Source of the DNA: Lacrimispora celerecrescens | GTDB lineage: Bacteria; Bacillota; Clostridia; Lachnospirales; Lachnospiraceae | Direction: 5' to 3' | Length of the DNA: 64,000 nt | NCBI RefSeq assembly: GCF_000732605.1 | Contig: NZ_JPME01000026.1 | Span: forward strand, 1 to 64,000 | Shown here: piece after piece, positions 1-64,000 of the stretch | Position numbering within the stretch: position 1 is the first letter of the stretch | Layout of the letters: each line of letters starts with the position of its first letter | The notes under the pieces: model-generated | Database searches by the model: none | Seen by the model: the letters and a program-made list of their open reading frames with translations, nothing else | What the model was told of the DNA's origin: nothing | Program-made: the position numbers and the translations under genes

Positions 1-2
1 CA

Positions 3-803
3 CAAGGAGTCACAGGGCCAACCGGCCCGCAAGGGGATATAGGCCCAACGGGTCCACAGGGAATTACAGGCCCACAAGGAGATATTGGTCCAACTGGCCC
101 GCAAGGAGATACCGGTCCAACCGGCCCGCAAGGGATAACCGGTCCAACCGGCCCACAAGGAGTCACAGGACCAACCGGTCCACAGGGGGAAACCGGTCCT
201 ACCGGCCCGCAAGGAGATACAGGCCCAACGGGTCTACAAGGGATAACGGGTCCAACAGGCCCACAGGGAATCACAGGACCAACCGGTCCGCAAGGAATCG
301 CCGGTCCAACCGGCCCGCAAGGAGATACAGGTCCAACGGGTCCACAAGGTATAACGGGTCCAACCGGTCCGCAAGGATTCACAGGCCCAACAGGTCCACA
401 AGGAGCCACCGGTCCAACAGGCCCGCAAGGAGTCACAGGGCCAACCGGCCTGCAAGGAATAACGGGTCCGACGGGTCCACAGGGGGATACAGGACCAACG
501 GGTCCACAAGGAATAACGGGTCCAACAGGCCCACAGGGAATCACAGGCCCAACAGGTCCACAAGGAGCCACCGGTCCAACAGGCCCGCAAGGAGTCACAG
601 GCCCAACAGGTCCACAAGGAGCCACAGGTCCAACAGGCCCACAGGGAGAGGTAGGTCCAACAGGCCCGCAAGGAGCCACCGGTCCAACCGGCCCGCAAGG
701 AGCCACCGGCCCAACAGGCCCGCAAGGAATAACCGGCCCAACCGGCCCACAAGGAGTCACCGGCCCAACCGGCCCACAAGGAGCTACCGGACCAACCGGC
801 CCG
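3..803 (+). repeat. 27-bp tandem repeat encoding GPTGPQGxT collagen-like units
   Basis: The stretch reads in frame as about 30 copies of a nine-residue unit G-P-T-G-P-Q-G-x-T, with x mostly I, V, D, A or E. One unit near position 66 lacks the GPT triplet, and two units carry GLQ instead of GPQ (near 235 and 450). Synonymous variation between copies (ggc/ggt, cca/ccg, aca/acc/acg) shows the array is not a recent perfect amplification. It starts before the window, so the copy number is a minimum. Confidence 0.95.
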
Positions 804-1289
804 AACTTTGCTACAAATGGCTTTTCCGCGTTCGTGTCTTCCCTGTCAGTATCAACGGATACACAAATAGCAAACTGGACAACATCCGCTCCTTATTATG
901 GAAATGCAAATTTTAATGCTACAACAGGTAACTTTACGGTATCTACGACAGGAAGATACTCTATAAAGGCAACTATTAACTACTCCACAACGGCATCAAT
1001 AACGGGTTCTATAGGTAACACGGTTAATCCGTCCTTTGCAGTTTCAAGGACATCACCTACAACTACTACGATCGTGAGCGGGCTATTCCCGATTTTAAAT
1101 GTTAACGTGACTCTCCTGACGTTAAGGGCCATATTGGGTAATGGAACGGTTACTCTGGCTTGCGATGCAGCATTGAACAGTGGTGATGTTATTGGTTTGT
1201 TTTATGTATCAAGCGGTTTAACCTTAAATCTCAATCTGGGAGGTGCTAATACTGGAGGAATCATATGGTCTGTTTACCAGATTGCTTAG
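3..1289 (+). CDS. Collagen-like repeat protein, BclA-type (5' end outside window)
   Basis: The open frame is continuous from the first base to the stop at 1287-1289, so this is the 3' part of a longer gene. The visible protein has about 266 residues of Gly-x-y triplets, which should form a collagen-like triple helix, then a non-repeat C-terminal domain of about 160 residues rich in T, S, N and V. That domain begins at [13 protein letters not shown] and looks like the jelly-roll (C1q/TNF-like) trimerising head of BclA-type exosporium glycoproteins. The Thr-rich repeats would be suitable sites for O-glycosylation. In spore-forming Firmicutes such proteins usually form surface filaments on spores; an adhesin is the alternative. 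The N-terminal targeting region is outside the window, so location is inferred. A short GTG-started reading from 834 is only the tail of this frame. Confidence 0.85.
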
Positions 1290-1326
1290 CAAATAGAATG
1301 GCAATCTCCCATTTAATTATTTAATA

Positions 1327-1394
1327 AAGTTATCTCGAAGTTTAGCCAAATGCTTTATGTAATGAAAGAATACGCAAAAACTTCGGGATAACTT
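1327..1394 (+). terminator. Long stem-loop downstream of collagen-like gene
   Basis: Arms at 1327-1343 and 1378-1394 pair over 17 positions with one G-T wobble, closing a 34-nt loop. The following bases (tgttttgtg) are only mildly T-rich. This may be the transcription end for the collagen-like gene or an mRNA-stabilising hairpin. The rest of 1290-1620 holds only an AT-rich stretch and the promoter described at 1511. Confidence 0.45.
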
Positions 1395-1510
1395 GTTTTG
1401 TGTAAATTCTTCAATTTTCATATTAGAAAATGTAATCTTGAATAGTACAGTTAAAGCTTTAGAAACAAAAAGTATAAAAATATAGTATAATAAAATAGGT
1501 GGTTTTAGAT

Positions 1511-1539
1511 TCGACTTTGGGTTACAGTACGAATATAAT
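1511..1539 (+). promoter_or_regulatory. Putative sigma-A promoter of the AraC-family gene
   Basis: TCGACT (1511-1516) is separated by 17 bp from a perfect TATAAT (1534-1539), about 95 bp before the regulator start. The -35 matches TTGACA at 4 of 6 positions. A second AT-rich -10-like sequence lies near 1482-1493. Confidence 0.45.
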
Positions 1540-1632
1540 TTTTTTCGGAGTTTTCAGCAAGTAAAATCAAGCAATGCAGGTTCCATTACTCTATAATGAC
1601 TATAGGGTGGTTGAAACGAGGTGAGCAGACAA

Positions 1633-2601
1633 ATGTACGAGTGGCAGAAGCAAATTCAAATAGTTGTTGATGAAATTGACAAATGTATTAAAAATTACAA
1701 TGATGAAGCCTTGACACTACGCTTTCTTTCTCGCAGATTGGGTTATTCTGAATTTTATACGACGAGAAAATTCAAAGAAATATCGGGTATGCAATTTAGG
1801 GATTATCTGAGGCATAGAAAATTAGCCTTTGCACTAAAAGAGGTTCGGGATAGTGAAAAAAGTATTTTGGATATTGCTTTTGATTATGGTTTTTCATCAC
1901 ATGAAGCTTTTACCAGAGCTTTCAAAGGAACATATGGCGTAACTCCAAGTGAATACCGAAAAAGGCCTAAACCTGTCGTTCTTCGTACAAAAATAAACCC
2001 TTTCGACCGCTACTTTTTAGGATTTGGAGAGATTGGCATGATGAAATCTACAGATGATGTTAAAATTTATTTTGTAACCATACCCGCACACAAATTTTTG
2101 CACATTAAAAACTATGAGAGTAATGGGTATTGGGATTTTTGGCAGAAGCAAAGTCTTATTCCGGGACAGGATTGCGAAACAATCTGCGGTTTACTCGATA
2201 GTATCAAGGGCAAATTGGATGACGATGGTGGGAGCGAATCGAACAGCGGCAGCGGTCAGATCATGGCATACATTAATGACCCGGACGGCAGACTCTGTGA
2301 TTGGAGAATTCCACGTACAGAGTGTTATGGAGTACGCCTACCTTTTGATTATGAAGGCGAAGTACCACCACAAATGCTTATGATTGATGTTCCCGAAGCC
2401 GAATATATAGTTTTTGAACATGGGCCATTCGATTATGAACAGGAAAATCGTAGTGTAGAGGAAAAGATTGAAAAGGTAATGGCAACATTTGATTTTGAAG
2501 GCACAGGTTATTGCTTTGATACTTCACCTGGTAGAATGATTTACTTTTATCATAATCCGGAGCAGTTCTGGAAGTATATTAGGCCGGTACGGAAATTATA
2601 A
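1633..2601 (+). CDS. AraC-family transcriptional regulator with GyrI-like effector domain
   Basis: The 322-residue protein opens with a double helix-turn-helix AraC/XylS DNA-binding domain (about residues 10-110). Its second helix-turn-helix has the expected ILDIAFDYGFSSHEAFTRAF pattern and the PSEYRK ending. Residues about 125-320 look like a GyrI/SOUL-type small-molecule domain (FGEIGMM, VPEAEYIVFEHGPF). Such regulators typically bind amphipathic ligands and control transport or drug-response genes. The reading frame could start at a GTG at 1621. The ATG at 1633 is preferred because AGGTGA at 1619-1624 is then well spaced as a ribosome site. No target gene is adjacent in the same direction except kduI, 295 bp downstream, and I see no basis to link them. 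Confidence 0.85.
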   Translation: MYEWQKQIQIVVDEIDKCIKNYNDEALTLRFLSRRLGYSEFYTTRKFKEISGMQFRDYLRHRKLAFALKEVRDSEKSILDIAFDYGFSSHEAFTRAFKGTYGVTPSEYRKRPKPVVLRTKINPFDRYFLGFGEIGMMKSTDDVKIYFVTIPAHKFLHIKNYESNGYWDFWQKQSLIPGQDCETICGLLDSIKGKLDDDGGSESNSGSGQIMAYINDPDGRLCDWRIPRTECYGVRLPFDYEGEVPPQMLMIDVPEAEYIVFEHGPFDYEQENRSVEEKIEKVMATFDFEGTGYCFDTSPGRMIYFYHNPEQFWKYIRPVRKL

Positions 2602-2896
2602 TTAATTTATTTACAGGCTTCCAACCATCATCAGTCAGGTGGATAAGGTTCGTAAATCCGTCAACCTGTATTTGCTGCTGCCGAAATGCATCTAGTTGAG
2701 TGTAGCACACTTGATATAGTTACAAATATTTCCGAAAAACATTTTACTAACTATCGTTCATTTTTTAGGCTATAAACAGGATTTTATGTTCTTTTTGACG
2801 ATTTATCCAAGAAGATATTGAATTAAAAATCTCCTTATGATACGATGAAGCTGGTCAGTTATTTCTAAATTAATTATATAAGGAGGTTTTTTATAA

Positions 2897-3739
2897 ATGG
2901 ATATCCGCTATTCAGCAAACCAGAAAGATTTCAAACGTTACACAACAGAAGAAACCAGAAATGAGTTTTTAATTGAAAATTTATACGTTGCCAATGAGGT
3001 AGTTGCAGTATATTCTCACGTAGACCGTATGGTAACTTTAGGCTGTATGCCAACAACAGAGACAGTTTCCATTGACAAGGGCATTGATATTTGGAAAAAT
3101 TTCGGTACAAGCTATTTCCTTGAGAGACGTGAGGTTGGTATCTTCAACATTGGCGGTGCAGGAAAGATCGTTGCTGATGGGGAAGAATTTAAGATGGGAT
3201 ATAAGGACTGCTTATATATTACCAAGGGAACAAAGGAAGTGACTTTCTCCAGCGAGGATGGATCCAATCCTGCTAAATTCTACATGGTGAGTGCTCCGGC
3301 TCATAAGGCTTGCAAGACCACCTTTATTCCTATTGAAAAGGCAGCTAAGAAGCCTTTGGGCGCTATGGAAACATCCAACAAGCGTGTGATCAATCAGTTT
3401 ATTCATCCGGACGTACTGGAGACCTGCCAGCTGTCTATGGGTATGACTGTTCTGGATCCGGGCAGCGTTTGGAACACCATGCCTTCTCATACCCATGAAA
3501 GACGTATGGAGATTTACATGTATTTCGAAATTCCGGAGAACAATGTAGTATTCCATATGATGGGCGAAGGCAATGAGACAAGACACATCGTTATGCAGAA
3601 TGAGCAGGCTGTAATCAGCCCATCCTGGAGCATCCATTCCGGTGCAGGTACCAGCAACTATACCTTCATCTGGGCAATGGGTGGAGAAAACCAGGCATTT
3701 GATGATATGGATACCATTCCTACAACAGAATTAAGATAG
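2897..3739 (+). CDS. kduI: 5-keto-4-deoxyuronate isomerase (4-deoxy-L-threo-5-hexosulose-uronate ketol-isomerase)
   Basis: This 280-residue protein has the normal KduI length and is recognisable throughout. KduI is a cytosolic cupin that converts 5-keto-4-deoxyuronate to 2,5-diketo-3-deoxygluconate in breakdown of pectin- or glycosaminoglycan-derived unsaturated uronates. The metal site is visible as H198 and H200 in PSHTHERRME, E205, and H247 in SIHSG. A strong AAGGAGG site lies 10 bases before the ATG. It is a single-gene unit here: kduD and other uronate genes are not in the window, and a good terminator follows directly. The 295-bp stretch upstream (2602-2896) has no gene I can support. 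Confidence 0.95.
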   Translation: MDIRYSANQKDFKRYTTEETRNEFLIENLYVANEVVAVYSHVDRMVTLGCMPTTETVSIDKGIDIWKNFGTSYFLERREVGIFNIGGAGKIVADGEEFKMGYKDCLYITKGTKEVTFSSEDGSNPAKFYMVSAPAHKACKTTFIPIEKAAKKPLGAMETSNKRVINQFIHPDVLETCQLSMGMTVLDPGSVWNTMPSHTHERRMEIYMYFEIPENNVVFHMMGEGNETRHIVMQNEQAVISPSWSIHSGAGTSNYTFIWAMGGENQAFDDMDTIPTTELR

Positions 3740-3754
3740 TTTTTTATTTATGAT

Positions 3755-3790
3755 AAGGCAGATGCACTCATTCCAGTGCATCTGCCTTTT
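3755..3790 (+). terminator. Rho-independent terminator of kduI
   Basis: A perfect 14-bp stem (AAGGCAGATGCACT and its complement) closes a 6-base loop and ends in TTTT, 15 bp after the kduI stop. Confidence 0.9.
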
Positions 3791-3862
3791 GCTTTCCTGA
3801 ATCGGAATATCATTTCAAGGTCAGGGGAATAATCTGGTGATCAGCTATTTCTTTTCGAATCG

Positions 3863-3912
3863 TGTGAAATCTCTGTGAAAATGTAGAAATTCGCTTTTTC
3901 ATTTGATACAAT
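3863..3912 (+). promoter_or_regulatory. Promoter with 11-bp-spaced direct repeats before the two-component operon
   Basis: TGTGAAA occurs at 3863-3869 and again at 3874-3880, exactly 11 bp apart and just upstream of a likely promoter, TAGAAA (3884-3889) N17 TACAAT (3907-3912). Tandem half-sites with an 11-bp period next to the -35 are the usual binding arrangement of OmpR/PhoB-type regulators. The adjacent regulator therefore probably controls its own operon. Confidence 0.5.
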
Positions 3913-3963
3913 AACACTAATAAATACTTGTGAATTAAAGGATCTGATTTCAGGAGGTTATAT

Positions 3964-4635
3964 ATGGAACAGTTAAAGATATTAGTAGTGGATGATGAAA
4001 CAAGAATGAGAAAACTGGTAAAGGATTTTTTGAGTGTAAAAGGTTTTTCAGTGGTTGAGGCTTCCAACGGTGAAGAAGCAGTGGATGTCTTTTTTGAGCA
4101 AAAGGATATTGTGCTTATTATTCTAGACGTGATGATGCCTAAAATGGATGGCTGGGAGACCTGCAAAACAATTCGTAAATATTCTCAGGTTCCCATCATC
4201 ATGCTGACTGCCAGAAGTGAAGAACGTGACGAGCTCCAGGGCTTTGATCTGGGAGTAGATGAATACATTTCAAAACCCTTCAGCCCTAAGATTCTGGTAG
4301 CTCGTGTGGAGGCCATATTAAGACGCAGCAATGCCGTTCCTGCAGATGCAGTAGAAATAGGGGGAATCTGCATTGACAAAGCGGCCCATCAGGTCACCAT
4401 TGACGGTAAAGACATTGATCTAAGTTACAAGGAGTTTGAGCTTTTGGCTTATTTTCTGGAAAATCAGGGAATTGCTCTGTCAAGGGAAAAGATACTAAAC
4501 AATGTCTGGAACTATGATTACTTCGGAGATGCCCGGACCATAGATACCCATGTGAAAAAGTTGAGAAACAAGATGGGAGATAAGGGAGATTATATAAAGA
4601 CCATATGGGGAATGGGATATAAATTCGAAGTATAA
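3964..4635 (+). CDS. OmpR/PhoB-family response regulator
   Basis: The 223-residue protein has a receiver domain (residues 1-115) with acidic D10/D11, phospho-acceptor D55 in ILDVMMPKMDG, T82 and K104. A winged-helix Trans_reg_C domain follows (about 125-222) with the EFELLAYF and TIDTHVKKLRNKMG motifs. It should bind DNA as a dimer when phosphorylated by the kinase encoded 27 bp downstream. CAGGAGG precedes the ATG. Direct repeats in its own promoter suggest autoregulation. The stimulus and regulon are unknown; clostridial homologues are often tied to envelope stress or antibiotic resistance. Confidence 0.93.
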   Translation: MEQLKILVVDDETRMRKLVKDFLSVKGFSVVEASNGEEAVDVFFEQKDIVLIILDVMMPKMDGWETCKTIRKYSQVPIIMLTARSEERDELQGFDLGVDEYISKPFSPKILVARVEAILRRSNAVPADAVEIGGICIDKAAHQVTIDGKDIDLSYKEFELLAYFLENQGIALSREKILNNVWNYDYFGDARTIDTHVKKLRNKMGDKGDYIKTIWGMGYKFEV

Positions 4636-4662
4636 GGAAAGGATACCATTAGAGGTGAATAC

Positions 4663-6201
4663 ATGAAGCAATCCATCAGGGCGCGTTTTGCTATAATTTT
4701 TGTATGTTTGATGGCCTTGGTCCTAATATCTACATGGTTTGTAAATAACTGTTTTCTGGAGAGCTTTTACACCAGCGATAAAGTTCACACTCTGGAGAGA
4801 GCCTATACGCAGATCGATAAGTTAGTAGCACAGGCGAATGAGAGCGGGAAAGGGATCATTGATTATTACAAGGATTCCTATGACCCGGATTTTAAAAATG
4901 AAGGTCCGGCTCAGAAGCTGTTCCGTACCATGGGAGAAAAATATAATCTGATGGTGGTGTTAATCGACAGCAGCACAGATGAAGCCCTCATGTTCACAAA
5001 CGGGGATCAGCTGTTTTTGAAGAACAGGGTCGAGGCGTATATATTTGGAAAGAACGTGCCGGAAGCCAGTATTTTAAAAAAGCACGACAATTACATTGTG
5101 CAGAAGACATATGACAGGCGTTCGGATTCTAATTATTTGGAAAGCTGGGGATATTTTTCTGATAATAAAACTATTTTCCTCATATCCGTCCCTCTTGCCA
5201 GTATTACGGAAAGTGTGGATCTGGCGAACCGGTTTCTAGCTTATGTAGGGGTGGTAGCTCTGCTCATAGGAAGCATAGTTATATATTTTACAACAAAAAG
5301 AATTACTTCTCCTATCCTACAGCTTGCCAACTTGTCTGAAAAGATGTCGGCGCTGGACTTTGATGCCAAATACACCGGAAAAGAGGAAGATGAAATCGGA
5401 GTACTTGGAAACAGTATGAACCAACTGTCCAACACCTTAAAGGATACCATCGGGCAGTTGCGGGCTGCCAACGAAAAGCTGCAGAAGGATATTGATGAAA
5501 AGATAAAAATTGATGATATGCGAAAGGATTTTATTGCCAATGTATCCCACGAATTAAAGACACCCATTGCACTCATCCAAGGATATGCAGAGGGCCTTAC
5601 GGAGGGAATGGCGGAGGATCCGGACAGCAGAGATTATTACTGTGGGGTCATCATGGATGAGGCAGGTAAAATGAATACCATGGTTCGCCAGCTCCTTAAT
5701 CTTACTGCCATTGAATTTGGCAATGACAGCATTCAGTTGGAACGCTTTGATCTGACAGAGTTGATACGCGGCGTTATTAACTCGGCAGGGATTCTGATCC
5801 AACAGAAAGGGGCAGAGGTAAAACTAGAGGATTGCGGTCCGATTTATGTATCTGCTGATGAATTTAAAATAGAAGAAGTCATTACAAACTACTTAAATAA
5901 TGCGCTGAACCATTTGGAAGGAGAGCGTAAGATCGTATTTACGGCAGAGGAGAATGGAGGGGAAGCCCTTGTAACCGTATTTAACACTGGTCAGAATATT
6001 CCGGATGAGGACTTACCAAATATTTGGACCAAGTTTTTTAAAGTGGATAAGGCACATACCAGGGGTTATGGGGGGAGCGGTATTGGCCTTTCCATTGTAA
6101 AGGCTATTATGGATTCCCACAATAAGTCATGTGGAGTTCGGAATGTGAAGGGTGGCGTGGAATTTTGGTTTACTTTGGATTGTTATAAAGAAAATTCGTA
6201 G
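4663..6201 (+). CDS. Membrane sensor histidine kinase
   Basis: The 512-residue kinase has a transmembrane segment at about 9-28, an extracellular sensor of about 160 residues, and a second transmembrane segment at about 191-210. A HAMP linker, a HisKA domain with H296 in ANVSHELKTPIAL, and a HATPase_c domain with N-box residues near 409-413 (ITNYLNNALNH) and the GGSGIGLSIVK loop (about 470-480) follow. The G1 box is the atypical FNTGQNI (about 440-446) rather than DNG. It should autophosphorylate and pass phosphate to D55 of the regulator encoded just upstream. The two form one operon. Confidence 0.93.
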   Translation: MKQSIRARFAIIFVCLMALVLISTWFVNNCFLESFYTSDKVHTLERAYTQIDKLVAQANESGKGIIDYYKDSYDPDFKNEGPAQKLFRTMGEKYNLMVVLIDSSTDEALMFTNGDQLFLKNRVEAYIFGKNVPEASILKKHDNYIVQKTYDRRSDSNYLESWGYFSDNKTIFLISVPLASITESVDLANRFLAYVGVVALLIGSIVIYFTTKRITSPILQLANLSEKMSALDFDAKYTGKEEDEIGVLGNSMNQLSNTLKDTIGQLRAANEKLQKDIDEKIKIDDMRKDFIANVSHELKTPIALIQGYAEGLTEGMAEDPDSRDYYCGVIMDEAGKMNTMVRQLLNLTAIEFGNDSIQLERFDLTELIRGVINSAGILIQQKGAEVKLEDCGPIYVSADEFKIEEVITNYLNNALNHLEGERKIVFTAEENGGEALVTVFNTGQNIPDEDLPNIWTKFFKVDKAHTRGYGGSGIGLSIVKAIMDSHNKSCGVRNVKGGVEFWFTLDCYKENS

Positions 6202-6205
6202 TTTG

Positions 6206-6233
6206 TTATCTAAGAGAGGAATATTGCCGATAT
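6206..6233 (+). promoter_or_regulatory. Sigma-D (sigma-28) promoter of yjfB-like gene
   Basis: TTAT (6206-6209), 16 bp, then GCCGATAT (6226-6233), a perfect sigma-28 -10 element, 63 bp before the small motility gene. The same TTAW/xxCGATAW layout recurs before six other genes in the window. Confidence 0.7.
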
Positions 6234-6295
6234 AATAAGAAGAAAGTAGACCAGGAATTACTAAAAGGTCATTCTTTGAAAGGAGAGTGAAAGGA

Positions 6296-6487
6296 ATGGA
6301 TATTGGTGCAATGAGCATGGAGATGAGTCTTGCAAGAGTACAACAGAGTGCAGGAATCAGCGTTGCCAAGAAAGCTATGGACTCTCAGGAAGTTGCAGCG
6401 GAGGGATTACTTAAGATGGCGGAGACGGCGATTCCCAGACAGATTCCAGAAAATGGGATCGGGTTGTTAGTGGATACTAGGGCTTAG
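6296..6487 (+). CDS. YjfB-family putative motility peptide
   Basis: The 63-residue protein begins MDIGAMSMEMSLARVQQ and resembles the short YjfB family, which is annotated as putative motility protein and is commonly found beside flagellin genes. No membrane segment or signal is visible, and the N-terminal half is helical. A frame from a GTG at 6287 exists, but the ATG at 6296 has the family N-terminus and an AAAGGAG site 10 bases upstream. Its own sigma-D promoter and terminator make it a single-gene late flagellar unit. Molecular function is unknown. Confidence 0.75.
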   Translation: MDIGAMSMEMSLARVQQSAGISVAKKAMDSQEVAAEGLLKMAETAIPRQIPENGIGLLVDTRA

Positions 6488-6491
6488 AGGG

Positions 6492-6524
6492 AAAACGGGG
6501 ATATGCGAATGCATATCCCCGTTT
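6492..6524 (+). terminator. Terminator after yjfB-like gene
   Basis: AAACGGGGATATGC and its exact complement flank a GAAT tetraloop. The trailing T-run is short (GTTTC). Confidence 0.7.
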
Positions 6525-6730
6525 CAATTATAAAGCTGTCATCATATTTACATCTAAGGTATCTATGAAATAAATTTGCCGGACAATAATTATATGGTTT
6601 TTTGTACAGGAGTATAAAAAAACAAAGACAGTCTCATATGCAAGACAGATGAAGATAGTACGTATATTTTTGGCTTTCGAGTATTGTTATAATAATAAAA
6701 TAAAATATTTTAAAATATTAAAAAAAAGAC

Positions 6731-6757
6731 TTATCTTTTATTCATATTGGTACGATA
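6731..6757 (+). promoter_or_regulatory. Probable sigma-D promoter of hag
   Basis: TTAT (6731-6734), 15 bp, then GTACGATA (6750-6757). The -10 matches the sigma-28 element at 5 of 8 positions but shares the CGATA core and spacing of the other sites here. It predicts a leader of about 205 nt before hag. Confidence 0.5.
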
Positions 6758-6843
6758 AAGTACATGAAAGGAAGTTATAAAGACATATATTCAAGTTCAT
6801 TTGAATGTTTACATACTTCCAGGAGATACATGTGTCAAAGTTT

Positions 6844-6917
6844 GGAATCATTCCTGCGGCTGGTACCCCGCAAGATTCCGCTGATATGATTTACTTATTT
6901 TCCTGATTCAGGAAAAT
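6844..6917 (+). promoter_or_regulatory. Structured part of the hag 5' leader
   Basis: Two stem-loops can be drawn. The first pairs GGAATC (6844-6849) with GATTCC (6874-6879) around an inner GCGG/CCGC stem. The second pairs ATTTTCCTG (6897-6905) with CAGGAAAAT (6909-6917) around a 3-base loop. They lie between the predicted hag start site and the CsrA-type hairpin. I could not match them to a known riboswitch. The remaining leader between 6525 and 6730 is AT-rich with nothing I recognise. Confidence 0.45.
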
Positions 6918-6927
6918 ACATCACACG

Positions 6928-6963
6928 GGGAAAAGGAATTCCCTGAAAACACATTCAAGGAGG
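6928..6963 (+). promoter_or_regulatory. CsrA-type binding region overlapping the hag ribosome site
   Basis: GGGAA (6928-6932) pairs with TTCCC (6939-6943) and displays the hexaloop AAGGAA, a textbook ANGGA in a hairpin loop. A second AAGGA lies in the AAGGAGG ribosome site (6957-6963), 8 bases from the ATG. The two-site arrangement is the one used by CsrA to block hag translation in Bacillus. csrA and its antagonist fliW are both encoded in this window. Confidence 0.65.
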
Positions 6964-6971
6964 AAATATTT

Positions 6972-7796
6972 ATGAGAATTCAACACAACATCGCAGCTTT
7001 AAATGCTCACAGACAGTTAGGTGGAAACAACGCAGCAGTAGGCAAGAGCCTTGAGAAATTATCTTCTGGTTACAGAGTTAACCGTGCAGGTGATGACGCT
7101 GCAGGTCTTGCTATTTCTGAGAAGATGAGAGCACAGATCACAAGCCTTGATACCGCTCAGAAGAATGCTAACGATGGTATTTCTTTAATCCAGACAGCAG
7201 AAGGTGCTCTGACAGAAGTTCACTCTATGTTAAATCGTATGGTGGAGCTGGCTATGCAGTCCTCTAATGGAATCTATGATGACACAACTGACCGTGCTAA
7301 TTTGGATGAAGAATTCCAGGCATTAAAGACAGAAATCGACCGTGTTGCAAGCACTACGGATTTCAACGGAACAAAACTTCTGGATGGTACCATGACAACT
7401 CTTACACTTCAGATTGGTGCAACTGCTGAAACTGATAACCGTCTGACAGTAGCAGTTAGTGATATGTCTGCAACTACTGGTCTTTCTCTTAAATCTGCTG
7501 CAGTTAGCGATGTAGCTACTGCTACAGCTGCTGTATCATCTGTAAAAGCTGCTATTAACGTAGTTTCATCTGCTCGTGGTAAACTTGGTGCACTTCAGAA
7601 TCGTCTGGAGCATACCATCAACAACCTGGGTGCAACTTCTGAGAACATGACAGCTGCAGAAAGCCGGATCCGTGACGTTGACATGGCAAAAGAGATGATG
7701 TCTTATACTAAGAATAATATTCTTGTTCAGGCTTCTCAGGCTATGCTTGCTCAGGCAAATCAGCTTCCTCAGGGCGTATTACAGCTGTTACAGTAA
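6972..7796 (+). CDS. hag: Flagellin
   Basis: This short flagellin of 274 residues starts MRIQHNIAALNAHRQ. It has conserved D0/D1 helices at both ends (about 1-140 and 190-274, ending VLQLLQ) joined by a small, Thr/Ala/Ser-rich central region. It is exported by the flagellar type III apparatus and polymerises into the filament. The Thr/Ser content of the middle region and two glycosyltransferase genes directly downstream suggest it is glycosylated. Translation is probably controlled by CsrA/FliW at the leader. The gene is a monocistronic unit with its own terminator. Confidence 0.97.
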   Translation: MRIQHNIAALNAHRQLGGNNAAVGKSLEKLSSGYRVNRAGDDAAGLAISEKMRAQITSLDTAQKNANDGISLIQTAEGALTEVHSMLNRMVELAMQSSNGIYDDTTDRANLDEEFQALKTEIDRVASTTDFNGTKLLDGTMTTLTLQIGATAETDNRLTVAVSDMSATTGLSLKSAAVSDVATATAAVSSVKAAINVVSSARGKLGALQNRLEHTINNLGATSENMTAAESRIRDVDMAKEMMSYTKNNILVQASQAMLAQANQLPQGVLQLLQ

Positions 7797-7817
7797 TTTT
7801 ATTAAATTTTGGTTTCC

Positions 7818-7854
7818 ATTCCCCCGGAAAGATGTTTTTCGGGGGAATATTTTA
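7818..7854 (+). terminator. Rho-independent terminator of hag
   Basis: ATTCCCCCG (7818-7826) pairs with CGGGGGAAT (7840-7848), extended by inner AAA/TTT pairs, followed by ATTTTAT. Confidence 0.85.
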
Positions 7855-7873
7855 TAAATCGGGAGGAACTTAT

Positions 7874-9205
7874 ATGAAGTCTAGCATTCGGCTGTCTCAA
7901 TGTATGATTGTGAAAGATGAGGAACAGAACATCCAGCGAGCACTTAGCTGGGGAAAGGGCATTGTCTGTGAGCAGATTGTTGTAGATACTGGTTCAACGG
8001 ACAGAACAGTGGAAATAGCGGAAGCGTTGGGGGCAAAAGTCTTTCACTTTTCTTGGAATAATGATTTTTCAGCTGCTAAAAACTTTGCCATCGAACAGGC
8101 CGGGGGGAATTGGATTGCTTTTCTGGATGCAGATGAATATTATTCCGATGAAGATGCAAAAAAAATACTGCCATTGTTGCGGCAGATTGAAAAGGATTTT
8201 CCCATAGCACTCCGACCTCATACCATACGGTCACTTCTGGTGAATCTGGATGATGCTGGGAGGAGTATGACCACTGGGGTACAGGACCGGATTTTTAGAA
8301 ATATTCCAAAACTACGATATCGAAACAAAATTCACGAGCACCTGGACTTACCTGGGACTCAACAATTTAGACATTATGATGCGACTGAAATTCTTGCCAT
8401 TTTCCACACTGGCTACGCTACTAAGATTTTCAAGGAAAAAGATAAAGAAGAACGTAATATATCAATGATAAAGAAGGAATTAGAAGAGAATCCAGAAAAT
8501 TATGTTATGTGGTCTTATTTGGGAGATTCTCTTCTTTGTGCAAATAGATTAGAAGAAGCGGAAGAAGCTTTTCTTCACATGGCTGAGAATCCAGATGTTA
8601 CTATGACGGTAGATCGGAAAAGTCTTAATTTTACAAATCTACTAAAGACAAAATATCATAGATATATCGACAGCGATGAAGGTTTTATGGCGATCTATCA
8701 AAAGGCAAAAGACTGTGGTTGCGTCACTCCCGATATAGACTATTGGGCAGGGGAATGGTTCTGCCGGCGCGGCGATGAAGAAAAGGCAAGATTGTATTTT
8801 GAACAGGCTCTTCGTATGCTAGAGAAGTATGAAGGCAATGATCCTCTGAATATATCAAGCAGGCTTTTTAATATATACCAGTGGCTTTTTCTCTCTTATT
8901 CAAAGCTGAAAAATCCTTCTGAGATGATAAGATATGGAATTCTTGCTCTAAGGGTTGAACCTTACCAGGTTTCTATTTTAAAAGAAATCCTGCTTCTGTT
9001 AAAGGGAGAGCCGGGAGAGGAAGAGACTGCTGTCAATACTTTTGGCTTTTTGTCAAAGCTTTATGACCTTACTTCTTTTAAAAATAAAGTTTTTTTAGTA
9101 AAGGTATCGGAACAGGTATCTTTTTCGGCATTGGAAAAGCAAGTTTATTCTTTACTAAGTGATAGAGAAAGGGAGTATCTTTCAAAAGCAGGGGATATTT
9201 TCTAG
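7874..9205 (+). CDS. Family 2 glycosyltransferase with C-terminal TPR-like region (probable flagellin glycosylation)
   Basis: The 443-residue protein has an N-terminal GT-A fold: LSQCMIVKDEEQN, VDTGSTDRT at about 38-45, and the DxD motif D85-A-D87 in FLDADEYY. A helical TPR-like repeat region follows (about 210-430). The layout is like SunS-type glycosyltransferases that modify peptide substrates. Its position right after hag suggests it adds sugar to flagellin. An open frame begins earlier at 7832, but that lies in the hag terminator; the ATG at 7874 has GGGAGG upstream. Substrate and sugar are inferred from context only. Confidence 0.85.
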   Translation: MKSSIRLSQCMIVKDEEQNIQRALSWGKGIVCEQIVVDTGSTDRTVEIAEALGAKVFHFSWNNDFSAAKNFAIEQAGGNWIAFLDADEYYSDEDAKKILPLLRQIEKDFPIALRPHTIRSLLVNLDDAGRSMTTGVQDRIFRNIPKLRYRNKIHEHLDLPGTQQFRHYDATEILAIFHTGYATKIFKEKDKEERNISMIKKELEENPENYVMWSYLGDSLLCANRLEEAEEAFLHMAENPDVTMTVDRKSLNFTNLLKTKYHRYIDSDEGFMAIYQKAKDCGCVTPDIDYWAGEWFCRRGDEEKARLYFEQALRMLEKYEGNDPLNISSRLFNIYQWLFLSYSKLKNPSEMIRYGILALRVEPYQVSILKEILLLLKGEPGEEETAVNTFGFLSKLYDLTSFKNKVFLVKVSEQVSFSALEKQVYSLLSDREREYLSKAGDIF

Positions 9206-9360
9206 TAATATTGATAGGTCTTAAATGTTGTCTTTCAGGCTTTGTAAGCAGGTTTTCTGCTGTTTATTATATAATCCTCGAAGAGTATTCTCCTGTTAAA
9301 AAATAGATTGATTTATAGAATACATTTTGTGGATTGAAGAAATGAGAGGATAAGAATTTT

Positions 9361-11136
9361 ATGAAAGCATCTCCAGAAAATGAGTTTGAATATTGCAAAG
9401 TCAAACTTAAAGAATCGATATCTGAATTAATCAATTCAAATAAGCTAGATGAAGCTAAGAGTATTATTAAGGAGTATGAGGATATCGTTAAAAATGATAG
9501 AGAAATCTATTCTATGAATGCCATAGTGGCAATTATGGAACATAGGTTAAAAGATGCAAAAGATATATTAAATAAAGGTTTGGAAGTTCATAAAACAGAT
9601 TTTGACTTGCTTTATAATATGGGATATATATATCAATTAGAGAATAATCTGGATTTATCTATCAATTTTTACGAAAAGGCATTAGATAGTGCAGATAAGA
9701 TAGAGGATAAAGAACTTATAGTTAACATTTTAAAAGAAATGAATGCGAAAGGATTTAGTCATAAAACCAGCATCATTATTTTGACTTATAATAATCTGGA
9801 TTATAATAAGCCATGTATAGAGAGTATAAGAAAATATACCAAGGCAGGAACGTATGAAATAGTAGTGGTTGATAATAATTCTACTGATGGAACAAAGGAA
9901 TGGCTAAAAGAACAGAATGATTTAAAAGTCATATTCAATACAGAAAACGTTGGTTTTCCTAAGGGGTGTAATCAAGGGATTTCAATCGCAGATGAAACAA
10001 ATGATATTTTGTTATTGAATAATGATACGTTAGTTACTCCTAATTGGCTTGATAATTTAACAATTGCATTACATAGTTCCAATGATATCGGGGCTGTGGG
10101 AGCTGTTACGAATTCCTGTTCAAACTATCAGACGATACAGTCTGACTATACAGATTTTAATGGACTTTTGGAATTTGCTCAAAAAAACAACATAAGTGAC
10201 CCTTCTAAATGGGAAAATAGATTAAGACTTGTTGGGTTTTGCATGTTAATAAAGAGAGAAGTATTAGAAAAGATAGGGTTACTTGATGAACTGTTTACTC
10301 CAGGAAACTTTGAAGATGATGATTACTCTTATAGAATAATATCAGAAGGATATAAATTATTATTATGTAAAGATTCCTATATTTATCACTTTGGAGGAGC
10401 GTCTTTTAAAATAGAGCCGGATAAATATAATAATGTATTAGATATTAATAAAAGTAAGTTTAAAGATAAATGGGGTTTTGATCCACATTATTCTGCTTTT
10501 ATCCGTTATGAAATAATAGATTTGATTGACAGGCCAAATAAGGAAGAAATGATTAGGGTGCTGGAGGTAGGCTGTGCCTGCGGAGGAACATTACTTGAAA
10601 TAAAAAATCAATATAAAAATGCTGATTTATTTGGAATAGAATTAAATGAAAGTTCTGCAAAAATCGCAAGAACTTTTGCAAATGTCAAAGCTGAAAATAT
10701 TGAAAATGAAAATTTGAACTATGATGAAAAGTATTTCGATTATATCATATTTGCTGATGTGCTTGAACATTTATATGATCCAGGGAAAGTTCTGACTAAT
10801 TTAAAAAAGTATTTAAAAGATGATGGCAAAGTTTTAGCAAGCATTCCCAATGTAATGCATTATAGTGTCATTAGAAATTTAATTAATGGAAGATGGTATT
10901 ATGAAGATGCTGGAATTCTAGATAGAACACATATAAGATTTTTTACATTGACGGAAATCAATAATTTGTTTATAGAATCTGGCTATGAAGGTATGAATTA
11001 TTCATCGACTACTTTGGCAGAGACACTGCATGATCAAGAGTTTATTGATACTTTATCAATGTTATCTGCTGCTGAGCCAAAGAGTCAATTCAGTGCTTAT
11101 CAATACATTATAAGAGCTAATAAAAAAACTAATTAA
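9361..11136 (+). CDS. Bifunctional TPR / family 2 glycosyltransferase / SAM methyltransferase
   Basis: The 591-residue protein has three parts. Residues about 1-130 are TPR-like helices. Residues about 135-385 are a rhamnosyltransferase-like GT2 domain with TYNNLDY, VDNNSTDGTKEW, the GFPKGCNQG stretch and an LLNNDT acidic motif. Residues about 398-590 are a class I methyltransferase with VLEVGCACGG as SAM site and ADVLEHL. It could extend and methylate a flagellin glycan, since flagellin sugars in clostridia are often methylated. The gene is distinctly more AT-rich than the fla/che genes, which hints at transfer. AGAGGA lies 11 bases before the ATG. The 155-bp gap before it holds no clear promoter. 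Confidence 0.85.
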   Translation: MKASPENEFEYCKVKLKESISELINSNKLDEAKSIIKEYEDIVKNDREIYSMNAIVAIMEHRLKDAKDILNKGLEVHKTDFDLLYNMGYIYQLENNLDLSINFYEKALDSADKIEDKELIVNILKEMNAKGFSHKTSIIILTYNNLDYNKPCIESIRKYTKAGTYEIVVVDNNSTDGTKEWLKEQNDLKVIFNTENVGFPKGCNQGISIADETNDILLLNNDTLVTPNWLDNLTIALHSSNDIGAVGAVTNSCSNYQTIQSDYTDFNGLLEFAQKNNISDPSKWENRLRLVGFCMLIKREVLEKIGLLDELFTPGNFEDDDYSYRIISEGYKLLLCKDSYIYHFGGASFKIEPDKYNNVLDINKSKFKDKWGFDPHYSAFIRYEIIDLIDRPNKEEMIRVLEVGCACGGTLLEIKNQYKNADLFGIELNESSAKIARTFANVKAENIENENLNYDEKYFDYIIFADVLEHLYDPGKVLTNLKKYLKDDGKVLASIPNVMHYSVIRNLINGRWYYEDAGILDRTHIRFFTLTEINNLFIESGYEGMNYSSTTLAETLHDQEFIDTLSMLSAAEPKSQFSAYQYIIRANKKTN

Positions 11137-11185
11137 ACAGGTATTGATAATAATCTTGGACTTTTTTAGACGGAGGCAGATATCT

Positions 11186-11820
11186 ATGGAAAAGTCAAAA
11201 CGCATTGCTGTGCTAACTGTAATGTAAGTTTGGCTGGAGCCCGAGGAGATGACTATACTTATCTCGAAACACATGTCAAGGGATTGGAGATAGTAGCTTC
11301 TTGCTTGGTTAAAATTGCCTTTCCGGTTAATACTTTAGAGATGGGAGCTGTGAGTGGTATTGGGAAAATTCAATCCGGAGTCTTTGCTGTGAGGCGTAAG
11401 CAACTCTTTTGGAAATGCCGGTGTGAATCGTTGGCTTGACCGTATAGATTTAATAGAAGAAACTCCTAGGCTTTCCTTTTTAGCTTCAGATTACGATGAT
11501 ACCCACCTACAGGAAAGCTGTTTTCAGACCATGTTTCCTCAAAGGATAGAATATTCTCCTCTTGAAGACCATGTTAAGGTTATTACAGTTCTGCATTTCA
11601 AATCTCCTCGAAACAGGCCTATGCCAGATACGATGGAGGAAATTTTTATTATATAAAAGAAGTTAATCAAATCATCACCCAAAAGGGCTGTATTGACATT
11701 GAAGATTCTCTAGTTAAAATTCGGGAATATCTTGGAGTAGCGTTAAAAGTAAGGAATACAGAAGTTAAGATTCAATGGATTGATTTGATGGATAGTTTAT
11801 TAGAGTATATTTTATTTTAA
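11186..11820 (+). pseudogene. Decayed gene of unknown family with several frame changes
   Basis: A well-placed GGAGG and ATG (11186) start a frame beginning MEKSKRIAVLTVM that stops after 13 codons at 11225. Reading then continues in another frame (about 11230-11439) and again in the first frame (about 11423-11656). It resumes from about 11620 in the second frame (YDGGNFYYIKEVNQ and on) to a stop at 11818-11820. The joined pieces would give about 210 residues of normal-looking composition. This is best read as one broken gene, possibly related to surface glycan or motility functions because of its location. I do not recognise the family. Confidence 0.5.
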
Positions 11821-11933
11821 AACCATAAATTTAGAATGGTGCAATTCATATTTATGCCATGGCAGCTTAGTTGTTTGTTCATAGGCCTGAATTTGAAAGT
11901 AACCGTATATAATTTAGAAGAATTTTATTTTAT

Positions 11934-12010
11934 ATCCTGATTTTGGCTTGTCCTGTCCGGCATTTTTGAGACAGTACTCGGATAGCCCAAATCAGGATTT
12001 ATTTTTTTTT
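11934..12010 (+). terminator. Terminator closing the flagellin-glycosylation unit
   Basis: Arms ATCCTGATTTTGGCT (11934-11948) and AGCCCAAATCAGGAT (11984-11998) pair with one wobble around a 35-base loop, followed by a run of T from 12002. Confidence 0.8.
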
Positions 12011-12052
12011 ATCATTATCTTAAGATTAATAGAAAATTTCCTGACAACTTTC

Positions 12053-12081
12053 TTGACAAAATCTGTAAATAAATGTAGAAT
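12053..12081 (+). promoter_or_regulatory. Sigma-A promoter of the fla/che operon
   Basis: A perfect TTGACA (12053-12058), 17 bp, then TAGAAT (12076-12081; 5 of 6). A leader of about 125 nt precedes flgB. No other strong promoter is seen until the sigma-D site before cheV at 36443, so about 24 kb may be one transcript. Confidence 0.8.
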
Positions 12082-12214
12082 ATAGTAAGAAAAATTACAG
12101 AAAAATTAAAAAAAAAGGAAAATCCTGTTGAATTTAACTGGAGAGAGGTAATTTTCTTGTGGTGAAATATTATTCCCATATTTCTTTAGGGGAATGAAAG
12201 TGAGGAGCAATAGG

Positions 12215-12595
12215 ATGAATGGGATATTTGGAAATAACATTTCCATGGCGGAAAAAACTTTGGATTACCTGTGGTCAAAGCAGTCGGTAACGCTTAATAA
12301 TATTGCCAATGGCGAAACCCCAGGTTATAAGGCCCGTTATGTTACTTTTGAGGACGAATTCCGTAAACGCTTAATGGCCAGCCGAGAGGGCACATCAAAG
12401 GATGTAGGAAGAATCATAGGCAATTCCAGACATTTTATCCATGAAACAAAAGATGAATCAGCTAGAATGGACGGAAACAATGTCAACATGGATGTAGAAA
12501 ATGTAGAACTGGCTAGGACAACCCTTCAGTATCAGTATCAGCTGAATGCGTTGAATAGTGAAGTAAGCAGGCTTCGCACGGTTATTAAAGGCTAA
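12215..12595 (+). CDS. flgB: Flagellar basal-body rod protein FlgB
   Basis: The 126-residue protein is a proximal rod subunit exported by the flagellar apparatus. The conserved N-terminus (LNNIANGETPGYKARYVTFED) and C-terminal coiled segment (VDVENVELARTTLQYQ-like) are both present. An upstream in-frame ATG at 12194 exists, but GAGGAG at 12202-12207 is correctly spaced only for the ATG at 12215. First gene of the operon. flgC, which normally follows, is missing here and lies at 25635. Confidence 0.93.
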   Translation: MNGIFGNNISMAEKTLDYLWSKQSVTLNNIANGETPGYKARYVTFEDEFRKRLMASREGTSKDVGRIIGNSRHFIHETKDESARMDGNNVNMDVENVELARTTLQYQYQLNALNSEVSRLRTVIKG

Positions 12596-12612
12596 AACGG
12601 GAGGTTAATGAG

Positions 12613-12924
12613 ATGGAGCAGATGTTTATAAGACCTATTATCCCCATGGAGTCCATTGGGAATATAGGAAGCGAAAAGAAAGTGACAACCGGACAGGATG
12701 GAAGTTCGGTGTTTCGGGATATATTTAAAGAAGCCATTCAGAACGTAAAAACCACGGATGAGGATTTGACGGTACAAGAATACTTGCTGTCAACAGGCCA
12801 GATAGACGATGCACATACTGTGCCTGCAGCGGCGGCAAAAGCCCAGTTATCTGTAGAACTCTTAACATCTCTTAGGAATAAGGCACTGGAATCCTACAAT
12901 GAGATTATAAGAATTGGCGTTTAA
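12613..12924 (+). CDS. fliE: Flagellar hook-basal body protein FliE
   Basis: The 103-residue protein has the FliE pattern: a variable N-terminus, FRDIFKEAIQNVKTTDED, and the C-terminal helix AAAKAQLSVELLTSLRNKALESYNEIIRI. FliE joins the MS ring to the proximal rod and is needed for export of rod proteins. It starts 17 bp after flgB, where flgC would be expected in the usual flgB-flgC-fliE order. GGGAGG precedes the ATG. Confidence 0.95.
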   Translation: MEQMFIRPIIPMESIGNIGSEKKVTTGQDGSSVFRDIFKEAIQNVKTTDEDLTVQEYLLSTGQIDDAHTVPAAAAKAQLSVELLTSLRNKALESYNEIIRIGV

Positions 12925-12949
12925 GTAGATAACAGGGCGGACAGGTACA

Positions 12950-14548
12950 ATGGAGAAGATAAAGGAACTTTTAGAAAAGCTAAATGATAAAGTAAAAAAA
13001 GCCATAATCATCGGCGCTGTGGGCGTGGCGGTTGTGGTTGGAGCGATAGTGATCGCGCTGTCCATGCGGGAGAAGCCTTACGAGGTGATGTTTCCAAGTG
13101 TAAGCAGCGAAGAAGCCAAACAGATCATTGGAAAATTACAGGAAGACGGAGTCGATTATCAGTATCAAAACGGTGACATACTGGTGCCTACGCCTCAATT
13201 AGATACAACAAGGGCAAAGTTAGTTTCGGAAGGGTACCCCAAAAGTGGTTTTACATATGATGTGTTCAGAAATAATGTAAACTTGATGACTACTGATTCA
13301 GACCGGCGTAGGTTTGAACTTTATGATTTGGAAACCAGGATTGGTTCTACGATAAAGGTCTTTGATGGTGTGCAGGAGGCATATGTAACCATAGCTCTGG
13401 GAGAACCTTCCAAATATGCACTGTCTGATGACACGACACAGGAGTCCAGCGCCCAGGCTGTTGTGGTTATGAAAGATGGAGGTTCTCCTACGGAAGAACA
13501 GGCAAAGTCTATCCAGCTTCTCATATCCAGAAGTATTCCTGGAATGGTGATTGATAATGTCTCTGTATTCGATGGAAACGGACGAGAAGTTTCCACTGGT
13601 TCAGACGACGATGATATCAACAACGGCAAGGCTGGAGAAGAGATTACCAAAGTAATTGAAGATCAGATTTCAGCAAAGGTATTAAATGTACTTGGCCCTG
13701 TATACGGAAACGGCAATGTTCGGGTATCCGTAAAAGGCACAGTCAATATGGAAAAGCTGATTCGGGAGAGCATTGTTTACAATACACCTGAAAAGATCGA
13801 TGAAAAAGATAAGACTGGCCTTACTTCTGAGGAATCCATATTCAAAGAGTATTCCGGGAGTGGGCAAAATGCTTCCGGTGTGGCCGGTTCAGAGGCCAAT
13901 GCGGACATTCCACAGTATAATGCGGGAGGAACGGCTGAGGAGAATGCATATGGTTCCAGCAGTCTGACCAGAAAATATCTTTTAAACCAGATAAAAGAAC
14001 AGGGTCAAATCAATCCGGGAACTTTGGAAAACCTGACTGTTTCCGTAATAGTAAATGGGACCGGATTCGGAAGTATGACGATTGACGACATTCGGGATCT
14101 TGCAGGAAATGCGGCTGGAATCCCCCAGGCAGATCGTGCAGAAAAGATAACCGCTGTAGCGGCGCCCTTCTATACTGTAGATGTACCCCAAGCACCTGAA
14201 ACTCCTGTGGAAGCAAATACCAGCGGTATTTTGATTAATCAGTGGATTCTGATTGCAGCACTGGCTGGAGTACTTCTCCTCGTTCTGATTATTATTTTGG
14301 CAGTAAGACATAGACGGAAGAAAAATGAACTTATGGAAGCCATGGAGTTCAGCCAGGAAGATGTACCGGAACTGCCGGTTATGGAGGAATTGCTGGAGGG
14401 TGATGATAAAGAAGAGGTGATTCTGGAACCTGAAGAAGACAGGGGAGCAGAGCTGCGCCAGTCCGTCCGCGAGTTTGCTGAGCAAAACCCTGAGATATCA
14501 GCTCAGCTGCTAAAAACATGGTTGAATGGAGGCGGTAACAATGGTTAA
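12950..14548 (+). CDS. fliF: Flagellar MS-ring protein FliF
   Basis: The 532-residue protein forms the membrane MS ring. It has a transmembrane helix at about 18-40, YscJ/FliF ring-building domains with the LDTTRAKLVSEGYP region (about 78-91), a variable periplasmic part, and a second transmembrane helix near 428-448. An acidic cytoplasmic tail ending LKTWLNGGGNNG binds FliG. Its last 8 bases overlap the fliG start, indicating translational coupling. Confidence 0.97.
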   Translation: MEKIKELLEKLNDKVKKAIIIGAVGVAVVVGAIVIALSMREKPYEVMFPSVSSEEAKQIIGKLQEDGVDYQYQNGDILVPTPQLDTTRAKLVSEGYPKSGFTYDVFRNNVNLMTTDSDRRRFELYDLETRIGSTIKVFDGVQEAYVTIALGEPSKYALSDDTTQESSAQAVVVMKDGGSPTEEQAKSIQLLISRSIPGMVIDNVSVFDGNGREVSTGSDDDDINNGKAGEEITKVIEDQISAKVLNVLGPVYGNGNVRVSVKGTVNMEKLIRESIVYNTPEKIDEKDKTGLTSEESIFKEYSGSGQNASGVAGSEANADIPQYNAGGTAEENAYGSSSLTRKYLLNQIKEQGQINPGTLENLTVSVIVNGTGFGSMTIDDIRDLAGNAAGIPQADRAEKITAVAAPFYTVDVPQAPETPVEANTSGILINQWILIAALAGVLLLVLIIILAVRHRRKKNELMEAMEFSQEDVPELPVMEELLEGDDKEEVILEPEEDRGAELRQSVREFAEQNPEISAQLLKTWLNGGGNNG

Positions 14549-15542
14549 TCTAACCCCCGAACAAAAAGCAGCGACAGTGGTTGTTTCACTGGGAGTGGAT
14601 AAGGCTTCAAAAGTATATAAGTACTTAAGTGAAGACGAAATTGAGAAATTAACTCTTGAAGTGGCAAAGCTTGGACATGTGGAAGCAGAGCAGACAGAAG
14701 CCATTTTAGATGAATTTTACAAGACATGCCTGACTCAAAAGGTAGTGACTGACGGTGGATTGGAGTATGCAAGAACCGTTCTGGAAAAAGCCTTCGGAGA
14801 AAGTACGGCCAACAGCCTGCTTCAAAAGGTTACACAGTCTCTGAAATCCAGATCTTTTGGATTTATCAGGAAGAGCGATGTAAAGAACTTGCTTTCCGTC
14901 CTGCAGCATGAAAGAGCCCAGATTATTGCTCTGGTTCTCTCTTATACAAATGAAGAGATGGCGGCTAATATTATTTCAGAGCTTGCTCCTGAAAAGCGCA
15001 TGCAGGTAGTGGAGGCCATTGCCAGAATGGAAAGCGCTTCGCCAGAAGGAATTAAAATTGTGGAAGAGGAGATCAAGAAGCGGTTCTCCGGCATTCTTAC
15101 TACCGATTACACCAGCGTGGGAGGCATTGATTACATAGCAAACGTCATGAATCATATAGACCGTGGCAACGAAAAGCTTATCTTCGACGAACTGGGAAGA
15201 AAAGATGCAGAGCTTGCAGATACCATCCGCAAGAAGATGTTCGTATTCGAGGATATTATTACCATGGACAATCGTTCCATCCAGCGATTTATCAGAGAGT
15301 GCGATATGCGTGATATGGTTTATGCCCTTAAGAATGCAAACGAGCAGATTACATCTGTTATTTTCTCCAATATGTCAACTCGTATGAAGGAAAGCATCCA
15401 GTCCGATATGGAAGTTACGGTTAATGTACGCTTGAAAGATGTGGAAGAGGCTCAGCAGAGGATTGTCGGTATCATCAGGCGTCTGGAAGAAGAGGGCGAG
15501 TTGATCATCAGCAAGGGCGGAAAGGATGATGTCATTGTCTAA
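14541..15542 (+). CDS. fliG: Flagellar motor switch protein FliG
   Basis: The 333-residue protein is the torque-generating switch subunit between FliF and FliM. The N-terminal FliF-binding domain (LTPEQKAATVVVSLG), the middle domain with the EHPQ-equivalent LQHERAQIIALVLS, and the C-terminal charged torque helix region (about 275-305, MFVFEDIITMDNRSIQRFIRE) are visible. An earlier ATG at 14526 is in frame, but GGAGGCGG lies between it and the ATG at 14541, so 14541 is the likely start. Confidence 0.97.
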   Translation: MVNLTPEQKAATVVVSLGVDKASKVYKYLSEDEIEKLTLEVAKLGHVEAEQTEAILDEFYKTCLTQKVVTDGGLEYARTVLEKAFGESTANSLLQKVTQSLKSRSFGFIRKSDVKNLLSVLQHERAQIIALVLSYTNEEMAANIISELAPEKRMQVVEAIARMESASPEGIKIVEEEIKKRFSGILTTDYTSVGGIDYIANVMNHIDRGNEKLIFDELGRKDAELADTIRKKMFVFEDIITMDNRSIQRFIRECDMRDMVYALKNANEQITSVIFSNMSTRMKESIQSDMEVTVNVRLKDVEEAQQRIVGIIRRLEEEGELIISKGGKDDVIV

Positions 15543-16338
15543 TATTATAAAGTCTGTGCAGATGGCCGATCGTGTTCTGGAATACGGATTTACCCGGGAA
15601 TTTGAAAATATCAAGGTAAGAGAAAACGATAATCCGGAGAAGGAATGGGAGCAGGAGAAATCTGCGGACCAAGGATATGACGGGTATCTTCAAACTACTG
15701 AAATGTACGAAGACGCTGTAAAGAAGTCCCAGGAAATTCTGGAGCTGGCCAGGACAGAGGCGGAAGATGTCCTCAACCAGGCCAGGTCGGACGGGGAAAA
15801 ACTCCGTACTCAAGCGATGGAAGAAGGCCGCCAGGCCGGATATGACGCAGGGTATGAGGAGGGATTCCGTAAAGCCTACGAAGCTCATAAAGAGGTTCTT
15901 GATGCACGCCAGGAAGAATTTCTGGAAGCCATGAAAAACGCAATTGAAAGCGTAACGAAAGAAAAAGAAAAGATACTGGACAAATATATTGATGATTTAA
16001 AAAGAGTCACTCTGACCATTGCAGAAAAGGTGATTCAGACCAGTCTGCGCTCCAGCGGAGAGATTATCAAGCGCATGATCGTAGCTGCTGCGGGAAAGCT
16101 TAAGAAAACCCAGTGGATGAAAATTTACGTATCCCAAAGGGATGCGGGAATGATGATACAAGGAGATGTGGGACTGTTAAGCGAATTGTCCCACATTTCC
16201 GGTAATATCAAGATTATTGCTATGGATCATGAGGAGGACGGAGCCTGTATCATAGAGCTTCCGGAGGAGATTATTGATGTCAGTGTGAATACACAGCTGG
16301 AAAATATTAAGGGAATACTTAATAACGCCAGACTGTAA
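15526..16338 (+). CDS. fliH: Flagellar export apparatus regulator FliH
   Basis: The 270-residue protein has a Glu/Lys/Gln-rich helical N-terminal half with GRQAGYDAGYEEGFRKAYEA (GxxxG-like repeats, about 102-122), typical of FliH. A C-terminal domain like the V-ATPase E subunit (VTLTIAEKVIQTSL and on) follows. FliH dimers bind FliI and tether it to the export gate. It overlaps the end of fliG by 17 bp. A second ATG lies directly after the first. Confidence 0.92.
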   Translation: MMSLSNIIKSVQMADRVLEYGFTREFENIKVRENDNPEKEWEQEKSADQGYDGYLQTTEMYEDAVKKSQEILELARTEAEDVLNQARSDGEKLRTQAMEEGRQAGYDAGYEEGFRKAYEAHKEVLDARQEEFLEAMKNAIESVTKEKEKILDKYIDDLKRVTLTIAEKVIQTSLRSSGEIIKRMIVAAAGKLKKTQWMKIYVSQRDAGMMIQGDVGLLSELSHISGNIKIIAMDHEEDGACIIELPEEIIDVSVNTQLENIKGILNNARL

Positions 16339-16352
16339 CAGGAGGAGCCTGC

Positions 16353-17652
16353 ATGTTTAAGGAATTGACGGATCTCATTACGAAGACTGAGACAATCGAC
16401 CATATCGGGAAGATTGAAAACATTGTGGGGATGTCCATGGAAGCCTCCGGAGGAAGGGCCAGTATCGGAGACATAGCCTATATTTACAATGAAGACCGGC
16501 AGGAACAGATACCGGTGGAAGTGGTAGGCTTTAAGGATGACAAGATACAGCTTATGGCCTATGAAAATATGAATGGAATTGCAGCGGGCAGCTTTGTTCG
16601 GAATACAAAACGCAGGTTGAAGGTACCGGTAGGAGATTTTTTAAGGGGTCGAATCATCGATGCAAAGGGAGAACCAATGGATGGAAAAGGACCTTTTGAA
16701 TCTCCCCGGTACTATTACGTAGAAAATCCTTATATCAATCCCATGACCCGTCCGCCCATTACGGACAAGCTGGAATTTGGTGTCAAAGCCATTGATGGCT
16801 TAAATACAATTGGAAAAGGCCAGCGTATTGGTATTTTTGCAGGCAGTGGAGTGGGAAAAAGCACCTTGCTTGGCATGATCGCCAGGAATGTAAAGGCGGA
16901 TATTAACGTAGTAGCTGGTAGGGGAGCGTGGAAGAGAGGTCCGTGAATTTATAGAAAAAGACTTAGGACCAGAAGGAATGAAACGTTCCGTGCTGGTGGT
17001 AGCAACATCAGACCAGCCTGCCATGCTTCGAATGAAGTGTCCATTGGTTGCCACTACGATAGCTGAATATTTTAAGAATCAGGGCAAGGATGTTTTGCTT
17101 ATGATGGACTCCCTGACCCGTTTTGCTATGGCACAGAGAGAGATAGGGCTTGCAATCGGAGAGCCTCCGGTGGCAAGAGGCTATACTCCCTCTATTTATG
17201 CGGAGTTTCCAAAGCTGTTGGAACGAAGCGGTAACTTTGGACAAGGTTCCATTACAGGAATCTATACGGTTTTGGTGGAAGGTGATGACACCAATGAGCC
17301 GATTGCCGATACTGTGAGAGGTATTGTGGATGGCCATATTGTACTAAGCCGAAAGCTGGCCAATTCCAACCATTTCCCGGCTATTGACGTAAGTGCCAGT
17401 ATTTCACGTTTGATGACCAACATCGTTTCAGAAGAACACCGGAAATTAGCTTCCCAAATCAGGGATATGTTAAGTCTTTATGAGAAAAATGAGGATCTTA
17501 TCTCGATTGGTGCTTATAAGAGCGGTACAAACCCAAAGCTTGATATGGCAATATCTAAAATTGATAAAATCAATCAATTCCTGTGTCAGGGAATACAGGA
17601 ACAAGCCAGTTACGAAGAGGTCTTAAAGAAAATGAAGATGATCTTATCATAG
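16353..17652 (+). pseudogene. fliI: Flagellum-specific export ATPase FliI, frameshifted
   Basis: FliI energises type III export with FliH and FliJ. Residues 1-188 read normally with Walker A GSGVGKST at 164-171. The frame is then lost and stops at 16946. The rest of the protein continues in another frame from 16915 (LVGERGREVREFIEKDLG) to 17652 and includes the Walker B region LLMMDSLTRFAMAQRE. The normal family sequence here is NVxALxGERGRE. Restoring two bases (gct-ctg instead of gctg at about 16914-16917) reunites the frames into about 434 residues, the normal length. It is therefore a single 2-bp deletion or an assembly error. Walker A and the catalytic half are separated, so no active ATPase is expected as written. 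Confidence 0.9.
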
Positions 17653-17674
17653 ATGTTGAAAGGGGAAAGGGAGT

Positions 17675-18124
17675 ATGAAGAAGTTTAATTTTCCACTTAA
17701 TACAGTATTAAACTATAAGGATCAGGTTCTTGATAATTTAAAAAACGAACATGCCCAAATTGTAGATAAGGTGGTCAGGCAGGAAAAAAAAGTTGAGGAT
17801 TTGTCGGACCGAAGAAGAGATGCCTGTGCCCGGCTACAGGCAGAGATAGGCCAGGGGATCACTGTTAATATGATGAAGGAATATGGAACCTACATTACCT
17901 TCATGCAGCAGAAAATTCTTACCGAACAGGGAGTTCTTCAGAAATTGCAAAGAAGAGAGGAACAAAAACGGGAGGAAGTGGTGGAGGCCAGAAAAGAAGT
18001 GGTTTCCATTGAAAAGCTGAAGGAAAAGAAGCTTTTGCAGTATAACAAAGAAGTTCTGCGCAGTGAGGAACTATTCATTGAAGAGTTCGTTTCCAACACA
18101 ACCTCAGTACATGGAAGCAGGTAA
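17675..18124 (+). CDS. fliJ: Flagellar export chaperone FliJ
   Basis: The 149-residue, strongly charged, almost wholly coiled-coil protein starts FNFPLNTVLNYKDQVLDNLKNE, as expected for FliJ. FliJ acts as the stalk inside the FliI hexamer and contacts FlhA. GGGGAAAGGGAG precedes the ATG. A small CTGCCG/CGGCAG hairpin (18127-18148) lies between it and fliK. Confidence 0.88.
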   Translation: MKKFNFPLNTVLNYKDQVLDNLKNEHAQIVDKVVRQEKKVEDLSDRRRDACARLQAEIGQGITVNMMKEYGTYITFMQQKILTEQGVLQKLQRREEQKREEVVEARKEVVSIEKLKEKKLLQYNKEVLRSEELFIEEFVSNTTSVHGSR

Positions 18125-18197
18125 TCCTGCCGTAAAAACTTTCGGCAGCTACCATAAAATCAAATGCTTAACGGCATGAAAAGAAAGGAGTGAGAAA

Positions 18198-19457
18198 ATG
18201 ACAGAGGTAAAAAACAGCAGTGTGGATTTGTTATCAAGACAGATGACTGGCAGTAGGAAAAAGGAAGAAAAGACTGTTAACAGCCTATCCGAGTTTAAGG
18301 CCATGCTGAAAAGCGGTAATCAGAAGAAGGATGGAAAAAGCCCGGAATCAGGGGATTCCTCTGATGATAAGCTGTCTGCGTCAGAAGCAGCTTCAGAAGC
18401 TGCGGCTCTGGTTGCTGCGGCAGGTATGGCGGGAATTCAGGATCCGGAGGAAAAGTTCCAAATGGCCGGACAAGATCCGACGATGCAGATTATGGATACC
18501 GTCGGAGCGGCTGAAGCACCAGTCCTAGAACCGGAAGAAGATGGAAAGATCCAGACAATGGATTTATTCCGTACTTTGGATCGGTTCCGCTTTCACCAGC
18601 TGGCTGAAAAGAGCATGGGAACTGAAAGTCTTGAAGATGGAAATTTGGGAACTTTAGCGGACAATTCAAAGGAAATAGCGAAGCCCCTTTTCCAGGAAGC
18701 AATGATGCAAAAAACAGGAGAGAAAAAACCTGTGATTCAGGATATTGCCGAACAGAATCCGGAAACAACTATAAGCTCTAAAGGGGAAAAGGATACGTTA
18801 CCGTTGCAGCAGCTATTGAAGGCAGCAGAGACCGTTTCAGATTCACCAAAAGAGGAACCAGCGGTAAATCTTCATAGGAGTAACTCCCTGGAGAAACCAA
18901 CTCATGTAGAAGAAGATCAGGAGAAAATCCAGGAAAACCATCCGGAAAAGCCTTATGAGCCGGTACGTTTTTGGAATAATTCTACTGCAAAGCCAGAGGA
19001 AGTCCATATGTCTGTAAGTGCAGATAATTCGAAAGAATTGGAAGCAAAGCTGTCGGAACAGATTTTAAAACAGATTCGTGAAGGAAATGGGGAACTGGAT
19101 ATCCAATTGGAACCTCATAACCTGGGAAAAATTAGGATCAGGGTTTCCTATGAGGATAATCAGATCAGCGTTTCTCTTCTGTGTACGGAAAGCAGGACGT
19201 TAAAACTCTTATCCCAGTCAGCGGGCGATTTAGGTTCCATTCTGGAATCCAATTTAGAGCGGCCCTTCCAGGTTCTGGTAGACAAGCAGGAGCCAGATTA
19301 CTTAAATCAGCAGCAGGAACAGGGCAGCAGACAAGAACAGCGTGGGCAGCATCAGGAAAGCCAGAGGGAAGAAAACAGCGGAGACTTTATACAAAAGCTG
19401 AGACTTGGAATCTTTGAGTCGGAAAGCGCTGACGAAAATGGCATTGGTTACAGATAA
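18198..19457 (+). CDS. fliK: Flagellar hook-length control protein FliK
   Basis: The 419-residue protein has a long, Glu/Lys/Gln/Ser-rich, low-complexity N-terminal ruler region. The compact Flg_hook domain follows (about 275-365) with the conserved GELDIQLEPHNLGKIRIRV stretch. FliK is secreted during hook growth and switches FlhB specificity. The tail after 370 is Gln/Glu/Arg-rich. It precedes flgD as in other clostridial operons. A second, more divergent FliK-like gene lies at 55847. Confidence 0.9.
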   Translation: MTEVKNSSVDLLSRQMTGSRKKEEKTVNSLSEFKAMLKSGNQKKDGKSPESGDSSDDKLSASEAASEAAALVAAAGMAGIQDPEEKFQMAGQDPTMQIMDTVGAAEAPVLEPEEDGKIQTMDLFRTLDRFRFHQLAEKSMGTESLEDGNLGTLADNSKEIAKPLFQEAMMQKTGEKKPVIQDIAEQNPETTISSKGEKDTLPLQQLLKAAETVSDSPKEEPAVNLHRSNSLEKPTHVEEDQEKIQENHPEKPYEPVRFWNNSTAKPEEVHMSVSADNSKELEAKLSEQILKQIREGNGELDIQLEPHNLGKIRIRVSYEDNQISVSLLCTESRTLKLLSQSAGDLGSILESNLERPFQVLVDKQEPDYLNQQQEQGSRQEQRGQHQESQREENSGDFIQKLRLGIFESESADENGIGYR

Positions 19458-19468
19458 GGAGAGAAACG

Positions 19469-20074
19469 ATGGCAAATGTAAATGGAGTTAATCCGAATAG
19501 TTATCTGGAAGCTTTTAAGGAAAGGGCGAAAACCACCAGTAACAGTGAATTAACAACAGAGGGGTTTTTCAAGCTTTTGGCAGCACAGCTTCAAAATCAG
19601 GACATGTCAAGCCCAATGGATAACTCAGAGATGATGACTCAGATGACTCAGATCGCCATGATGCAGGCTATGAATAACTTCTCCACTGCAATGGGAGATT
19701 TTGCCCAGGTTAATACAATCAATTATGGAACCTCCATGATGGGAAAAGACGTTATGCTTGGAGTTCAGGAGAAGAATGGATCAATTAAAAAAGTCACGGG
19801 AACTGTAACGAGAGTCGATATTTTTAACGGCGTGCCAACTATTTACATCGATGACGATGATAAGACAGGCTATCCGGTTTCCAGCATTATGTCTGTTTAT
19901 GAAAAAGGGCATAAGCCTCCGGATAATGTGGATGATCCAGATAAGGGCGATGGAGTCAAGGATCCGGATACAGATAATAATACCGATGGAACTAAGGATC
20001 CTGATACAGGTAATAATGTCGATGGAACCGAGGATCCGGATGCAGATAACAAAACCGATGCCAGTACCGAGTAG
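19469..20074 (+). CDS. flgD: Flagellar hook-capping protein FlgD with acidic repeat tail
   Basis: The 201-residue hook cap protein has the FlgD N-terminal motif (FFKLLAAQLQNQDMSSPMDN, about 29-48), then a short beta domain. Residues about 150-201 are an unusual Asp/Asn/Thr/Gly tail made of imperfect repeats around DPDTDNNTDGTK. The tail is encoded by related 36-bp units (about 19955-20060) and resembles calcium-binding type repeats in composition. I have not seen this in ordinary FlgD. Confidence 0.92.
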   Translation: MANVNGVNPNSYLEAFKERAKTTSNSELTTEGFFKLLAAQLQNQDMSSPMDNSEMMTQMTQIAMMQAMNNFSTAMGDFAQVNTINYGTSMMGKDVMLGVQEKNGSIKKVTGTVTRVDIFNGVPTIYIDDDDKTGYPVSSIMSVYEKGHKPPDNVDDPDKGDGVKDPDTDNNTDGTKDPDTGNNVDGTEDPDADNKTDASTE

Positions 20075-20094
20075 AATGCGGAAGGTGATGATTA

Positions 20095-20469
20095 ATGCTA
20101 GGCAAAATAAATCAGCATGAGGAATTAAGGCAGTTAAAGCTGCGGAATGCTGCCGCAATATCAAAGCCGGCAGGCAGCTTTAATGAGATCCTTCAAAGCA
20201 GGATTGATAAAAAGGAAGAACTCCAGTTCTCCCGCCATGCTGCTGAGCGGGTCAATCAGCGCGGAATTGAAATGTCGGATTCATTTATACAAGATCTGCA
20301 GTCCGCAGTGGAAAAGGCTCGTTCCAAAGGTGCAAAGGACGTGGTGATTATCAGTGACAGAGGTGCATTTATTGTCAATGTGCCCAATAATACTGTGGTA
20401 ACAACGATGTCCGGCAGTGAAATGAAAGAAAATATCTTTACAAATATTGACAGTGCCGTCCTATTATAG
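20095..20469 (+). CDS. Flagellar operon protein, TIGR02530 type
   Basis: The 124-residue protein matches the small conserved flagellar operon family placed between flgD and flgE in clostridia and bacilli. The core FSRHAAERVNQRGIEM (about 44-59) and the tail VPNNTVVTTMSGSEMKENIFTNIDSAVLL are recognisable. No signal peptide or membrane segment is seen. Its role is not established; position suggests hook assembly. Confidence 0.85.
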   Translation: MLGKINQHEELRQLKLRNAAAISKPAGSFNEILQSRIDKKEELQFSRHAAERVNQRGIEMSDSFIQDLQSAVEKARSKGAKDVVIISDRGAFIVNVPNNTVVTTMSGSEMKENIFTNIDSAVLL

Positions 20470-20550
20470 CTGGACCATTTATGGAGGCTTTTCCTGTGTG
20501 TCCGATTGACAGCAGGAGGAAGGCGTAAAAAACAAAGGAGAATAAAAGCT

Positions 20551-22200
20551 ATGGTCAAATCAATGTTTGCCGGTGTGGCAGGTCTCAGAACTCACCAGGC
20601 CAAAATGGATGTTATCGGTAATAATATAGCTAACGTAAATACATGGGGATTTAAGGCGGGAAGCATGTCCTTTAAAGACACCATGTACCAGAATACTTCA
20701 TCTGGTTCAAAAGGCAGTACAGCTGCCGGCGGTTATGGCGGCACCAATGCCAATCAGATAGGATATGGCGTAACTACTGGAGTTATTTCCTATGATTTTT
20801 CTATGGGAAGCCCGTCACCATCTGCCAGAGGCCTTGATTGCTATATTGACGGTACAGGGTTTTATATTGTAGGTCCTATGGTTGGGGACGGAGAGGGATT
20901 TACCCTGGAGGATTCCGATGTCATTTCTTCCAAAGGCCTGTCTCTTTCCAGAGTAGGGCAATTTACTGTGGATAATCAGGGATATCTGGTTGATGATTCA
21001 GGAAATTATGTTTATGGATTTTCAAATACCAGCAGCGATTATTCAGGAAGCGATAGTTTTGATACCACATCATTAAAACCGCTGAGAATCCCTATGGAAT
21101 CAGATATGGCAGCGATAGGTAATAAGACTGCAGCGGAAAAGGTAAATGAAGCAAAAAAAGTTCTCGAGGAAGCAAGAGCAAACTTGAGTAAACTGAATTT
21201 GGATCTAGCAAATACAAGGGATGAGTATATTGCGGCAGATAAGGCATATAACGATGCAAGTGAAAAAATTGTTATTGCTCCTCCGGATCCAGCTACTACT
21301 ACTATTAAAGAACTAACGACGGCGCGTAATACTGCAAAAGATAAGATGAATGAGGCTTATCAGCTTTGGCTGGATGGCAAAAATGATCCGGCAAATGCTG
21401 ATAAACTAAAAAGTGATTATGACGCTGCGAGAAAAAAGTATGAAAAATCAGAATATGACCTGGTTAAGGCTCAGGCGAGCCTTCGGGCGCCGAATGCGCT
21501 GTCAGCTGCAGAGAATGCAACTAAGAAACCAGACGTGATCTGGGAGGAGTATGAAAAGGCTCTTGATGATTATAATGCTCCTGCCCCTACTGGCGGTACA
21601 CAAACACTGAAGGATAAATTAGATGAGGCCAGGAAAGCATTAGACGATCTTCAGACGGCTTTAAGTAAAATCGAACCAGATTCTTTAGAAGGCAAACGGG
21701 ACTCCACCTACCAGGCCGTAAAGAAGGCTGAAGCCCTGGTAAAAGCAGCCGAAAATACGGTAAAAGAAGCAGAGGATAAACTTGAAACAGCACAGAAGAA
21801 TTCTACGAGCACAGAAGTGGGCAATGCCGGTACAAGCGAAGGGCTTGCCAAACTGACCAACTATACTGTTCTGCAGGATGGTACCTTAACAGGTAGTACC
21901 GAGAATGGCACTACAGTTATCGTTGGTAAGATTGCCTTAGCCGGTGTTCAGAATGTCAACGGCCTGGAAAAGACCTCAGGCTATTATTATGTACCAGGCG
22001 GTAATGCAGGTAACATAAGCATTTATGAAGCCGGAGGCACTCAGGGCCGAATCATGTCAAATTATCTGGAAATGGCAAAGGTGGATCTTGCGACAGAGAT
22101 GACAGATATGATCACTACCCAGAGAGGATTCCAAGCTAACTCAAAGATCATTACAGTTACAGATCAGATGTTGGAAGAACTGGTTAATATTAAGCGGTAA
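20551..22200 (+). CDS. flgE: Flagellar hook protein FlgE with large coiled-coil insertion
   Basis: The 549-residue hook subunit has typical ends: MFAGVAGLRTHQAKMDVIGN with NIANVNTWGFK at the N-terminus, and TDMITTQRGFQANSKIITVT at the C-terminus. The usual LKPLRIPMES and TVLQDGTLTG..VGKIALA strands are present. Between them, residues about 191-427 (21121-21830) form a highly charged Ala/Glu/Lys helical region with heptad-like pattern (AEKVNEAKKVLEEARANLSK and further blocks). This replaces the normal beta-rich outer domain. An in-frame ATG at 20506 exists, but AAAGGAG sits 9 bases before the ATG at 20551. Confidence 0.93.
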   Translation: MVKSMFAGVAGLRTHQAKMDVIGNNIANVNTWGFKAGSMSFKDTMYQNTSSGSKGSTAAGGYGGTNANQIGYGVTTGVISYDFSMGSPSPSARGLDCYIDGTGFYIVGPMVGDGEGFTLEDSDVISSKGLSLSRVGQFTVDNQGYLVDDSGNYVYGFSNTSSDYSGSDSFDTTSLKPLRIPMESDMAAIGNKTAAEKVNEAKKVLEEARANLSKLNLDLANTRDEYIAADKAYNDASEKIVIAPPDPATTTIKELTTARNTAKDKMNEAYQLWLDGKNDPANADKLKSDYDAARKKYEKSEYDLVKAQASLRAPNALSAAENATKKPDVIWEEYEKALDDYNAPAPTGGTQTLKDKLDEARKALDDLQTALSKIEPDSLEGKRDSTYQAVKKAEALVKAAENTVKEAEDKLETAQKNSTSTEVGNAGTSEGLAKLTNYTVLQDGTLTGSTENGTTVIVGKIALAGVQNVNGLEKTSGYYYVPGGNAGNISIYEAGGTQGRIMSNYLEMAKVDLATEMTDMITTQRGFQANSKIITVTDQMLEELVNIKR

Positions 22201-22213
22201 TAATCTTATGTAG

Positions 22214-22246
22214 ATTAAGGGAGGCGGTGACAGCCGCTTCCCTTAA
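22214..22246 (+). other. Stem-loop between flgE and flbD
   Basis: ATTAAGGGAGGCGG pairs with CCGCTTCCCTTAAT (one wobble) around TGACAG. No T-run follows, so an RNA-processing or mRNA-stability hairpin insulating the abundant flgE message is more likely than a terminator. Confidence 0.6.
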
Positions 22247-22262
22247 TGAGAGGAGTTGAGCC

Positions 22263-22466
22263 ATGATTCGTCTAACAAGACTGAACGATGAGGAATTTGT
22301 TATCAATTGCAGTCAGATTGAGCGGGTTGAAACCATACCGGAGTCCAATGTAATAATGGTTAATGGGAAGCATTATGTGGTAAAAGAAAGTGTAGATGAG
22401 ATCCTTGACCGGGTGATTGAATTCCATGCTCAAATATATGCGCGTGCGCAGAAAAAGAATGTTTAA
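22263..22466 (+). CDS. flbD: FlbD/SwrD family protein
   Basis: The 67-residue protein starts MIRLTRLNDEEFVINCSQIERVE, the family signature. In Bacillus subtilis the homologue SwrD increases motor power and sits between flgE and the downstream export genes. Here it sits directly before motA, which fits a motor-related role. GAGAGGAG precedes the ATG. Confidence 0.9.
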   Translation: MIRLTRLNDEEFVINCSQIERVETIPESNVIMVNGKHYVVKESVDEILDRVIEFHAQIYARAQKKNV

Positions 22467-22499
22467 TCCAGGTACTGCCTGGAATATAGGAGGTTACTT

Positions 22500-23309
22500 A
22501 TGGATGTATCATTGATCATTGGCTGGGTGCTGGGATTCGCATTGATTATCTATGGAATCGGTATGGAGAAGCTTGTAAATTTCTTGGACATGCCCAGCGT
22601 TATCATTGTTGTGGGAGGTACAATGGCAGCATTGATAGCCAGCTTTCCGTTTAAAACCCTGGCACAGATCCCAAAACATATCGGAATAATGATCAGCTCC
22701 AATCGGTATAATTCGGAAGACGTTATTCATACCCTGGTAGATATGGCGAAAACGGCTAGAAAAAAGGGGCTTTTGGTTTTGGAAGAGCAGGCTTCTACCA
22801 TCAAAGATCCTTTTCTGAAACAAAGTGTTATGCTGATTGTAGACGCCATGGATGCGGAGAAGATCAGAGAGATGCTGGAGAGTGAAGTGGCAGCCATGAT
22901 AGACCGCCATGAGCAGGATGTCAGCATTTATGACAGAGGATCAGGAGTTGCTCCGGCTTTCGGTATGATTGGCACACTGGTGGGATTGGTTAACATGTTA
23001 AAGAGTATGGATATGTCAGGAAACGGATCAAACAGCCTTGGAGCTGACATGTCAGTAGCCTTGATCACCACATTTTACGGTTGTATTCTGGCTCATTTAA
23101 TGTTCAATCCTATGGGCAAGAAGCTACGTATCCGCAATGAGGAAGAAGTTTTATATAAACAGATTATTATTGAAGGCGTTTTGTCCATTCAGGCAGGAGA
23201 TAATCCCAAGTACCTGGAGGAAAAGCTGTTATCTTACCTGTCTCAGAAGCAGCAGGGAAAAATCACAAAGAAAAAGCCCGGTAATGAAGGAAGCGTAAAT
23301 GCTGACTAA
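22500..23309 (+). CDS. motA: Flagellar motor stator protein MotA
   Basis: The 269-residue protein has four membrane helices, two near the start (about 4-20 and 30-50) and two around 150-205 with PAFGMIGTLVGLVNML. A cytoplasmic loop carries the charged residues that touch FliG (MIDRHEQDVSIYDRGSG). It forms the proton channel of the stator with MotB. It is encoded inside the fla/che operon, as in many clostridia and unlike B. subtilis. GGAGG precedes the ATG. Confidence 0.95.
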   Translation: MDVSLIIGWVLGFALIIYGIGMEKLVNFLDMPSVIIVVGGTMAALIASFPFKTLAQIPKHIGIMISSNRYNSEDVIHTLVDMAKTARKKGLLVLEEQASTIKDPFLKQSVMLIVDAMDAEKIREMLESEVAAMIDRHEQDVSIYDRGSGVAPAFGMIGTLVGLVNMLKSMDMSGNGSNSLGADMSVALITTFYGCILAHLMFNPMGKKLRIRNEEEVLYKQIIIEGVLSIQAGDNPKYLEEKLLSYLSQKQQGKITKKKPGNEGSVNAD

Positions 23310-23310
23310 T

Positions 23311-23370
23311 TAGATTGCGAAAGAGGAACGCCCTGAGGGCATACCTTGATGCCAAAAGAACATGGGTAGG
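23311..23370 (+). repeat. Copy 1 of a duplicated hairpin element, upstream of motB
   Basis: The core 23323-23347 folds as GAGG-AAC-GCCC-TGA-GGGC-ATA-CCTT. A similar stretch precedes fliR (28841-28900), with GCCC/GGGC replaced by ACCC/GGGT, a compensatory change. The flanks (ATGCCAAAAG here, ATGTCCAAAAAG there) are also alike. Confidence 0.6.
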
Positions 23371-23392
23371 AAAGTGAAAAACAGGTGGTTGT

Positions 23393-24160
23393 ATGATTAA
23401 GAGAAATAAGCAGCCGGAGGAAACTGGAAGCTGGATGGATACATATGGAGACATGGTTACATTGCTGCTGTGTTTTTTCGTTCTTCTGTATTCCATGTCC
23501 TCCATGGATCAGACCAAATGGAAGAAGCTGGTGCAGAGCTTTAATCCAAGTGCTTTGGAAAGCATTGAGTCCAATGTTAACGAAAGCGAGGGGGAATTCC
23601 GTGGAGACCAGACAAAAGAAGAGGTCTCGGATTTTGACGCATTATATACGGCTCTGAAACAGATGGTGGAAGAGAGAGGAATGCAGGATTCCGTAGAAAT
23701 TACCCGCGGAGACGGTTTCACTTTTATTTCATTCCGCGATAAAGTATTTTTTGACGGGGACAGTTCTGTGCTTCGGCAGGAGGGCAAGGACATCCTTGAG
23801 CAGTTTGCTGCCGCAATGACGCAGGTGGATTCTTCCATAAAAGAAGTGCAGGTTTTGGGACATACCTCCCAGGGAGACCCAAACAGGCCCAACAATATCC
23901 GCAATGACAGGATGCTTTCCGCTCAGCGCTCCGCAGAGGTTGTTATCTTTCTCCAAAGCAGACATGCTGTTTCACCGGAAAAACTGGTGAGCGCCAGCTA
24001 TGGCCAGTTCCGTCCTATTGCGCCTTTTGATACGGAGGATGGGAGAGCGCAGAACCGCCGCGTGGAAATATTGATAACCAAGAGTGATACGGTAGAAAAA
24101 TCCCTGGAAGAGTATTACAACCAGATATATCAGGATTATCAGAACGTGCCGGTTAATTAA
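23393..24160 (+). CDS. motB: Flagellar motor stator protein MotB
   Basis: The 255-residue protein has one membrane helix (about 19-38) containing proton-carrying D20 in MDTYGDMVTLLLCFF, then a periplasmic OmpA-like peptidoglycan-binding domain (about 110-235). That domain carries VFFDGDSSVLRQEG, VLGHTSQGD and the NDRMLSAQRSAEVV helix. It anchors the stator to the wall. The 83-bp gap after motA contains a duplicated hairpin element. Confidence 0.95.
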   Translation: MIKRNKQPEETGSWMDTYGDMVTLLLCFFVLLYSMSSMDQTKWKKLVQSFNPSALESIESNVNESEGEFRGDQTKEEVSDFDALYTALKQMVEERGMQDSVEITRGDGFTFISFRDKVFFDGDSSVLRQEGKDILEQFAAAMTQVDSSIKEVQVLGHTSQGDPNRPNNIRNDRMLSAQRSAEVVIFLQSRHAVSPEKLVSASYGQFRPIAPFDTEDGRAQNRRVEILITKSDTVEKSLEEYYNQIYQDYQNVPVN

Positions 24161-24183
24161 AAAATGAAGCGGGAGTGAAACAA

Positions 24184-25203
24184 ATGGCTGAAGTATTATC
24201 CCAAAGTCAAATTGATGCGCTGCTCAATTCCCTGCAGGGAACAGATGAGCTGAGCCAGGATATTGATAAAAATGAAGATGAAATAAAATATAGGAAATAT
24301 GATTTTTACAGTCCTAAAAAATTTACAAAGGACAGGCTTAAAGTTTTAGGAAGTATATTCGACAATTATTCCAGAATTGCGGGATCCCAGATAAACAGTC
24401 TGTTTAGGACTTCCAGTGAACTATCGGTCGTTACGGTAGAGGAGCAGCGGTATTATGAATTCAGTAACGCTCTCAGCGATAATGATGTCCTTACCCTTGT
24501 CAATGTGTCTTTGCCGGATCATTCCAAGAATCCACCGCTTTTAATCAATGCAAGCATGCCATTAATGCTTAGCTTAATCGACCGCATGCTGGGGGGCTTG
24601 GGGAAGGAAACTAGTGTTGGCCTGTCTTATTCTTATACAGAAATAGAGATGGCTTTATACCGTAGAGTGATCCAATATGTGATAGCTCCATTAAAGGATT
24701 CCTGGTCAAGTTATATTAATCTTAATTTTGAACTGGAGAGGTTGGAAGAAAACCCCAGCATGTTCCAGGAAATCGGTGTGGATGAAACCATAGTAATTGT
24801 CGTCATTGATGTGGAAATGGAAGGCTGCTCTGGTAGACTAAGTCTTTGTATACCAGGAAATCTTCTGATAAACACATTCAGTATTATAGACAAGCGAAGA
24901 GCCAGTGCTATGGGAGATGAAGAGAATAGTCAGGATACAAAACTTGAAATCCTAAACAACATCAGGGCCACTGACTTAATGGTTCGCGCTAAAGTAGGAG
25001 AGTCCGTCATTACTCTGGATGATGTTTATAATCTTCATATAGGAGATGTTATCAACTTAGGAACGCCTAAGGAATCCGACATCAAGCTGTATGTGGAAGA
25101 CCAGCCATGGTTTAAGGGACAGTTAGGTGTTCACAAGAGGAATACAGCAGTTCGGATTGAAGGTCTTGTAGAAGAAGGAAATTACCAGGCTGGTGAAAAC
25201 TGA
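24184..25203 (+). CDS. fliM: Flagellar motor switch protein FliM
   Basis: The 339-residue switch protein starts with the CheY-binding peptide LSQSQIDALLNSL, followed by the CheC-like middle domain (about 40-230; GLSYSYTEIEMAL) and a C-terminal SpoA/FliN-like domain (about 250-330). A GTG at 24175 is in frame but overlaps the GGGAG ribosome site; the ATG at 24184 has correct spacing. Confidence 0.95.
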   Translation: MAEVLSQSQIDALLNSLQGTDELSQDIDKNEDEIKYRKYDFYSPKKFTKDRLKVLGSIFDNYSRIAGSQINSLFRTSSELSVVTVEEQRYYEFSNALSDNDVLTLVNVSLPDHSKNPPLLINASMPLMLSLIDRMLGGLGKETSVGLSYSYTEIEMALYRRVIQYVIAPLKDSWSSYINLNFELERLEENPSMFQEIGVDETIVIVVIDVEMEGCSGRLSLCIPGNLLINTFSIIDKRRASAMGDEENSQDTKLEILNNIRATDLMVRAKVGESVITLDDVYNLHIGDVINLGTPKESDIKLYVEDQPWFKGQLGVHKRNTAVRIEGLVEEGNYQAGEN

Positions 25204-25251
25204 GTCAGGGATTATATAAAGAATTTAGGATAATAAAGGAGATGCAAAAAA

Positions 25252-25611
25252 ATGGCGAAAATATTATTGGTGGATGATGCGGCATTTATGAGAATGATGA
25301 TTAAGGATACGTTGTCTAAAAACGGTTATACCGATTTATACGAGGCTTCTGACGGAGCTCAGGCTGTGCAGATGTTTTCCGAAATCACTCCGGATCTTGT
25401 AATTATGGACATTACAATGCCGAACATGGATGGTCTGGAAGCATTAAAAGCGATAAAGGCGAAATCCCCAGATGCAGCGGTTGTTATGTGTTCTGCAATG
25501 GGACAGGAGAGCATGGTAATCGAAGCGATTAAATCAGGTGCCAAGGATTTTATTGTAAAACCCTTTAAACCGGACAGAATTCTTAAAACTGTCACAGGCA
25601 TTATTGGTTAG
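25252..25611 (+). CDS. cheY: Chemotaxis response regulator CheY
   Basis: This 119-residue single receiver domain has D8/D9, phospho-acceptor D53 in IMDITMPNMDG, S81 and K103. It lies between fliM and flgC/fliY. It should be phosphorylated by CheA (53583) and bind FliM/FliY at the motor. CheC, CheD and FliY in this window would shorten its signal. Confidence 0.95.
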   Translation: MAKILLVDDAAFMRMMIKDTLSKNGYTDLYEASDGAQAVQMFSEITPDLVIMDITMPNMDGLEALKAIKAKSPDAAVVMCSAMGQESMVIEAIKSGAKDFIVKPFKPDRILKTVTGIIG

Positions 25612-25634
25612 TTTTACCGTAGAGGAGGGGTCAA

Positions 25635-26081
25635 ATGTCATTTTTAAGTTCCATGAACATTAGTGCGTCGGCAATGACCGCCCAGCGGCTTCGACTGGAT
25701 ATTGCATCGGAGAACATTGCTAATATAGATACGACGAGGACGGAAGCAGGTGGACCATACCAAAGAAAAATGGTGGTGCTTGAATCCAGGAATGAAAATA
25801 ACTTCCGAAAAATTATGATGAATGCAGCCGGCATAAGCAGGCAGCAAAGCACAGGAGGCGTCAAAGTTTCACAGATAGTGCAAGACACCAGTCCCTTTAA
25901 GTCCGTCTACAATCCGGAACATCCGGACGCGGATGAAAATGGCTATGTGCAGATGCCTAATGTGGATTTGCTAAAAGAAACAGTAGACAGTATGTCTGCA
26001 TACCGGTCCTATGAGGCCAACATAACAGCATTTAATGCCATAAAGATGATGGCCTCCAAGGCATTGGAAATTGGAAAGTAA
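25635..26081 (+). CDS. flgC: Flagellar basal-body rod protein FlgC, displaced from flgB
   Basis: The 148-residue proximal rod protein starts FLSSMNISASAMTAQRLRLD, carries ENIANIDTT, and ends with the usual DLLKETVDSMSAYRSYEANI helix. The family gene normally sits between flgB and fliE; here it is about 13 kb downstream between cheY and fliY. GAGGAGGGG precedes the ATG. The sequence looks intact. Confidence 0.95.
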   Translation: MSFLSSMNISASAMTAQRLRLDIASENIANIDTTRTEAGGPYQRKMVVLESRNENNFRKIMMNAAGISRQQSTGGVKVSQIVQDTSPFKSVYNPEHPDADENGYVQMPNVDLLKETVDSMSAYRSYEANITAFNAIKMMASKALEIGK

Positions 26082-26130
26082 AGCGTGACTTGGCATAGAG
26101 GGCTAATGAGTATAAAGGGAGAAAAGTTGT

Positions 26131-27426
26131 ATGGATTCAAAGAATTTTAGCGCATTTGAAATTGATGCCATAGGTGAAATACTGAATATAAGCCTTGGTG
26201 CCTCGGCCACTGCAGTATCTACCATGCTCAATGCCAGAGTTGATATTACCACACCGGTAGTAAGGGTATTGTCAAAGGAAGAATTTGAAATTTCTAACTT
26301 GGAGCCGGCAGTAGGGGTGGAGATTACATATATTGCAGGACTTAGCGGAAGCAACATTATGCTTTTAAAGAGACATGATGTAAAAGTGATTGTTGATATG
26401 CTCATGGGCATGGAAACGCCGGAGGAAGAATTTGAATTAAATGAATTGAATATCAGCGCCATCTGTGAAGTCATGAATCAGATGATGGGGGCTTCTGCGA
26501 CGGCACTGTCCGAGTTTTTAGGCAAGGTTGTTAATATTTCGACACCCAGTTCTTTTGAGATCGGTAATGTTGATGATTTCAAAGAAAAATATTATGACAA
26601 TGATGAATACATGGTTGTGGTCGGATTTACTTTAAAAATTGCAGACCAGTTGGAAAGTGAATTTATTAACGTAATGACTCCCGATCTTGCAAAGGAACTG
26701 GTTAGAGGATTTTTGCCCCAGGAAATGTTGGAACCGATTTCGGCACCTGAGCCAATTCTGGAGCCTGAACCAATTCCGGAACCAGTGCAAATTCCGGAAC
26801 CAGTTATAGAGACAAAAACGGAAATACGCGAACCGGCTTCAGGCGGAATCTTATCTCAGGAAGAGATTGAAAAATTGTTGTCAGGCAGCTTTGGAGGCGA
26901 AGAGCCGATCAGTGCTGAACAGCCTGCCGACAGGGAGACAGCAGGGGGAAGTCAGGAAATACCGCAGATGACAGGAGATAATCAGATGGCAGTACAGCAG
27001 ATGATGGATCAAATACAGACGCAGCAGCAGATGATGAGTCAAATGCAGCAGATGATATCACAGCTCCAGAGCGATCAGCAAAACTTGAAAAAAACGGGGT
27101 CTCCGGAACCTAAGACTATAAATGTAAAACCTATTCCTCAAAATAGTTTAAAAGACGGGGACAATCGATATGAGGAGCAGGAGGAAAACCGGGAACTGAT
27201 TATGGGAGTACCCCTTGAGGTGTCTGTTGAAATTGGCAGAACCAGAAAGTTAGTAAAGGAAATTCTTGAATTTACCAAAGGGTCCCTTGTTATTCTTGAT
27301 AAGTTGGCGGGAGAGCAGGTTGATTTATATGTAAATGGCCGCTGCATAGCAAAAGGCGATGTGGTAGTTGTTGATGACAATTTTGGCATCCGTATTACAG
27401 AGATTACTAAAAAAAGTGTAGAATAG
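26131..27426 (+). CDS. fliY: Motor switch phosphatase FliY (FliN/CheC fusion)
   Basis: The 431-residue protein has a CheC-type phosphatase domain (about 1-195) with two D/E-x3-N helices, IGEILNISLGASATAVS and CEVMNQMMGASATALS. A Pro/Glu-rich linker (PEPILEPEPIPEP) follows, then an embedded FliM-like CheY-binding peptide GILSQEEIEKLLSG (about 240-253). A Gln/Met-rich coiled stretch and a C-terminal SpoA/FliN domain (about 345-430) complete it. It is part of the C-ring and should dephosphorylate CheY-P at the switch. In B. subtilis the CheY-binding peptide is N-terminal, so the internal position is notable. Confidence 0.93.
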   Translation: MDSKNFSAFEIDAIGEILNISLGASATAVSTMLNARVDITTPVVRVLSKEEFEISNLEPAVGVEITYIAGLSGSNIMLLKRHDVKVIVDMLMGMETPEEEFELNELNISAICEVMNQMMGASATALSEFLGKVVNISTPSSFEIGNVDDFKEKYYDNDEYMVVVGFTLKIADQLESEFINVMTPDLAKELVRGFLPQEMLEPISAPEPILEPEPIPEPVQIPEPVIETKTEIREPASGGILSQEEIEKLLSGSFGGEEPISAEQPADRETAGGSQEIPQMTGDNQMAVQQMMDQIQTQQQMMSQMQQMISQLQSDQQNLKKTGSPEPKTINVKPIPQNSLKDGDNRYEEQEENRELIMGVPLEVSVEIGRTRKLVKEILEFTKGSLVILDKLAGEQVDLYVNGRCIAKGDVVVVDDNFGIRITEITKKSVE

Positions 27427-27443
27427 AGAGGAAGTGGCTGCAT

Positions 27444-27803
27444 TTGAATAGCGTGATTAGTCTGTTTTCTGCGCTGCTCCTTACCGTTGTAATTCTGTAT
27501 TTGAGTTATGTATTTACCAGAAGCCTTGGAAAAGGAGTCGGGATGAAGCGGGGAGGGACCTGTATGCAGATGTTGGACAGGCTTCCCCTGGGGCAGGATA
27601 AAGCAGTGGCGATCGTACGTGCAGGAAATCACTATTATCTTATCGGCATTGCTTCTTCTCAGATAACCCTTCTTTCTGAACTTTCGGAGGAGGACATTCC
27701 GGAGGGGATTTCTGCCCAGAACCCACTTACCGGTGCAGAAGGGTATGAAAGCTTTAAGAAATTATTGAAAAAATATACAGACAGACACAGGGATGATGTG
27801 TAA
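27444..27803 (+). CDS. fliO: Flagellar biosynthesis protein FliO
   Basis: The 119-residue protein starts at a TTG preceded by GAGAGGAAG. One N-terminal membrane helix (about 5-25) leads into a small cytoplasmic domain with MQMLDRLPLGQDKAVAIVRAG, the FliO/FliZ signature. FliO is a chaperone for FliP ring assembly. Order fliO-fliP-fliQ-fliR-flhB-flhA is intact. Confidence 0.88.
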   Translation: MNSVISLFSALLLTVVILYLSYVFTRSLGKGVGMKRGGTCMQMLDRLPLGQDKAVAIVRAGNHYYLIGIASSQITLLSELSEEDIPEGISAQNPLTGAEGYESFKKLLKKYTDRHRDDV

Positions 27804-27812
27804 GGAGGAACC

Positions 27813-28475
27813 ATGAATACAGATGCCTTGATTAATATTAATGGCGGCCGGGTGCCGACTCTGGAGCTTTTCCTCATTCTGACCATCATTTCCCTGTTGC
27901 CATCGATCCTGGTGATGATGACTTCCTTTACAAGGATTATCATTGTCTTATCTTTTACCAGAAATGCCTTGGGAGTTCAGCAGAGTCCTCCCAATATGGT
28001 GCTGGTTGGAATTGCATTATTTCTGACACTGTTCATTATGGATCCAGTGATAAAGGATGTAAATACCAATGCATACCAACCTTACGTCAGGGAGGAGATA
28101 AACCAACAGGAAGCACTTAACAGGGCAACGGTTCCCATGAAACGGTTTATGCTCAAGCAGACAAAGACGGATACGTTGAATTTGTTTATCGATATGTCCA
28201 ATACCGAAAAGCCGGAGAACATTGAGGAACTTCCTATGACAGTAGTGATTCCATCCTTTATGACCTCAGAGCTGGAGCGGGCTTTTACGGCGGGATTTAT
28301 GATTTATCTGCCGTTCTTACTGGTTGATATCATTGTGTCCAGTACCTTGATGTCCATGGGTATGGTCATGCTGCCGCCGGCTATGATTTCCCTTCCATTT
28401 AAATTATTGCTGTTTGTAACAGTTAATGGCTGGGAATTGCTGTTCTCTAATTTGGTTAACAGCTTCCATTACTGA
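27813..28475 (+). CDS. fliP: Flagellar export gate protein FliP
   Basis: The 220-residue protein has four membrane helices and FliP motifs MTSFTRIIIVLSFTRNALG and ELERAFTAGFMIYLPFLLVD, with GMVMLPPAMISLPFKLLLF at the C-terminus. No separate cleavable signal peptide is evident, unlike enterobacterial FliP. It forms the export gate core with FliQ and FliR. Confidence 0.96.
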   Translation: MNTDALININGGRVPTLELFLILTIISLLPSILVMMTSFTRIIIVLSFTRNALGVQQSPPNMVLVGIALFLTLFIMDPVIKDVNTNAYQPYVREEINQQEALNRATVPMKRFMLKQTKTDTLNLFIDMSNTEKPENIEELPMTVVIPSFMTSELERAFTAGFMIYLPFLLVDIIVSSTLMSMGMVMLPPAMISLPFKLLLFVTVNGWELLFSNLVNSFHY

Positions 28476-28533
28476 CAGAACTTTTAACCTTAAATTTGCA
28501 AGCATATCTGCTTGATTCATTAGGAGGCATAAT

Positions 28534-28794
28534 ATGACGGATGTAGCAGTGAACAGCCTAATGTATGAGTTATTCGGATTGGTGGTTAAGATGGCTGGCC
28601 CCGTGCTGATCGTCAGCATGATCATCGGTATCCTTATTTCCATTATACAGGCGGCAACCCAGATCCATGAACAAACCATTACCTTTGTTCCAAAGCTGAT
28701 TGTTATTGGTCTGATGCTTTTGATGATGGGTGATCATATGATGACAACTATCTGTGATTTCACTATTAATATTTTTAATACCATGCTCAGATGA
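28534..28794 (+). CDS. fliQ: Flagellar export gate protein FliQ
   Basis: The 86-residue protein has two membrane helices and the family stretch PVLIVSMIIGILISIIQAAT plus IHEQTITFVPKL. It packs around the FliP/FliR core. TAGGAGG precedes the ATG; a small hairpin lies in the 58-bp gap after fliP. Confidence 0.95.
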   Translation: MTDVAVNSLMYELFGLVVKMAGPVLIVSMIIGILISIIQAATQIHEQTITFVPKLIVIGLMLLMMGDHMMTTICDFTINIFNTMLR

Positions 28795-28840
28795 GAATGG
28801 GCATGACACACCTTCTGTGTGTTTCATGATATCCTAGAGA

Positions 28841-28900
28841 CGTGGACAAAGAAGAGGAAACACCCTACGGGTATACCTTTATGTCCAAAAAGCTTGGACA
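28841..28900 (+). repeat. Copy 2 of a duplicated hairpin element, upstream of fliR
   Basis: The core 28854-28879 folds as GAGG-AAAC-ACCC-TAC-GGGT-ATA-CCTT, matching copy 1 before motB with a compensatory base-pair change. TGGACA (28843-28848) can pair with TGTCCA (28882-28887), which can alternatively pair with TGGACA at 28895-28900, giving two exclusive folds. It lies 24-70 nt before the fliR start. Confidence 0.6.
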
Positions 28901-28923
28901 GTAATGATGAAAGGAAGATTTAG

Positions 28924-29685
28924 ATGCCGGAAATAAAACAGATGATGCTGTTTTCCCTTATTCTTATGAGAATGTCAGGATTTATTCTTTTGAACCCTAT
29001 TTGGGGCAGAAAAAATATTCCGACACAGGTCAAGGGCGGCATGATCATGGTATTTACGCTGCTTATATATTCTTTTTCCTCGGCCCAGGTTCCCGAGCCT
29101 GTGAATTCCATTGAATTTGCAGTGCTTCTTTTAAAAGAATTCGCCGTTGGGTTTACCATTGGTTTTGTTATGGAGTTATTTCTTATGGTCATTACTTTTG
29201 CAGGGACGATTATGGATTTTCAGATGGGATTGTCTATGGCAATGATCTATGACCCCCAGACAAACGCTCAGATCGCTCTTACAGGAACGCTTTATCAGGC
29301 GTATTTTATTCTGTTATTTTTTGCGGTGAATGGCCATCTGGCACTGTTTAAGCTTCTTATAAAGTCAGCAGAAATAGTTCCTTACGGGCAGGTCGCATTG
29401 GGAAGCCGTGCTGCGTGGGCAATGTTGGAAATTTTTACTCAATGTATCACTATGGCGGTTAAGTTTGCATTTCCTTTAATTGCCATTGAGTTTATCACGG
29501 AAATCGCAGTTGGGGTTTTAATGAAAATAATTCCTCAAATTAATGTGTTTGTTGTGAATATACAGGCTAAGATCGTAATTGGTCTCATAATGCTGATTTT
29601 TTTGTTTTCACCTATGACGGATTACGTAAGCGGTGTGATAAACCAAATGCTTTTAACGATTCAGGACATAATCAGACTTTTATAA
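28924..29685 (+). CDS. fliR: Flagellar export gate protein FliR
   Basis: The 253-residue protein has about six membrane helices and the family stretch LLLKEFAVGFTIGFVMEL with TIMDFQMGLSMAMIYDP. It is part of the FliPQR export channel and is followed by flhB after 24 bp. AAAGGAAG precedes the ATG. Confidence 0.95.
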   Translation: MPEIKQMMLFSLILMRMSGFILLNPIWGRKNIPTQVKGGMIMVFTLLIYSFSSAQVPEPVNSIEFAVLLLKEFAVGFTIGFVMELFLMVITFAGTIMDFQMGLSMAMIYDPQTNAQIALTGTLYQAYFILLFFAVNGHLALFKLLIKSAEIVPYGQVALGSRAAWAMLEIFTQCITMAVKFAFPLIAIEFITEIAVGVLMKIIPQINVFVVNIQAKIVIGLIMLIFLFSPMTDYVSGVINQMLLTIQDIIRLL

Positions 29686-29709
29686 ATGAAAAGGATGTGA
29701 TGAACGGCA

Positions 29710-30771
29710 ATGCAGGATCCTTCAAAAACCGAAAAGGCCACACCGAAAAAACGGCGGGATGAACGAAAAAAGGGTCATGTTGCCGTGAGTAAGGATGTGG
29801 TTATGATAGCTTCCCTTCTTGGGACCTTCATGCTGTTGAAAGTCTTATTTCCTTTCATGTACCGTACCATTCGGGATTATATGATAAAATATTTGAGCCT
29901 GGCTTCGGGGGTAGAGAATCTGTCTGATTATACCACCAGTATTTTTGGAGATACAGCGTGGACGATTATAAAAGCTGCTCTCCCCATTCTTTTAGCAGGA
30001 ATCGTACTGTCTGTACTGAGCACTGGGGTACAAACAAGATTTTTATTTACAAAGAGTAATTTAGCCCCTAAGTTTAGCAGACTTAATCCCATTCAGGGAA
30101 TTAAAAATATATTATCCTTAAAAAGCTTAATAGAACTTTTGAAAAATTTACTTAAGATTACCATACTAGGAATCATCCTGTATCAGATCATAAAAGGGGA
30201 TTTAACGCCTATAGCAAGAACCATTGACATGGACTTAAAAGATTCTTCTGTGTATGTGCTGAATGCCATTATGGATATGGTACTTAGGGTTTCTCTTGTG
30301 TTCGTGGCTGTTGCCGGTTTTGACTTCTTTTATCAGTGGTGGGATTATGAACGCCAGATTAGAATGTCAAAGCAGGAATTAAAAGAGGAATTTAAGCAGA
30401 CAGAAGGAAATCCTGAGATCAAGGGACGTATCCGCAGTCTCCAAAGAGAAAGGGCCCGTTCAAGAATGATGCAGTCGGTACCTGAAGCGGATGTAATCAT
30501 ACGTAACCCCACCCATTATGCGGTGGCACTTCGTTATGACATAGAGAAGGATAATGCTCCCGTTCTATTGGCAAAGGGCCAGGATGAACTTGCCTTAAGG
30601 ATTGTGGCCATGGGCGAGGAACATGGGGTATATGTGATTGAAAATAAGCCTTTGGCAAGAGGTATCTATGCCGCTACCCAGGTGGGGGCTGAGATTCCTT
30701 CGGAATACTACGGTATGGTTGCTGAAATTCTGGTGTATGTATACCGCATGAATAACAAGATCATAGAATAA
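29710..30771 (+). CDS. flhB: Flagellar export gate and specificity protein FlhB
   Basis: The 353-residue protein has a basic N-terminus (TEKATPKKRRDERKKG), four membrane helices (about 30-210) and a cytoplasmic domain with the self-cleaving NPTH motif at residues 266-269. Cleavage there is the known switch from rod/hook to filament export, triggered by FliK. A separate paralogue of the C-terminal part is encoded at 57255. Confidence 0.96.
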   Translation: MQDPSKTEKATPKKRRDERKKGHVAVSKDVVMIASLLGTFMLLKVLFPFMYRTIRDYMIKYLSLASGVENLSDYTTSIFGDTAWTIIKAALPILLAGIVLSVLSTGVQTRFLFTKSNLAPKFSRLNPIQGIKNILSLKSLIELLKNLLKITILGIILYQIIKGDLTPIARTIDMDLKDSSVYVLNAIMDMVLRVSLVFVAVAGFDFFYQWWDYERQIRMSKQELKEEFKQTEGNPEIKGRIRSLQRERARSRMMQSVPEADVIIRNPTHYAVALRYDIEKDNAPVLLAKGQDELALRIVAMGEEHGVYVIENKPLARGIYAATQVGAEIPSEYYGMVAEILVYVYRMNNKIIE

Positions 30772-30811
30772 AGAAAAACAGCAGAGAAACTGAAAGAAAT
30801 GGTGTAAAAGA

Positions 30812-32883
30812 ATGAAGACTTTACTGAAAAATTCTGTAGTAGTATTTGTAATTATGATCGTACTTCTATTGATTATTCCATTACCTCCGTTTTTTGTGGA
30901 TGTAATGATTATCATAAATATTTCCCTTTCCATGATTATCTTACTGATAACCATGAACATAAAAGAACCTTTGGAATTTTCTATTTTCCCGGCCCTGCTT
31001 TTGGTGACCACTTTGCTGCGTCTTGGGCTGAACGTTTCTTCAACGAGAAATATTTTGTCAAATCAGGGGTCTTCGGGTCAGGTTATCAAAGCCTTCGGTG
31101 ATTTCGTATTACAGGGAAATGTTGTTGTCGGTTTTATCATATTCCTTATTATCGTTCTGGTAAACTTCCTGGTTATTACAAAGGGAACGGAACGTGTATC
31201 TGAAGTTGCGGCCAGGTTTACCTTAGACGCTATGCCTGGTAAGCAGATGGCCATTGATGCAGATTTAAGTTCTGGTTTGATTAATGAGCAGGAAGCAAAA
31301 CTGAGACGGTATAAGGTTCAGAAAGAAGCAGATTTCTACGGAGCCATGGATGGTGCAACCAAGTTTGTTAAGGGAGATGCCATCATGTCCATGATCACCA
31401 CTGCCATTAACTTTATTGGCGGTGCCATTATCGGAATGGTGCAGTCAAATCTGGATTTTGGCCAGGTAATGTCCATTTATTCCATTGCTACAGTCGGTGA
31501 TGGACTTGTTTCCCAGGTTCCTGCTCTTTTGATTGCCACGGCCACCGGTATGGTAGTAACCAGAGCAGTATCAGAAGGCAGTTTAAATGACGACGTATCC
31601 AGCCAGTTTATGGCCCAGCCCAGGGCTATTATGCTCACTGGTTTTGTCATGATCGTATTAATGCTGGTGCCTGGAATGCCTAGAATCCAGTTAGCAATCA
31701 TGGCAGCGGTGCTTATTATAGCTGGTCATCGGTTAGGACAAAGAGTTCGTTTGTCGGCCTCTAGCCTTCAGGAAATGACGGCAGCCGCATCTATGCCCGA
31801 ACAGTCAGCGCAGTCGGCTGCTGATGAAGAGTCTTACTACCGGGATGTGAACAATGTTTATGCTCTTATTAACGTAGAACCGATTGAAATGGAATTTGGT
31901 TATAGTCTGATTCCGCTGATCGACGAGAGCAGCGGCGGAAAGATGATCAACCGGATTGTTATTTTCAGAAGGCAGTACGCTCAGGATATGGGACTTGTTA
32001 TCCCCTCTGTCAGGCTCAGAGACAGTTCCAGTTTAAATACCAATCAGTATGTCATAAAGATCAGAGGCGAAGAGGTGTCCAGAGGAGAAATTCTGGTAGA
32101 TTATTATCTGGCATTGGAACCACCTGCTGTTTCCGGTGAAGTTGATGGAATTGAAACTGTGGAACCGGCTTATGGAATACCCAGTAAATGGATCAGGCCT
32201 GAAAACAAGGAAATGGCGGAAATTTATGGCTATACCGTAATTGATCCACTTTCTGTTATGCTGACTCATTTATCGGAAACCATCAGGCAGCACGCTTATG
32301 AGCTGTTAGGACGGCAGGAAGTAATGCAGTTACTGGAAAATGTGAAGAAACACTCTCCGGAGCTGGTTGACGAATTGTTCCCGAGTCAATTTACATATGG
32401 CGGTATTCAGAAAATTCTTATTAACCTTTTAAAGGAAGGGGTTCCTGTCAAAGACATGGAAACGATTCTGGCGACGATAGCAGATTCTCTTCCGACCACC
32501 AGGGATATGGATGTGATTACAGAAAATATCAGAATTGCTCTAAAGAGGACCATAACCAGAATGTTCTGCGAAGGCGGACAGATGAAGGTACTCACCCTGG
32601 ATGCAGAGCTGGAGAAAAATATTATAGGAAGTATGGCAAAAGGAGAACAGGGCATCTATCTGGCCCTCAGCCGGATGTGATGCAGTCTGTGATTGGACAA
32701 GTGGGAGAACAGATGAAGAAATTCACTGATCTGGAACAGAAGCCGGTGATTCTTACAAGCCAGGTTGTCAGGCTGTATTTCTACCGACTGATCGAGCAGT
32801 TTTATCCCAATGCATATGTCCTTTCCTTTAATGAGATTGCAAACAATATTCAGATTCAGGCAATCGGGAATATTACCCTTTGA
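30812..32883 (+). pseudogene. flhA: Flagellar export gate protein FlhA, frameshifted near the C-terminus
   Basis: The first frame runs 622 codons to a stop at 32678 and contains the eight-helix membrane domain and most of the cytoplasmic domain. The missing FlhA C-terminus (DVMQSVIGQVGEQM through VLSFNEIANNIQIQAIGNITL) follows directly in another frame to 32883. Adding one base near 32668-32670, so that ctc-nag-ccg-gat-gtg is read, restores a normal 690-residue FlhA. FlhA is the nonameric receptor for chaperone-substrate complexes, and its last part is needed for full activity. Either the strain carries a 1-bp deletion or the assembly does. Confidence 0.9.
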
Positions 32884-32918
32884 CCGGATTTTGTTACAGA
32901 AAGGCAGTGTTAGTCGGA

Positions 32919-33695
32919 ATGGAACAGGATTTAAGCCAATATACCAATGAGGATTTATTAATTAAATACAAACGTACAAAAGACATCAGGATCAAGCATG
33001 AACTGGTGATGCGGTATATAAATATGGTCAGGAACATATCACTCCAAATGCGAGACGTATATTTAAGCTTTGCCCAGGTGGAGGATATTGTCAATGAAGG
33101 CGTATTGACGATTATGAATGGAATCGAAAAGTTTGATCCGGAATTAAATGTAAAGTTTGAAACTTATATTTCCAAACGGATTCGTGGAATGGTTATTGAT
33201 ATGGCACGAAAGCAGGACTGGATTCCCAGAAGTGTAAGAAAAAATGCTAAAATCATGGACAATGCGGTCGTAGACTTGTGTAACCGTCTGGGGCGTTTTC
33301 CTACTCCAAAGGAAACGGCGGATTATATGGACGTCTCTATGGAGAAATACCAGGAGACTCTAGGCAAGACAAATGTTTACAGCATCATTTCCCTGGATAT
33401 GGTTCTGGAGGCAGGAAGTGATGATAAAAAGTCAATGCAGCTTCCTTCCATGAACGAACATGACCAGCCTGAAAATCATTATCTCCAGAAAGAATTTAAA
33501 GAAATATTGGTTTCTGCCATAAATGATTTAAAAGAAAATGAACAAAAGGTTATTTCATTGTACTATATGGACGAATTAAATATGAGGGAGATTGCACAGA
33601 TCATGAAAGTCAGTGAACCGAGGATCTCCCAGATTCATTCCAATGCGCTTCAAAAGCTCAGATTGAATCTGACTAATTTCATAAATGAGAAGTAG
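32919..33695 (+). CDS. sigD: RNA polymerase sigma factor for motility genes (sigma-D/FliA)
   Basis: The 258-residue protein has sigma-70 regions 2 (DIVNEGVLTIMNGIEKFDPE and FETYISKRIRGMVID), 3 (IPRSVRKNAK) and 4 (LKENEQKVISLYYMDELNMREIAQIM with SEPRISQIH). It directs late flagellar and chemotaxis genes and is held by FlgM (50604). The frame stays open back to a TTG at 32880 overlapping the flhA stop, and a GTG at 32907 is also possible. The ATG at 32919 gives the usual family length, though its ribosome site is weak (AAAGG, long spacing). Confidence 0.93.
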   Translation: MEQDLSQYTNEDLLIKYKRTKDIRIKHELVMRYINMVRNISLQMRDVYLSFAQVEDIVNEGVLTIMNGIEKFDPELNVKFETYISKRIRGMVIDMARKQDWIPRSVRKNAKIMDNAVVDLCNRLGRFPTPKETADYMDVSMEKYQETLGKTNVYSIISLDMVLEAGSDDKKSMQLPSMNEHDQPENHYLQKEFKEILVSAINDLKENEQKVISLYYMDELNMREIAQIMKVSEPRISQIHSNALQKLRLNLTNFINEK

Positions 33696-33710
33696 GAAGG
33701 GAGATAAAAT

Positions 33711-34514
33711 ATGTTTCAAGGATTCTACAATCTGGCATCAGGAATGCTGTATCAGACCAGGAACTTAAATGTAATTGGAAATAATATGGTCAACAGTGCA
33801 ACACCGGGATTTAAGCCTGACCGCATGGTCAGCACCACGTTTCGGGATGAAATGCTTTACCGGAGCGGAAATCGTGACAAAAGCAATCCTGTTCAGATCG
33901 GGTCCGTATCAATGATACGTGCTTCCAGAAGTACAGTGACCAACTATAATCAGGGAGTGCTTGAGGAAACCGGAGGGAACCTGGATTTTGCTTTGACAAA
34001 GCCAGGATTCTTTGCAATTCAGGATTCCGCAGGAAATCAGGTTTATACCAGAAATGGTTCGTTTACAATTGATGAAGAAGGATATCTTTCATCCCCTTCC
34101 CGGGGTAGGGTAATCGGGGAAGATGGAAACCCCATTGAGCTTCCATCAGACCATATTACGGTAGATCAGTTAGGCAATATTTATGAAATGCCTATAAAAG
34201 GACTGGGAACCGGAGAGGACGGCGGGAATACGGAGGAACAGGAACCAGTTCTTTTAGGAAAACTCCGAGTTGTAGACTTTAATGATTATACCCAGCTTGT
34301 AAAAGGAGATAACGGCGTCTTTACCACGACGGCAGAGGGCAATGAAGTGGATGGAGGAGTCCAGTGGAAGTCACTGGAAAGTTCCAATATTGATCCCATT
34401 GAAGAGATGACTCAAATGATTACCAGTCAGAGGGCAACTCAAAGTGCTGCCCAGGTACTTCGGATATATGATCAGCTTATGGGTAAGGTATCCAACGAGA
34501 TTGGAAGAGTATAA
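33711..34514 (+). CDS. flgF: Flagellar rod protein, FlgF/FlgG family (FlhO-like)
   Basis: The 267-residue protein has the rod/hook N-terminal motif MLYQTRNLNVIGNNMVNSATPGFK, the central GNLDFALTKPGFFAIQD stretch, and the C-terminal ESSNIDPIEEMTQMITSQR helix. It is a distal or proximal rod component related to B. subtilis FlhO/FlhP. Whether it is FlgF or FlgG by function cannot be decided from sequence alone; the symbol follows the usual order. AAGGGAG precedes the ATG. Confidence 0.88.
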   Translation: MFQGFYNLASGMLYQTRNLNVIGNNMVNSATPGFKPDRMVSTTFRDEMLYRSGNRDKSNPVQIGSVSMIRASRSTVTNYNQGVLEETGGNLDFALTKPGFFAIQDSAGNQVYTRNGSFTIDEEGYLSSPSRGRVIGEDGNPIELPSDHITVDQLGNIYEMPIKGLGTGEDGGNTEEQEPVLLGKLRVVDFNDYTQLVKGDNGVFTTTAEGNEVDGGVQWKSLESSNIDPIEEMTQMITSQRATQSAAQVLRIYDQLMGKVSNEIGRV

Positions 34515-34527
34515 GGGGGAAGAATAG

Positions 34528-35307
34528 ATGAACCAGTCTTTTTATATTGGAGCTTTGGGGGCCTTAAACCAGCAGACAAAGCTTAATGTGGTATCCAATA
34601 ATATTGCTAATGTTAATACAACAGGCTTTAAACCTCAGTATAGTGTGTTTTCCGATCTGATTTATGCCCAGGCGAGAAGCACTCAGGGCGGCAATGCGGC
34701 GAAGATGGGAAGCGGGACCAGGGTAGACCTTATCAAGTCAGATATGACCGATATGCCTTATAAGGAGACCGGTTATGAGAACGACCACGCGATTGAGGGT
34801 GAAGGCTTTTTCATGTTAAAGGATCCGGTTACAGGAGACATTACTTATTCCAGAGACGGACGCTTTCAGCTTTCCATGCTGGAGGATCGGTTTTATTTGG
34901 TGAATTCTTCTGGAAAAAGAGTTATGAACATGGACCAGCAGGAAATTTCCTATCCTGTTAAGCCGGCCGTATATCCCGGAGAAGAGGGAGATATAGAGGA
35001 TGAGGAAGAAGACGTGCAGGAAGAAGACGGGCATGATCCGAAAGCCATTGGCGTGTATACCTTTGCAAGAAGAGACGGAATTTCTGAAATCGGAAATAAT
35101 GAATACACTGTAACGGATAAAAACGGAGCTCCCATTCTGCTTGAGAATGCAACGGTAATCAAAGGCGCCTCGGAGGTGTCCGGCACGGATTTTGCTAAGG
35201 AGATGACCAGAATGATGGAGGCTCAGAGAGCTTATTCTTATTCTTTAAAAATGGTACAGACTTCCGATGAGATTGAGACAACCATAAATACACTTCGGCA
35301 AAGCTGA
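34528..35307 (+). CDS. flgG: Flagellar rod protein, FlgG/FlgF family (FlhP-like)
   Basis: The 259-residue paralogue of the preceding gene has LNVVSNNIANVNTTGFKPQ at the start, GEGFFMLKDPVTGDITYSRDG in the middle and EMTRMMEAQRAYSYSLKMV at the end. A very acidic segment (EEGDIEDEEEDVQEEDG, about 152-168) interrupts the middle domain. The pair is cotranscribed directly after sigD. Confidence 0.88.
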   Translation: MNQSFYIGALGALNQQTKLNVVSNNIANVNTTGFKPQYSVFSDLIYAQARSTQGGNAAKMGSGTRVDLIKSDMTDMPYKETGYENDHAIEGEGFFMLKDPVTGDITYSRDGRFQLSMLEDRFYLVNSSGKRVMNMDQQEISYPVKPAVYPGEEGDIEDEEEDVQEEDGHDPKAIGVYTFARRDGISEIGNNEYTVTDKNGAPILLENATVIKGASEVSGTDFAKEMTRMMEAQRAYSYSLKMVQTSDEIETTINTLRQS

Positions 35308-35337
35308 GAATAGGCGGTAAAGAAGGAGGGTGATATC

Positions 35338-35964
35338 ATGAAGATAACACGTTATGATGAAATGAGCGGATTGGGGCTGGACTTGATTCGGGAGATAGGC
35401 AGCATAGGTACAGGTAATTCGGCTACGGCACTGTCCTCCATGCTGGGAAAGACCGTACGCATGACTCTTCCGGATGTACAGATTCTCGGTTATAATGAAG
35501 CCATTAAATTCTTGGGAGATCCGGAAGAAATTGTGGCGGCTATATTGGTAAAGATGTCAGGAGAGATTAATGGTCTGATGTTATTTGTCCTGAAACTGGA
35601 TTTTATCAACCAGGTCTTATCCATTCTTATGAAAGAGGAAATAGAAGACTATTACCAGTTAAATGTTTTGGAAACCTCTGCACTTGAGGAGGTAGGAAAT
35701 ATTATTATATCTTCTTACGTCAATGCAATCTCCTCTCTCAGTGACGTCTCAATTAATTTGTCTGTTCCTGATATAGCGATTAATATGTTGGGTGGAATAT
35801 TAAGCGTACCTATGGTCGAGTTTGGCTATCAGACGGATAAAATGATGATGATCAGCGGTCAGTTTATCATAGGGGGCAAGGTGCTTCACAGTGATCTTCT
35901 AATGATGCCGGAGATTCAGTCATTGAACTTTTTAATGGAAAAGTTGGGGATAATCAATGGATAA
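35338..35964 (+). CDS. cheC: CheY-P phosphatase CheC
   Basis: The 208-residue protein has two CheC active helices, IREIGSIGTGNSATALSSM and LEEVGNIIISSYVNAIS, each with the conserved E and N residues. It dephosphorylates CheY-P and is activated by CheD, encoded immediately downstream with an 8-bp overlap. GGAGGGTGAT precedes the ATG. Confidence 0.95.
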   Translation: MKITRYDEMSGLGLDLIREIGSIGTGNSATALSSMLGKTVRMTLPDVQILGYNEAIKFLGDPEEIVAAILVKMSGEINGLMLFVLKLDFINQVLSILMKEEIEDYYQLNVLETSALEEVGNIIISSYVNAISSLSDVSINLSVPDIAINMLGGILSVPMVEFGYQTDKMMMISGQFIIGGKVLHSDLLMMPEIQSLNFLMEKLGIING

Positions 35965-36439
35965 AAATCTGACGGTTGGAATCGCAGACATGAAGTTTGC
36001 CAGGCAGGAGGGAATTTTGATCACTTATGCCCTTGGTTCCTGTATTGGGATCAGTTTGTATGACCCAATGATTAAGCTGGGAGCTTTGGTACATATTATG
36101 CTTCCGGAGGTATTCGGTTCAGGTGATGGGAATATATTTAAGTACGCAGATACCGGACTGGCTGAAACGCTGCGAAAGATAGAGATCATGGGAGCGAGAA
36201 AGCCCAGATTGATAGCTAAGATTGCAGGAGGAGCCAAGATGTTTGAACTACAGGGAAACAGTACTCTTGGTAATATCGGCGCCCGTAATATTATCAGCGT
36301 GAAACAGATTCTTCGCTCAGAGGGAATCCGCCTCGTGGCTGAGGATGTGGGAGAAAACTACGCACGTACCATGACTTTTGATGTCAGTACGGGGGGAGTC
36401 AGGATCAGGACTTACGGTAGAGCGGAAATTGATTTGTAA
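35957..36439 (+). CDS. cheD: Chemoreceptor glutamine deamidase CheD
   Basis: The 160-residue enzyme has catalytic C29 in LGSCIGISLYD, H46 in LVHIMLP, and a downstream Thr/Gly-rich strand set (KIAGGAKMF, GNIGARNI). It deamidates receptor glutamines and also binds CheC. No chemoreceptor gene is present in the window. Confidence 0.95.
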   Translation: MDKNLTVGIADMKFARQEGILITYALGSCIGISLYDPMIKLGALVHIMLPEVFGSGDGNIFKYADTGLAETLRKIEIMGARKPRLIAKIAGGAKMFELQGNSTLGNIGARNIISVKQILRSEGIRLVAEDVGENYARTMTFDVSTGGVRIRTYGRAEIDL

Positions 36440-36442
36440 ACA

Positions 36443-36470
36443 TTATGAACCGGAGGAAATATGCCGATAT
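36443..36470 (+). promoter_or_regulatory. Sigma-D promoter of cheV
   Basis: TTAT (36443-36446), 16 bp, then a perfect GCCGATAT (36463-36470), 53 bp before cheV. It allows late expression of cheV and the EAL/HDOD gene independent of the long operon. Confidence 0.7.
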
Positions 36471-36522
36471 TTTATTAGGCAGATGTTTTTGCCGGATTAT
36501 ATTGAGATAAAGGAGAAGAAGT

Positions 36523-37431
36523 ATGGCAGAAACAGAGATTTTGTTAGAGTCAGGAACCAATGAGATCGAAATAATGGAGTTCACCATTTACGGTGAATTA
36601 TATGGCATTAATGTGGCAAAAGTACGTGAAATCATGATGTCAGATAAAGTAAAACCCATTCCTCATGCTCACCCTTCTGTAGAGGGAATATTCAAGCCTA
36701 GAGATATCCTTCTCACTGTAATTGACCTTCCTCATTATCTGACGGGAAGCAAAACAGAGCAGCAGCCAAAAGATTTATTCATTATTACTAACTTTAACAA
36801 GCTGCATATTGCGTTCCGTGTTCACAGTGTGGTTGGAATCAGCCGCATCTCATGGAAGGACATACAGAAGCCGGACAATACGATCAGCCGGGGGGAAGAA
36901 GGAGTGGCAACAGGTATTGCCCAGTGCGGGAAGGATTTGGTTACAATCCTGGATTTTGAAAAAATTGTAGCAGAAATTGCCCCGGAAACAGGAATCCAGT
37001 TGAATGAGATTAACAGATTTGAAGACAGGGAAAAGAACGGAAGTCCAATTCTGATTGCAGAAGATTCCATATTGTTGACCAGGATGATAGAAGCCTCACT
37101 TAGGAAGGCTGGTTATCATAACCTGACTTTTAAGAATAACGGACAGGAAGCATGGGACTACTTAAATCAGATTCGGAATGATTCAGACTTTGATAGTAAA
37201 GTAAGCCTGATTATTACAGATATTGAAATGCCTGAAATGGATGGCCACCATCTGACAAAGCTGGTGAAGGAAGATAAAGTGTTACAGCACATCCCGGTTG
37301 TTATTTTTTCTTCCATGATCAATCAGGAATTAATGATCAAAGGAAAACAACTGGGCGCAGATGAGCAGTTGTCCAAACCGGAAATCGGACATCTGGTAGA
37401 AGTGATTGATCATTTGCTTCAAAGGAGGTAA
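36523..37431 (+). CDS. cheV: Chemotaxis coupling protein CheV
   Basis: The 302-residue protein has an N-terminal CheW-like domain (about 15-155) and a C-terminal receiver (about 173-300) with phospho-acceptor D233 in TDIEMPEMDG. It couples receptors to CheA and adapts signalling through phosphorylation. AAAGGAG precedes the ATG. It is followed with near-zero spacing by the EAL/HDOD gene. Confidence 0.93.
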   Translation: MAETEILLESGTNEIEIMEFTIYGELYGINVAKVREIMMSDKVKPIPHAHPSVEGIFKPRDILLTVIDLPHYLTGSKTEQQPKDLFIITNFNKLHIAFRVHSVVGISRISWKDIQKPDNTISRGEEGVATGIAQCGKDLVTILDFEKIVAEIAPETGIQLNEINRFEDREKNGSPILIAEDSILLTRMIEASLRKAGYHNLTFKNNGQEAWDYLNQIRNDSDFDSKVSLIITDIEMPEMDGHHLTKLVKEDKVLQHIPVVIFSSMINQELMIKGKQLGADEQLSKPEIGHLVEVIDHLLQRR

Positions 37432-37435
37432 TACA

Positions 37436-38719
37436 ATGGATAGATATGTCACCCGGCAGCCTATTAAGGCACTTAAGGAGGACAGGATCATTGGCTACGA
37501 GGTGCTGTTTCAAAAGGATTATGACGCACTCTATAATAGTACCGATGTGGCGGCGGCGGATACCATCGCAGGCTTTCTGATGCAGAACACGGAAAGGATA
37601 TTTCAGGATAAACTTACGTTTGTAACATTTACTCCTTCGTTGTTATTCCGGAATATGCCGAAAATTTTTGATAAGGATAAATTAATCATTCAAATTGAAG
37701 ATCATGTGATGATCCATCCCTTATCGCCGGCAATTATCAAAAGATACCGCACAGAAGGCTATATATTTGCAATCAATGATTTCCAGTTCTCTCCCAAATA
37801 TTTTACCATGTTGGATTATGTTACCTACATAAAAGTGGATATCAGCAGTAAGCACGAAGGAAGAGAACGGACTTCCCTAAATAATCTTATCAATACCATG
37901 AAGGGCTTTGATAAGAAATGCATCGCAACCGGTGTCAATACAAAAGAAGACTATGAGCTTGCCATGGAAATTGGTGCTGACTATGCGGAAGGCAGCTATG
38001 TGGCGGAAGCAATGGCCAAAAAAGTAAAACGGATGGAATTCCTGGAAGGGAATTTCTTCCAGCTAGTTGTGGAAGTATCGAAAGACGAACCGGATATTGA
38101 ACAGATAGAAAAGGTTATAAGCCATGATGCAGCATTAAGTTACGCTCTGCTTAAAATTGTAAATTCCGCATATTTTGCTCTGCGCAGACGAGTGTCATCC
38201 ATCCGCCAGGCTCTGGTTACTATGGGAATCAGTCAGTTAAAACAATGGGTATACCTATTAAGCTTTAACAGTGAGTTTGAAAGCGATGAGTCCCGTGAAG
38301 CCATGATGAAATTGTCTTTCCTGCGGGCCAATTATGCTATGGTTCTTTCTGACCATATCAAGGAACTGCCCATTATTCGATCTGAGGTTTATATGATGGG
38401 AATGTTCTCGACTCTCCAGTACATGATTGATGCGCCATTGGAAGAAATTCTGGAAGAAGTACCTGTGGCTCAGGAAATCAAAGATGCGCTGCTTAAGCAG
38501 GAAGGAGTTTGCGGAGAACTCTATAAGCTCATTCTTAGTTATGAAAATGCAGACTGGAAAGCTGTAAAATCGCTATCAAATGAATTAGGAATCCCTTCCT
38601 CTCTTCTGGCGCAAACCTATATGGATTGTGTTGAAACCGTAAATGAGATATGGGAAGGTGTTGTAAGCAGTGTTGTAGATCGGGAAACAGAGAGTATAAT
38701 AAAAGAAGCCCACACCTAA
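37436..38719 (+). CDS. Degenerate EAL plus HDOD domain signalling protein (YuxH/CdgJ-like)
   Basis: The 427-residue protein pairs an EAL-like domain (about 1-195) with an HDOD domain (about 200-395; HDAALSYALLKIVNSAYFALRR). The catalytic EAL signature is replaced by YEVLF, and the DDFG loop reads NDFQFS, so c-di-GMP hydrolysis is not expected. Related proteins such as Vibrio CdgJ regulate motility through protein contacts. The frame opens earlier at 37406 inside cheV, but AAAGGAGG directly before the ATG at 37436 fixes the start. Confidence 0.85.
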   Translation: MDRYVTRQPIKALKEDRIIGYEVLFQKDYDALYNSTDVAAADTIAGFLMQNTERIFQDKLTFVTFTPSLLFRNMPKIFDKDKLIIQIEDHVMIHPLSPAIIKRYRTEGYIFAINDFQFSPKYFTMLDYVTYIKVDISSKHEGRERTSLNNLINTMKGFDKKCIATGVNTKEDYELAMEIGADYAEGSYVAEAMAKKVKRMEFLEGNFFQLVVEVSKDEPDIEQIEKVISHDAALSYALLKIVNSAYFALRRRVSSIRQALVTMGISQLKQWVYLLSFNSEFESDESREAMMKLSFLRANYAMVLSDHIKELPIIRSEVYMMGMFSTLQYMIDAPLEEILEEVPVAQEIKDALLKQEGVCGELYKLILSYENADWKAVKSLSNELGIPSSLLAQTYMDCVETVNEIWEGVVSSVVDRETESIIKEAHT

Positions 38720-38728
38720 TGGTGTGGG
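38709..38728. terminator. Bidirectional terminator between EAL/HDOD and ComFB-domain genes
   Basis: CCCACACC and GGTGTGGG flank a TAAT loop, with T-rich sequence leaving on both strands. The stop codons of the two convergent genes (TAA 38717-38719 on plus, TAG 38718-38716 on minus) overlap within the hairpin. Confidence 0.8.
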
Positions 38729-39315
38729 TTTCCTTTTACAGTAGAACAGGCTTTGGTCAATTCTACAACTACTTGTTGTGAGTAACGGGTGGAATAAAAG
38801 TTTAAAAGAGGAGAAGCAGTGGAATTCTCCGCAACAATGTATTTGGGAGGCAGATGGGACAAAGCCAGAGCTGTGACATCGGCGGTGCATCGATCACAGT
38901 TACAAACATCAAATTTATCCATGTATTCTGATGCTGCATTCTTTACGATATGTTCCATGACATTTAAATATTGAAATGATGGAATCAATATTTTCGGAGT
39001 ATCAGGCTCCGCTTCCCGGCCAAGGGGAAGAGTCTCCGGCTCAGGTGTATGTTCCGCTCCTTCTGCCTCTTCTAACTGCTCTCTGATCAATTCTGCAACC
39101 GGGTCGGGGGCAGAAGAAGACATGTCTATAATGGAAATAGGAGTTGGTGGAGAAGGCGGTTGATTTGAATCCGTAAGCTCCCTGATTTTTTCCGTAGAAT
39201 CGGAGGTTTGACGGGCTGCTAGATTTTCCTTGGCAGCCTCTTCCTTAGAGGATTCAGAATCTTCTCCTGCTAACAGATTCATAACATGAGCTGTTTTACT
39301 GCTTTTTCTGGCCAT
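38716..39315 (-). CDS. ComFB-domain protein with disordered N-terminal region (ParA partner candidate)
   Basis: The 199-residue protein has three parts. A basic N-terminal peptide (MARKSSKTAHVMNLLAG) comes first. A disordered Ser/Glu/Pro-rich stretch (about 18-105) follows. A C-terminal ComFB-like domain (about 108-190) has two cysteines in CNCDRCTADVTALALSHLPPKYI. ComFB-domain proteins are small dimers known from competence operons, and some are reported to bind cyclic dinucleotides. The basic N-terminal peptide is of the kind that partner proteins use to stimulate ParA ATPases. It is encoded 22 bp downstream of a ParA gene, in the same operon, inside a motility locus. Function is inference. 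Confidence 0.75.
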   Translation of the reverse strand: MARKSSKTAHVMNLLAGEDSESSKEEAAKENLAARQTSDSTEKIRELTDSNQPPSPPTPISIIDMSSSAPDPVAELIREQLEEAEGAEHTPEPETLPLGREAEPDTPKILIPSFQYLNVMEHIVKNAASEYMDKFDVCNCDRCTADVTALALSHLPPKYIVAENSTASPLLNFYSTRYSQQVVVELTKACSTVKGNPHH

Positions 39316-39337
39316 AATTGAAACTCCCTTCGAGTAA

Positions 39338-40111
39338 TTAGTTTTTACGTTGTTTAATCAATTCAAGAACTTCTGTAATCAATTCCTTGTAGTCCTGGGC
39401 CGGATTGGATCTGGGAGCATAATCCAGAAGATTTTCTCCCTGGGCAGGGGCTTCCGCCACGCTGACACTGGATCGGATATGAGTTTTGAATACCGTAGAG
39501 TTGATCTGCAGTGCGATTTTCTGAGCCATTTCCTTCACCTCTTTAGAAAGAAGGGTTCTGGGATTATACTTGTTAAGCAATATTCCAAGGACCACCAAAT
39601 CCGGATTGACGGAGGAACGGACAGTGTTGATGGTATCTTTAATCTGGGAGACACCCAAAAGGCTTAGGATTTCCGGAACCATGGGGATGATCAGATAGTC
39701 AGCAGCCGCATAAGCATTTACCGTGAGAATATTTAATGCAGGGGGAGTATCGATAATTATGTAATCGTAATATCCGGCTACAGTAGAGAGAATATTCTTT
39801 AAAATACATTCCCGCTGCTTTCCCGTAAACTCCAGTTCAGCTCCGCTTAACAGAATGTTGGAGGCGATTACATCACAGCGCTTTGTAGACTGGATAGCCT
39901 CCTGCAGGGAAGCGGTTCCCTTTAAAACTTCGTAAATGGTTGCGCCGGATTCGATCTGCAGTCCAAGGCTAAAGCCTAAGTTGCCTTGAGGATCTAAATC
40001 CACCGCCAAAACTCTTTTATTATTCATGGCAAGACCGCAGGCAAGAGCACAGGAAGTGGTTGTTTTGCCTACGCCGCCTTTTTGATTTGTGATTGCAATG
40101 ACTGTTGACAA
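39338..40111 (-). CDS. ParA/Soj-family partition-type ATPase
   Basis: The 257-residue ATPase has a deviant Walker A KGGVGKTTTS (signature K11, K16), DLDPQGNLG and the IIIDTPPALN Walker B region. It starts at a TTG preceded by GGAGG. Closest general type is Soj/ParA without an N-terminal DNA-binding domain. No parB or centromere-like repeats are nearby, so chromosome partition is unlikely to be its main job here. Orphan ParAs inside motility loci position chemoreceptor arrays or flagella in other bacteria, for example ParC and PpfA. The cotranscribed ComFB-domain protein is the likely partner. Confidence 0.88.
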   Translation of the reverse strand: MSTVIAITNQKGGVGKTTTSCALACGLAMNNKRVLAVDLDPQGNLGFSLGLQIESGATIYEVLKGTASLQEAIQSTKRCDVIASNILLSGAELEFTGKQRECILKNILSTVAGYYDYIIIDTPPALNILTVNAYAAADYLIIPMVPEILSLLGVSQIKDTINTVRSSVNPDLVVLGILLNKYNPRTLLSKEVKEMAQKIALQINSTVFKTHIRSSVSVAEAPAQGENLLDYAPRSNPAQDYKELITEVLELIKQRKN

Positions 40112-40147
40112 CTTCTATTCCTCCAATCGTAAATTGAAATAATACTA

Positions 40148-40175
40148 TTATGTTTAGTATACAATATGTCGATAA
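40148..40175 (+). promoter_or_regulatory. Sigma-D promoter of fliD
   Basis: TTAT (40148-40151), 16 bp, then GTCGATAA (40168-40175; 6 or 7 of 8 depending on the -10 consensus used), 78 bp before the fliD ATG. Confidence 0.6.
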
Positions 40176-40252
40176 ATAAGTATAGTAAAAACAAGAAAAA
40201 AGCTGGTTTTTCGCGAGCCAGATCATGTAAATGGTTTAGAAAGGAGTTCAAT

Positions 40253-42724
40253 ATGGCATCAGTATACAATAATGTGTCGAATAATAGCTTATCCTCGTCT
40301 GTTCGCGGCTATGGCGGCCTTGCCAGCGGCTTAGACAGAGACAGTCTGATTCAAGGCATGACTGCCGGTACAAGGGCGAAGATTGCAAAACAGCAAAAGG
40401 GCAAACAGACTCTGCTTTGGAAACAGGAGGCTTACCGCTCCATCAGTACCAAACTAATTGAGTTTTCACAGAAATATACTTCCTATACAAACCCTGATAC
40501 CAACCTTGCCAGTGCTGCATTCTGGTCAAAAAGCAATGTCACGGCGTTGGGAACAAACAGCAAATATATCCAGGTATCAGGAAGCCCAGCTAACTCCAGC
40601 GCTGTTTCCATTGTAGGGGTGAAGCAGCTTGCTGAGAAGGCCTCTGTGACTTCTTCCAATCCGGTCAGCAATGGAATTTTAACTACAGGTGATATTAATA
40701 TAGTAGATGATAAGATCGTCAGCACGCTGGAAGGTCAAAAATTAACGTTCCAGGTAGGAGACAAAACCTTTGACGTGCAGTTAAAGAGCGGTACTGTTGA
40801 TGGGTTTACTTACGATTATTCCGATGGAGCCAAAACCGTTGAATCCATAACAAAAGCAATGGAAGGGGTTTCCGTAGGCGGCAGAAAGCTGTCGGAGTTG
40901 ATTAAAGTGGAGGCGGGGGCTGCCGGCAGCGATCCCCAGGCAGCACCCTTTACCCTAAATTTTAAATCCATAGATGACGCGCATAATTCAATTCGCCTGG
41001 CAGGCGGAAGTGAAGGGGCATTGAAGGCTCTGGGCTTTGAGAGCAGTGAAGAGTTTGCAAAGTATGCAGAACAGGGACAGACCGAGATCAAAGAAGACGG
41101 AATGGAAGCGGCGGTTATATTAAAGGACGATCAGAAGCTTTACGAAGCTCTCTCCTTTAAGGACAGGGTAGATGGAAAGAAGATGACTTTCACCTATAAT
41201 GGTGTCTCAAAAACCATAACGCTTGCTTTCGATTCTAATGATAGCCTAGAAGATCTTGCAGATGATATTGAGACAAAGCTGGCAAAAGAATTTGGAGCTA
41301 ATAGAATTAAAGTGGATGTGAGTAATGGAAAACTTCAGTTTGAAACCTATAAGCCAGATGGAACGCCAGATGGAACGCCTGACAAGTCCTCCAATTTGGT
41401 CATTTCCGGTGCCGATATTGGAGTTATTGGAAAAGACGGCGCCTTGAATGTGGCAAGCGGACAATCCAACCGCCTGCGCCTTAATGGAACCTTTTTAGAA
41501 TTTCAACAGAGTAAGGATCCTGATTTTACGAAAGATGAATCAGATCCACTGTACATTACCATAAATGGCAAGAATATTGAAGGAATTACTTATGGAAGTA
41601 CCATGAGTGAAATCATCGATAAGATTAATAATTCTGACGCTGGTGTAACGGTGACCTATATGAAGGATGCCGACAGATTTTCCATTGTATCAAAGGAAGA
41701 CGGGGCATCCGGATCAATTGAATTTAATGCCACGACCGAGGATAAAGATGGCAATATAGTAAATACGGATAATGTGAAGCTATTTGGATCCTTAGCCGGA
41801 ACCGAAGATTCTAACGGGGTAGTGACCCCGTCTCAGAAGATTACCGGAAAGGATGCCATTGTCTTTGTAAAATACGGCGATTCCTCCGAACCGGTGGAAC
41901 TGACCAGGGGAGGCAATTCCTTTAACCTAGATGGCTTAAATGTTACCGTAAACGGAACCTTCAATGTGGAAGGCAAATACGATAAAGAGCAGGAAGTTAC
42001 TTTCAATGCCAAGGCAGATACGGATAAGATCGTAAAGGTCGTTTCTGATATGATCAAGGAATATAACGATATTATCAAACTGGTAAAGGATCAGGTTTCC
42101 ACAAAGCCAAACCGTAAATATGAGCCGTTAACGGATGAGCAAAAGGAGCAGATGAAAGATTCTCAGATTGAGAAGTGGGAACAGGAAGCCAAAAAGGGAC
42201 TGCTCTTTAATGATTCTGATTTACGAAGCCTTTCTGACAGCCTGCGTTTCGTATTTTCAGCCGGATCCGAGAGCCAAAGAAAGCTGGCAGCTTTTGGTAT
42301 ATCCACCAGTTCAGATTATGCGGAACAGGGAAGCCTTGTGCTTGATGAGACGAAATTCAGAGAAGCTTTAGAGAAATCTCCGGAAGAACTGAAAGATCTT
42401 TTTACAAAGAAAGAGGACAAGTCGACCGGAGAAACCGGCGGTTTTATGTCTCGTCTGACTGCCATAACAGATACCTATGCTTCTACAAAAGGAGCAGTTA
42501 AAGGCAGCTTGATTGAGAAGGCAGGTTCCATCTATGCGCCCAACAGCATTTTATCCAATTCCATTCAGAAGTCCATAAATAGTTTTGACGATTATATTGA
42601 ACGACTTCAGGATCAGTTACAAACAGAGACAGACCGATATATAAAGCAGTTTACTTCTTTGGAAACATTGATTTCTCAGATGAATTCCCAAAGCAGTTGG
42701 CTGAGTTCCGTTGGTGGTCAATAA
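40253..42724 (+). CDS. fliD: Flagellar filament cap protein FliD
   Basis: The 823-residue filament cap has a FliD N-terminal domain (GLASGLDRDSLIQGM; KQEAYRSISTKLIEF) and a C-terminal coiled region (IEKAGSIYAPNSILSNSIQ; DYIERLQDQLQTETDRYIKQ; FTSLETLISQMNSQSSWLSS). The long middle is beta-rich, including flagellin-hook-IN type segments, which makes it larger than many FliDs. The frame opens at 40166, but AAAGGAG precedes the ATG at 40253. fliS follows after 17 bp. Confidence 0.95.
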   Translation: MASVYNNVSNNSLSSSVRGYGGLASGLDRDSLIQGMTAGTRAKIAKQQKGKQTLLWKQEAYRSISTKLIEFSQKYTSYTNPDTNLASAAFWSKSNVTALGTNSKYIQVSGSPANSSAVSIVGVKQLAEKASVTSSNPVSNGILTTGDINIVDDKIVSTLEGQKLTFQVGDKTFDVQLKSGTVDGFTYDYSDGAKTVESITKAMEGVSVGGRKLSELIKVEAGAAGSDPQAAPFTLNFKSIDDAHNSIRLAGGSEGALKALGFESSEEFAKYAEQGQTEIKEDGMEAAVILKDDQKLYEALSFKDRVDGKKMTFTYNGVSKTITLAFDSNDSLEDLADDIETKLAKEFGANRIKVDVSNGKLQFETYKPDGTPDGTPDKSSNLVISGADIGVIGKDGALNVASGQSNRLRLNGTFLEFQQSKDPDFTKDESDPLYITINGKNIEGITYGSTMSEIIDKINNSDAGVTVTYMKDADRFSIVSKEDGASGSIEFNATTEDKDGNIVNTDNVKLFGSLAGTEDSNGVVTPSQKITGKDAIVFVKYGDSSEPVELTRGGNSFNLDGLNVTVNGTFNVEGKYDKEQEVTFNAKADTDKIVKVVSDMIKEYNDIIKLVKDQVSTKPNRKYEPLTDEQKEQMKDSQIEKWEQEAKKGLLFNDSDLRSLSDSLRFVFSAGSESQRKLAAFGISTSSDYAEQGSLVLDETKFREALEKSPEELKDLFTKKEDKSTGETGGFMSRLTAITDTYASTKGAVKGSLIEKAGSIYAPNSILSNSIQKSINSFDDYIERLQDQLQTETDRYIKQFTSLETLISQMNSQSSWLSSVGGQ

Positions 42725-42741
42725 AAAAGGCGGTGCATAAA

Positions 42742-43110
42742 ATGAATGCCTATGGTTATCAGAATTACAAAGCGCAGACGGTAAATACCATGACTCCGGG
42801 AGAGATGCTTGGACTCCTGTATGATGAGCTGTTAAAGCGTCTGACTAGAGCAGAGCTTGCTTTGGAGAAAAAAGATTATATCCTTTTTGACCAATCCATA
42901 CAGCGCTCCGTTGAAATTGTTAATTATTTAAAAAATACCTTGAATTATAACTATGAAATAAGCTCTGAACTGAACCGGTTGTATGATTTCTTTATCTATG
43001 AATTCGGCCGCATCAGCGCAGGTAGAAATTCCAAGGTGATTGCAGAAGTTAGACCGTTGATTGCAGAATTAAGAGATGCCTTCAAAGAGGCGCAGAGATT
43101 AAGCAGTTAA
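42742..43110 (+). CDS. fliS: Flagellin chaperone FliS
   Basis: The 122-residue helical protein has the FliS start GYQNYKAQTVNTMTPGEMLGLLYDEL and the NYLKNTLNYNYEISSELNRLYDF core. It binds the flagellin C-terminus, and in Firmicutes it also binds FliW. The frame opens at 42697 within fliD; the ATG at 42742 gives the family N-terminus with a weak AAGGCGG site. Confidence 0.93.
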   Translation: MNAYGYQNYKAQTVNTMTPGEMLGLLYDELLKRLTRAELALEKKDYILFDQSIQRSVEIVNYLKNTLNYNYEISSELNRLYDFFIYEFGRISAGRNSKVIAEVRPLIAELRDAFKEAQRLSS

Positions 43111-43149
43111 AAACAGTGCCGGAGGGAATTCTTTCTCTCCGGCTGTTTT
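43109..43149 (+). terminator. Terminator downstream of fliS
   Basis: AAAACAG and GCCGGAG on one arm pair with CTCCGGC and TGTTTT on the other around an AT-rich loop, ending in TTTT. It may be partial, since the next gene is codirectional and only 30 bp further. Confidence 0.7.
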
Positions 43150-43180
43150 ACATTCTGCTATGGAATAAGGGAGGATAAAC

Positions 43181-43576
43181 ATGGAAGACTCCATGCTGGT
43201 TGAAATTCTTAAAGAGATGCAGAAGAAATATATGTGTATCGTTGAAATTGAGCGCATTACCCGGGAGATGGGAGATGTCTTATCCCGAAATGACAGGGAA
43301 TCGGTCCAAATGCTATTGGGAATGCGCCAGGATGAAATGAACAAAGCGGATGTATGTATCAGGAACATAGAATACTTATTATCCGCCCTATCACCAGAAG
43401 ATAGCAGTCAGGTAAGAGAGTGGCTGAATGGCGATGGAGACAGGAACCCTGACAGTCCTATGGCTACGAAACTGGCGGAGAAGGGAATGAGTATTAAGCT
43501 CGCTCTGAAACGGACCATTGAAGCGGACCGTCACATAAGCATGCGACTATCAGGAAAAGACTCTTACTATCAATAA
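43181..43576 (+). CDS. Small helical protein, possible FliT/FlgN-type chaperone
   Basis: The 131-residue protein is highly charged and almost entirely helical, with no membrane segment (KEMQKKYMCIVEIERITREMGD at the start). Its place after fliD and fliS is where clostridia usually encode a FliT- or FlgN-like export chaperone. Sequence alone is too weak to choose. GGGAGG precedes the ATG. Confidence 0.6.
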   Translation: MEDSMLVEILKEMQKKYMCIVEIERITREMGDVLSRNDRESVQMLLGMRQDEMNKADVCIRNIEYLLSALSPEDSSQVREWLNGDGDRNPDSPMATKLAEKGMSIKLALKRTIEADRHISMRLSGKDSYYQ

Positions 43577-43592
43577 TTTTCAGTTTGATTGC

Positions 43593-44321
43593 TTAACTAG
43601 GAGGGCCGATCATCCAAAGAGGTCCTCCGTTTGAAGCATGGTAGTTTAATTCTTTCAATATAAGAGAGGGATCCCAGTCTATTAGAGAATTATCGTATTG
43701 ATTGGCATCAGCAATTTTTATCATTCCTCCTTCTGTAAAGCGGGTAAGGATAATAAAATGCCCATTCTGGGTAAAATGCCCCTTTTTCATAAGGGCTACG
43801 ACCAAATGCCCAGAATTTAATGCATCTGCCAGTCCCTGGACTGTGTAATCTTTCACTGGCGCGGCAGTCAGGCCATAAGCCAGTGCGCTGTCTAATATCA
43901 GGCGATGATAGGAACCCTGACCTGGCGCCCAGGACTTATTTTCTGCCGCCCACGCAGCCATATCAGGAGGAAGCACTTGATTGCCGGTAAGGCTTGTGAC
44001 AACCATGGCCATAACTGTAGGACCGCAGCCGTAGGTAGAAAGGGGATCCTTTCCACCATATAGAAAGCTGCCCCATCTTGCATCAGACTGGTTGTAATAG
44101 GTAAGAGGGCCGCATACGCTGTCCAGCATGAGGTCATATCTCCCCTCTTGAGGAAAATCAGCTGTTGGTGTTTCAGGGCTTTCATCTTGAGAATAAATGG
44201 TAATTACTGATGTTTCTCCCGGGCTTGCTTGACCCAAGGAAGATGGAGAGGATACAAAAGGAATTACACTCAGAAACAGGGTTCGGAACAAGATATATTG
44301 GATGGTATTCAAAACATTCAC
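43593..44321 (-). CDS. Secreted C39-like peptidase family protein
   Basis: The 242-residue protein has an N-terminal hydrophobic segment (about 6-27) acting as signal or anchor, then a papain-like C39_2 domain. The catalytic triad is visible as C99 in YGCGPTVMAMV, H188 in QNGHFIIL and N207 in ADANQYD; the preceding YYNQSDARWGSFLYGG is the usual domain start. It probably acts outside the cell on peptides or wall proteins. It is convergent with the chaperone-like gene and divergent from the nucleotidyltransferase gene. A direct flagellar role is not shown. Confidence 0.85.
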   Translation of the reverse strand: MNVLNTIQYILFRTLFLSVIPFVSSPSSLGQASPGETSVITIYSQDESPETPTADFPQEGRYDLMLDSVCGPLTYYNQSDARWGSFLYGGKDPLSTYGCGPTVMAMVVTSLTGNQVLPPDMAAWAAENKSWAPGQGSYHRLILDSALAYGLTAAPVKDYTVQGLADALNSGHLVVALMKKGHFTQNGHFIILTRFTEGGMIKIADANQYDNSLIDWDPSLILKELNYHASNGGPLWMIGPPS

Positions 44322-44377
44322 CTTTTCTACAATAATATTTATTTCTATGTTATTTATCGAACAACTGCCTGATAAAG

Positions 44378-44404
44378 TTAAGATTGCTGTAAAAAAACCG
44401 ATAT
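44378..44404 (+). promoter_or_regulatory. Sigma-D promoter of the nucleotidyltransferase-family gene
   Basis: TTAA (44378-44381), 15 bp, then ACCGATAT (44397-44404; 7 of 8), 84 bp before the gene. Confidence 0.6.
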
Positions 44405-44487
44405 ATAGTATATAGGGAGTTAGCTTTCAGCGGTAAAAGACATGCTGACAACATAGAAACGTATAATGATTAAAGGTGGAATCGTGA

Positions 44488-45790
44488 ATGAGTAAAGGAT
44501 ACGAAGAACGATATTTAATGACATTGTTGTCATCAGTGATAAACCAGAAGGAATCACCGGCGCCGCTTAGGTACTTAAACTGGGAAAAGATGTTTCGAAT
44601 TGCTGATTATCACCGTGTGGCTCATGTTGTTTATTATGGTATTATGGGATTAGATGAAGAGATTCCTCAGTCTGTCCGTCAACGTTTTTTTGGGAAATAT
44701 TTAGAATCCGTTCATCGGGTTGAACGTTTACGTAAAGCAGAAAGGCAGGTGCAAACCCTTCTGGAAAGAAATGGGATAAACTGCTTTTTTTTTAAATTAT
44801 TCTGATTTTGTTAAGTGTTATCCGATTGAAGAGATGTGCTGCAGAGAATTTATAGAGATCGGAACAGAAAAGAAGTATGCTCAGGTCATCAGAACGCTTC
44901 TTTGGGACGCGGATTTTGAAGAACGATATACGGAAATTCGTGGGGAACTTTACTATCGGGTTCCAGGTAACAAAGTTTTGTGTTTCAATCAAACCATGTT
45001 TTTCAGTAAGTCCATGCAGAAGTTTTATATTAATCTGGTTCGTTCCCTGCCAAATAAAAAGGGATTGAACCATATTCGGGAGATGAATGCTAGTGAGATG
45101 TATTTATTCCTTATGTGCAGGCTGACGGATTCTTATGCCAGAGGGGATATAAGTCTGAGCCAGATTATGGACTTTTGGGCATTTTATAAAACCCATGGGG
45201 AATTCTTTTTATGGCCTTATATTTACGAACGATTGAAGGAACTTAAAATAGAGGAATTTGCGGAACGTCTGGAATCCCTTATCCTCCGCTGGTTTGGCAC
45301 TGGTACGGGGATTGAAAATGTGGAAATATATGATAATATGGAATCGTATATCTTCAGCAAAGGAACAGAAGGTCGTGAAATCAGCGAGCAGTTCCTGCCA
45401 TTAATCAAAACGGTTGCCGATTGTTACTCCAGGGATAGGAAGAAAGAAGAATTCATAAGGTTGGTAGCGTGGCTGTTTCCGGATCGGGAATACATGGAAA
45501 CCATATATCCGGTATTAGAGAAAGCAGGTGTATTTCTCCCCATTTTTTGGTTGATCCGTCTTGAAAGATATTTCAGAAGGATGATTGGCAACAGAATGGA
45601 AGAAAAGTTCCGTATCCCTAAAAAAACGTTTTTTCAGTTTATATGGAGAAAGTATCAGGGGGTAAAGGCTGAAGAGAGCGAAGAAAAGGAAGAGAACGAA
45701 GAAAAGGAAGAAAGGGAAGAGAAGAAGGCAAGAGAACAAGGAGAACAAAAGGAGCAGGAAGAACAAAAAACAGCGAAAATACCTAATTAA
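44488..45790 (+). pseudogene. Nucleotidyltransferase-family protein, frameshifted in a T9 run
   Basis: The first frame (105 codons, from ATG 44488) ends at 44805 and the second continues to 45790. The break is at nine T residues (44785-44793). With eight Ts the reading becomes GINCFFLNYSDFVKCYPIEEM and joins into one protein of about 433 residues. It resembles the uncharacterised nucleotidyltransferase family (PF14907 type): helical start, KGSxL-like region at the break, and RGDISLSQIMDFWAFYKTH. The last 40 residues are an extreme Glu/Lys tail. A sigma-D promoter suggests motility-linked expression. Substrate unknown. Confidence 0.7.
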
Positions 45791-45814
45791 TATCAGGTAT
45801 TTTCGCTGTTTTTT
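45765..45814. terminator. Bidirectional terminator between nucleotidyltransferase gene and csrA
   Basis: ACAGCGAAAATACCT pairs perfectly with its complement (45795-45809) around a 10-base loop. A-runs and T-runs flank it, serving both convergent genes. Confidence 0.92.
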
Positions 45815-46044
45815 GATTGGTTTATCAAGTTCTTGATTTGGGATATAGATCCTTCGTTTAAATGGGAGGAAGCGGCCTCTTGATTAGCTGAAGCAGCTTC
45901 CAATAATTCGGTACGAAGAATTGAAATTTCTTTTGGTGCATCGATGGCTAACTTTACCCAGTCATTTCCAATTTCAAGAATTGTAATATTGATATTATCA
46001 CCGATTGTAAGAGATTGGTTATTTTTTCTTTGAAGAATCAGCAT
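45793..46044 (-). CDS. csrA: Carbon storage regulator CsrA
   Basis: The 83-residue protein has the CsrA core MLILQRKNNQSLTIGDNINITIL and VKLAIDAPKEISILRTEL. It dimerises and binds GGA motifs in RNA hairpins. The C-terminal extension of about 30 residues is where FliW binds. The likely target is the hag leader at 6928-6963. It is the last gene of the flgM operon and overlaps fliW by 26 bp. Confidence 0.95.
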   Translation of the reverse strand: MLILQRKNNQSLTIGDNINITILEIGNDWVKLAIDAPKEISILRTELLEAASANQEAASSHLNEGSISQIKNLINQSKNSENT

Positions 46045-46492
46045 ACGAATCCCCCTTTTTTATAAAATCCTTAAGCGGGTGACGGAAGCGGTAAAGAGGA
46101 TTATCCAAAATTATCTGTCTGGCTTCCCGGGTTTCTGTATTAACCGCAATCGGAGCCTTTAAATTTACCGTGCTGTTCTCCATGGGGTCATGGATTACGC
46201 TGATGACATAATAAGAAACCTTATCTTCCCTGTCTGCAGCTTCTAACAGCTTTTGATCCTCTTTGGATAATTCCGGATCGTATTTCTCATAAAACTGGAA
46301 TGGATTCATAAGAATAAAGGATACGCTGAAATCATCTATGGACTGCAGGCAGATCAAAGCATCGCTGTTCTCCTGAAATGCCAGAGGAACATAATTTTTC
46401 AAGTCTGTAAAACCAAACAGCCCGTCAGAAAAATGTATGAATTCTTTGTCTGAACATGAAATTTTACCAAAATATTGTGTATTAATTTCCAT
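46019..46492 (-). CDS. fliW: Flagellar assembly factor FliW
   Basis: The 157-residue FliW protein has FSDGLFGFTDLKNYVPL and ILMNPFQFYEKYDPEL signatures. It antagonises CsrA allosterically and is itself sequestered by flagellin, which couples hag translation to secretion. It is translationally coupled to csrA. Confidence 0.95.
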   Translation of the reverse strand: MEINTQYFGKISCSDKEFIHFSDGLFGFTDLKNYVPLAFQENSDALICLQSIDDFSVSFILMNPFQFYEKYDPELSKEDQKLLEAADREDKVSYYVISVIHDPMENSTVNLKAPIAVNTETREARQIILDNPLYRFRHPLKDFIKKGDSYADSSKKK

Positions 46493-46513
46493 AAATACCT
46501 CCAGAGTATAGGG

Positions 46514-47122
46514 TTAAGCGAAAATATCTACCGGGGTATGATTGAAGTAGTTAGCTGCGCTGGGCGGAACATAAAGCGGTTTGCCGATATATTCGATATT
46601 CACGTCAGGCATTTGAGTGATTGATAACTCAATATTTCCCGGTATGAACTCAATATTTCCATTTGCCACCTTTATGTCAAAGCTTAATTTATCTATTTGG
46701 TATTGCATGGATAAATCCGGATCAGACCATTCGATATCAGGGCCTGTGGTAGGAAGAAATCGTAATCCGAAGTCTCCTGTAGGCTGTTGGGCACGTTGGC
46801 TGAATATCACGTCGAGGGGATTAGTAATTTTTGGGTCTAACAACATGGCACCTTCCTTTGCATATGTAGCAGTAGCCTCCAGAGCGGCGGACTTACCCTT
46901 GGTGGCAGCTTGGCGCACACTTTCCATCGTAGTAGGGCATACTGAATTACGCGCATCGTATGTATCCAGATGTAATTTGATGGGGCGATTTTTTATGGTC
47001 AGGCCGCCTTTGATTCTGTCGGTTATGAGTTGAGATTTTGAACTAGAATATTCCAGTCTTGCATTATGGATTTTCAGTTCGTACTCCATTGGTACGGTAG
47101 TAATCTTCAGCAATGTTTCCAT
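46514..47122 (-). CDS. DUF6470/YviE-like protein
   Basis: The 202-residue protein lies between flgL and fliW, as B. subtilis yviE does. It has repeated short beta segments (RLEYSSSKSQLITDRIKGGLTI, and DFGLRFLPTTGPDIEWSDPD). No signal or membrane helix. It is a conserved companion of fliW with no established activity. Confidence 0.82.
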   Translation of the reverse strand: METLLKITTVPMEYELKIHNARLEYSSSKSQLITDRIKGGLTIKNRPIKLHLDTYDARNSVCPTTMESVRQAATKGKSAALEATATYAKEGAMLLDPKITNPLDVIFSQRAQQPTGDFGLRFLPTTGPDIEWSDPDLSMQYQIDKLSFDIKVANGNIEFIPGNIELSITQMPDVNIEYIGKPLYVPPSAANYFNHTPVDIFA

Positions 47123-47143
47123 TATAACACACCTCCATCAATT

Positions 47144-48157
47144 TTACTTCATGAAATCAATAAAAGATGGTGATAAGATGCTGGTTCCTACCTTAAGAGC
47201 GGCATTGTAAGCATATTGATTCCACATATAATCGGTAATAGCTTCAGCAGGGTCCATTCCTTCCACCTTTAACATCTGTTCTTGAAGAGAAATATCGTTA
47301 TTTTCAAGTCGGTCTTTTGTGGTATTCAAAAATTCAGATTTAACACCTAGATTCGTGACTTCATTTAAAACGTTGGATCCTAAGTCTTTAAACTTGTTCA
47401 TAAGCTCTCCATAAGCGTCTGTATCAAAATCATCTTTCTCCAGGGCATCAGCCAACTTGCCGGCTAAAACAATAACATTATTGCTATTTCCATTCGCATC
47501 TTGTCCGTATCCAATGGCCTTTATACCTGGAAGAGAAAGGTTAAAAGCGCTGGAAGGCACGACACGGTCAGCACCATCGAGAGAAAGCCCCAGTCCCAAG
47601 TCAACATAAAGGGTTTCTTTGGACAAACGAGTAAGCTCATTTAATTCATCACTGCCGGCTGCGGCATCTACATTAATACCACGGTAAGTAAGGGCCTTTC
47701 CGTCTTCAGAGAGTGTAAAGGGCGGATTCTTTCCGTCTGCTCCGGCAAATAAAAATGTGTCCTCATAGGTTGAATTAAGGCTTAAGACCATGGTTTTTTG
47801 GAACTGACGGAGGGCAGTTGCAAAAGTTTGCCGCGTTTCTGGTGTTTGCTTATCACCGCTCATAGCCTGTATATTATAATCAGCACTAATGGTTTTTATA
47901 GCATTGGATATCTGCATAAGTGCATCTTCCTGCCCATCTTGACGGGACTGAACGTCCGATAAGGTATTTAAATTATCCAGATTCTTGTAGTATTTGCGGT
48001 GAAGCTGGGATGCACGGGCTGCAGATGCAGGGTTCTCCGAGACACTGTTAAAGCTTCGTTGAGTCATAACGTGGTTTCTGGATACATTTAAGTTGGCTAT
48101 GGAAGCTGCAAGATTGCTTTTATAATTCCGTATGATCGCGTTAGTTGAAATTCTCAT
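47144..48157 (-). CDS. flgL: Hook-filament junction protein FlgL
   Basis: The 337-residue protein has flagellin-like helical ends. The start MRISTNAIIRNYKSNLAAS with NHVMTQRSFNSVSENPASAARASQLHRK is a FlgL feature. It sits 10 bp after flgK. Exported late with FlgN as chaperone for the FlgK/FlgL group. Confidence 0.95.
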   Translation of the reverse strand: MRISTNAIIRNYKSNLAASIANLNVSRNHVMTQRSFNSVSENPASAARASQLHRKYYKNLDNLNTLSDVQSRQDGQEDALMQISNAIKTISADYNIQAMSGDKQTPETRQTFATALRQFQKTMVLSLNSTYEDTFLFAGADGKNPPFTLSEDGKALTYRGINVDAAAGSDELNELTRLSKETLYVDLGLGLSLDGADRVVPSSAFNLSLPGIKAIGYGQDANGNSNNVIVLAGKLADALEKDDFDTDAYGELMNKFKDLGSNVLNEVTNLGVKSEFLNTTKDRLENNDISLQEQMLKVEGMDPAEAITDYMWNQYAYNAALKVGTSILSPSFIDFMK

Positions 48158-48167
48158 TGGAAACCTC

Positions 48168-50186
48168 CTATCTTCCTACAATACCGGTATTGTTAATTAA
48201 TGTATTCAGTGCTTCGTCAAGGGTTGTCATAAGACGGGCGGCAGCTGAAAAGGATCTTTGGTACTGCATCAGACTGATACCTTCATCGTCTAAAGAGACA
48301 CCTGATACGGCATCTTTGCTGTCTGCGGTCTGCTGAAGCACAGATATGTGGTTATTAAGGATCGCCTGGTTTGCGGAACTGTCAATACCCTGAGTGTTTT
48401 CCAGATTAGAATAACACTGGGAAAAGTTTCCGGTATAGTGGGTAATATATCCGGTCTGTGCGACTCCATTAGTATCCATGTAGGTATATTCATATTTGAA
48501 AACCCGTTCATCGGTCAGGGATTTCAACATTTTTATAATGTTGTCATTGGCAGTGGAACCGGCATCCTCTTTATGGGAAGAGATAATGTGAATGGAGTTG
48601 TTCATCCAGTCATCGGATATTTTAATATTGCTGGCGGTAAAGCGGTTGCTTCCATCAGAGGTCTGGAACAAATCAAAGTTTTTAATATTGAGAGGATTTG
48701 CTTTATAGACAACGGATATATCTTTTTTATCGGTGGTTTGGATGCTGTCCACAGCAGTTGTAACAGCTCCATTACTGCGCCATTCCAACTTTCCGGAAGC
48801 ATAGGACCATTTGCCGGGTACTTCGTTTCCATCTACCAGCATTGATGGAGAACTATTCAATTCATCAGCTAGATTTTGTAAACTTTTTTCTAGAGTATCT
48901 CCAATGGCTATTTCATCTGTACCGGTGCCGTCGCCAAATGTATAGGTCTTGCCATTGACCGTGATTTTTTCTCCTCTTAAAAAGTTTCCGGTCGCCTTTG
49001 AATAATCCATGCTGAATACGGCTTCATTAGTTTTTGAATCCTTTGATGCTGTGCCTATAGTCGGCAGCTGAGTTACACCGGTATAAGGTTGCATATTGCC
49101 ATTCAATTCATTAAGGGTATTGGCAAAAGTCTGGACAAAAGCTTCGAAGGATTTTTCGTAATATCCAATTCCTCTGTAATCGGAAGAGGGGTTGTCCATT
49201 TCTCCCGATTTATTCAATACATCTACAGTTCCTTTTAAAGTTCCCTCTTTCAGATAATCGGTTATATTTGTTTCCAGGGAGCTTACATCTGCGTCGCTAG
49301 GGAAATCGCTGGCAGGAATCAATGAAATGGAAACCTTACCGTCAGGCTCTCCGTTGAATCCTTTGTTTCGCTTCATAGAAATTGATGCGACATTTTCGCC
49401 GTGTTCTCCTGCCGTAAGAGGATAGGTCACTCCATCGCTGCCTCTGAAACTTACAACTGGATAATCATATTTAGTTCCATTAGAAACAACCACATCCTTG
49501 TAAGTAACACTGATGGGAAGGTAACCGGCAAGCTCATCCAGTTTATCATTTCTCTTATCCAAAAGCTCAAGAGCTGGGTTGCCTTGTACCTGGCTCTTCC
49601 AGATAGCATCGTTTAATTCTCCGATGTCAGAAAGAAGACCGTTGATGGCAGGTATATCCGTATTTTCCAGGCCATTGATGGTTTCTTCCCGAACGCTCTT
49701 AAGATCAGCAGCCTTTTGATGTATGTAATTTACAATGACCTGAGCCCTGGAACGGACTATGCTGTCAAACTCACTGTTATTTGCATTGGCGGACAGCTGA
49801 TCAAGGCTGGAACTTAAATCACTGAGAGCCTTTTTTAATGCTTCCTTATCAGTTTCATCAAAAATATCGGCTAATTGATCTAAGGTAGTCTGTCTTGCAT
49901 CTGCCGTTCCCACCTTAGCAATTTGATTTCGGAACTGAACATCTAAAAATGGATCTCTTATCTGTGAAATGCCGGTAATCTCAACTCCGTAACCTATTTT
50001 TGAACCAGGTCCGGTGCTCATAGAATCAGCGCCTCTTGTATTAAAGCTTGCAAGATCCACCCTCTGCCTTGTGTAGCCTTTTGTATTTATATTTGCTATA
50101 TTCTGTCCGGTCACATCAATGGCCCGCTGACTGGCAGTCATGGCCAGTTGGGCAATGGTAAAGCCGGAGAAAGTAGAGCGTGTCAT
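48168..50186 (-). CDS. flgK: Hook-filament junction protein FlgK
   Basis: The 672-residue protein has the rod/hook type N-terminus AIDVTGQNIANINTKGYTRQR and the C-terminal helix GVSLDDEGISLMQYQRSFSA. The long middle region includes flagellin-like beta segments. A GGGAGGG ribosome site lies between an earlier in-frame ATG (50201) and the ATG at 50186, so 50186 is the start. It overlaps the flgN stop by 4 bp. Confidence 0.95.
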   Translation of the reverse strand: MTRSTFSGFTIAQLAMTASQRAIDVTGQNIANINTKGYTRQRVDLASFNTRGADSMSTGPGSKIGYGVEITGISQIRDPFLDVQFRNQIAKVGTADARQTTLDQLADIFDETDKEALKKALSDLSSSLDQLSANANNSEFDSIVRSRAQVIVNYIHQKAADLKSVREETINGLENTDIPAINGLLSDIGELNDAIWKSQVQGNPALELLDKRNDKLDELAGYLPISVTYKDVVVSNGTKYDYPVVSFRGSDGVTYPLTAGEHGENVASISMKRNKGFNGEPDGKVSISLIPASDFPSDADVSSLETNITDYLKEGTLKGTVDVLNKSGEMDNPSSDYRGIGYYEKSFEAFVQTFANTLNELNGNMQPYTGVTQLPTIGTASKDSKTNEAVFSMDYSKATGNFLRGEKITVNGKTYTFGDGTGTDEIAIGDTLEKSLQNLADELNSSPSMLVDGNEVPGKWSYASGKLEWRSNGAVTTAVDSIQTTDKKDISVVYKANPLNIKNFDLFQTSDGSNRFTASNIKISDDWMNNSIHIISSHKEDAGSTANDNIIKMLKSLTDERVFKYEYTYMDTNGVAQTGYITHYTGNFSQCYSNLENTQGIDSSANQAILNNHISVLQQTADSKDAVSGVSLDDEGISLMQYQRSFSAAARLMTTLDEALNTLINNTGIVGR

Positions 50187-50611
50187 AATAATCCCTCCCA
50201 TTTTGCGTTGTCTGGTGCAATTCCCCCTTGGGAATTCCTAATGGCTTTGTCTATCATATGAAGATTTATTTCAATCATGGAACGTGCACCGTCACTTATT
50301 TCCTGAAACAGCCTGACCTGATAGGAGAGCCTGTCAAACAGTTGTTTCAGCTTGTCACGTTCCTCTTCCTCTGAGACTTTTGAAAGAATCTGCTGAAAGG
50401 TATCACCTTTCATGCCAAGCTGTTCCTGGCAATCCTCACGCTTTTTATCAAGGCCCCTCAGTTTTAAAATGGCAGCCTGCTCCTTGTTCATGCAATCTTC
50501 CACATAAGTGACCCGGTTTTTCTTAGCGGCTTCCAGCTTTACTTGTTCGACCTGAACCAGATCTTCAAAAAGCTGAATCATATCCTCAATTACTGCTATA
50601 AAATTATTCAT
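50183..50611 (-). CDS. flgN: Flagellar export chaperone FlgN
   Basis: The 142-residue helical protein (MNNFIAVIEDMIQLFEDLVQV...KKNRVTYVEDCMNKEQAAIL) fits the FlgN family and sits between flgM and flgK. It escorts FlgK and FlgL to the export gate. The frame opens earlier (50686) inside flgM; AAAGGAG precedes the ATG at 50611, which overlaps the flgM end by 8 bp. Confidence 0.9.
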   Translation of the reverse strand: MNNFIAVIEDMIQLFEDLVQVEQVKLEAAKKNRVTYVEDCMNKEQAAILKLRGLDKKREDCQEQLGMKGDTFQQILSKVSEEEERDKLKQLFDRLSYQVRLFQEISDGARSMIEINLHMIDKAIRNSQGGIAPDNAKWEGLL

Positions 50612-50927
50612 GGAAATCGGCTCCTTTGTATAAAAGAATTCTTTCGGCGATCTTGTTGGCATCCACCTGATAGGTTCCGTCTTCAATCTTTTGTCTTAAG
50701 AGGTTCAGCTTTTCTTCTGATGTGTTTTGCTTTACTTCTTTCATAAGAGCCTCTTTTAGGCTTGAGATGAACTTGGTATCCATTGCTTCCTGGGGAGCGG
50801 AACGGATCGTGATTTCATCGTAATTGTTTTTGCCGGATTCAGAAGTGATGATATCATTTTGATCCTGGTTTTGCCGTATCATGGAGGTATTATACAGCGT
50901 ACCGTAATAGTTCTGTGAAATACGCAT
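50604..50927 (-). CDS. flgM: Anti-sigma-D factor FlgM
   Basis: The 107-residue protein has a C-terminal FlgM domain: DTKFISSLKEALMKEV, KLNLLRQKIEDGTYQVDANKIAERIL. It binds sigma-D and keeps late genes off until basal body completion. AAAGGAG precedes the ATG, and a sigma-D promoter lies upstream, giving feedback control. Confidence 0.93.
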   Translation of the reverse strand: MRISQNYYGTLYNTSMIRQNQDQNDIITSESGKNNYDEITIRSAPQEAMDTKFISSLKEALMKEVKQNTSEEKLNLLRQKIEDGTYQVDANKIAERILLYKGADFHE

Positions 50928-51011
50928 TTATTTACTCCTTTCTAAGAATTTTATAAGGAAGTTCGATTTGCCTGATGGCTCATCAAAGGCTGTTTTTTCT
51001 TTACATTTATA

Positions 51012-51038
51012 ATATCGTCAGTTTTGAGAAAATATTAA
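51012..51038 (-). promoter_or_regulatory. Sigma-D promoter of the flgM-csrA operon
   Basis: On the minus strand: TTAA (51038-51035), 15 bp, GACGATAT (51019-51012; 7 of 8), 85 bp before flgM. Confidence 0.6.
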
Positions 51039-51060
51039 CTTAAGGAATGGAATTTCTCAA

Positions 51061-52107
51061 TTAAAGAGAACTTAAATGCTTCATCAGGACGCCTGCTATA
51101 TTTGCGCAGGATACCTGTTTTGTGACAGCTCCTATGTTATATGCTACCATTGGCATACCATAAACAACGCAGCTTTCTTCATCCTGCCCGATGGTAAAGG
51201 CGCCCTTTTTCTTCATACTGAGAAGTCCTTCGGCCCCGTCACGTCCCATACCGGTCATGATGATACCAATGGAGCAGGCTCCGGCAGTGTCGGCAACGGA
51301 CTGGAATAAAACATCCACGGAGGGACGATGTCCGCTTACTTTTTCACCGGGATAGCAGTTTACCGTGTAGCGGCTTCCCATTTTAACTACCTTCATCTGT
51401 AGATCACCGGGAGCAATCAGTACTTGACCTCTTTCAATGACATCCCCACTTTGGGCTTCTTTTACATTCATGGCGCAAAGCCGGTTTAAACGGTCAGCAT
51501 ACATTTTGGTAAAGCCCTCCGGCATATGTTGGGTGACCACTATCCCTGGCGTGTCTGCAGGAAGGTCTTTAAGCACCTGGAGTGTCGCTTCTGTTCCACC
51601 CGTAGAAGCGCCAATGGCAATTATGGTACTGCATGCATCCATAGAGAAGGCCGTTTTTCCCATGGCAGACTTCCCCGGTTCTAAAAGAGGATGGGGAGAA
51701 ACTGGGACTTTGATGGCAGCACGGGAAGCAATAAAAATTTTGCTAATCAAGGTATTTAAGAATGTGCTGGCAGTGTTACTGCTGGACATGTCAGGTTTTC
51801 TTACAAAGTCCACGGCGCCTGCGGAAAGGGCTTCAAACACGTTTAAATTAAGAGAAGAGACTAAGATGACTGGAACTGGATGTTTAGGAAGAAGTTTTTT
51901 TACAAATTCAATGCCATTAACCATGGGCATTTCTACATCAAGTGTCACCACGTCTGGTTTAAGTAAAGGAATCTTACGCTCTGCGTCAAATGCATCGACC
52001 GCATATCCGATCACTTCTATATTGGGATTTTGAGAGAGAGTATCAATTAATACCTTGCGAAACAGCAGGGAATCATCTACTATGAAAACTCGGATTTTTT
52101 TGGCCAT
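51061..52107 (-). CDS. cheB: Chemoreceptor methylesterase CheB
   Basis: The 348-residue enzyme has a receiver with phospho-acceptor D57 in LDVEMPMVNG and a C-terminal esterase with catalytic S168 in AIGASTGG, H194 in TQHMPEG and D290 in TGMGRDG. It removes methyl groups and deamidates receptors. It is encoded after cheR with 146 bp between, which includes a long inverted repeat. Confidence 0.96.
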   Translation of the reverse strand: MAKKIRVFIVDDSLLFRKVLIDTLSQNPNIEVIGYAVDAFDAERKIPLLKPDVVTLDVEMPMVNGIEFVKKLLPKHPVPVILVSSLNLNVFEALSAGAVDFVRKPDMSSSNTASTFLNTLISKIFIASRAAIKVPVSPHPLLEPGKSAMGKTAFSMDACSTIIAIGASTGGTEATLQVLKDLPADTPGIVVTQHMPEGFTKMYADRLNRLCAMNVKEAQSGDVIERGQVLIAPGDLQMKVVKMGSRYTVNCYPGEKVSGHRPSVDVLFQSVADTAGACSIGIIMTGMGRDGAEGLLSMKKKGAFTIGQDEESCVVYGMPMVAYNIGAVTKQVSCANIAGVLMKHLSSL

Positions 52108-52193
52108 AATTTATTCCTCCTGTTATTTCTTCTTATCTGCCCACGCTTTTTTGGCAGAGCCCATACCGCAGTCGAACTGCAATCTAAATCCGT

Positions 52194-52248
52194 GTAATAT
52201 AAAATCTATTTACTAAAATGGAGAGAAAGTAAATAGATTTTATATTAC
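52194..52248. repeat. Perfect 20-bp inverted repeat between cheR and cheB
   Basis: GTAATATAAAATCTATTTAC (52194-52213) and its exact complement (52229-52248) flank a 15-base loop, starting 6 bp from the cheR stop. There is no T-run beyond either arm. It could reduce read-through into cheB or protect the cheA-cheR message from decay. Confidence 0.8.
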
Positions 52249-52253
52249 GCAGA

Positions 52254-53067
52254 TCATTCTTTTCGGTAAGTAGCCGGCATTAAGTACCGGTAAGGTGTTT
52301 TTTCTTTGTTAATTGTTTCGGAGTGCCCGATAAATAAGTAACCACCTGGGGCAGTTGCATCATAGAATCGCTGAATCAGCCCGTCTTTGGTATTTTGATC
52401 AAAATAGATCATGACATTCCTGCAAAAAATAATATCAAATTTTAACCGGAACCGAATGGGGTCCATAAGATTAAAGGTCTGGAAAATAACATTTGATTTA
52501 ATTGCCGGAGCTACGGAATATAAACCCTGCTCCGGTGATTTGACAAAGTATTTGGATTTCCAGCCAGGAGATAAATTCTTTAAGGATTCCTCATCATACA
52601 CTGCTTCCTTTGCGGCCCTTAGAGCATTCTGGGATATGTCCGTGGCAAGAACTCTGGTATCCCAGAGGGCGGCCTGAGCCCCCAGAGTATCCTTGATAAT
52701 CATGGAAATGGTATAAGGTTCTTCGCCGGATGAACATCCGGCGCTCCATATACTTAAAACTTTATTCTTTTTTGTACTTATAAGATAAGGAAGAACGGTA
52801 TCACGAAAAAAATTAAAATGTGCCTCTTCCCGCATAAAGTAAGTGTAGTTGGTTGTAAGCTTGTTGAGCATTATTTCCAGATCAGCCTGATTCTTTGATG
52901 AAAGAATGTGATCCACATAATCTGTGAAAGAAGTGTATCCCATGGAAATAATAGTGTTTGACAATCTTCCCATTATGAGCTGCATCTTTTTAGACAGGTC
53001 GATTCCATAATTTTTTTTTCATGAAATCCACCAGCCGTATGAAATCATGCTGCGAAATTGTTAACAT
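52254..53067 (-). pseudogene. cheR: Chemoreceptor methyltransferase CheR, frameshifted in an A9 run
   Basis: The intact downstream frame (243 codons) contains the SAM-binding core LSIWSAGCSSGEEPYTI and the DIIFCRNVMIYFD motif. The usual CheR start (MLTISQHDFIRLVDFMKKNYGIDL) is present at 53067 but in another frame. Nine A residues on the coding strand (T9 at 53011-53019) put it out of frame, and eight would give one 270-residue CheR. CheR methylates receptor glutamates for adaptation. As written, the first frame stops soon after the run. Confidence 0.88.
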
Positions 53068-53082
53068 AGGGGTAGCCGTCCT

Positions 53083-53553
53083 TTATGAGTTATTGACTAA
53101 GGTTTCACAGTCCAGAAGAAGGACAATGTGGTTATCTGAAACTGATATCATGCCGCTGACCAGTTCTTCCCGGTTATTGGCTGGAACTGGTGAGATTCTG
53201 GAATAATCAATATCAAGAACCTGCTCAACGGAATCTACAATGATTCCTATAAAAACAGAATCTACATTCAGAACAATGATACAGCTTGAGCTTGTATATT
53301 CAATGTCCGGCTTGCCGAGTCTTGCCCGGATATCCATGATAGGAACGATCTGTCCTCTTAAGTTGATGATTCCTTTTACATATCTTGGTACCACGGGCAT
53401 AGCAGTAATTGTATGGTTGGTAATGATTTCAATAATATAATTGGTGCTCACACCAAAGGTTAAATTCTCTGTGCGGAAGGTTAAATAGCGTTCCGTGGTT
53501 TCTGTCCGTGCGGAAGTAAAAACTTCGGATGTAGCTGTATTTTCTGCTGGCAT
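53083..53553 (-). CDS. cheW: Chemotaxis coupling protein CheW
   Basis: The 156-residue single CheW domain has YLTFRTENLTFGVSTNYIIEI, the YVKGIINLRGQIVPIMDIR signature, and IGIIVDSVEQVLDI. It links receptors to CheA in arrays. Order cheA-cheW-cheR is tight (29 and 15 bp gaps), so the three are cotranscribed. Confidence 0.95.
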   Translation of the reverse strand: MPAENTATSEVFTSARTETTERYLTFRTENLTFGVSTNYIIEIITNHTITAMPVVPRYVKGIINLRGQIVPIMDIRARLGKPDIEYTSSSCIIVLNVDSVFIGIIVDSVEQVLDIDYSRISPVPANNREELVSGMISVSDNHIVLLLDCETLVNNS

Positions 53554-53582
53554 TTGTATTCCTCCGATTTTAATTTGCTAAT

Positions 53583-55721
53583 TTAATACTGGTTTTGTGA
53601 TGCGGCATACAGGTTTAAGACGTCTAAAATGATGCTGATATTACCATCACCAAGAATGGTACAGCCGCTGATACCTGAATCTTTAACATTGAAGCTGTTT
53701 AAGAATACTGGAAGCGGTTTTACAACGACCTGCTGTTCTCCTAAGAGTTCATCGACAAAGAGACAGTAAGATTTGTCACCGGATTCCACCCAAACCAGAA
53801 TTCCGTCTTCAATGCTTGTTATTTCTGTTTCAATGTTATAAAGTCTATGAATGCGGATAATGGGATAGAATTGGTTCATGCACCTAACGATCTCATTACC
53901 TTCCGTATCGTAGATCACTTCTTCATTCTTCACCTTAAAGGACTGGCGGATGTTCGCAATGGGGATGGTAAATACAGATTTTCCTACTGAGATCTCCATA
54001 CCATCCACAATTGCCATGGTGAGGGGGATTTTTAAGGTAGTACACATTCCTTTGCCTAATTCACTGGAAATGCTTATTGTACCTCCGATATTCTCTACGT
54101 TTTTCTTAACCACATCCATACCCACTCCACGGCCGGAAAATTCAGTGACAATTTCATTGGTAGAAAAGCCAGGGGCCAGAAGAAGGTTTAAAATTTCCTT
54201 TTGTGAGTATTCGCTTTCCGGTTTGGTAAGAATGCCGTTTCTCTTAGCTTTTGCTAAAACTCCTGCCGGATTTACACCCTTTCCGTCATCGCTGATGGTA
54301 ATGATGACTTCGTTGGTTGTATGGCTTGCTGAGAGAGTTAATTCTCCCTGAGGATCCTTCCCGGCAGCAATACGTTCCTCCGCAGTTTCTTCAATTCCAT
54401 GGTCCATGGAGTTACGAACAATATGCATGATGGGATCACCAATGCTGTCTACAATGGACTTGTCAACTTCCGTATTTTCACCGATAATGGTTAAGCGTAC
54501 ATCTTTTTTGAGTTTTTGTTTCATATCCCGGACAATGCGGTTCATTTTCTGGAATACGCCGGAAACAGGAACCATGCGCAGGGACATTACAATGTCCTGT
54601 AAGTCATCGGTCAGCTTGCGAAGCTGTCTTGTGGCCTTTAAAAAGCTGTCAAGGTTCTTTAAATTTTGAATATCAGGCGAGGAAGTCACCATGGATTCCG
54701 TAATGACAATCTCACCGACGATTGCAACCAGGTTGTCCAGCTTTGCCAGATTAACGCTGATCAGATTCTGTTTACTCGGCATCTGATGGGCATTTCCTTG
54801 AGCTGGAGAACGGTCAGCCGGGGTGCTGTCACCGGCAGTTGGAACGGAAACAGCCGAAGCATTCTTCTTCTCTGCACTGGGAGCAGTCTTAGCACGTGGA
54901 TTTTCAATCAGTTCATAGGAACGGATGTTGTTCATATTGTTGACTTGTGATATAGCCGAGTCAGCTTCCTCACGGGATTGGAAGGTTAAGAAAAAGCCTT
55001 TTTCTATGATGGACACGCTGCTTTGGCTGTTGGTCTCTACATCGGAGGGATAATAGTTAAACTCCAACCCGGATTCTTTTAATGCGCTGATAATCATGAA
55101 AGCCCGAAGGTTTTCCATTCCGCAGCCTTCATCAAAAAAGATACGAAGGAAAAAGGCAGCTGGATCCTCCGGACATTCTGCTACATCCAGGCGGATTTCT
55201 TCCAGGCTGGTGGCAGAAAGGGAAGGGGAAGCGACCGGTGCTGGCTGGGAAGCTACTTTGGGACTGGAAGTGCCCGTATGTTCTTTTTCCCCAGCATCGG
55301 CCGGATTATCATCACTGATTTTTTTCAGGAAGCTATTAATTTCTTGAGTCAGATGGTCGACATTATCACTAAGTGGTTCATTGTTTTCTACTTTTGAAAC
55401 TTCAGCACGAAGCATATCAGTAGAACGGAACATTAAATCAAACAGAGTACTTTTGTGAGAACTGTCAAGGGATTCCAGACCATTCTCACGGATAAAAAAG
55501 AATAAATCTTCAATACGATGTGCGATCTGCATCAGGGAGGAAAATTCCATCATGGCAGAAGATCCTTTGATTGTGTGCATGATGCGGAAGATTTCATTTA
55601 CGTCGTCTACTGTAAAATCTCCTGCTTTTTCGGCTTCTATCAGGAGCTCGTCTAATTGCTCCAGGAGGGAATTGGTTTCAAAGAGGTACATATCAAGCAT
55701 ATTATCCATGCCGTTATCCAT
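53583..55721 (-). CDS. cheA: Chemotaxis histidine kinase CheA
   Basis: The 712-residue kinase has a P1 phosphotransfer domain with H49 in FRIMHTIKGSS, a variable linker with a P2-like region, and a P3 dimerisation domain. P4 ATPase follows (HIVRNSMDHGIE N-box, DDGKGVNP, GRGVGMDVVKKNVE), with a P5 CheW-like domain at the end. It phosphorylates CheY, CheB and CheV. Three in-frame ATGs are close together at the start. A sigma-D promoter lies upstream. Confidence 0.96.
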   Translation of the reverse strand: MDNGMDNMLDMYLFETNSLLEQLDELLIEAEKAGDFTVDDVNEIFRIMHTIKGSSAMMEFSSLMQIAHRIEDLFFFIRENGLESLDSSHKSTLFDLMFRSTDMLRAEVSKVENNEPLSDNVDHLTQEINSFLKKISDDNPADAGEKEHTGTSSPKVASQPAPVASPSLSATSLEEIRLDVAECPEDPAAFFLRIFFDEGCGMENLRAFMIISALKESGLEFNYYPSDVETNSQSSVSIIEKGFFLTFQSREEADSAISQVNNMNNIRSYELIENPRAKTAPSAEKKNASAVSVPTAGDSTPADRSPAQGNAHQMPSKQNLISVNLAKLDNLVAIVGEIVITESMVTSSPDIQNLKNLDSFLKATRQLRKLTDDLQDIVMSLRMVPVSGVFQKMNRIVRDMKQKLKKDVRLTIIGENTEVDKSIVDSIGDPIMHIVRNSMDHGIEETAEERIAAGKDPQGELTLSASHTTNEVIITISDDGKGVNPAGVLAKAKRNGILTKPESEYSQKEILNLLLAPGFSTNEIVTEFSGRGVGMDVVKKNVENIGGTISISSELGKGMCTTLKIPLTMAIVDGMEISVGKSVFTIPIANIRQSFKVKNEEVIYDTEGNEIVRCMNQFYPIIRIHRLYNIETEITSIEDGILVWVESGDKSYCLFVDELLGEQQVVVKPLPVFLNSFNVKDSGISGCTILGDGNISIILDVLNLYAASQNQY

Positions 55722-55760
55722 AGTATTTACACCGCCTTGTTTAGTTTAGTATATATCTAT

Positions 55761-55787
55761 TTATCGGTATGGTTGGATAAAAAATAA
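55761..55787 (-). promoter_or_regulatory. Sigma-D promoter of the cheA operon
   Basis: On the minus strand: TTAT (55787-55784), 15 bp, ACCGATAA (55768-55761; 6 or 7 of 8 depending on the -10 consensus used), 40 bp before the cheA start. Confidence 0.6.
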
Positions 55788-55846
55788 TAGCAAATTAAAT
55801 AACCTTTAGAAAAATATATAAAATACCAGTTAAATGGAGGCTTAGT

Positions 55847-57268
55847 ATGGCAGATATTTTGAAAGTTACAACACCCCTTTCCGGTTATGATAATTCCACG
55901 ATCAAAAACAACCCCCAGGCTGGCCAGGGAGTCCAGATACAGAACCCAGTTGACCCCTCAAAGGTAATGAGGGCGGATAACCGGACTGATTCCGGGGGAA
56001 ACGGGGATCAGCAGCTGGCATTCCAGTATGGTTCGAATTTCGGTTCTTTTTTAAATCAGGTAAAAAACATACCGGATCTTACCAAGATCATGACCGATAT
56101 TTTCTTTCAGAGCGAAGAAATGTTGACTGGCGGAGTTATGGGAGAAGAAGCGGCGCAGAAGATCGCTTCCTTTTTTGAGGCGGCTCAGATGGAGGGAGAA
56201 GACATTCTGCCTTTTATAAAGGAACAGGCCGAATCAGCAGTCCGCTTTAACGGAGGCATTTTTGACCAGCTGCGTCATGTGATGGCGGAAACTACTTCTG
56301 TGGATTTAAAAGCTGAGATTTTAAATTTTATTAGGAAATTCAACGATATGTCTTCCGGAAAGCATATACTTCATGATATATTTAATACAGTAAAGGATAT
56401 GGAGGCATATGTTTTTAGGCAGACAAGAGAGCAGATAGAGGCTTTGCTTAAGGAATTGGACTTATCTGCTCCCGAAGGACAGACTTCTCAGAACAGCGCA
56501 CTCTTAAAGGAGAAAATCCTTCCTTTTTTGGGCCGTTATATTGCAATGAATCACGACATGGGTACGATACGGGATAAGATATCACTCTTGACGGTATTAA
56601 TAGCCAGGTATGAAAATGGGGACAGGGAAGAAGTTTTGCAGTCTTTTTCCAAACTGGCAGGTTATCAGGGCTTTCGTAAATTTTTTGGAGCCATGACTGC
56701 CGAGCAGTTCGGTGAGCTGCTTAATCAGGTCGACATGGAGCAGGCGGCAGGGAAAAACCAATGGGCGGATAAGTTTGTTGATTTCCTAAGGACCGGTGTG
56801 AATGGAGGTACCGGCCTTGAGAATAAGCAGATGTTTCAGAATATGCTTCAATCCCTGGTTTTAAATGAAAGTGTTTATATGCCCCTTTTGCATCTGGCAT
56901 TTCCTATGAATATAAACGGTCGGAAACTATTTTCCGAAATGTGGATTGATCCGGACGAGGAGGGCAGCAGCACACAAGCGGGGGCAAAGCATACGAGCAG
57001 AATTTTCGTTAAATTCGATATCAAAGAATTGGGGCTGTTTAAGCTTCTGCTCCTCTATGGGGATCATGCAGCCTCCTTACAGCTTTTCTATCCGGAAAAG
57101 ATGCAAAAGTCAGAGGCAAATATTTATAAGGAGATTAAAAATATCCTTGACCGGTATCATTTCCGAGCAGACAGCTTATATCTCCAGGCAGGGGGCGGTC
57201 CTTCCTCCCCAGTAGAAGTATTTCCGAAAATCCATGAAAGGAAGAATTCAGTTGATGTCAGAATTTAA
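55847..57268 (+). CDS. FliK-like protein (second hook-length-type protein, YlqG-like position)
   Basis: The 473-residue protein has a mostly helical N-terminal and middle part, without signal peptide. The C-terminal region (about 380-455, RIFVKFDIKELGLFKLLLLY and on) looks like a divergent Flg_hook domain. It is immediately followed by a gene for an FlhB C-terminal paralogue. That pair is known in bacilli (ylqG-ylqH) and clostridia. A regulatory role in export specificity is plausible but unproven. Confidence 0.6.
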   Translation: MADILKVTTPLSGYDNSTIKNNPQAGQGVQIQNPVDPSKVMRADNRTDSGGNGDQQLAFQYGSNFGSFLNQVKNIPDLTKIMTDIFFQSEEMLTGGVMGEEAAQKIASFFEAAQMEGEDILPFIKEQAESAVRFNGGIFDQLRHVMAETTSVDLKAEILNFIRKFNDMSSGKHILHDIFNTVKDMEAYVFRQTREQIEALLKELDLSAPEGQTSQNSALLKEKILPFLGRYIAMNHDMGTIRDKISLLTVLIARYENGDREEVLQSFSKLAGYQGFRKFFGAMTAEQFGELLNQVDMEQAAGKNQWADKFVDFLRTGVNGGTGLENKQMFQNMLQSLVLNESVYMPLLHLAFPMNINGRKLFSEMWIDPDEEGSSTQAGAKHTSRIFVKFDIKELGLFKLLLLYGDHAASLQLFYPEKMQKSEANIYKEIKNILDRYHFRADSLYLQAGGGPSSPVEVFPKIHERKNSVDVRI

Positions 57269-57617
57269 AAATACGTTAAATAAAAAGGCGGTAGCGATAA
57301 AGTATGACGATGCAAAGAATTCTGCACCTGTCATCGTAGCCTCCGGTATGGGATATATGGCGGAAAAAATAATTGAAACTGCCAATGAAAGCGGCGTACC
57401 TGTTTATGAGGATAATTCCCTGGCTACCATTTTGACCCAGCTTGAACTTGGGAGCCAGGTGCCGCAGGAATTATATCAGGCTATTGTGGATATTTACCTT
57501 TATTTCTTGAATTGTGTACCTGGTTCAGTAGAAAAACCGGAACCGGAGCCTATAAAGGAAATAGAGGAAGAGGATTTAATTAATGAGGAAATAATAAAAG
57601 AGGAAACGGTGGAGTAG
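57255..57617 (+). CDS. FlhB C-terminal domain paralogue (FlhX/YlqH-like)
   Basis: The 120-residue protein resembles the FlhB cytoplasmic C-terminal domain after the cleavage site (AVAIKYDDAKNSAPVIVASGMG, LATILTQLELGSQVPQELYQAIVDI). It lacks the NPTH motif and membrane part and ends in an acidic tail. It may substitute for or modulate the cleaved FlhB C-terminus. The ATG at 57255 has GGAAG upstream; an earlier in-frame ATG (57234) overlaps the ribosome site. It overlaps the upstream gene end by 14 bp. Confidence 0.82.
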   Translation: MSEFKNTLNKKAVAIKYDDAKNSAPVIVASGMGYMAEKIIETANESGVPVYEDNSLATILTQLELGSQVPQELYQAIVDIYLYFLNCVPGSVEKPEPEPIKEIEEEDLINEEIIKEETVE

Positions 57618-57618
57618 T

Positions 57619-58266
57619 ATGTTTACTGAATGTGAAAAAGCAAGTGTTTTTTCTTTAACGGGTGTCTTTATCGCAGAGGTAAGGGTAGTTGATTCCCATA
57701 TGGACAGCATGGGACTTATCTTTAATGAGGAAGATATGGATAAGGTGAACACAGAATCCGTGATCGTATTTCATGACGGTGTTCAGGGGCTAGTTACATG
57801 CAAATGTCGATTGTCAGGCAGGGTAAAGATCAGTGGCGAGGAAATTGGAGAGATCGGTAATGCGATCTATAAGGTTCCATGCGTGATCGATGAACTGATT
57901 GGTACAGAACAAAGGCGTCGTGACCTTAAAGTCAGAGTCTCGCTTCCGGTTATTCTGGAGACGGCGGATTCAGACGGAAAAGTCACACATATAGCCGCTA
58001 AAATAAAAGATTTAAGTGCAGGCGGGGTTGGGCTTGAAACAGCTGTTGAATTAAGTGTAGGGCAGATCTTTTCCTTTCTTTTTGAAACAGATAACGACTG
58101 TACCAGGCTCAAAGGCTGTATTCTATGGATAAAGAAATTGTCAGGTGAGAACGAACCGCCACGCTACCGATATGGCAGCCGTTTCTTTGATATGACATCT
58201 TATCAGGAGTCTATGGTCAGGAAGTTTGCTTTTCTGGAACAATTGAAAAAAAGAAAAACACAATAA
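57619..58266 (+). CDS. PilZ-domain protein (YcgR/YpfA-like)
   Basis: The 215-residue protein has an N-terminal YcgR-like domain (about 1-92) and a PilZ domain (about 97-205). The c-di-GMP motifs are EQRRRDLKVR (R99-R101, with K104 where the second Arg of RxxxR is usual) and D131-x-S133-x-x-G136. YcgR-like proteins slow the motor when c-di-GMP is high. The substitution could lower affinity. It starts 1 bp after the flhB-paralogue stop, so it is cotranscribed. Confidence 0.85.
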   Translation: MFTECEKASVFSLTGVFIAEVRVVDSHMDSMGLIFNEEDMDKVNTESVIVFHDGVQGLVTCKCRLSGRVKISGEEIGEIGNAIYKVPCVIDELIGTEQRRRDLKVRVSLPVILETADSDGKVTHIAAKIKDLSAGGVGLETAVELSVGQIFSFLFETDNDCTRLKGCILWIKKLSGENEPPRYRYGSRFFDMTSYQESMVRKFAFLEQLKKRKTQ

Positions 58267-58357
58267 TTGCTCATTAGGCAATAGTATTGCGATATGTAAC
58301 TTAATGATAAAAATTTACAAGCTGTAGAGTAAGGACTTATTAAAAAGGAGCGATTTC

Positions 58358-59723
58358 ATGAAACAACAAAAGAGGGGATTGGCAATAGCAGTTTTGGTTG
58401 CTTTTTGCCTGTGTCTCTTCCCTGAAAAAGCGATGGCAACAGAGGCAATCAATTCAATCAGTATTAAGGTGGTACTTAATATTGAGGCAGGAGACCGTTT
58501 ACCTGATATACAGATTAATCAATCAAGTGGAGAGTGCTATGTGACTTCCGGTGATAAAAAGTACACTGTCAGGGATGCCAAGTGGATCACTTCCACCTCA
58601 AAGGATATTACGGTAGGGGAGGAGCCAAGGATGAATGTTACCCTTACCCCCTCCGATGAATACGATGCTTATTTCAAATCCTCTTATGAGGCAACAAAAA
58701 TGAAAATCACTGGAGGTTCCTATGTCAGCGCAAAGAGGAATGGCAGCGATTTAACAGTTACTTTAAGAACGAAACCGGTAAAAGGTCTGTATGCTGAACC
58801 GGAAGATGTGGGCTGGAAGGATACAAGGCTTGGACAGGCGGTTTGGTCCAAGGGAGATAACACTTCTGGTGCCTATGAATTATGGCTTTATTGCGGAAAA
58901 AAAAAATATTTTAAAAAAGGAACAGGTAAAGGCTACATCTTATAATTTCTATCCGTATATGACAGAGGAAGGGACTTATTCTTACAAAATCCGTTCTGTT
59001 CCCTTTAAACAGGATGAGCTTAAGAATGGGAAGAAAAGCGGCTGGGTGGAGTCTGACGAACTGGTTATCAGGGACCGGGATGTATCGGATGGAACAGGGA
59101 AAGACTCAGATACAATTGCCGGCAATGCAAATGGTACAGGAGTAAAGGAAGGCTGGAGTCAACAGTCCGGAGTTTGGTACTACCGGTATGCAGATGGAAC
59201 GGTTCAGGCTAATTCCTGGCTGGAGCTTGATGATGTATGGTACCGGTTTGATCAGGAAGGGAAGATGGTAACAGGCTGGTTTATTCAGGATCCTGATATC
59301 TATTATACGAATTCCAAAGGGGCTATGGTGACCGGTTGGAATAAAGTTGATAATTCATGGTATTATTTTTTCCCGGACAAAGGTTACGAGGCCCCCATGG
59401 GAGCTGCTGCAACGAACTGGCAGGTTATAGACGGCTATTATTATTATTTTAACAGCCAAGGCGCCATGCAAAAGGACTGGATTAACCAGGCAGGAAGATG
59501 GTACTATTTAAATACCATACAGGGGAACTTAGAAGGAGCTATGCTAAAGGGCTGGATTACTCGCAATGGGTATACCTATTTTACCGGTGAAGACGGAGTT
59601 ATGGTAACCGGATGGCAGAAGATTGATGGTCTATGGCGCTACTTTAATCAGAATGGTACTATGGCTGTTAATACGGTAATCAATGGATTTCCGGTGAATG
59701 AAGATGGGGTATGGGTGCAATGA
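58358..59723 (+). pseudogene. Secreted choline-binding-type wall protein, frameshifted in an A10 run
   Basis: A signal peptide (about 1-27, ending AMATEA) leads a domain of about 200 residues shared with the next gene. Five to six Trp/Tyr-rich cell-wall binding repeats follow (GWSQQSGVWYYRYADGTVQAN, GWNKVDNSWYYFFPDKG). The first frame stops at 58945. At ten A residues (58897-58906) the rest continues in another frame; nine As join them into about 454 residues. The repeats bind choline or other wall polymers. Its place between flagellar genes and a transglycosylase suggests wall remodelling. Confidence 0.8.
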
Positions 59724-60778
59724 TGAAAGAAAAGAGAAGAAAACTGTTTTCTGCGTGTTTTGCCATGTTCGTGGCGGCATTTATATGTTTGCCGGCTGTA
59801 ACAACCTATGCTGCTGATTCTGTGGTGATTCGAAGCGTGAATCTTAAATTTGACAGCCAGTATGGGAATGAAGAAATACTGATGCCTGGAATTTCCACAA
59901 CCACTGCAGGTGTATCAGTTAAGGATGTGGTTTGGAAACGGGATATCAGCAAATGGAAGGCAGCAGGTAATGAACGGGTCAGTGTGTTTTTAACATCAGA
60001 CACCATGATATTTGCAGAAGGCTACAACCGGTCAGAGTGTAAGCTCACAGGAGCGAAGTTCGTCTCAGCCAAGGCCGTGGATAATCATACTTTGGAAGTA
60101 AAGGTGGATTATGTTCCTGTAGTAATCTTAGGAAGAACACCCAGAGCCGGCTGGAGCGACAGCAAAAAGACAAAGGCCGTATGGGAGAAGGTTGAATTTG
60201 CTACTGGTTATCAGGTTGCTCTATATGCAGACGATAAGCTGAAAACCCGTATTTCCGTAGGAACCAATACAGTTGATCTTTCTAAATACATGGATAAGGA
60301 TGCAGTTTATTACTATGAAGTCCGGGCAATCGGTTTTACTTCCGATGACCGAAAATATATGAAAGATGGGGATTATGTAACTTCCGAAGACGTCATTATG
60401 GAATATGACGGCGATACATCAGGTGCATGGAAGGGAAATACATACAAGCAAGAGGATGGCGGAGTCCCCAGAAATTCCTGGAAGCAGATATTAAACGACT
60501 GGTATTATTTCGATGGGAACGGAGTTTATCAGACCGGCTGGATCCTGTCAGGTCAAAGATGGTATTATATGGATCCTAAGGACGGAAAATTACTCGTAGG
60601 CTGGCAGTTTGTCAATGGGAAATGGTATTATCTAAATACGGTCGGAGGAGAGATGCTGACGGGCTGGATAGAGCCACAGCCAGGAATCTGGTATTATATG
60701 AATCCAGATGGAAGCATGGCAAGCAGCACGAATGTCGGCAATTATTGGGTGGACGCTTCAGGAAGATGGATTCCGTAA
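59720..60778 (+). CDS. Secreted choline-binding-type wall protein, paralogue of upstream gene
   Basis: The 352-residue protein has a signal peptide (about 1-35, VTTYAADS) and a domain paralogous to the upstream protein (AKFVSAKAVDNHTLEVKVDY; RAGWSDSKKTKAVWEKV; YYYEVRAIGF). Four C-terminal wall-binding repeats (DWYYFDGNGVYQTGW and similar) follow. The start overlaps the upstream stop (ATGA). The shared domain has a fibronectin-like feel and no catalytic motif that I can see. Confidence 0.83.
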   Translation: MMKEKRRKLFSACFAMFVAAFICLPAVTTYAADSVVIRSVNLKFDSQYGNEEILMPGISTTTAGVSVKDVVWKRDISKWKAAGNERVSVFLTSDTMIFAEGYNRSECKLTGAKFVSAKAVDNHTLEVKVDYVPVVILGRTPRAGWSDSKKTKAVWEKVEFATGYQVALYADDKLKTRISVGTNTVDLSKYMDKDAVYYYEVRAIGFTSDDRKYMKDGDYVTSEDVIMEYDGDTSGAWKGNTYKQEDGGVPRNSWKQILNDWYYFDGNGVYQTGWILSGQRWYYMDPKDGKLLVGWQFVNGKWYYLNTVGGEMLTGWIEPQPGIWYYMNPDGSMASSTNVGNYWVDASGRWIP

Positions 60779-60805
60779 AACGGAAATTGACGGGAGGATT
60801 AAATT

Positions 60806-61540
60806 TTGGCAACAATAGACCAATTAAAACTTTCTGCACTTACCAATGCAAAGGCAGGGCAGGCGGGATATACGGCAGCTTCATCTGCCAAGGGGAATTT
60901 TAAAAAGATTTTAAAATCAGTAGCAAAGGCTCCGGAAAACCTTGAGGCCATATTCAAAGAGGCGTCTAAAAAATACGGTGTCTCCGAAAAACTGTTAAAA
61001 GCAGTTGCTAAGGCAGAATCGAACTTTAACCCATCAGCTACTTCAAAGAAGGGGGCTGCCGGGGTAATGCAGCTGATGCCTGCCACTGCCAGATCCCTGG
61101 GAGTGGACGATCCTTATGATGCAAGAAGCAATATCATGGGTGGAGCTAAATATTTAAAAGAAAATCTGGAACGTTATAATGGAAATGTAGATCTCACTCT
61201 GGCGGCTTATAATGCCGGCAGCAATAATGTGAGCAAATATGGAGGAATCCCTCCTTTTAAGGAAACCCAGGAATATGTAAAGAAGGTTAAGAATTATATG
61301 GGAGATACCGAACCATCAGGATATTCCGACGCATCAGGATATTCAACGGATATCTCAAGTGCTTTGCAATATCTGTCAAGTTCATCGTTGGAAGGAGATA
61401 GCGGAAGCCTTGTACCGGCTAAGTCTGATTATCTTTATTTAATCGAACTGATGAAGATTCGGATGCAGATGGCTTCCTACAGCATTTCCAATCAATTTGG
61501 CTCTGATGATTCATTGTCTGGGTCGATCTATAATTTATAA
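60806..61540 (+). CDS. Lytic transglycosylase (SLT domain)
   Basis: The 244-residue protein starts at a TTG behind GGGAGG. The SLT/lysozyme-like fold (about 45-170) has catalytic E71 in AKAESNFNPSATS, GAAGVMQLMPAT, and ALAAYNAG-like TLAAYNAGSNNV. No obvious signal peptide is seen, so it may be exported by the flagellar apparatus like other flagellar muramidases. It would open peptidoglycan for the rod. The C-terminal 60 residues are Ser-rich. Confidence 0.88.
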   Translation: MATIDQLKLSALTNAKAGQAGYTAASSAKGNFKKILKSVAKAPENLEAIFKEASKKYGVSEKLLKAVAKAESNFNPSATSKKGAAGVMQLMPATARSLGVDDPYDARSNIMGGAKYLKENLERYNGNVDLTLAAYNAGSNNVSKYGGIPPFKETQEYVKKVKNYMGDTEPSGYSDASGYSTDISSALQYLSSSSLEGDSGSLVPAKSDYLYLIELMKIRMQMASYSISNQFGSDDSLSGSIYNL

Positions 61541-61542
61541 AT

Positions 61543-61592
61543 AAAAAGCCTAATGGAAGATCGAAAGAAATAGATTTTCCATTAGGCTTTTT
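61543..61592. terminator. Bidirectional terminator after the transglycosylase gene
   Basis: AAAAAGCCTAATGGAA and TTCCATTAGGCTTTTT pair over 16 bp around a loop. It serves the transglycosylase gene on plus and the receiver gene on minus. Confidence 0.9.
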
Positions 61593-61645
61593 GTATGTAA
61601 TAATAATTAACATATTATTTTAGTCATAAAAGAACTGTCCATCGT

Positions 61646-62026
61646 TTACTTTTCGGAAAGTGCATCACTTACTTTTACCAATGCCTCGATAAAATATGAT
61701 TTCTTAACAGGCTTGAAAACGAATGGAACAGAGGGACCCAACTCTTTAACCATCTGCTGTGTTTTATCATAGACAAGAGAGCTGATGATGATAATCCCTG
61801 CATCCGGATGATGCTTCAATAGGCGTTTGGAAGCTTCGATGCCATCAATTCCAGGCATTAAAATATCCATGGTCACAATATCTGGTCTTTCTCTTTCATA
61901 GGCTTCCAATGCCTCTTCCCCGCTTCTGCACTGATAGATTACATCAAAATCTGTTCCTTTAAGTAATTGTTCTATCTCATTGCGTGTTACAATTGAATCA
62001 TCGACAATCATAATTGTTTTTCTCAT
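61646..62026 (-). CDS. CheY-like single-domain response regulator
   Basis: The 126-residue receiver has D9/D10, phospho-acceptor D54 in TMDILMPGIDG, S82/S83 and a lysine in VFKPVKK. No output domain. It is encoded 21 bp downstream of the DUF342 gene and is probably cotranscribed. It differs clearly from CheY at 25252, so it may serve another input, perhaps as a phosphate sink. Confidence 0.85.
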   Translation of the reverse strand: MRKTIMIVDDSIVTRNEIEQLLKGTDFDVIYQCRSGEEALEAYERERPDIVTMDILMPGIDGIEASKRLLKHHPDAGIIIISSLVYDKTQQMVKELGPSVPFVFKPVKKSYFIEALVKVSDALSEK

Positions 62027-62047
62027 AATAGCTTCCCTCCTTCTGAT

Positions 62048-63778
62048 TTAATTACTTCCGATCGTAACTTCACCTTCATTATTTTTATAAATAATACTTC
62101 TGGAGTATTCCTCCTGAACCAACAGACTGGAAGAACCAATCCGGATGCGAACCACGGGCAGCAGCTGCTGGCATTGAATAATTCCGGACTGTTCTTTGTC
62201 AATTGTGTTTATTTCCTCCAAACGGTTTGTGATCTCCTGTTCCCGGAGGTTTAAATAAGTGGAAGCCTGTTTTAAATTTTCTAACAGCTGCTGTTTATCC
62301 TGCCTTTGTGTAGTCTCAAGGTAGGCGATATTTTTCCTTACTTCCGACATGTTATGGTGAAGCTGTTCCAGCTCTCTGGTAAGCCGAGCAGATTCTTCCA
62401 CGTTTTTAGGAACATTTGCAATGATTAATTCAGTGACAAGCCGCCGTACTTTAGAACCAATAATACGTGCATTGATGCTGTTTGCGGCCAAAAGGGTACC
62501 GCCGATAATAACTCCCATACCGGAGGTTACATTAATATCCTGACCGCTCTCTATTTTTGAGTTAATAATGCTTTCTGCATAAACATTGCCTTTGGCAGTG
62601 ACCGTGCAATGTTCCAGGTATCGGCACTTGACATCTGAGTCAGAAGTCAGAGTACCACGGCCATTTCCAGACATGCCGCTGGCAATCGTAATGGATCCCT
62701 GGGCGGCAATTTGAGCGCCTTCCACGGAGCCACGGATGTCAATCCTTCCGGTAGCTTTCACCGAAAAGCCATTTCTCACATCTCCAGTAATCAATATATC
62801 GCCGTCATAATCCAGGTTACCTGTACTATTATCAATATTACCATTTATCTTTAGGATAGGATCTACCTGAAATTTTCCATTAGCAAATGTTACATGGCCT
62901 GTTTTTTGGGAAATGAGCTGGGTCCGGTCCTCCGTAAGCACAGTATTGCGGCCAGCAGGTACGAAAACATCAGATCCTTGAATGGGGCAGGGATAAGGGT
63001 TCCCGTTTATGGTCATACCATTTTTCCCCGGCACAGCAAGTGCAATACTGCAGATTATTTCCCCTTCTTTAACAGACTGAATATTATTTAAATTTTTATA
63101 ATCAACAGATCCGTTTTCATCTTCTATAAATTCAAGCTTAAGATCCCGTTTAAAATGGTCTTTAATAGAGCCATCGATTCCGTTTCGTGCCAGAACTCCC
63201 TTTGCAACCAGCACGGCTTGACCATAGATTTGATTTTCAATAATTGAGTTCAAAGACTCCTCCATGATTCCAGTGGATACATGCTCCTGATTGAGGATTG
63301 TTTTTAAGTCTTCTTCCTTTATATCCTGACCGTCATTAAATGGAGGGATCACATAAATCCATGCAGCCATGCGGTCTTTTGAAACATGAAGATAGGCCTG
63401 AGCCGCTCTTGGCTGAGGAGCCTGCTCCTGTGTAGTTTCGGATGTCCGTTTAAAAACATTGGATAATGATTGCATTTTACTGGAAAATTGTGCGCATTCA
63501 CTGTATAATGCTTCTTCATCTATCCGTACAATAAGCGGATCATCGGATGGCTCCCATATTAAAGAAGAGGAAGGAGCTTCATTTTCAATTTCGTGAAAAG
63601 CGATTGGTGCGGCTGAACTTTTTTGCTCGGCTGGCTCGGATACTGTCTTATTAAGATCTTCATTTTGGGATTCTTCAGGTGAAACGACAGATGTTGCACT
63701 GATATTTTCTGAGGTTTCCGCAGAACGTCTTACATTTTGGAAAAGGCTAAAGAATCCTTTTTTAGTTTTATCTTTCAT
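62048..63778 (-). CDS. FapA/DUF342 polymer-forming protein
   Basis: The 576-residue protein has an N-terminal extension, the FapA N-terminal region (RAAQAYLHVSKDRMAAWIYVIPP), and a right-handed beta-helix (about 310-460) with IDIRGSVEGAQIAAQGSITIASGM-type turns (first part shown). A coiled-coil (about 470-535) and a small C-terminal domain follow. DUF342 proteins are annotated as flagellar assembly protein A in Vibrio; in Firmicutes their role is poorly known. No signal peptide. AGGGGAAG precedes the ATG. Confidence 0.85.
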   Translation of the reverse strand: MKDKTKKGFFSLFQNVRRSAETSENISATSVVSPEESQNEDLNKTVSEPAEQKSSAAPIAFHEIENEAPSSSLIWEPSDDPLIVRIDEEALYSECAQFSSKMQSLSNVFKRTSETTQEQAPQPRAAQAYLHVSKDRMAAWIYVIPPFNDGQDIKEEDLKTILNQEHVSTGIMEESLNSIIENQIYGQAVLVAKGVLARNGIDGSIKDHFKRDLKLEFIEDENGSVDYKNLNNIQSVKEGEIICSIALAVPGKNGMTINGNPYPCPIQGSDVFVPAGRNTVLTEDRTQLISQKTGHVTFANGKFQVDPILKINGNIDNSTGNLDYDGDILITGDVRNGFSVKATGRIDIRGSVEGAQIAAQGSITIASGMSGNGRGTLTSDSDVKCRYLEHCTVTAKGNVYAESIINSKIESGQDINVTSGMGVIIGGTLLAANSINARIIGSKVRRLVTELIIANVPKNVEESARLTRELEQLHHNMSEVRKNIAYLETTQRQDKQQLLENLKQASTYLNLREQEITNRLEEINTIDKEQSGIIQCQQLLPVVRIRIGSSSLLVQEEYSRSIIYKNNEGEVTIGSN

Positions 63779-64000
63779 TTTCTTCCCCTAACATTAAAAA
63801 ATACCTGCTACTCTGAATGCAAGTAATTGGCTGATTTCGATTCGCTTCTTTGGCTGGCGTTAATAAACATCAACGCTATTCAGCTTTACAATCAAAGATG
63901 CTGGCTCTGGTTTTTGGTCATTTCATTCCTATGTATATACAGTCAGATGAAATGAGTCTAGAGCTTTTGCAGATCAGATTACCTGGACTGAGCCATGAGA
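63779..64000. other. Terminal stretch without a supported gene
   Basis: No confident gene is seen. An open forward frame (from about 63899 with MLALVFGHFIPMYIQSDEM) runs off the edge but lacks a convincing ribosome site. A small GCGTT/AACGC hairpin occurs near 63858-63877. Confidence 0.4.

Follow-up and report, generated by a model that had tools for sequence, protein, structure and literature searches.

A conserved ParA-ComFB gene pair in flagellar loci of Lachnospiraceae and relatives, a candidate module for flagellar placement

Gene content of the locus

The window analysed here is a stretch of 64,000 nucleotides from Lacrimispora celerecrescens (NZ_JPME01000026.1, positions 1 to 64,000). 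The original prediction had singled out a ParA ATPase (KGGVGKTT) and a 199-residue ComFB protein as a two-gene unit at 38716-40111 on the reverse strand, within a flagellar cluster, and both reading frames were confirmed (Table 1). According to the list of open reading frames, the two genes are separated by 22 bp and lie between a gene for an EAL-HDOD protein and a gene which, by inspection, we take to be fliD. The parA product matched Pfam AAA_31 with an E-value of 2.4e-55. Its partner matched Pfam ComFB at residues 118-197 (67 bits against a cut-off of 25), and a profile search of the genome returned no other ComFB protein at E 0.001. The predicted layout of this partner, in which a basic stretch of 17 residues is followed by a linker and a C-terminal ComFB domain, is conserved in relatives, with a linker that is variable. 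Starts were taken as the first possible ones of each ORF, and some rows (e.g., L077 in the ParA alignment) carry extra residues.

Table 1 Features of the parA-comFB locus in the window
Feature	Position	Strand	Description
EAL-HDOD protein gene	37445..38719	+	Convergent with comFB; Pfam HDOD and EAL
Terminator-like hairpin (tentative)	38709..38728	-	At the end of comFB
comFB-domain partner	38716..39315	-	199 aa; ORF list, Pfam ComFB E 1.5e-18
ComFB domain	38725..38964	-	Residues 118-197; CxCxxC at C138, C140, C143; Pfam
Second conserved linker motif	39058..39147	-	About residues 57-86 of the partner; proposed cargo/partner contact
N-terminal basic peptide	39265..39315	-	Residues 1-17 of the partner; class I motif KTxHV[ML]xL[LI]; proposed ParA contact
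parA	39338..40111	-	257 aa; KGGVGKTT; TTG start; flagellar subfamily, class I; ORF list, Pfam AAA_31, alignment, tree
Promoter-like site (tentative)	40144..40172	-	5' of parA; the surrounding intergenic block is conserved across the genus
fliD (presumed name)	40253..42724	+	Divergent from parA; same gene order in 23 fetched loci of the genus

Promoter-like sites and terminator-like hairpins are no more numerous in the region around parA-comFB than expected by chance. Elsewhere in the window, the flhA ORF (30812-32680) encodes 622 aa, compared to 689-690 aa in relatives of the genus, with a differing C-terminus and an interrupted frame. The gene that we named fliI by inspection (16353-17652) is split into two ORFs, a second interrupted flagellar gene and perhaps an assembly error. 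A putative nucleotidyltransferase gene (44488-45790), between genes that look like fliT and csrA, is also represented by two ORFs, in different frames. Near fliD-fliS lies a C39-like peptidase gene (43593-44321), which 31 of the 46 module loci in the first set also contain.

Conservation and genomic context of the pair

ComFB and ParA were paired in 24 of the 25 genomes drawn from the genus, that of L. celerecrescens included. The remaining one, a fragmented assembly (G019), had neither ComFB nor flagellar ParA. The order EAL-HDOD, comFB-parA, fliD was common to all 23 further loci fetched from the genus. Meanwhile, among 299 genomes drawn from the family, ComFB was detected in 46 and the flagellar ParA subfamily in 22 (384-447 bits, with the next best match at 287), and ComFB adjoined ParA in all 22. 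A draw of 398 genomes from the phylum provided further carriers outside the class. All of these draws are samples. The ParA proteins fall into two classes, I and II, and at the edge of class II the ParA score cannot separate carriers by itself, since genome G1092 (locus L209) encodes a ComFB-paired ParA at 286 bits and a second ParA without ComFB at 300 bits, and locus L288 encodes a ParA at 299 bits and no ComFB. In L288 (2158-5245), this related ParA adjoins a CheW-like gene and a gene for an MCP with a CZB domain.

Among the best 80 loci listed from named contigs, ComFB was encoded downstream in all 28 with a ParA of at least 308 bits; in 23 of these 28, flagellar or chemotaxis genes lay no more than 4 kb away, and five had no flagellar gene within that distance. 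None of the other 52 loci of the best 80 (216-299 bits) had ComFB, and a rough pattern indicated a ParB-like start in 29 of them. Record names among the named loci listed were Hungatella sp., Eisenbergiella tayi, Pseudoflavonifractor, Intestinimonas, Oscillibacter, Family XIII, Ruminiclostridium, and Erysipelotrichaceae. The counts include repeats, as L260 is L034, L274 is L080, and L212 is L074.

The pair is oriented opposite to fliD in 23 of 23 loci of the genus. Both orientations were seen in 22 other loci (14 opposite, 8 the same) and in 17 named loci from the best 80 listed (14 opposite, 3 the same). Other surroundings of the pair were flgN-flgK-flgL in class II, and fliK-like, flhB-like, and PilZ-like genes, the PilZ-like matches at L204-L206 being obtained with a profile built from the window gene alone. 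One class II pair (L281), among the five named loci with no flagellar gene within 4 kb, has mreC and a gene for a penicillin-binding protein close by, a hint of a non-flagellar cargo.

The anticipated conserved adjacency of parA-comFB to fliD and che genes was found in many genera. Chance neighbourhood of ComFB and ParA can be rejected on the basis of the 22 of 22 family genomes, the 28 of 28 named loci (of the best 80), and a peptide, described below, that occurs only in the paired proteins among the ComFB proteins fetched. The ParA-ComFB pair is a real, conserved module of flagellar loci. As this ParA has a dedicated ComFB partner, the description of it as an orphan was wrong.

The N-terminal peptide and ComFB proteins without ParA

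Class I ComFB partners start with a basic stretch that ends in KTxHV[ML]xL[LI], with variants, and class II partners start with [ILM]DKExMYxKIM. One of these peptides was present in all 79 of the ParA-paired ComFB proteins fetched (78 by expression and L209 by eye), in none of 55 ComFB proteins without an adjacent ParA, and in none of 5127 other ORF starts; the expressions for the peptide and for the linker motif were written after viewing the sequences. The basic peptide highlighted in the original prediction follows the presence of ParA. Within it, K7, T8, V11, and L14 are invariant among 28 proteins.

Three loci (L082, L091, and L094) encode flagellar-locus ComFB proteins without parA. The peptide motif was found in no frame within 900 bp upstream of these genes, and their genomes yielded ParA matches at the level of Soj only. 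The three proteins keep the linker motif and the ComFB domain. Their genomes occupy two places, and thus two lineages, in the FlhA tree, suggesting that ParA was probably lost twice. What these proteins are missing is exactly the peptide; hence, the peptide, unlike the rest of the protein, goes with ParA, which points to a contact with it. We propose that this peptide is the ParA contact of the partner. Meanwhile, the linker motif was detected in 45 of 68 class I proteins, in all three of the ParA-less flagellar proteins, in none of 12 class II proteins, in none of 52 others, and in 0.4% of shuffled linkers. This second motif is proposed to be a contact to the cargo or to a further partner.

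Descent of the flagellar ParA

The window ParA scored 447 bits, versus 244 bits for Soj from the same genome. In a tree rooted on five FlhG sequences, which a branch of 2.33 separates from the ParA set, class I (support 0.997) and class II (0.991) joined the plasmid-type ParAs in a single clade (1.0), with class II as the sister of the plasmid types (0.957). Soj formed a clade apart from all of these (0.996). This and the other trees are single FastTree runs. The protein had been called Soj-like, and its membership of the ParA family stands; the grouping was loose, as the tree puts it with plasmid-type ParAs. The closest plasmid ParAs were those of Enterococcus plasmids, with about 45% identity, and the window ComFB protein had no match at E 1e-4 among 72,556 plasmid records. 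Being small (257 aa), without an N-terminal DNA-binding extension, and placed in the plasmid-type clade, the window ParA has the features of ParF/ParG-type ParAs. The small partners of plasmid-type ParAs are, by inspection, presumably ribbon-helix-helix proteins; Pfam assigned HicB just over the cut-off to L211 and no such family to L208, L210, L214, and L340. For the partner in the window, Pfam gave ComFB alone and no DNA-binding domain.

As originally predicted, no parB is adjacent to the pair; the soj-parB genes of this genome sit on another contig, and no parB was found beside the homologous parA in the loci seen. The predicted lack of a repeat centromere also held, as the region 38600-40300 contained only a two-copy 15-nt direct repeat, inside parA, and no array. 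Four parS-like sites were detected in the window when the consensus was allowed up to 3 mismatches, none of them within 10 kb of the pair, and 6 of 100 shuffles reached four. We reject plain Soj/ParB partition as the role of this gene given the separate clades (1.0 and 0.996), the ComFB partner, the location of soj-parB, the lack of an array, and the occurrence of parS-like sites at chance level.

The N-terminal signature of FlhG is DQAxxLR, and it was seen at the start of FlhG ORFs in fetched loci of the family. It is absent from the window ParA, which starts with MSTVIAITNQKGGVGKTT. An FlhG-like start was present in none of the eight readable proteins among the nine AAA_31 matches of the same genome (L135 was left out); the search for FlhG covered this genome and 20 fetched loci. 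The possibility that this ParA is an FlhG under another name is rejected on the basis of its distinct clade, the missing DQAxxLR start, and the lack of FlhF over the cut-off.

The ComFB domain and cyclic dinucleotides

The three putative zinc cysteines of CxCxxC are invariant in 28 proteins. The NCBIfam equivalog for late-competence ComFB was not reached by the window protein (39.6 bits against a cut-off of 120), and the nearest solved chains were PDB 4wai (E 6e-4) and, weakly, 8hja (E 0.035). In Bacillus, comFB is linked to flgM-flgK, and one idea is that the link to flagellar genes is inherited. In the ComFB-domain tree, class I clustered with the three ParA-less proteins (0.973). Four of the five class II domains fell outside this group, and the remaining one (L207) branched next to class I (0.886). 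The separation of classes I and II in both the ParA and the ComFB trees suggests, with modest support, that the module was assembled twice. Two other loci (L074 and L075) encode ComFB behind a receiver domain (by Pfam for L074), in genomes with FlhA and FlhF and with no flagellar genes in the fetched stretch.

In cyanobacteria, ComFB binds c-di-AMP and c-di-GMP (PMC12313861), and ComFB of B. subtilis is a zinc-binding dimer (PMC4381287). Comparison of consensus lines revealed that class I and II proteins differ from short ComFB proteins in the loop that follows PPKY, suggesting a possible change in, or loss of, ligand binding. The EAL-HDOD gene is a common neighbour of the pair in the window and in the loci of the genus. 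In L278, the gene immediately before parA encodes a GGDEF protein; in L276, a GGDEF gene also precedes parA, with small ORFs between them and PilZ also present. The ComFB side may be gated by a cyclic dinucleotide, and gene context makes c-di-GMP more likely than c-di-AMP.

Flagella and the distribution of FlhF and FlhG

In the family draw, FlhA was present in all 22 module genomes versus 131 of 277 others (Fisher test without regard to descent, 2e-7). The absence of flhF and flhG from the operon, noted in the original prediction, was confirmed, and FlhF is below the cut-off in the entire genome. FlhF over the cut-off was found in none of 40 module genomes (0 of 18 and 0 of 22), in none of the three ParA-less ones, and in 58 of 58 flagellated family genomes without the module, these 58 being drawn from the 131 such genomes and mostly the most complete. 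By inspection, flhA-flhF-flhG occurred in 17 of 17 fetched loci of module-free flagellated genomes, and flhA was followed by a fliA-like gene in three class II loci.

The FlhA tree splits along the line between module and FlhF. As this is one deep split, descent explains much of the mutual exclusivity, which is close to a single event in the family. Both FlhF and the flagellar ParA are lacking from three flagellated genomes, indicating that ParA is dispensable for having flagella. To our knowledge, how bacteria without FlhF/FlhG control the place and number of their flagella is largely open. Since the module carriers examined have no FlhF, the pair may be an undescribed way of flagellar placement.

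Proposed mechanism and alternative explanations

The explanation that we favour, holding it with about as much belief as doubt, is that of a ParA positioning module with a ComFB adaptor, the flagellum as its most likely cargo, and the place of FlhF/FlhG as its own. Proteins of the ParA family bind the nucleoid in their ATP form, and the plasmid-type ParA would form a track in this manner. The ComFB partner would be an adaptor that activates the ATPase, touching ParA via its first ~17 basic residues. From there, a flexible linker would lead to the ComFB domain, and this domain and the mid-linker motif would hold the cargo side. The cargo would most likely be the flagellum, meaning either the basal bodies themselves or how many there are and how they are spaced, and the module would stand functionally in the place of the FlhF/FlhG of other lineages. 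Gating by a cyclic dinucleotide may act on the ComFB side. More tentatively, a plasmid-derived ParA and a ComFB adaptor could have replaced FlhF/FlhG as the system that places flagella in a broad set of Bacillota, been assembled at least twice, with a separate ComFB domain in class I and in class II, and put flagellar placement or number under the direct influence of a cyclic dinucleotide; we regard this wider scenario as possible but rather doubtful.

The usual neighbours of class I pairs, cheC, cheD, cheV, and EAL-HDOD, would fit a module that places chemoreceptor arrays in the way of ParC/ParP or PpfA/TlpT, with ComFB tying ParA to the arrays or to CheV. Of the genomes examined, 23 of 24 in class I and three of five in class II have CheA (in G108 it is weak, at 31 bits), the related ParA of L288 adjoins chemotaxis genes, and in the ParA-less G224 the che genes of the locus (in the fetched stretch), CheA, and ParA are all absent together. 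Besides G224, the genomes that lack CheA, four out of 33, are G951 (class I), which has two congeners with CheA, and the class II genomes G039 and G210. The latter two are 99% complete and carry the module by flgN-flgK-flgL, which disfavours arrays as the only cargo; conversely, G329 and G355 possess CheA and no flagellar ParA. We consider array placement fairly unlikely.

A position between flagellar transcription units would also suit a pair that regulates flagellar gene expression or an assembly checkpoint, with ParA as an ATP switch on ComFB or a transcription factor, similarly to FleN, which acts on FleQ. However, the layout of the partner (basic tip, long linker, and separate domain) is that of a ParA-activating adaptor, and the tree derives ParA from partition stock. 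This renders a regulator unlikely, even though cyanobacterial ComFB/CdgR proteins are described as acting on pilus and competence proteins or via a transcription factor (PMC12313861, PMC13075795). The same tree, in which the closest relatives are plasmid-type ParAs with small partners, could point to a cassette for the partition of a plasmid or chromosome that was left behind in a flagellar locus. Such a cassette is extremely improbable: ComFB takes the position of the small partner and is unmatched in the plasmid records, there is no centromere-like array, parS-like sites are at chance level, soj-parB lies elsewhere, and the place of the pair is conserved over many genera. Finally, the order of the entire cluster is conserved in the genus, so that ParA and ComFB might simply ride along with the flagellar genes and never touch. 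Yet the pair stays joined when inverted or moved elsewhere in the cluster, and ComFB proteins without ParA also lack the peptide, making this very unlikely.

Relation to known systems and biological meaning

The positioning module favoured here shares features with several described systems. Like FlhF/FlhG, it has an ATPase of the ParA/MinD superfamily in a flagellar cluster, and its distribution is complementary to that of FlhF in the tested genomes, whereas its ParA belongs to another clade than FlhG, without flhF or a DQAxxLR start and with a ComFB partner. It resembles ParF/ParG of plasmid TP228 and other plasmid ParAs in its small ParA and in a partner with a flexible N-terminal tail, although this partner ends in ComFB rather than in ribbon-helix-helix DNA binding, and no centromere was seen. 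The tail of ParG stimulates ParF (PMC7308502). ParC/ParP and PpfA/TlpT also represent ParA positioning in motility, and TlpT has a charged N-terminal extension (PMC7993993); in contrast, the partner domain of the module is ComFB, and the module occurs in genomes without CheA as well. The same paper describes how basic N-terminal peptides were grafted onto new, unrelated domains in ATPase-activating proteins such as PomX and McdB, and such peptides are also covered in PMC10241942. The partner displays the same combination of a basic N-terminal peptide and an unrelated domain, and we found no ComFB as the grafted domain of a ParA-activating protein in the open-licence literature. With ComFB/CdgR it shares the ComFB domain and CxCxxC, but it is a long form with an N-terminal peptide and linker, and its PPKY loop is unlike that of short forms. 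No description of a ParA-ComFB pair was found in the open-licence literature, and the module is probably undescribed.

These findings provide a concrete two-gene candidate for flagellar placement in gut Lachnospiraceae, Oscillospiraceae, and relatives, in which the natural absence of the peptide already shows what to mutate. With a domain of signalling type on the cargo side of a ParA system, the module would be a test case for how ParA systems gain new cargos, and it would give long ComFB proteins a role beyond competence.
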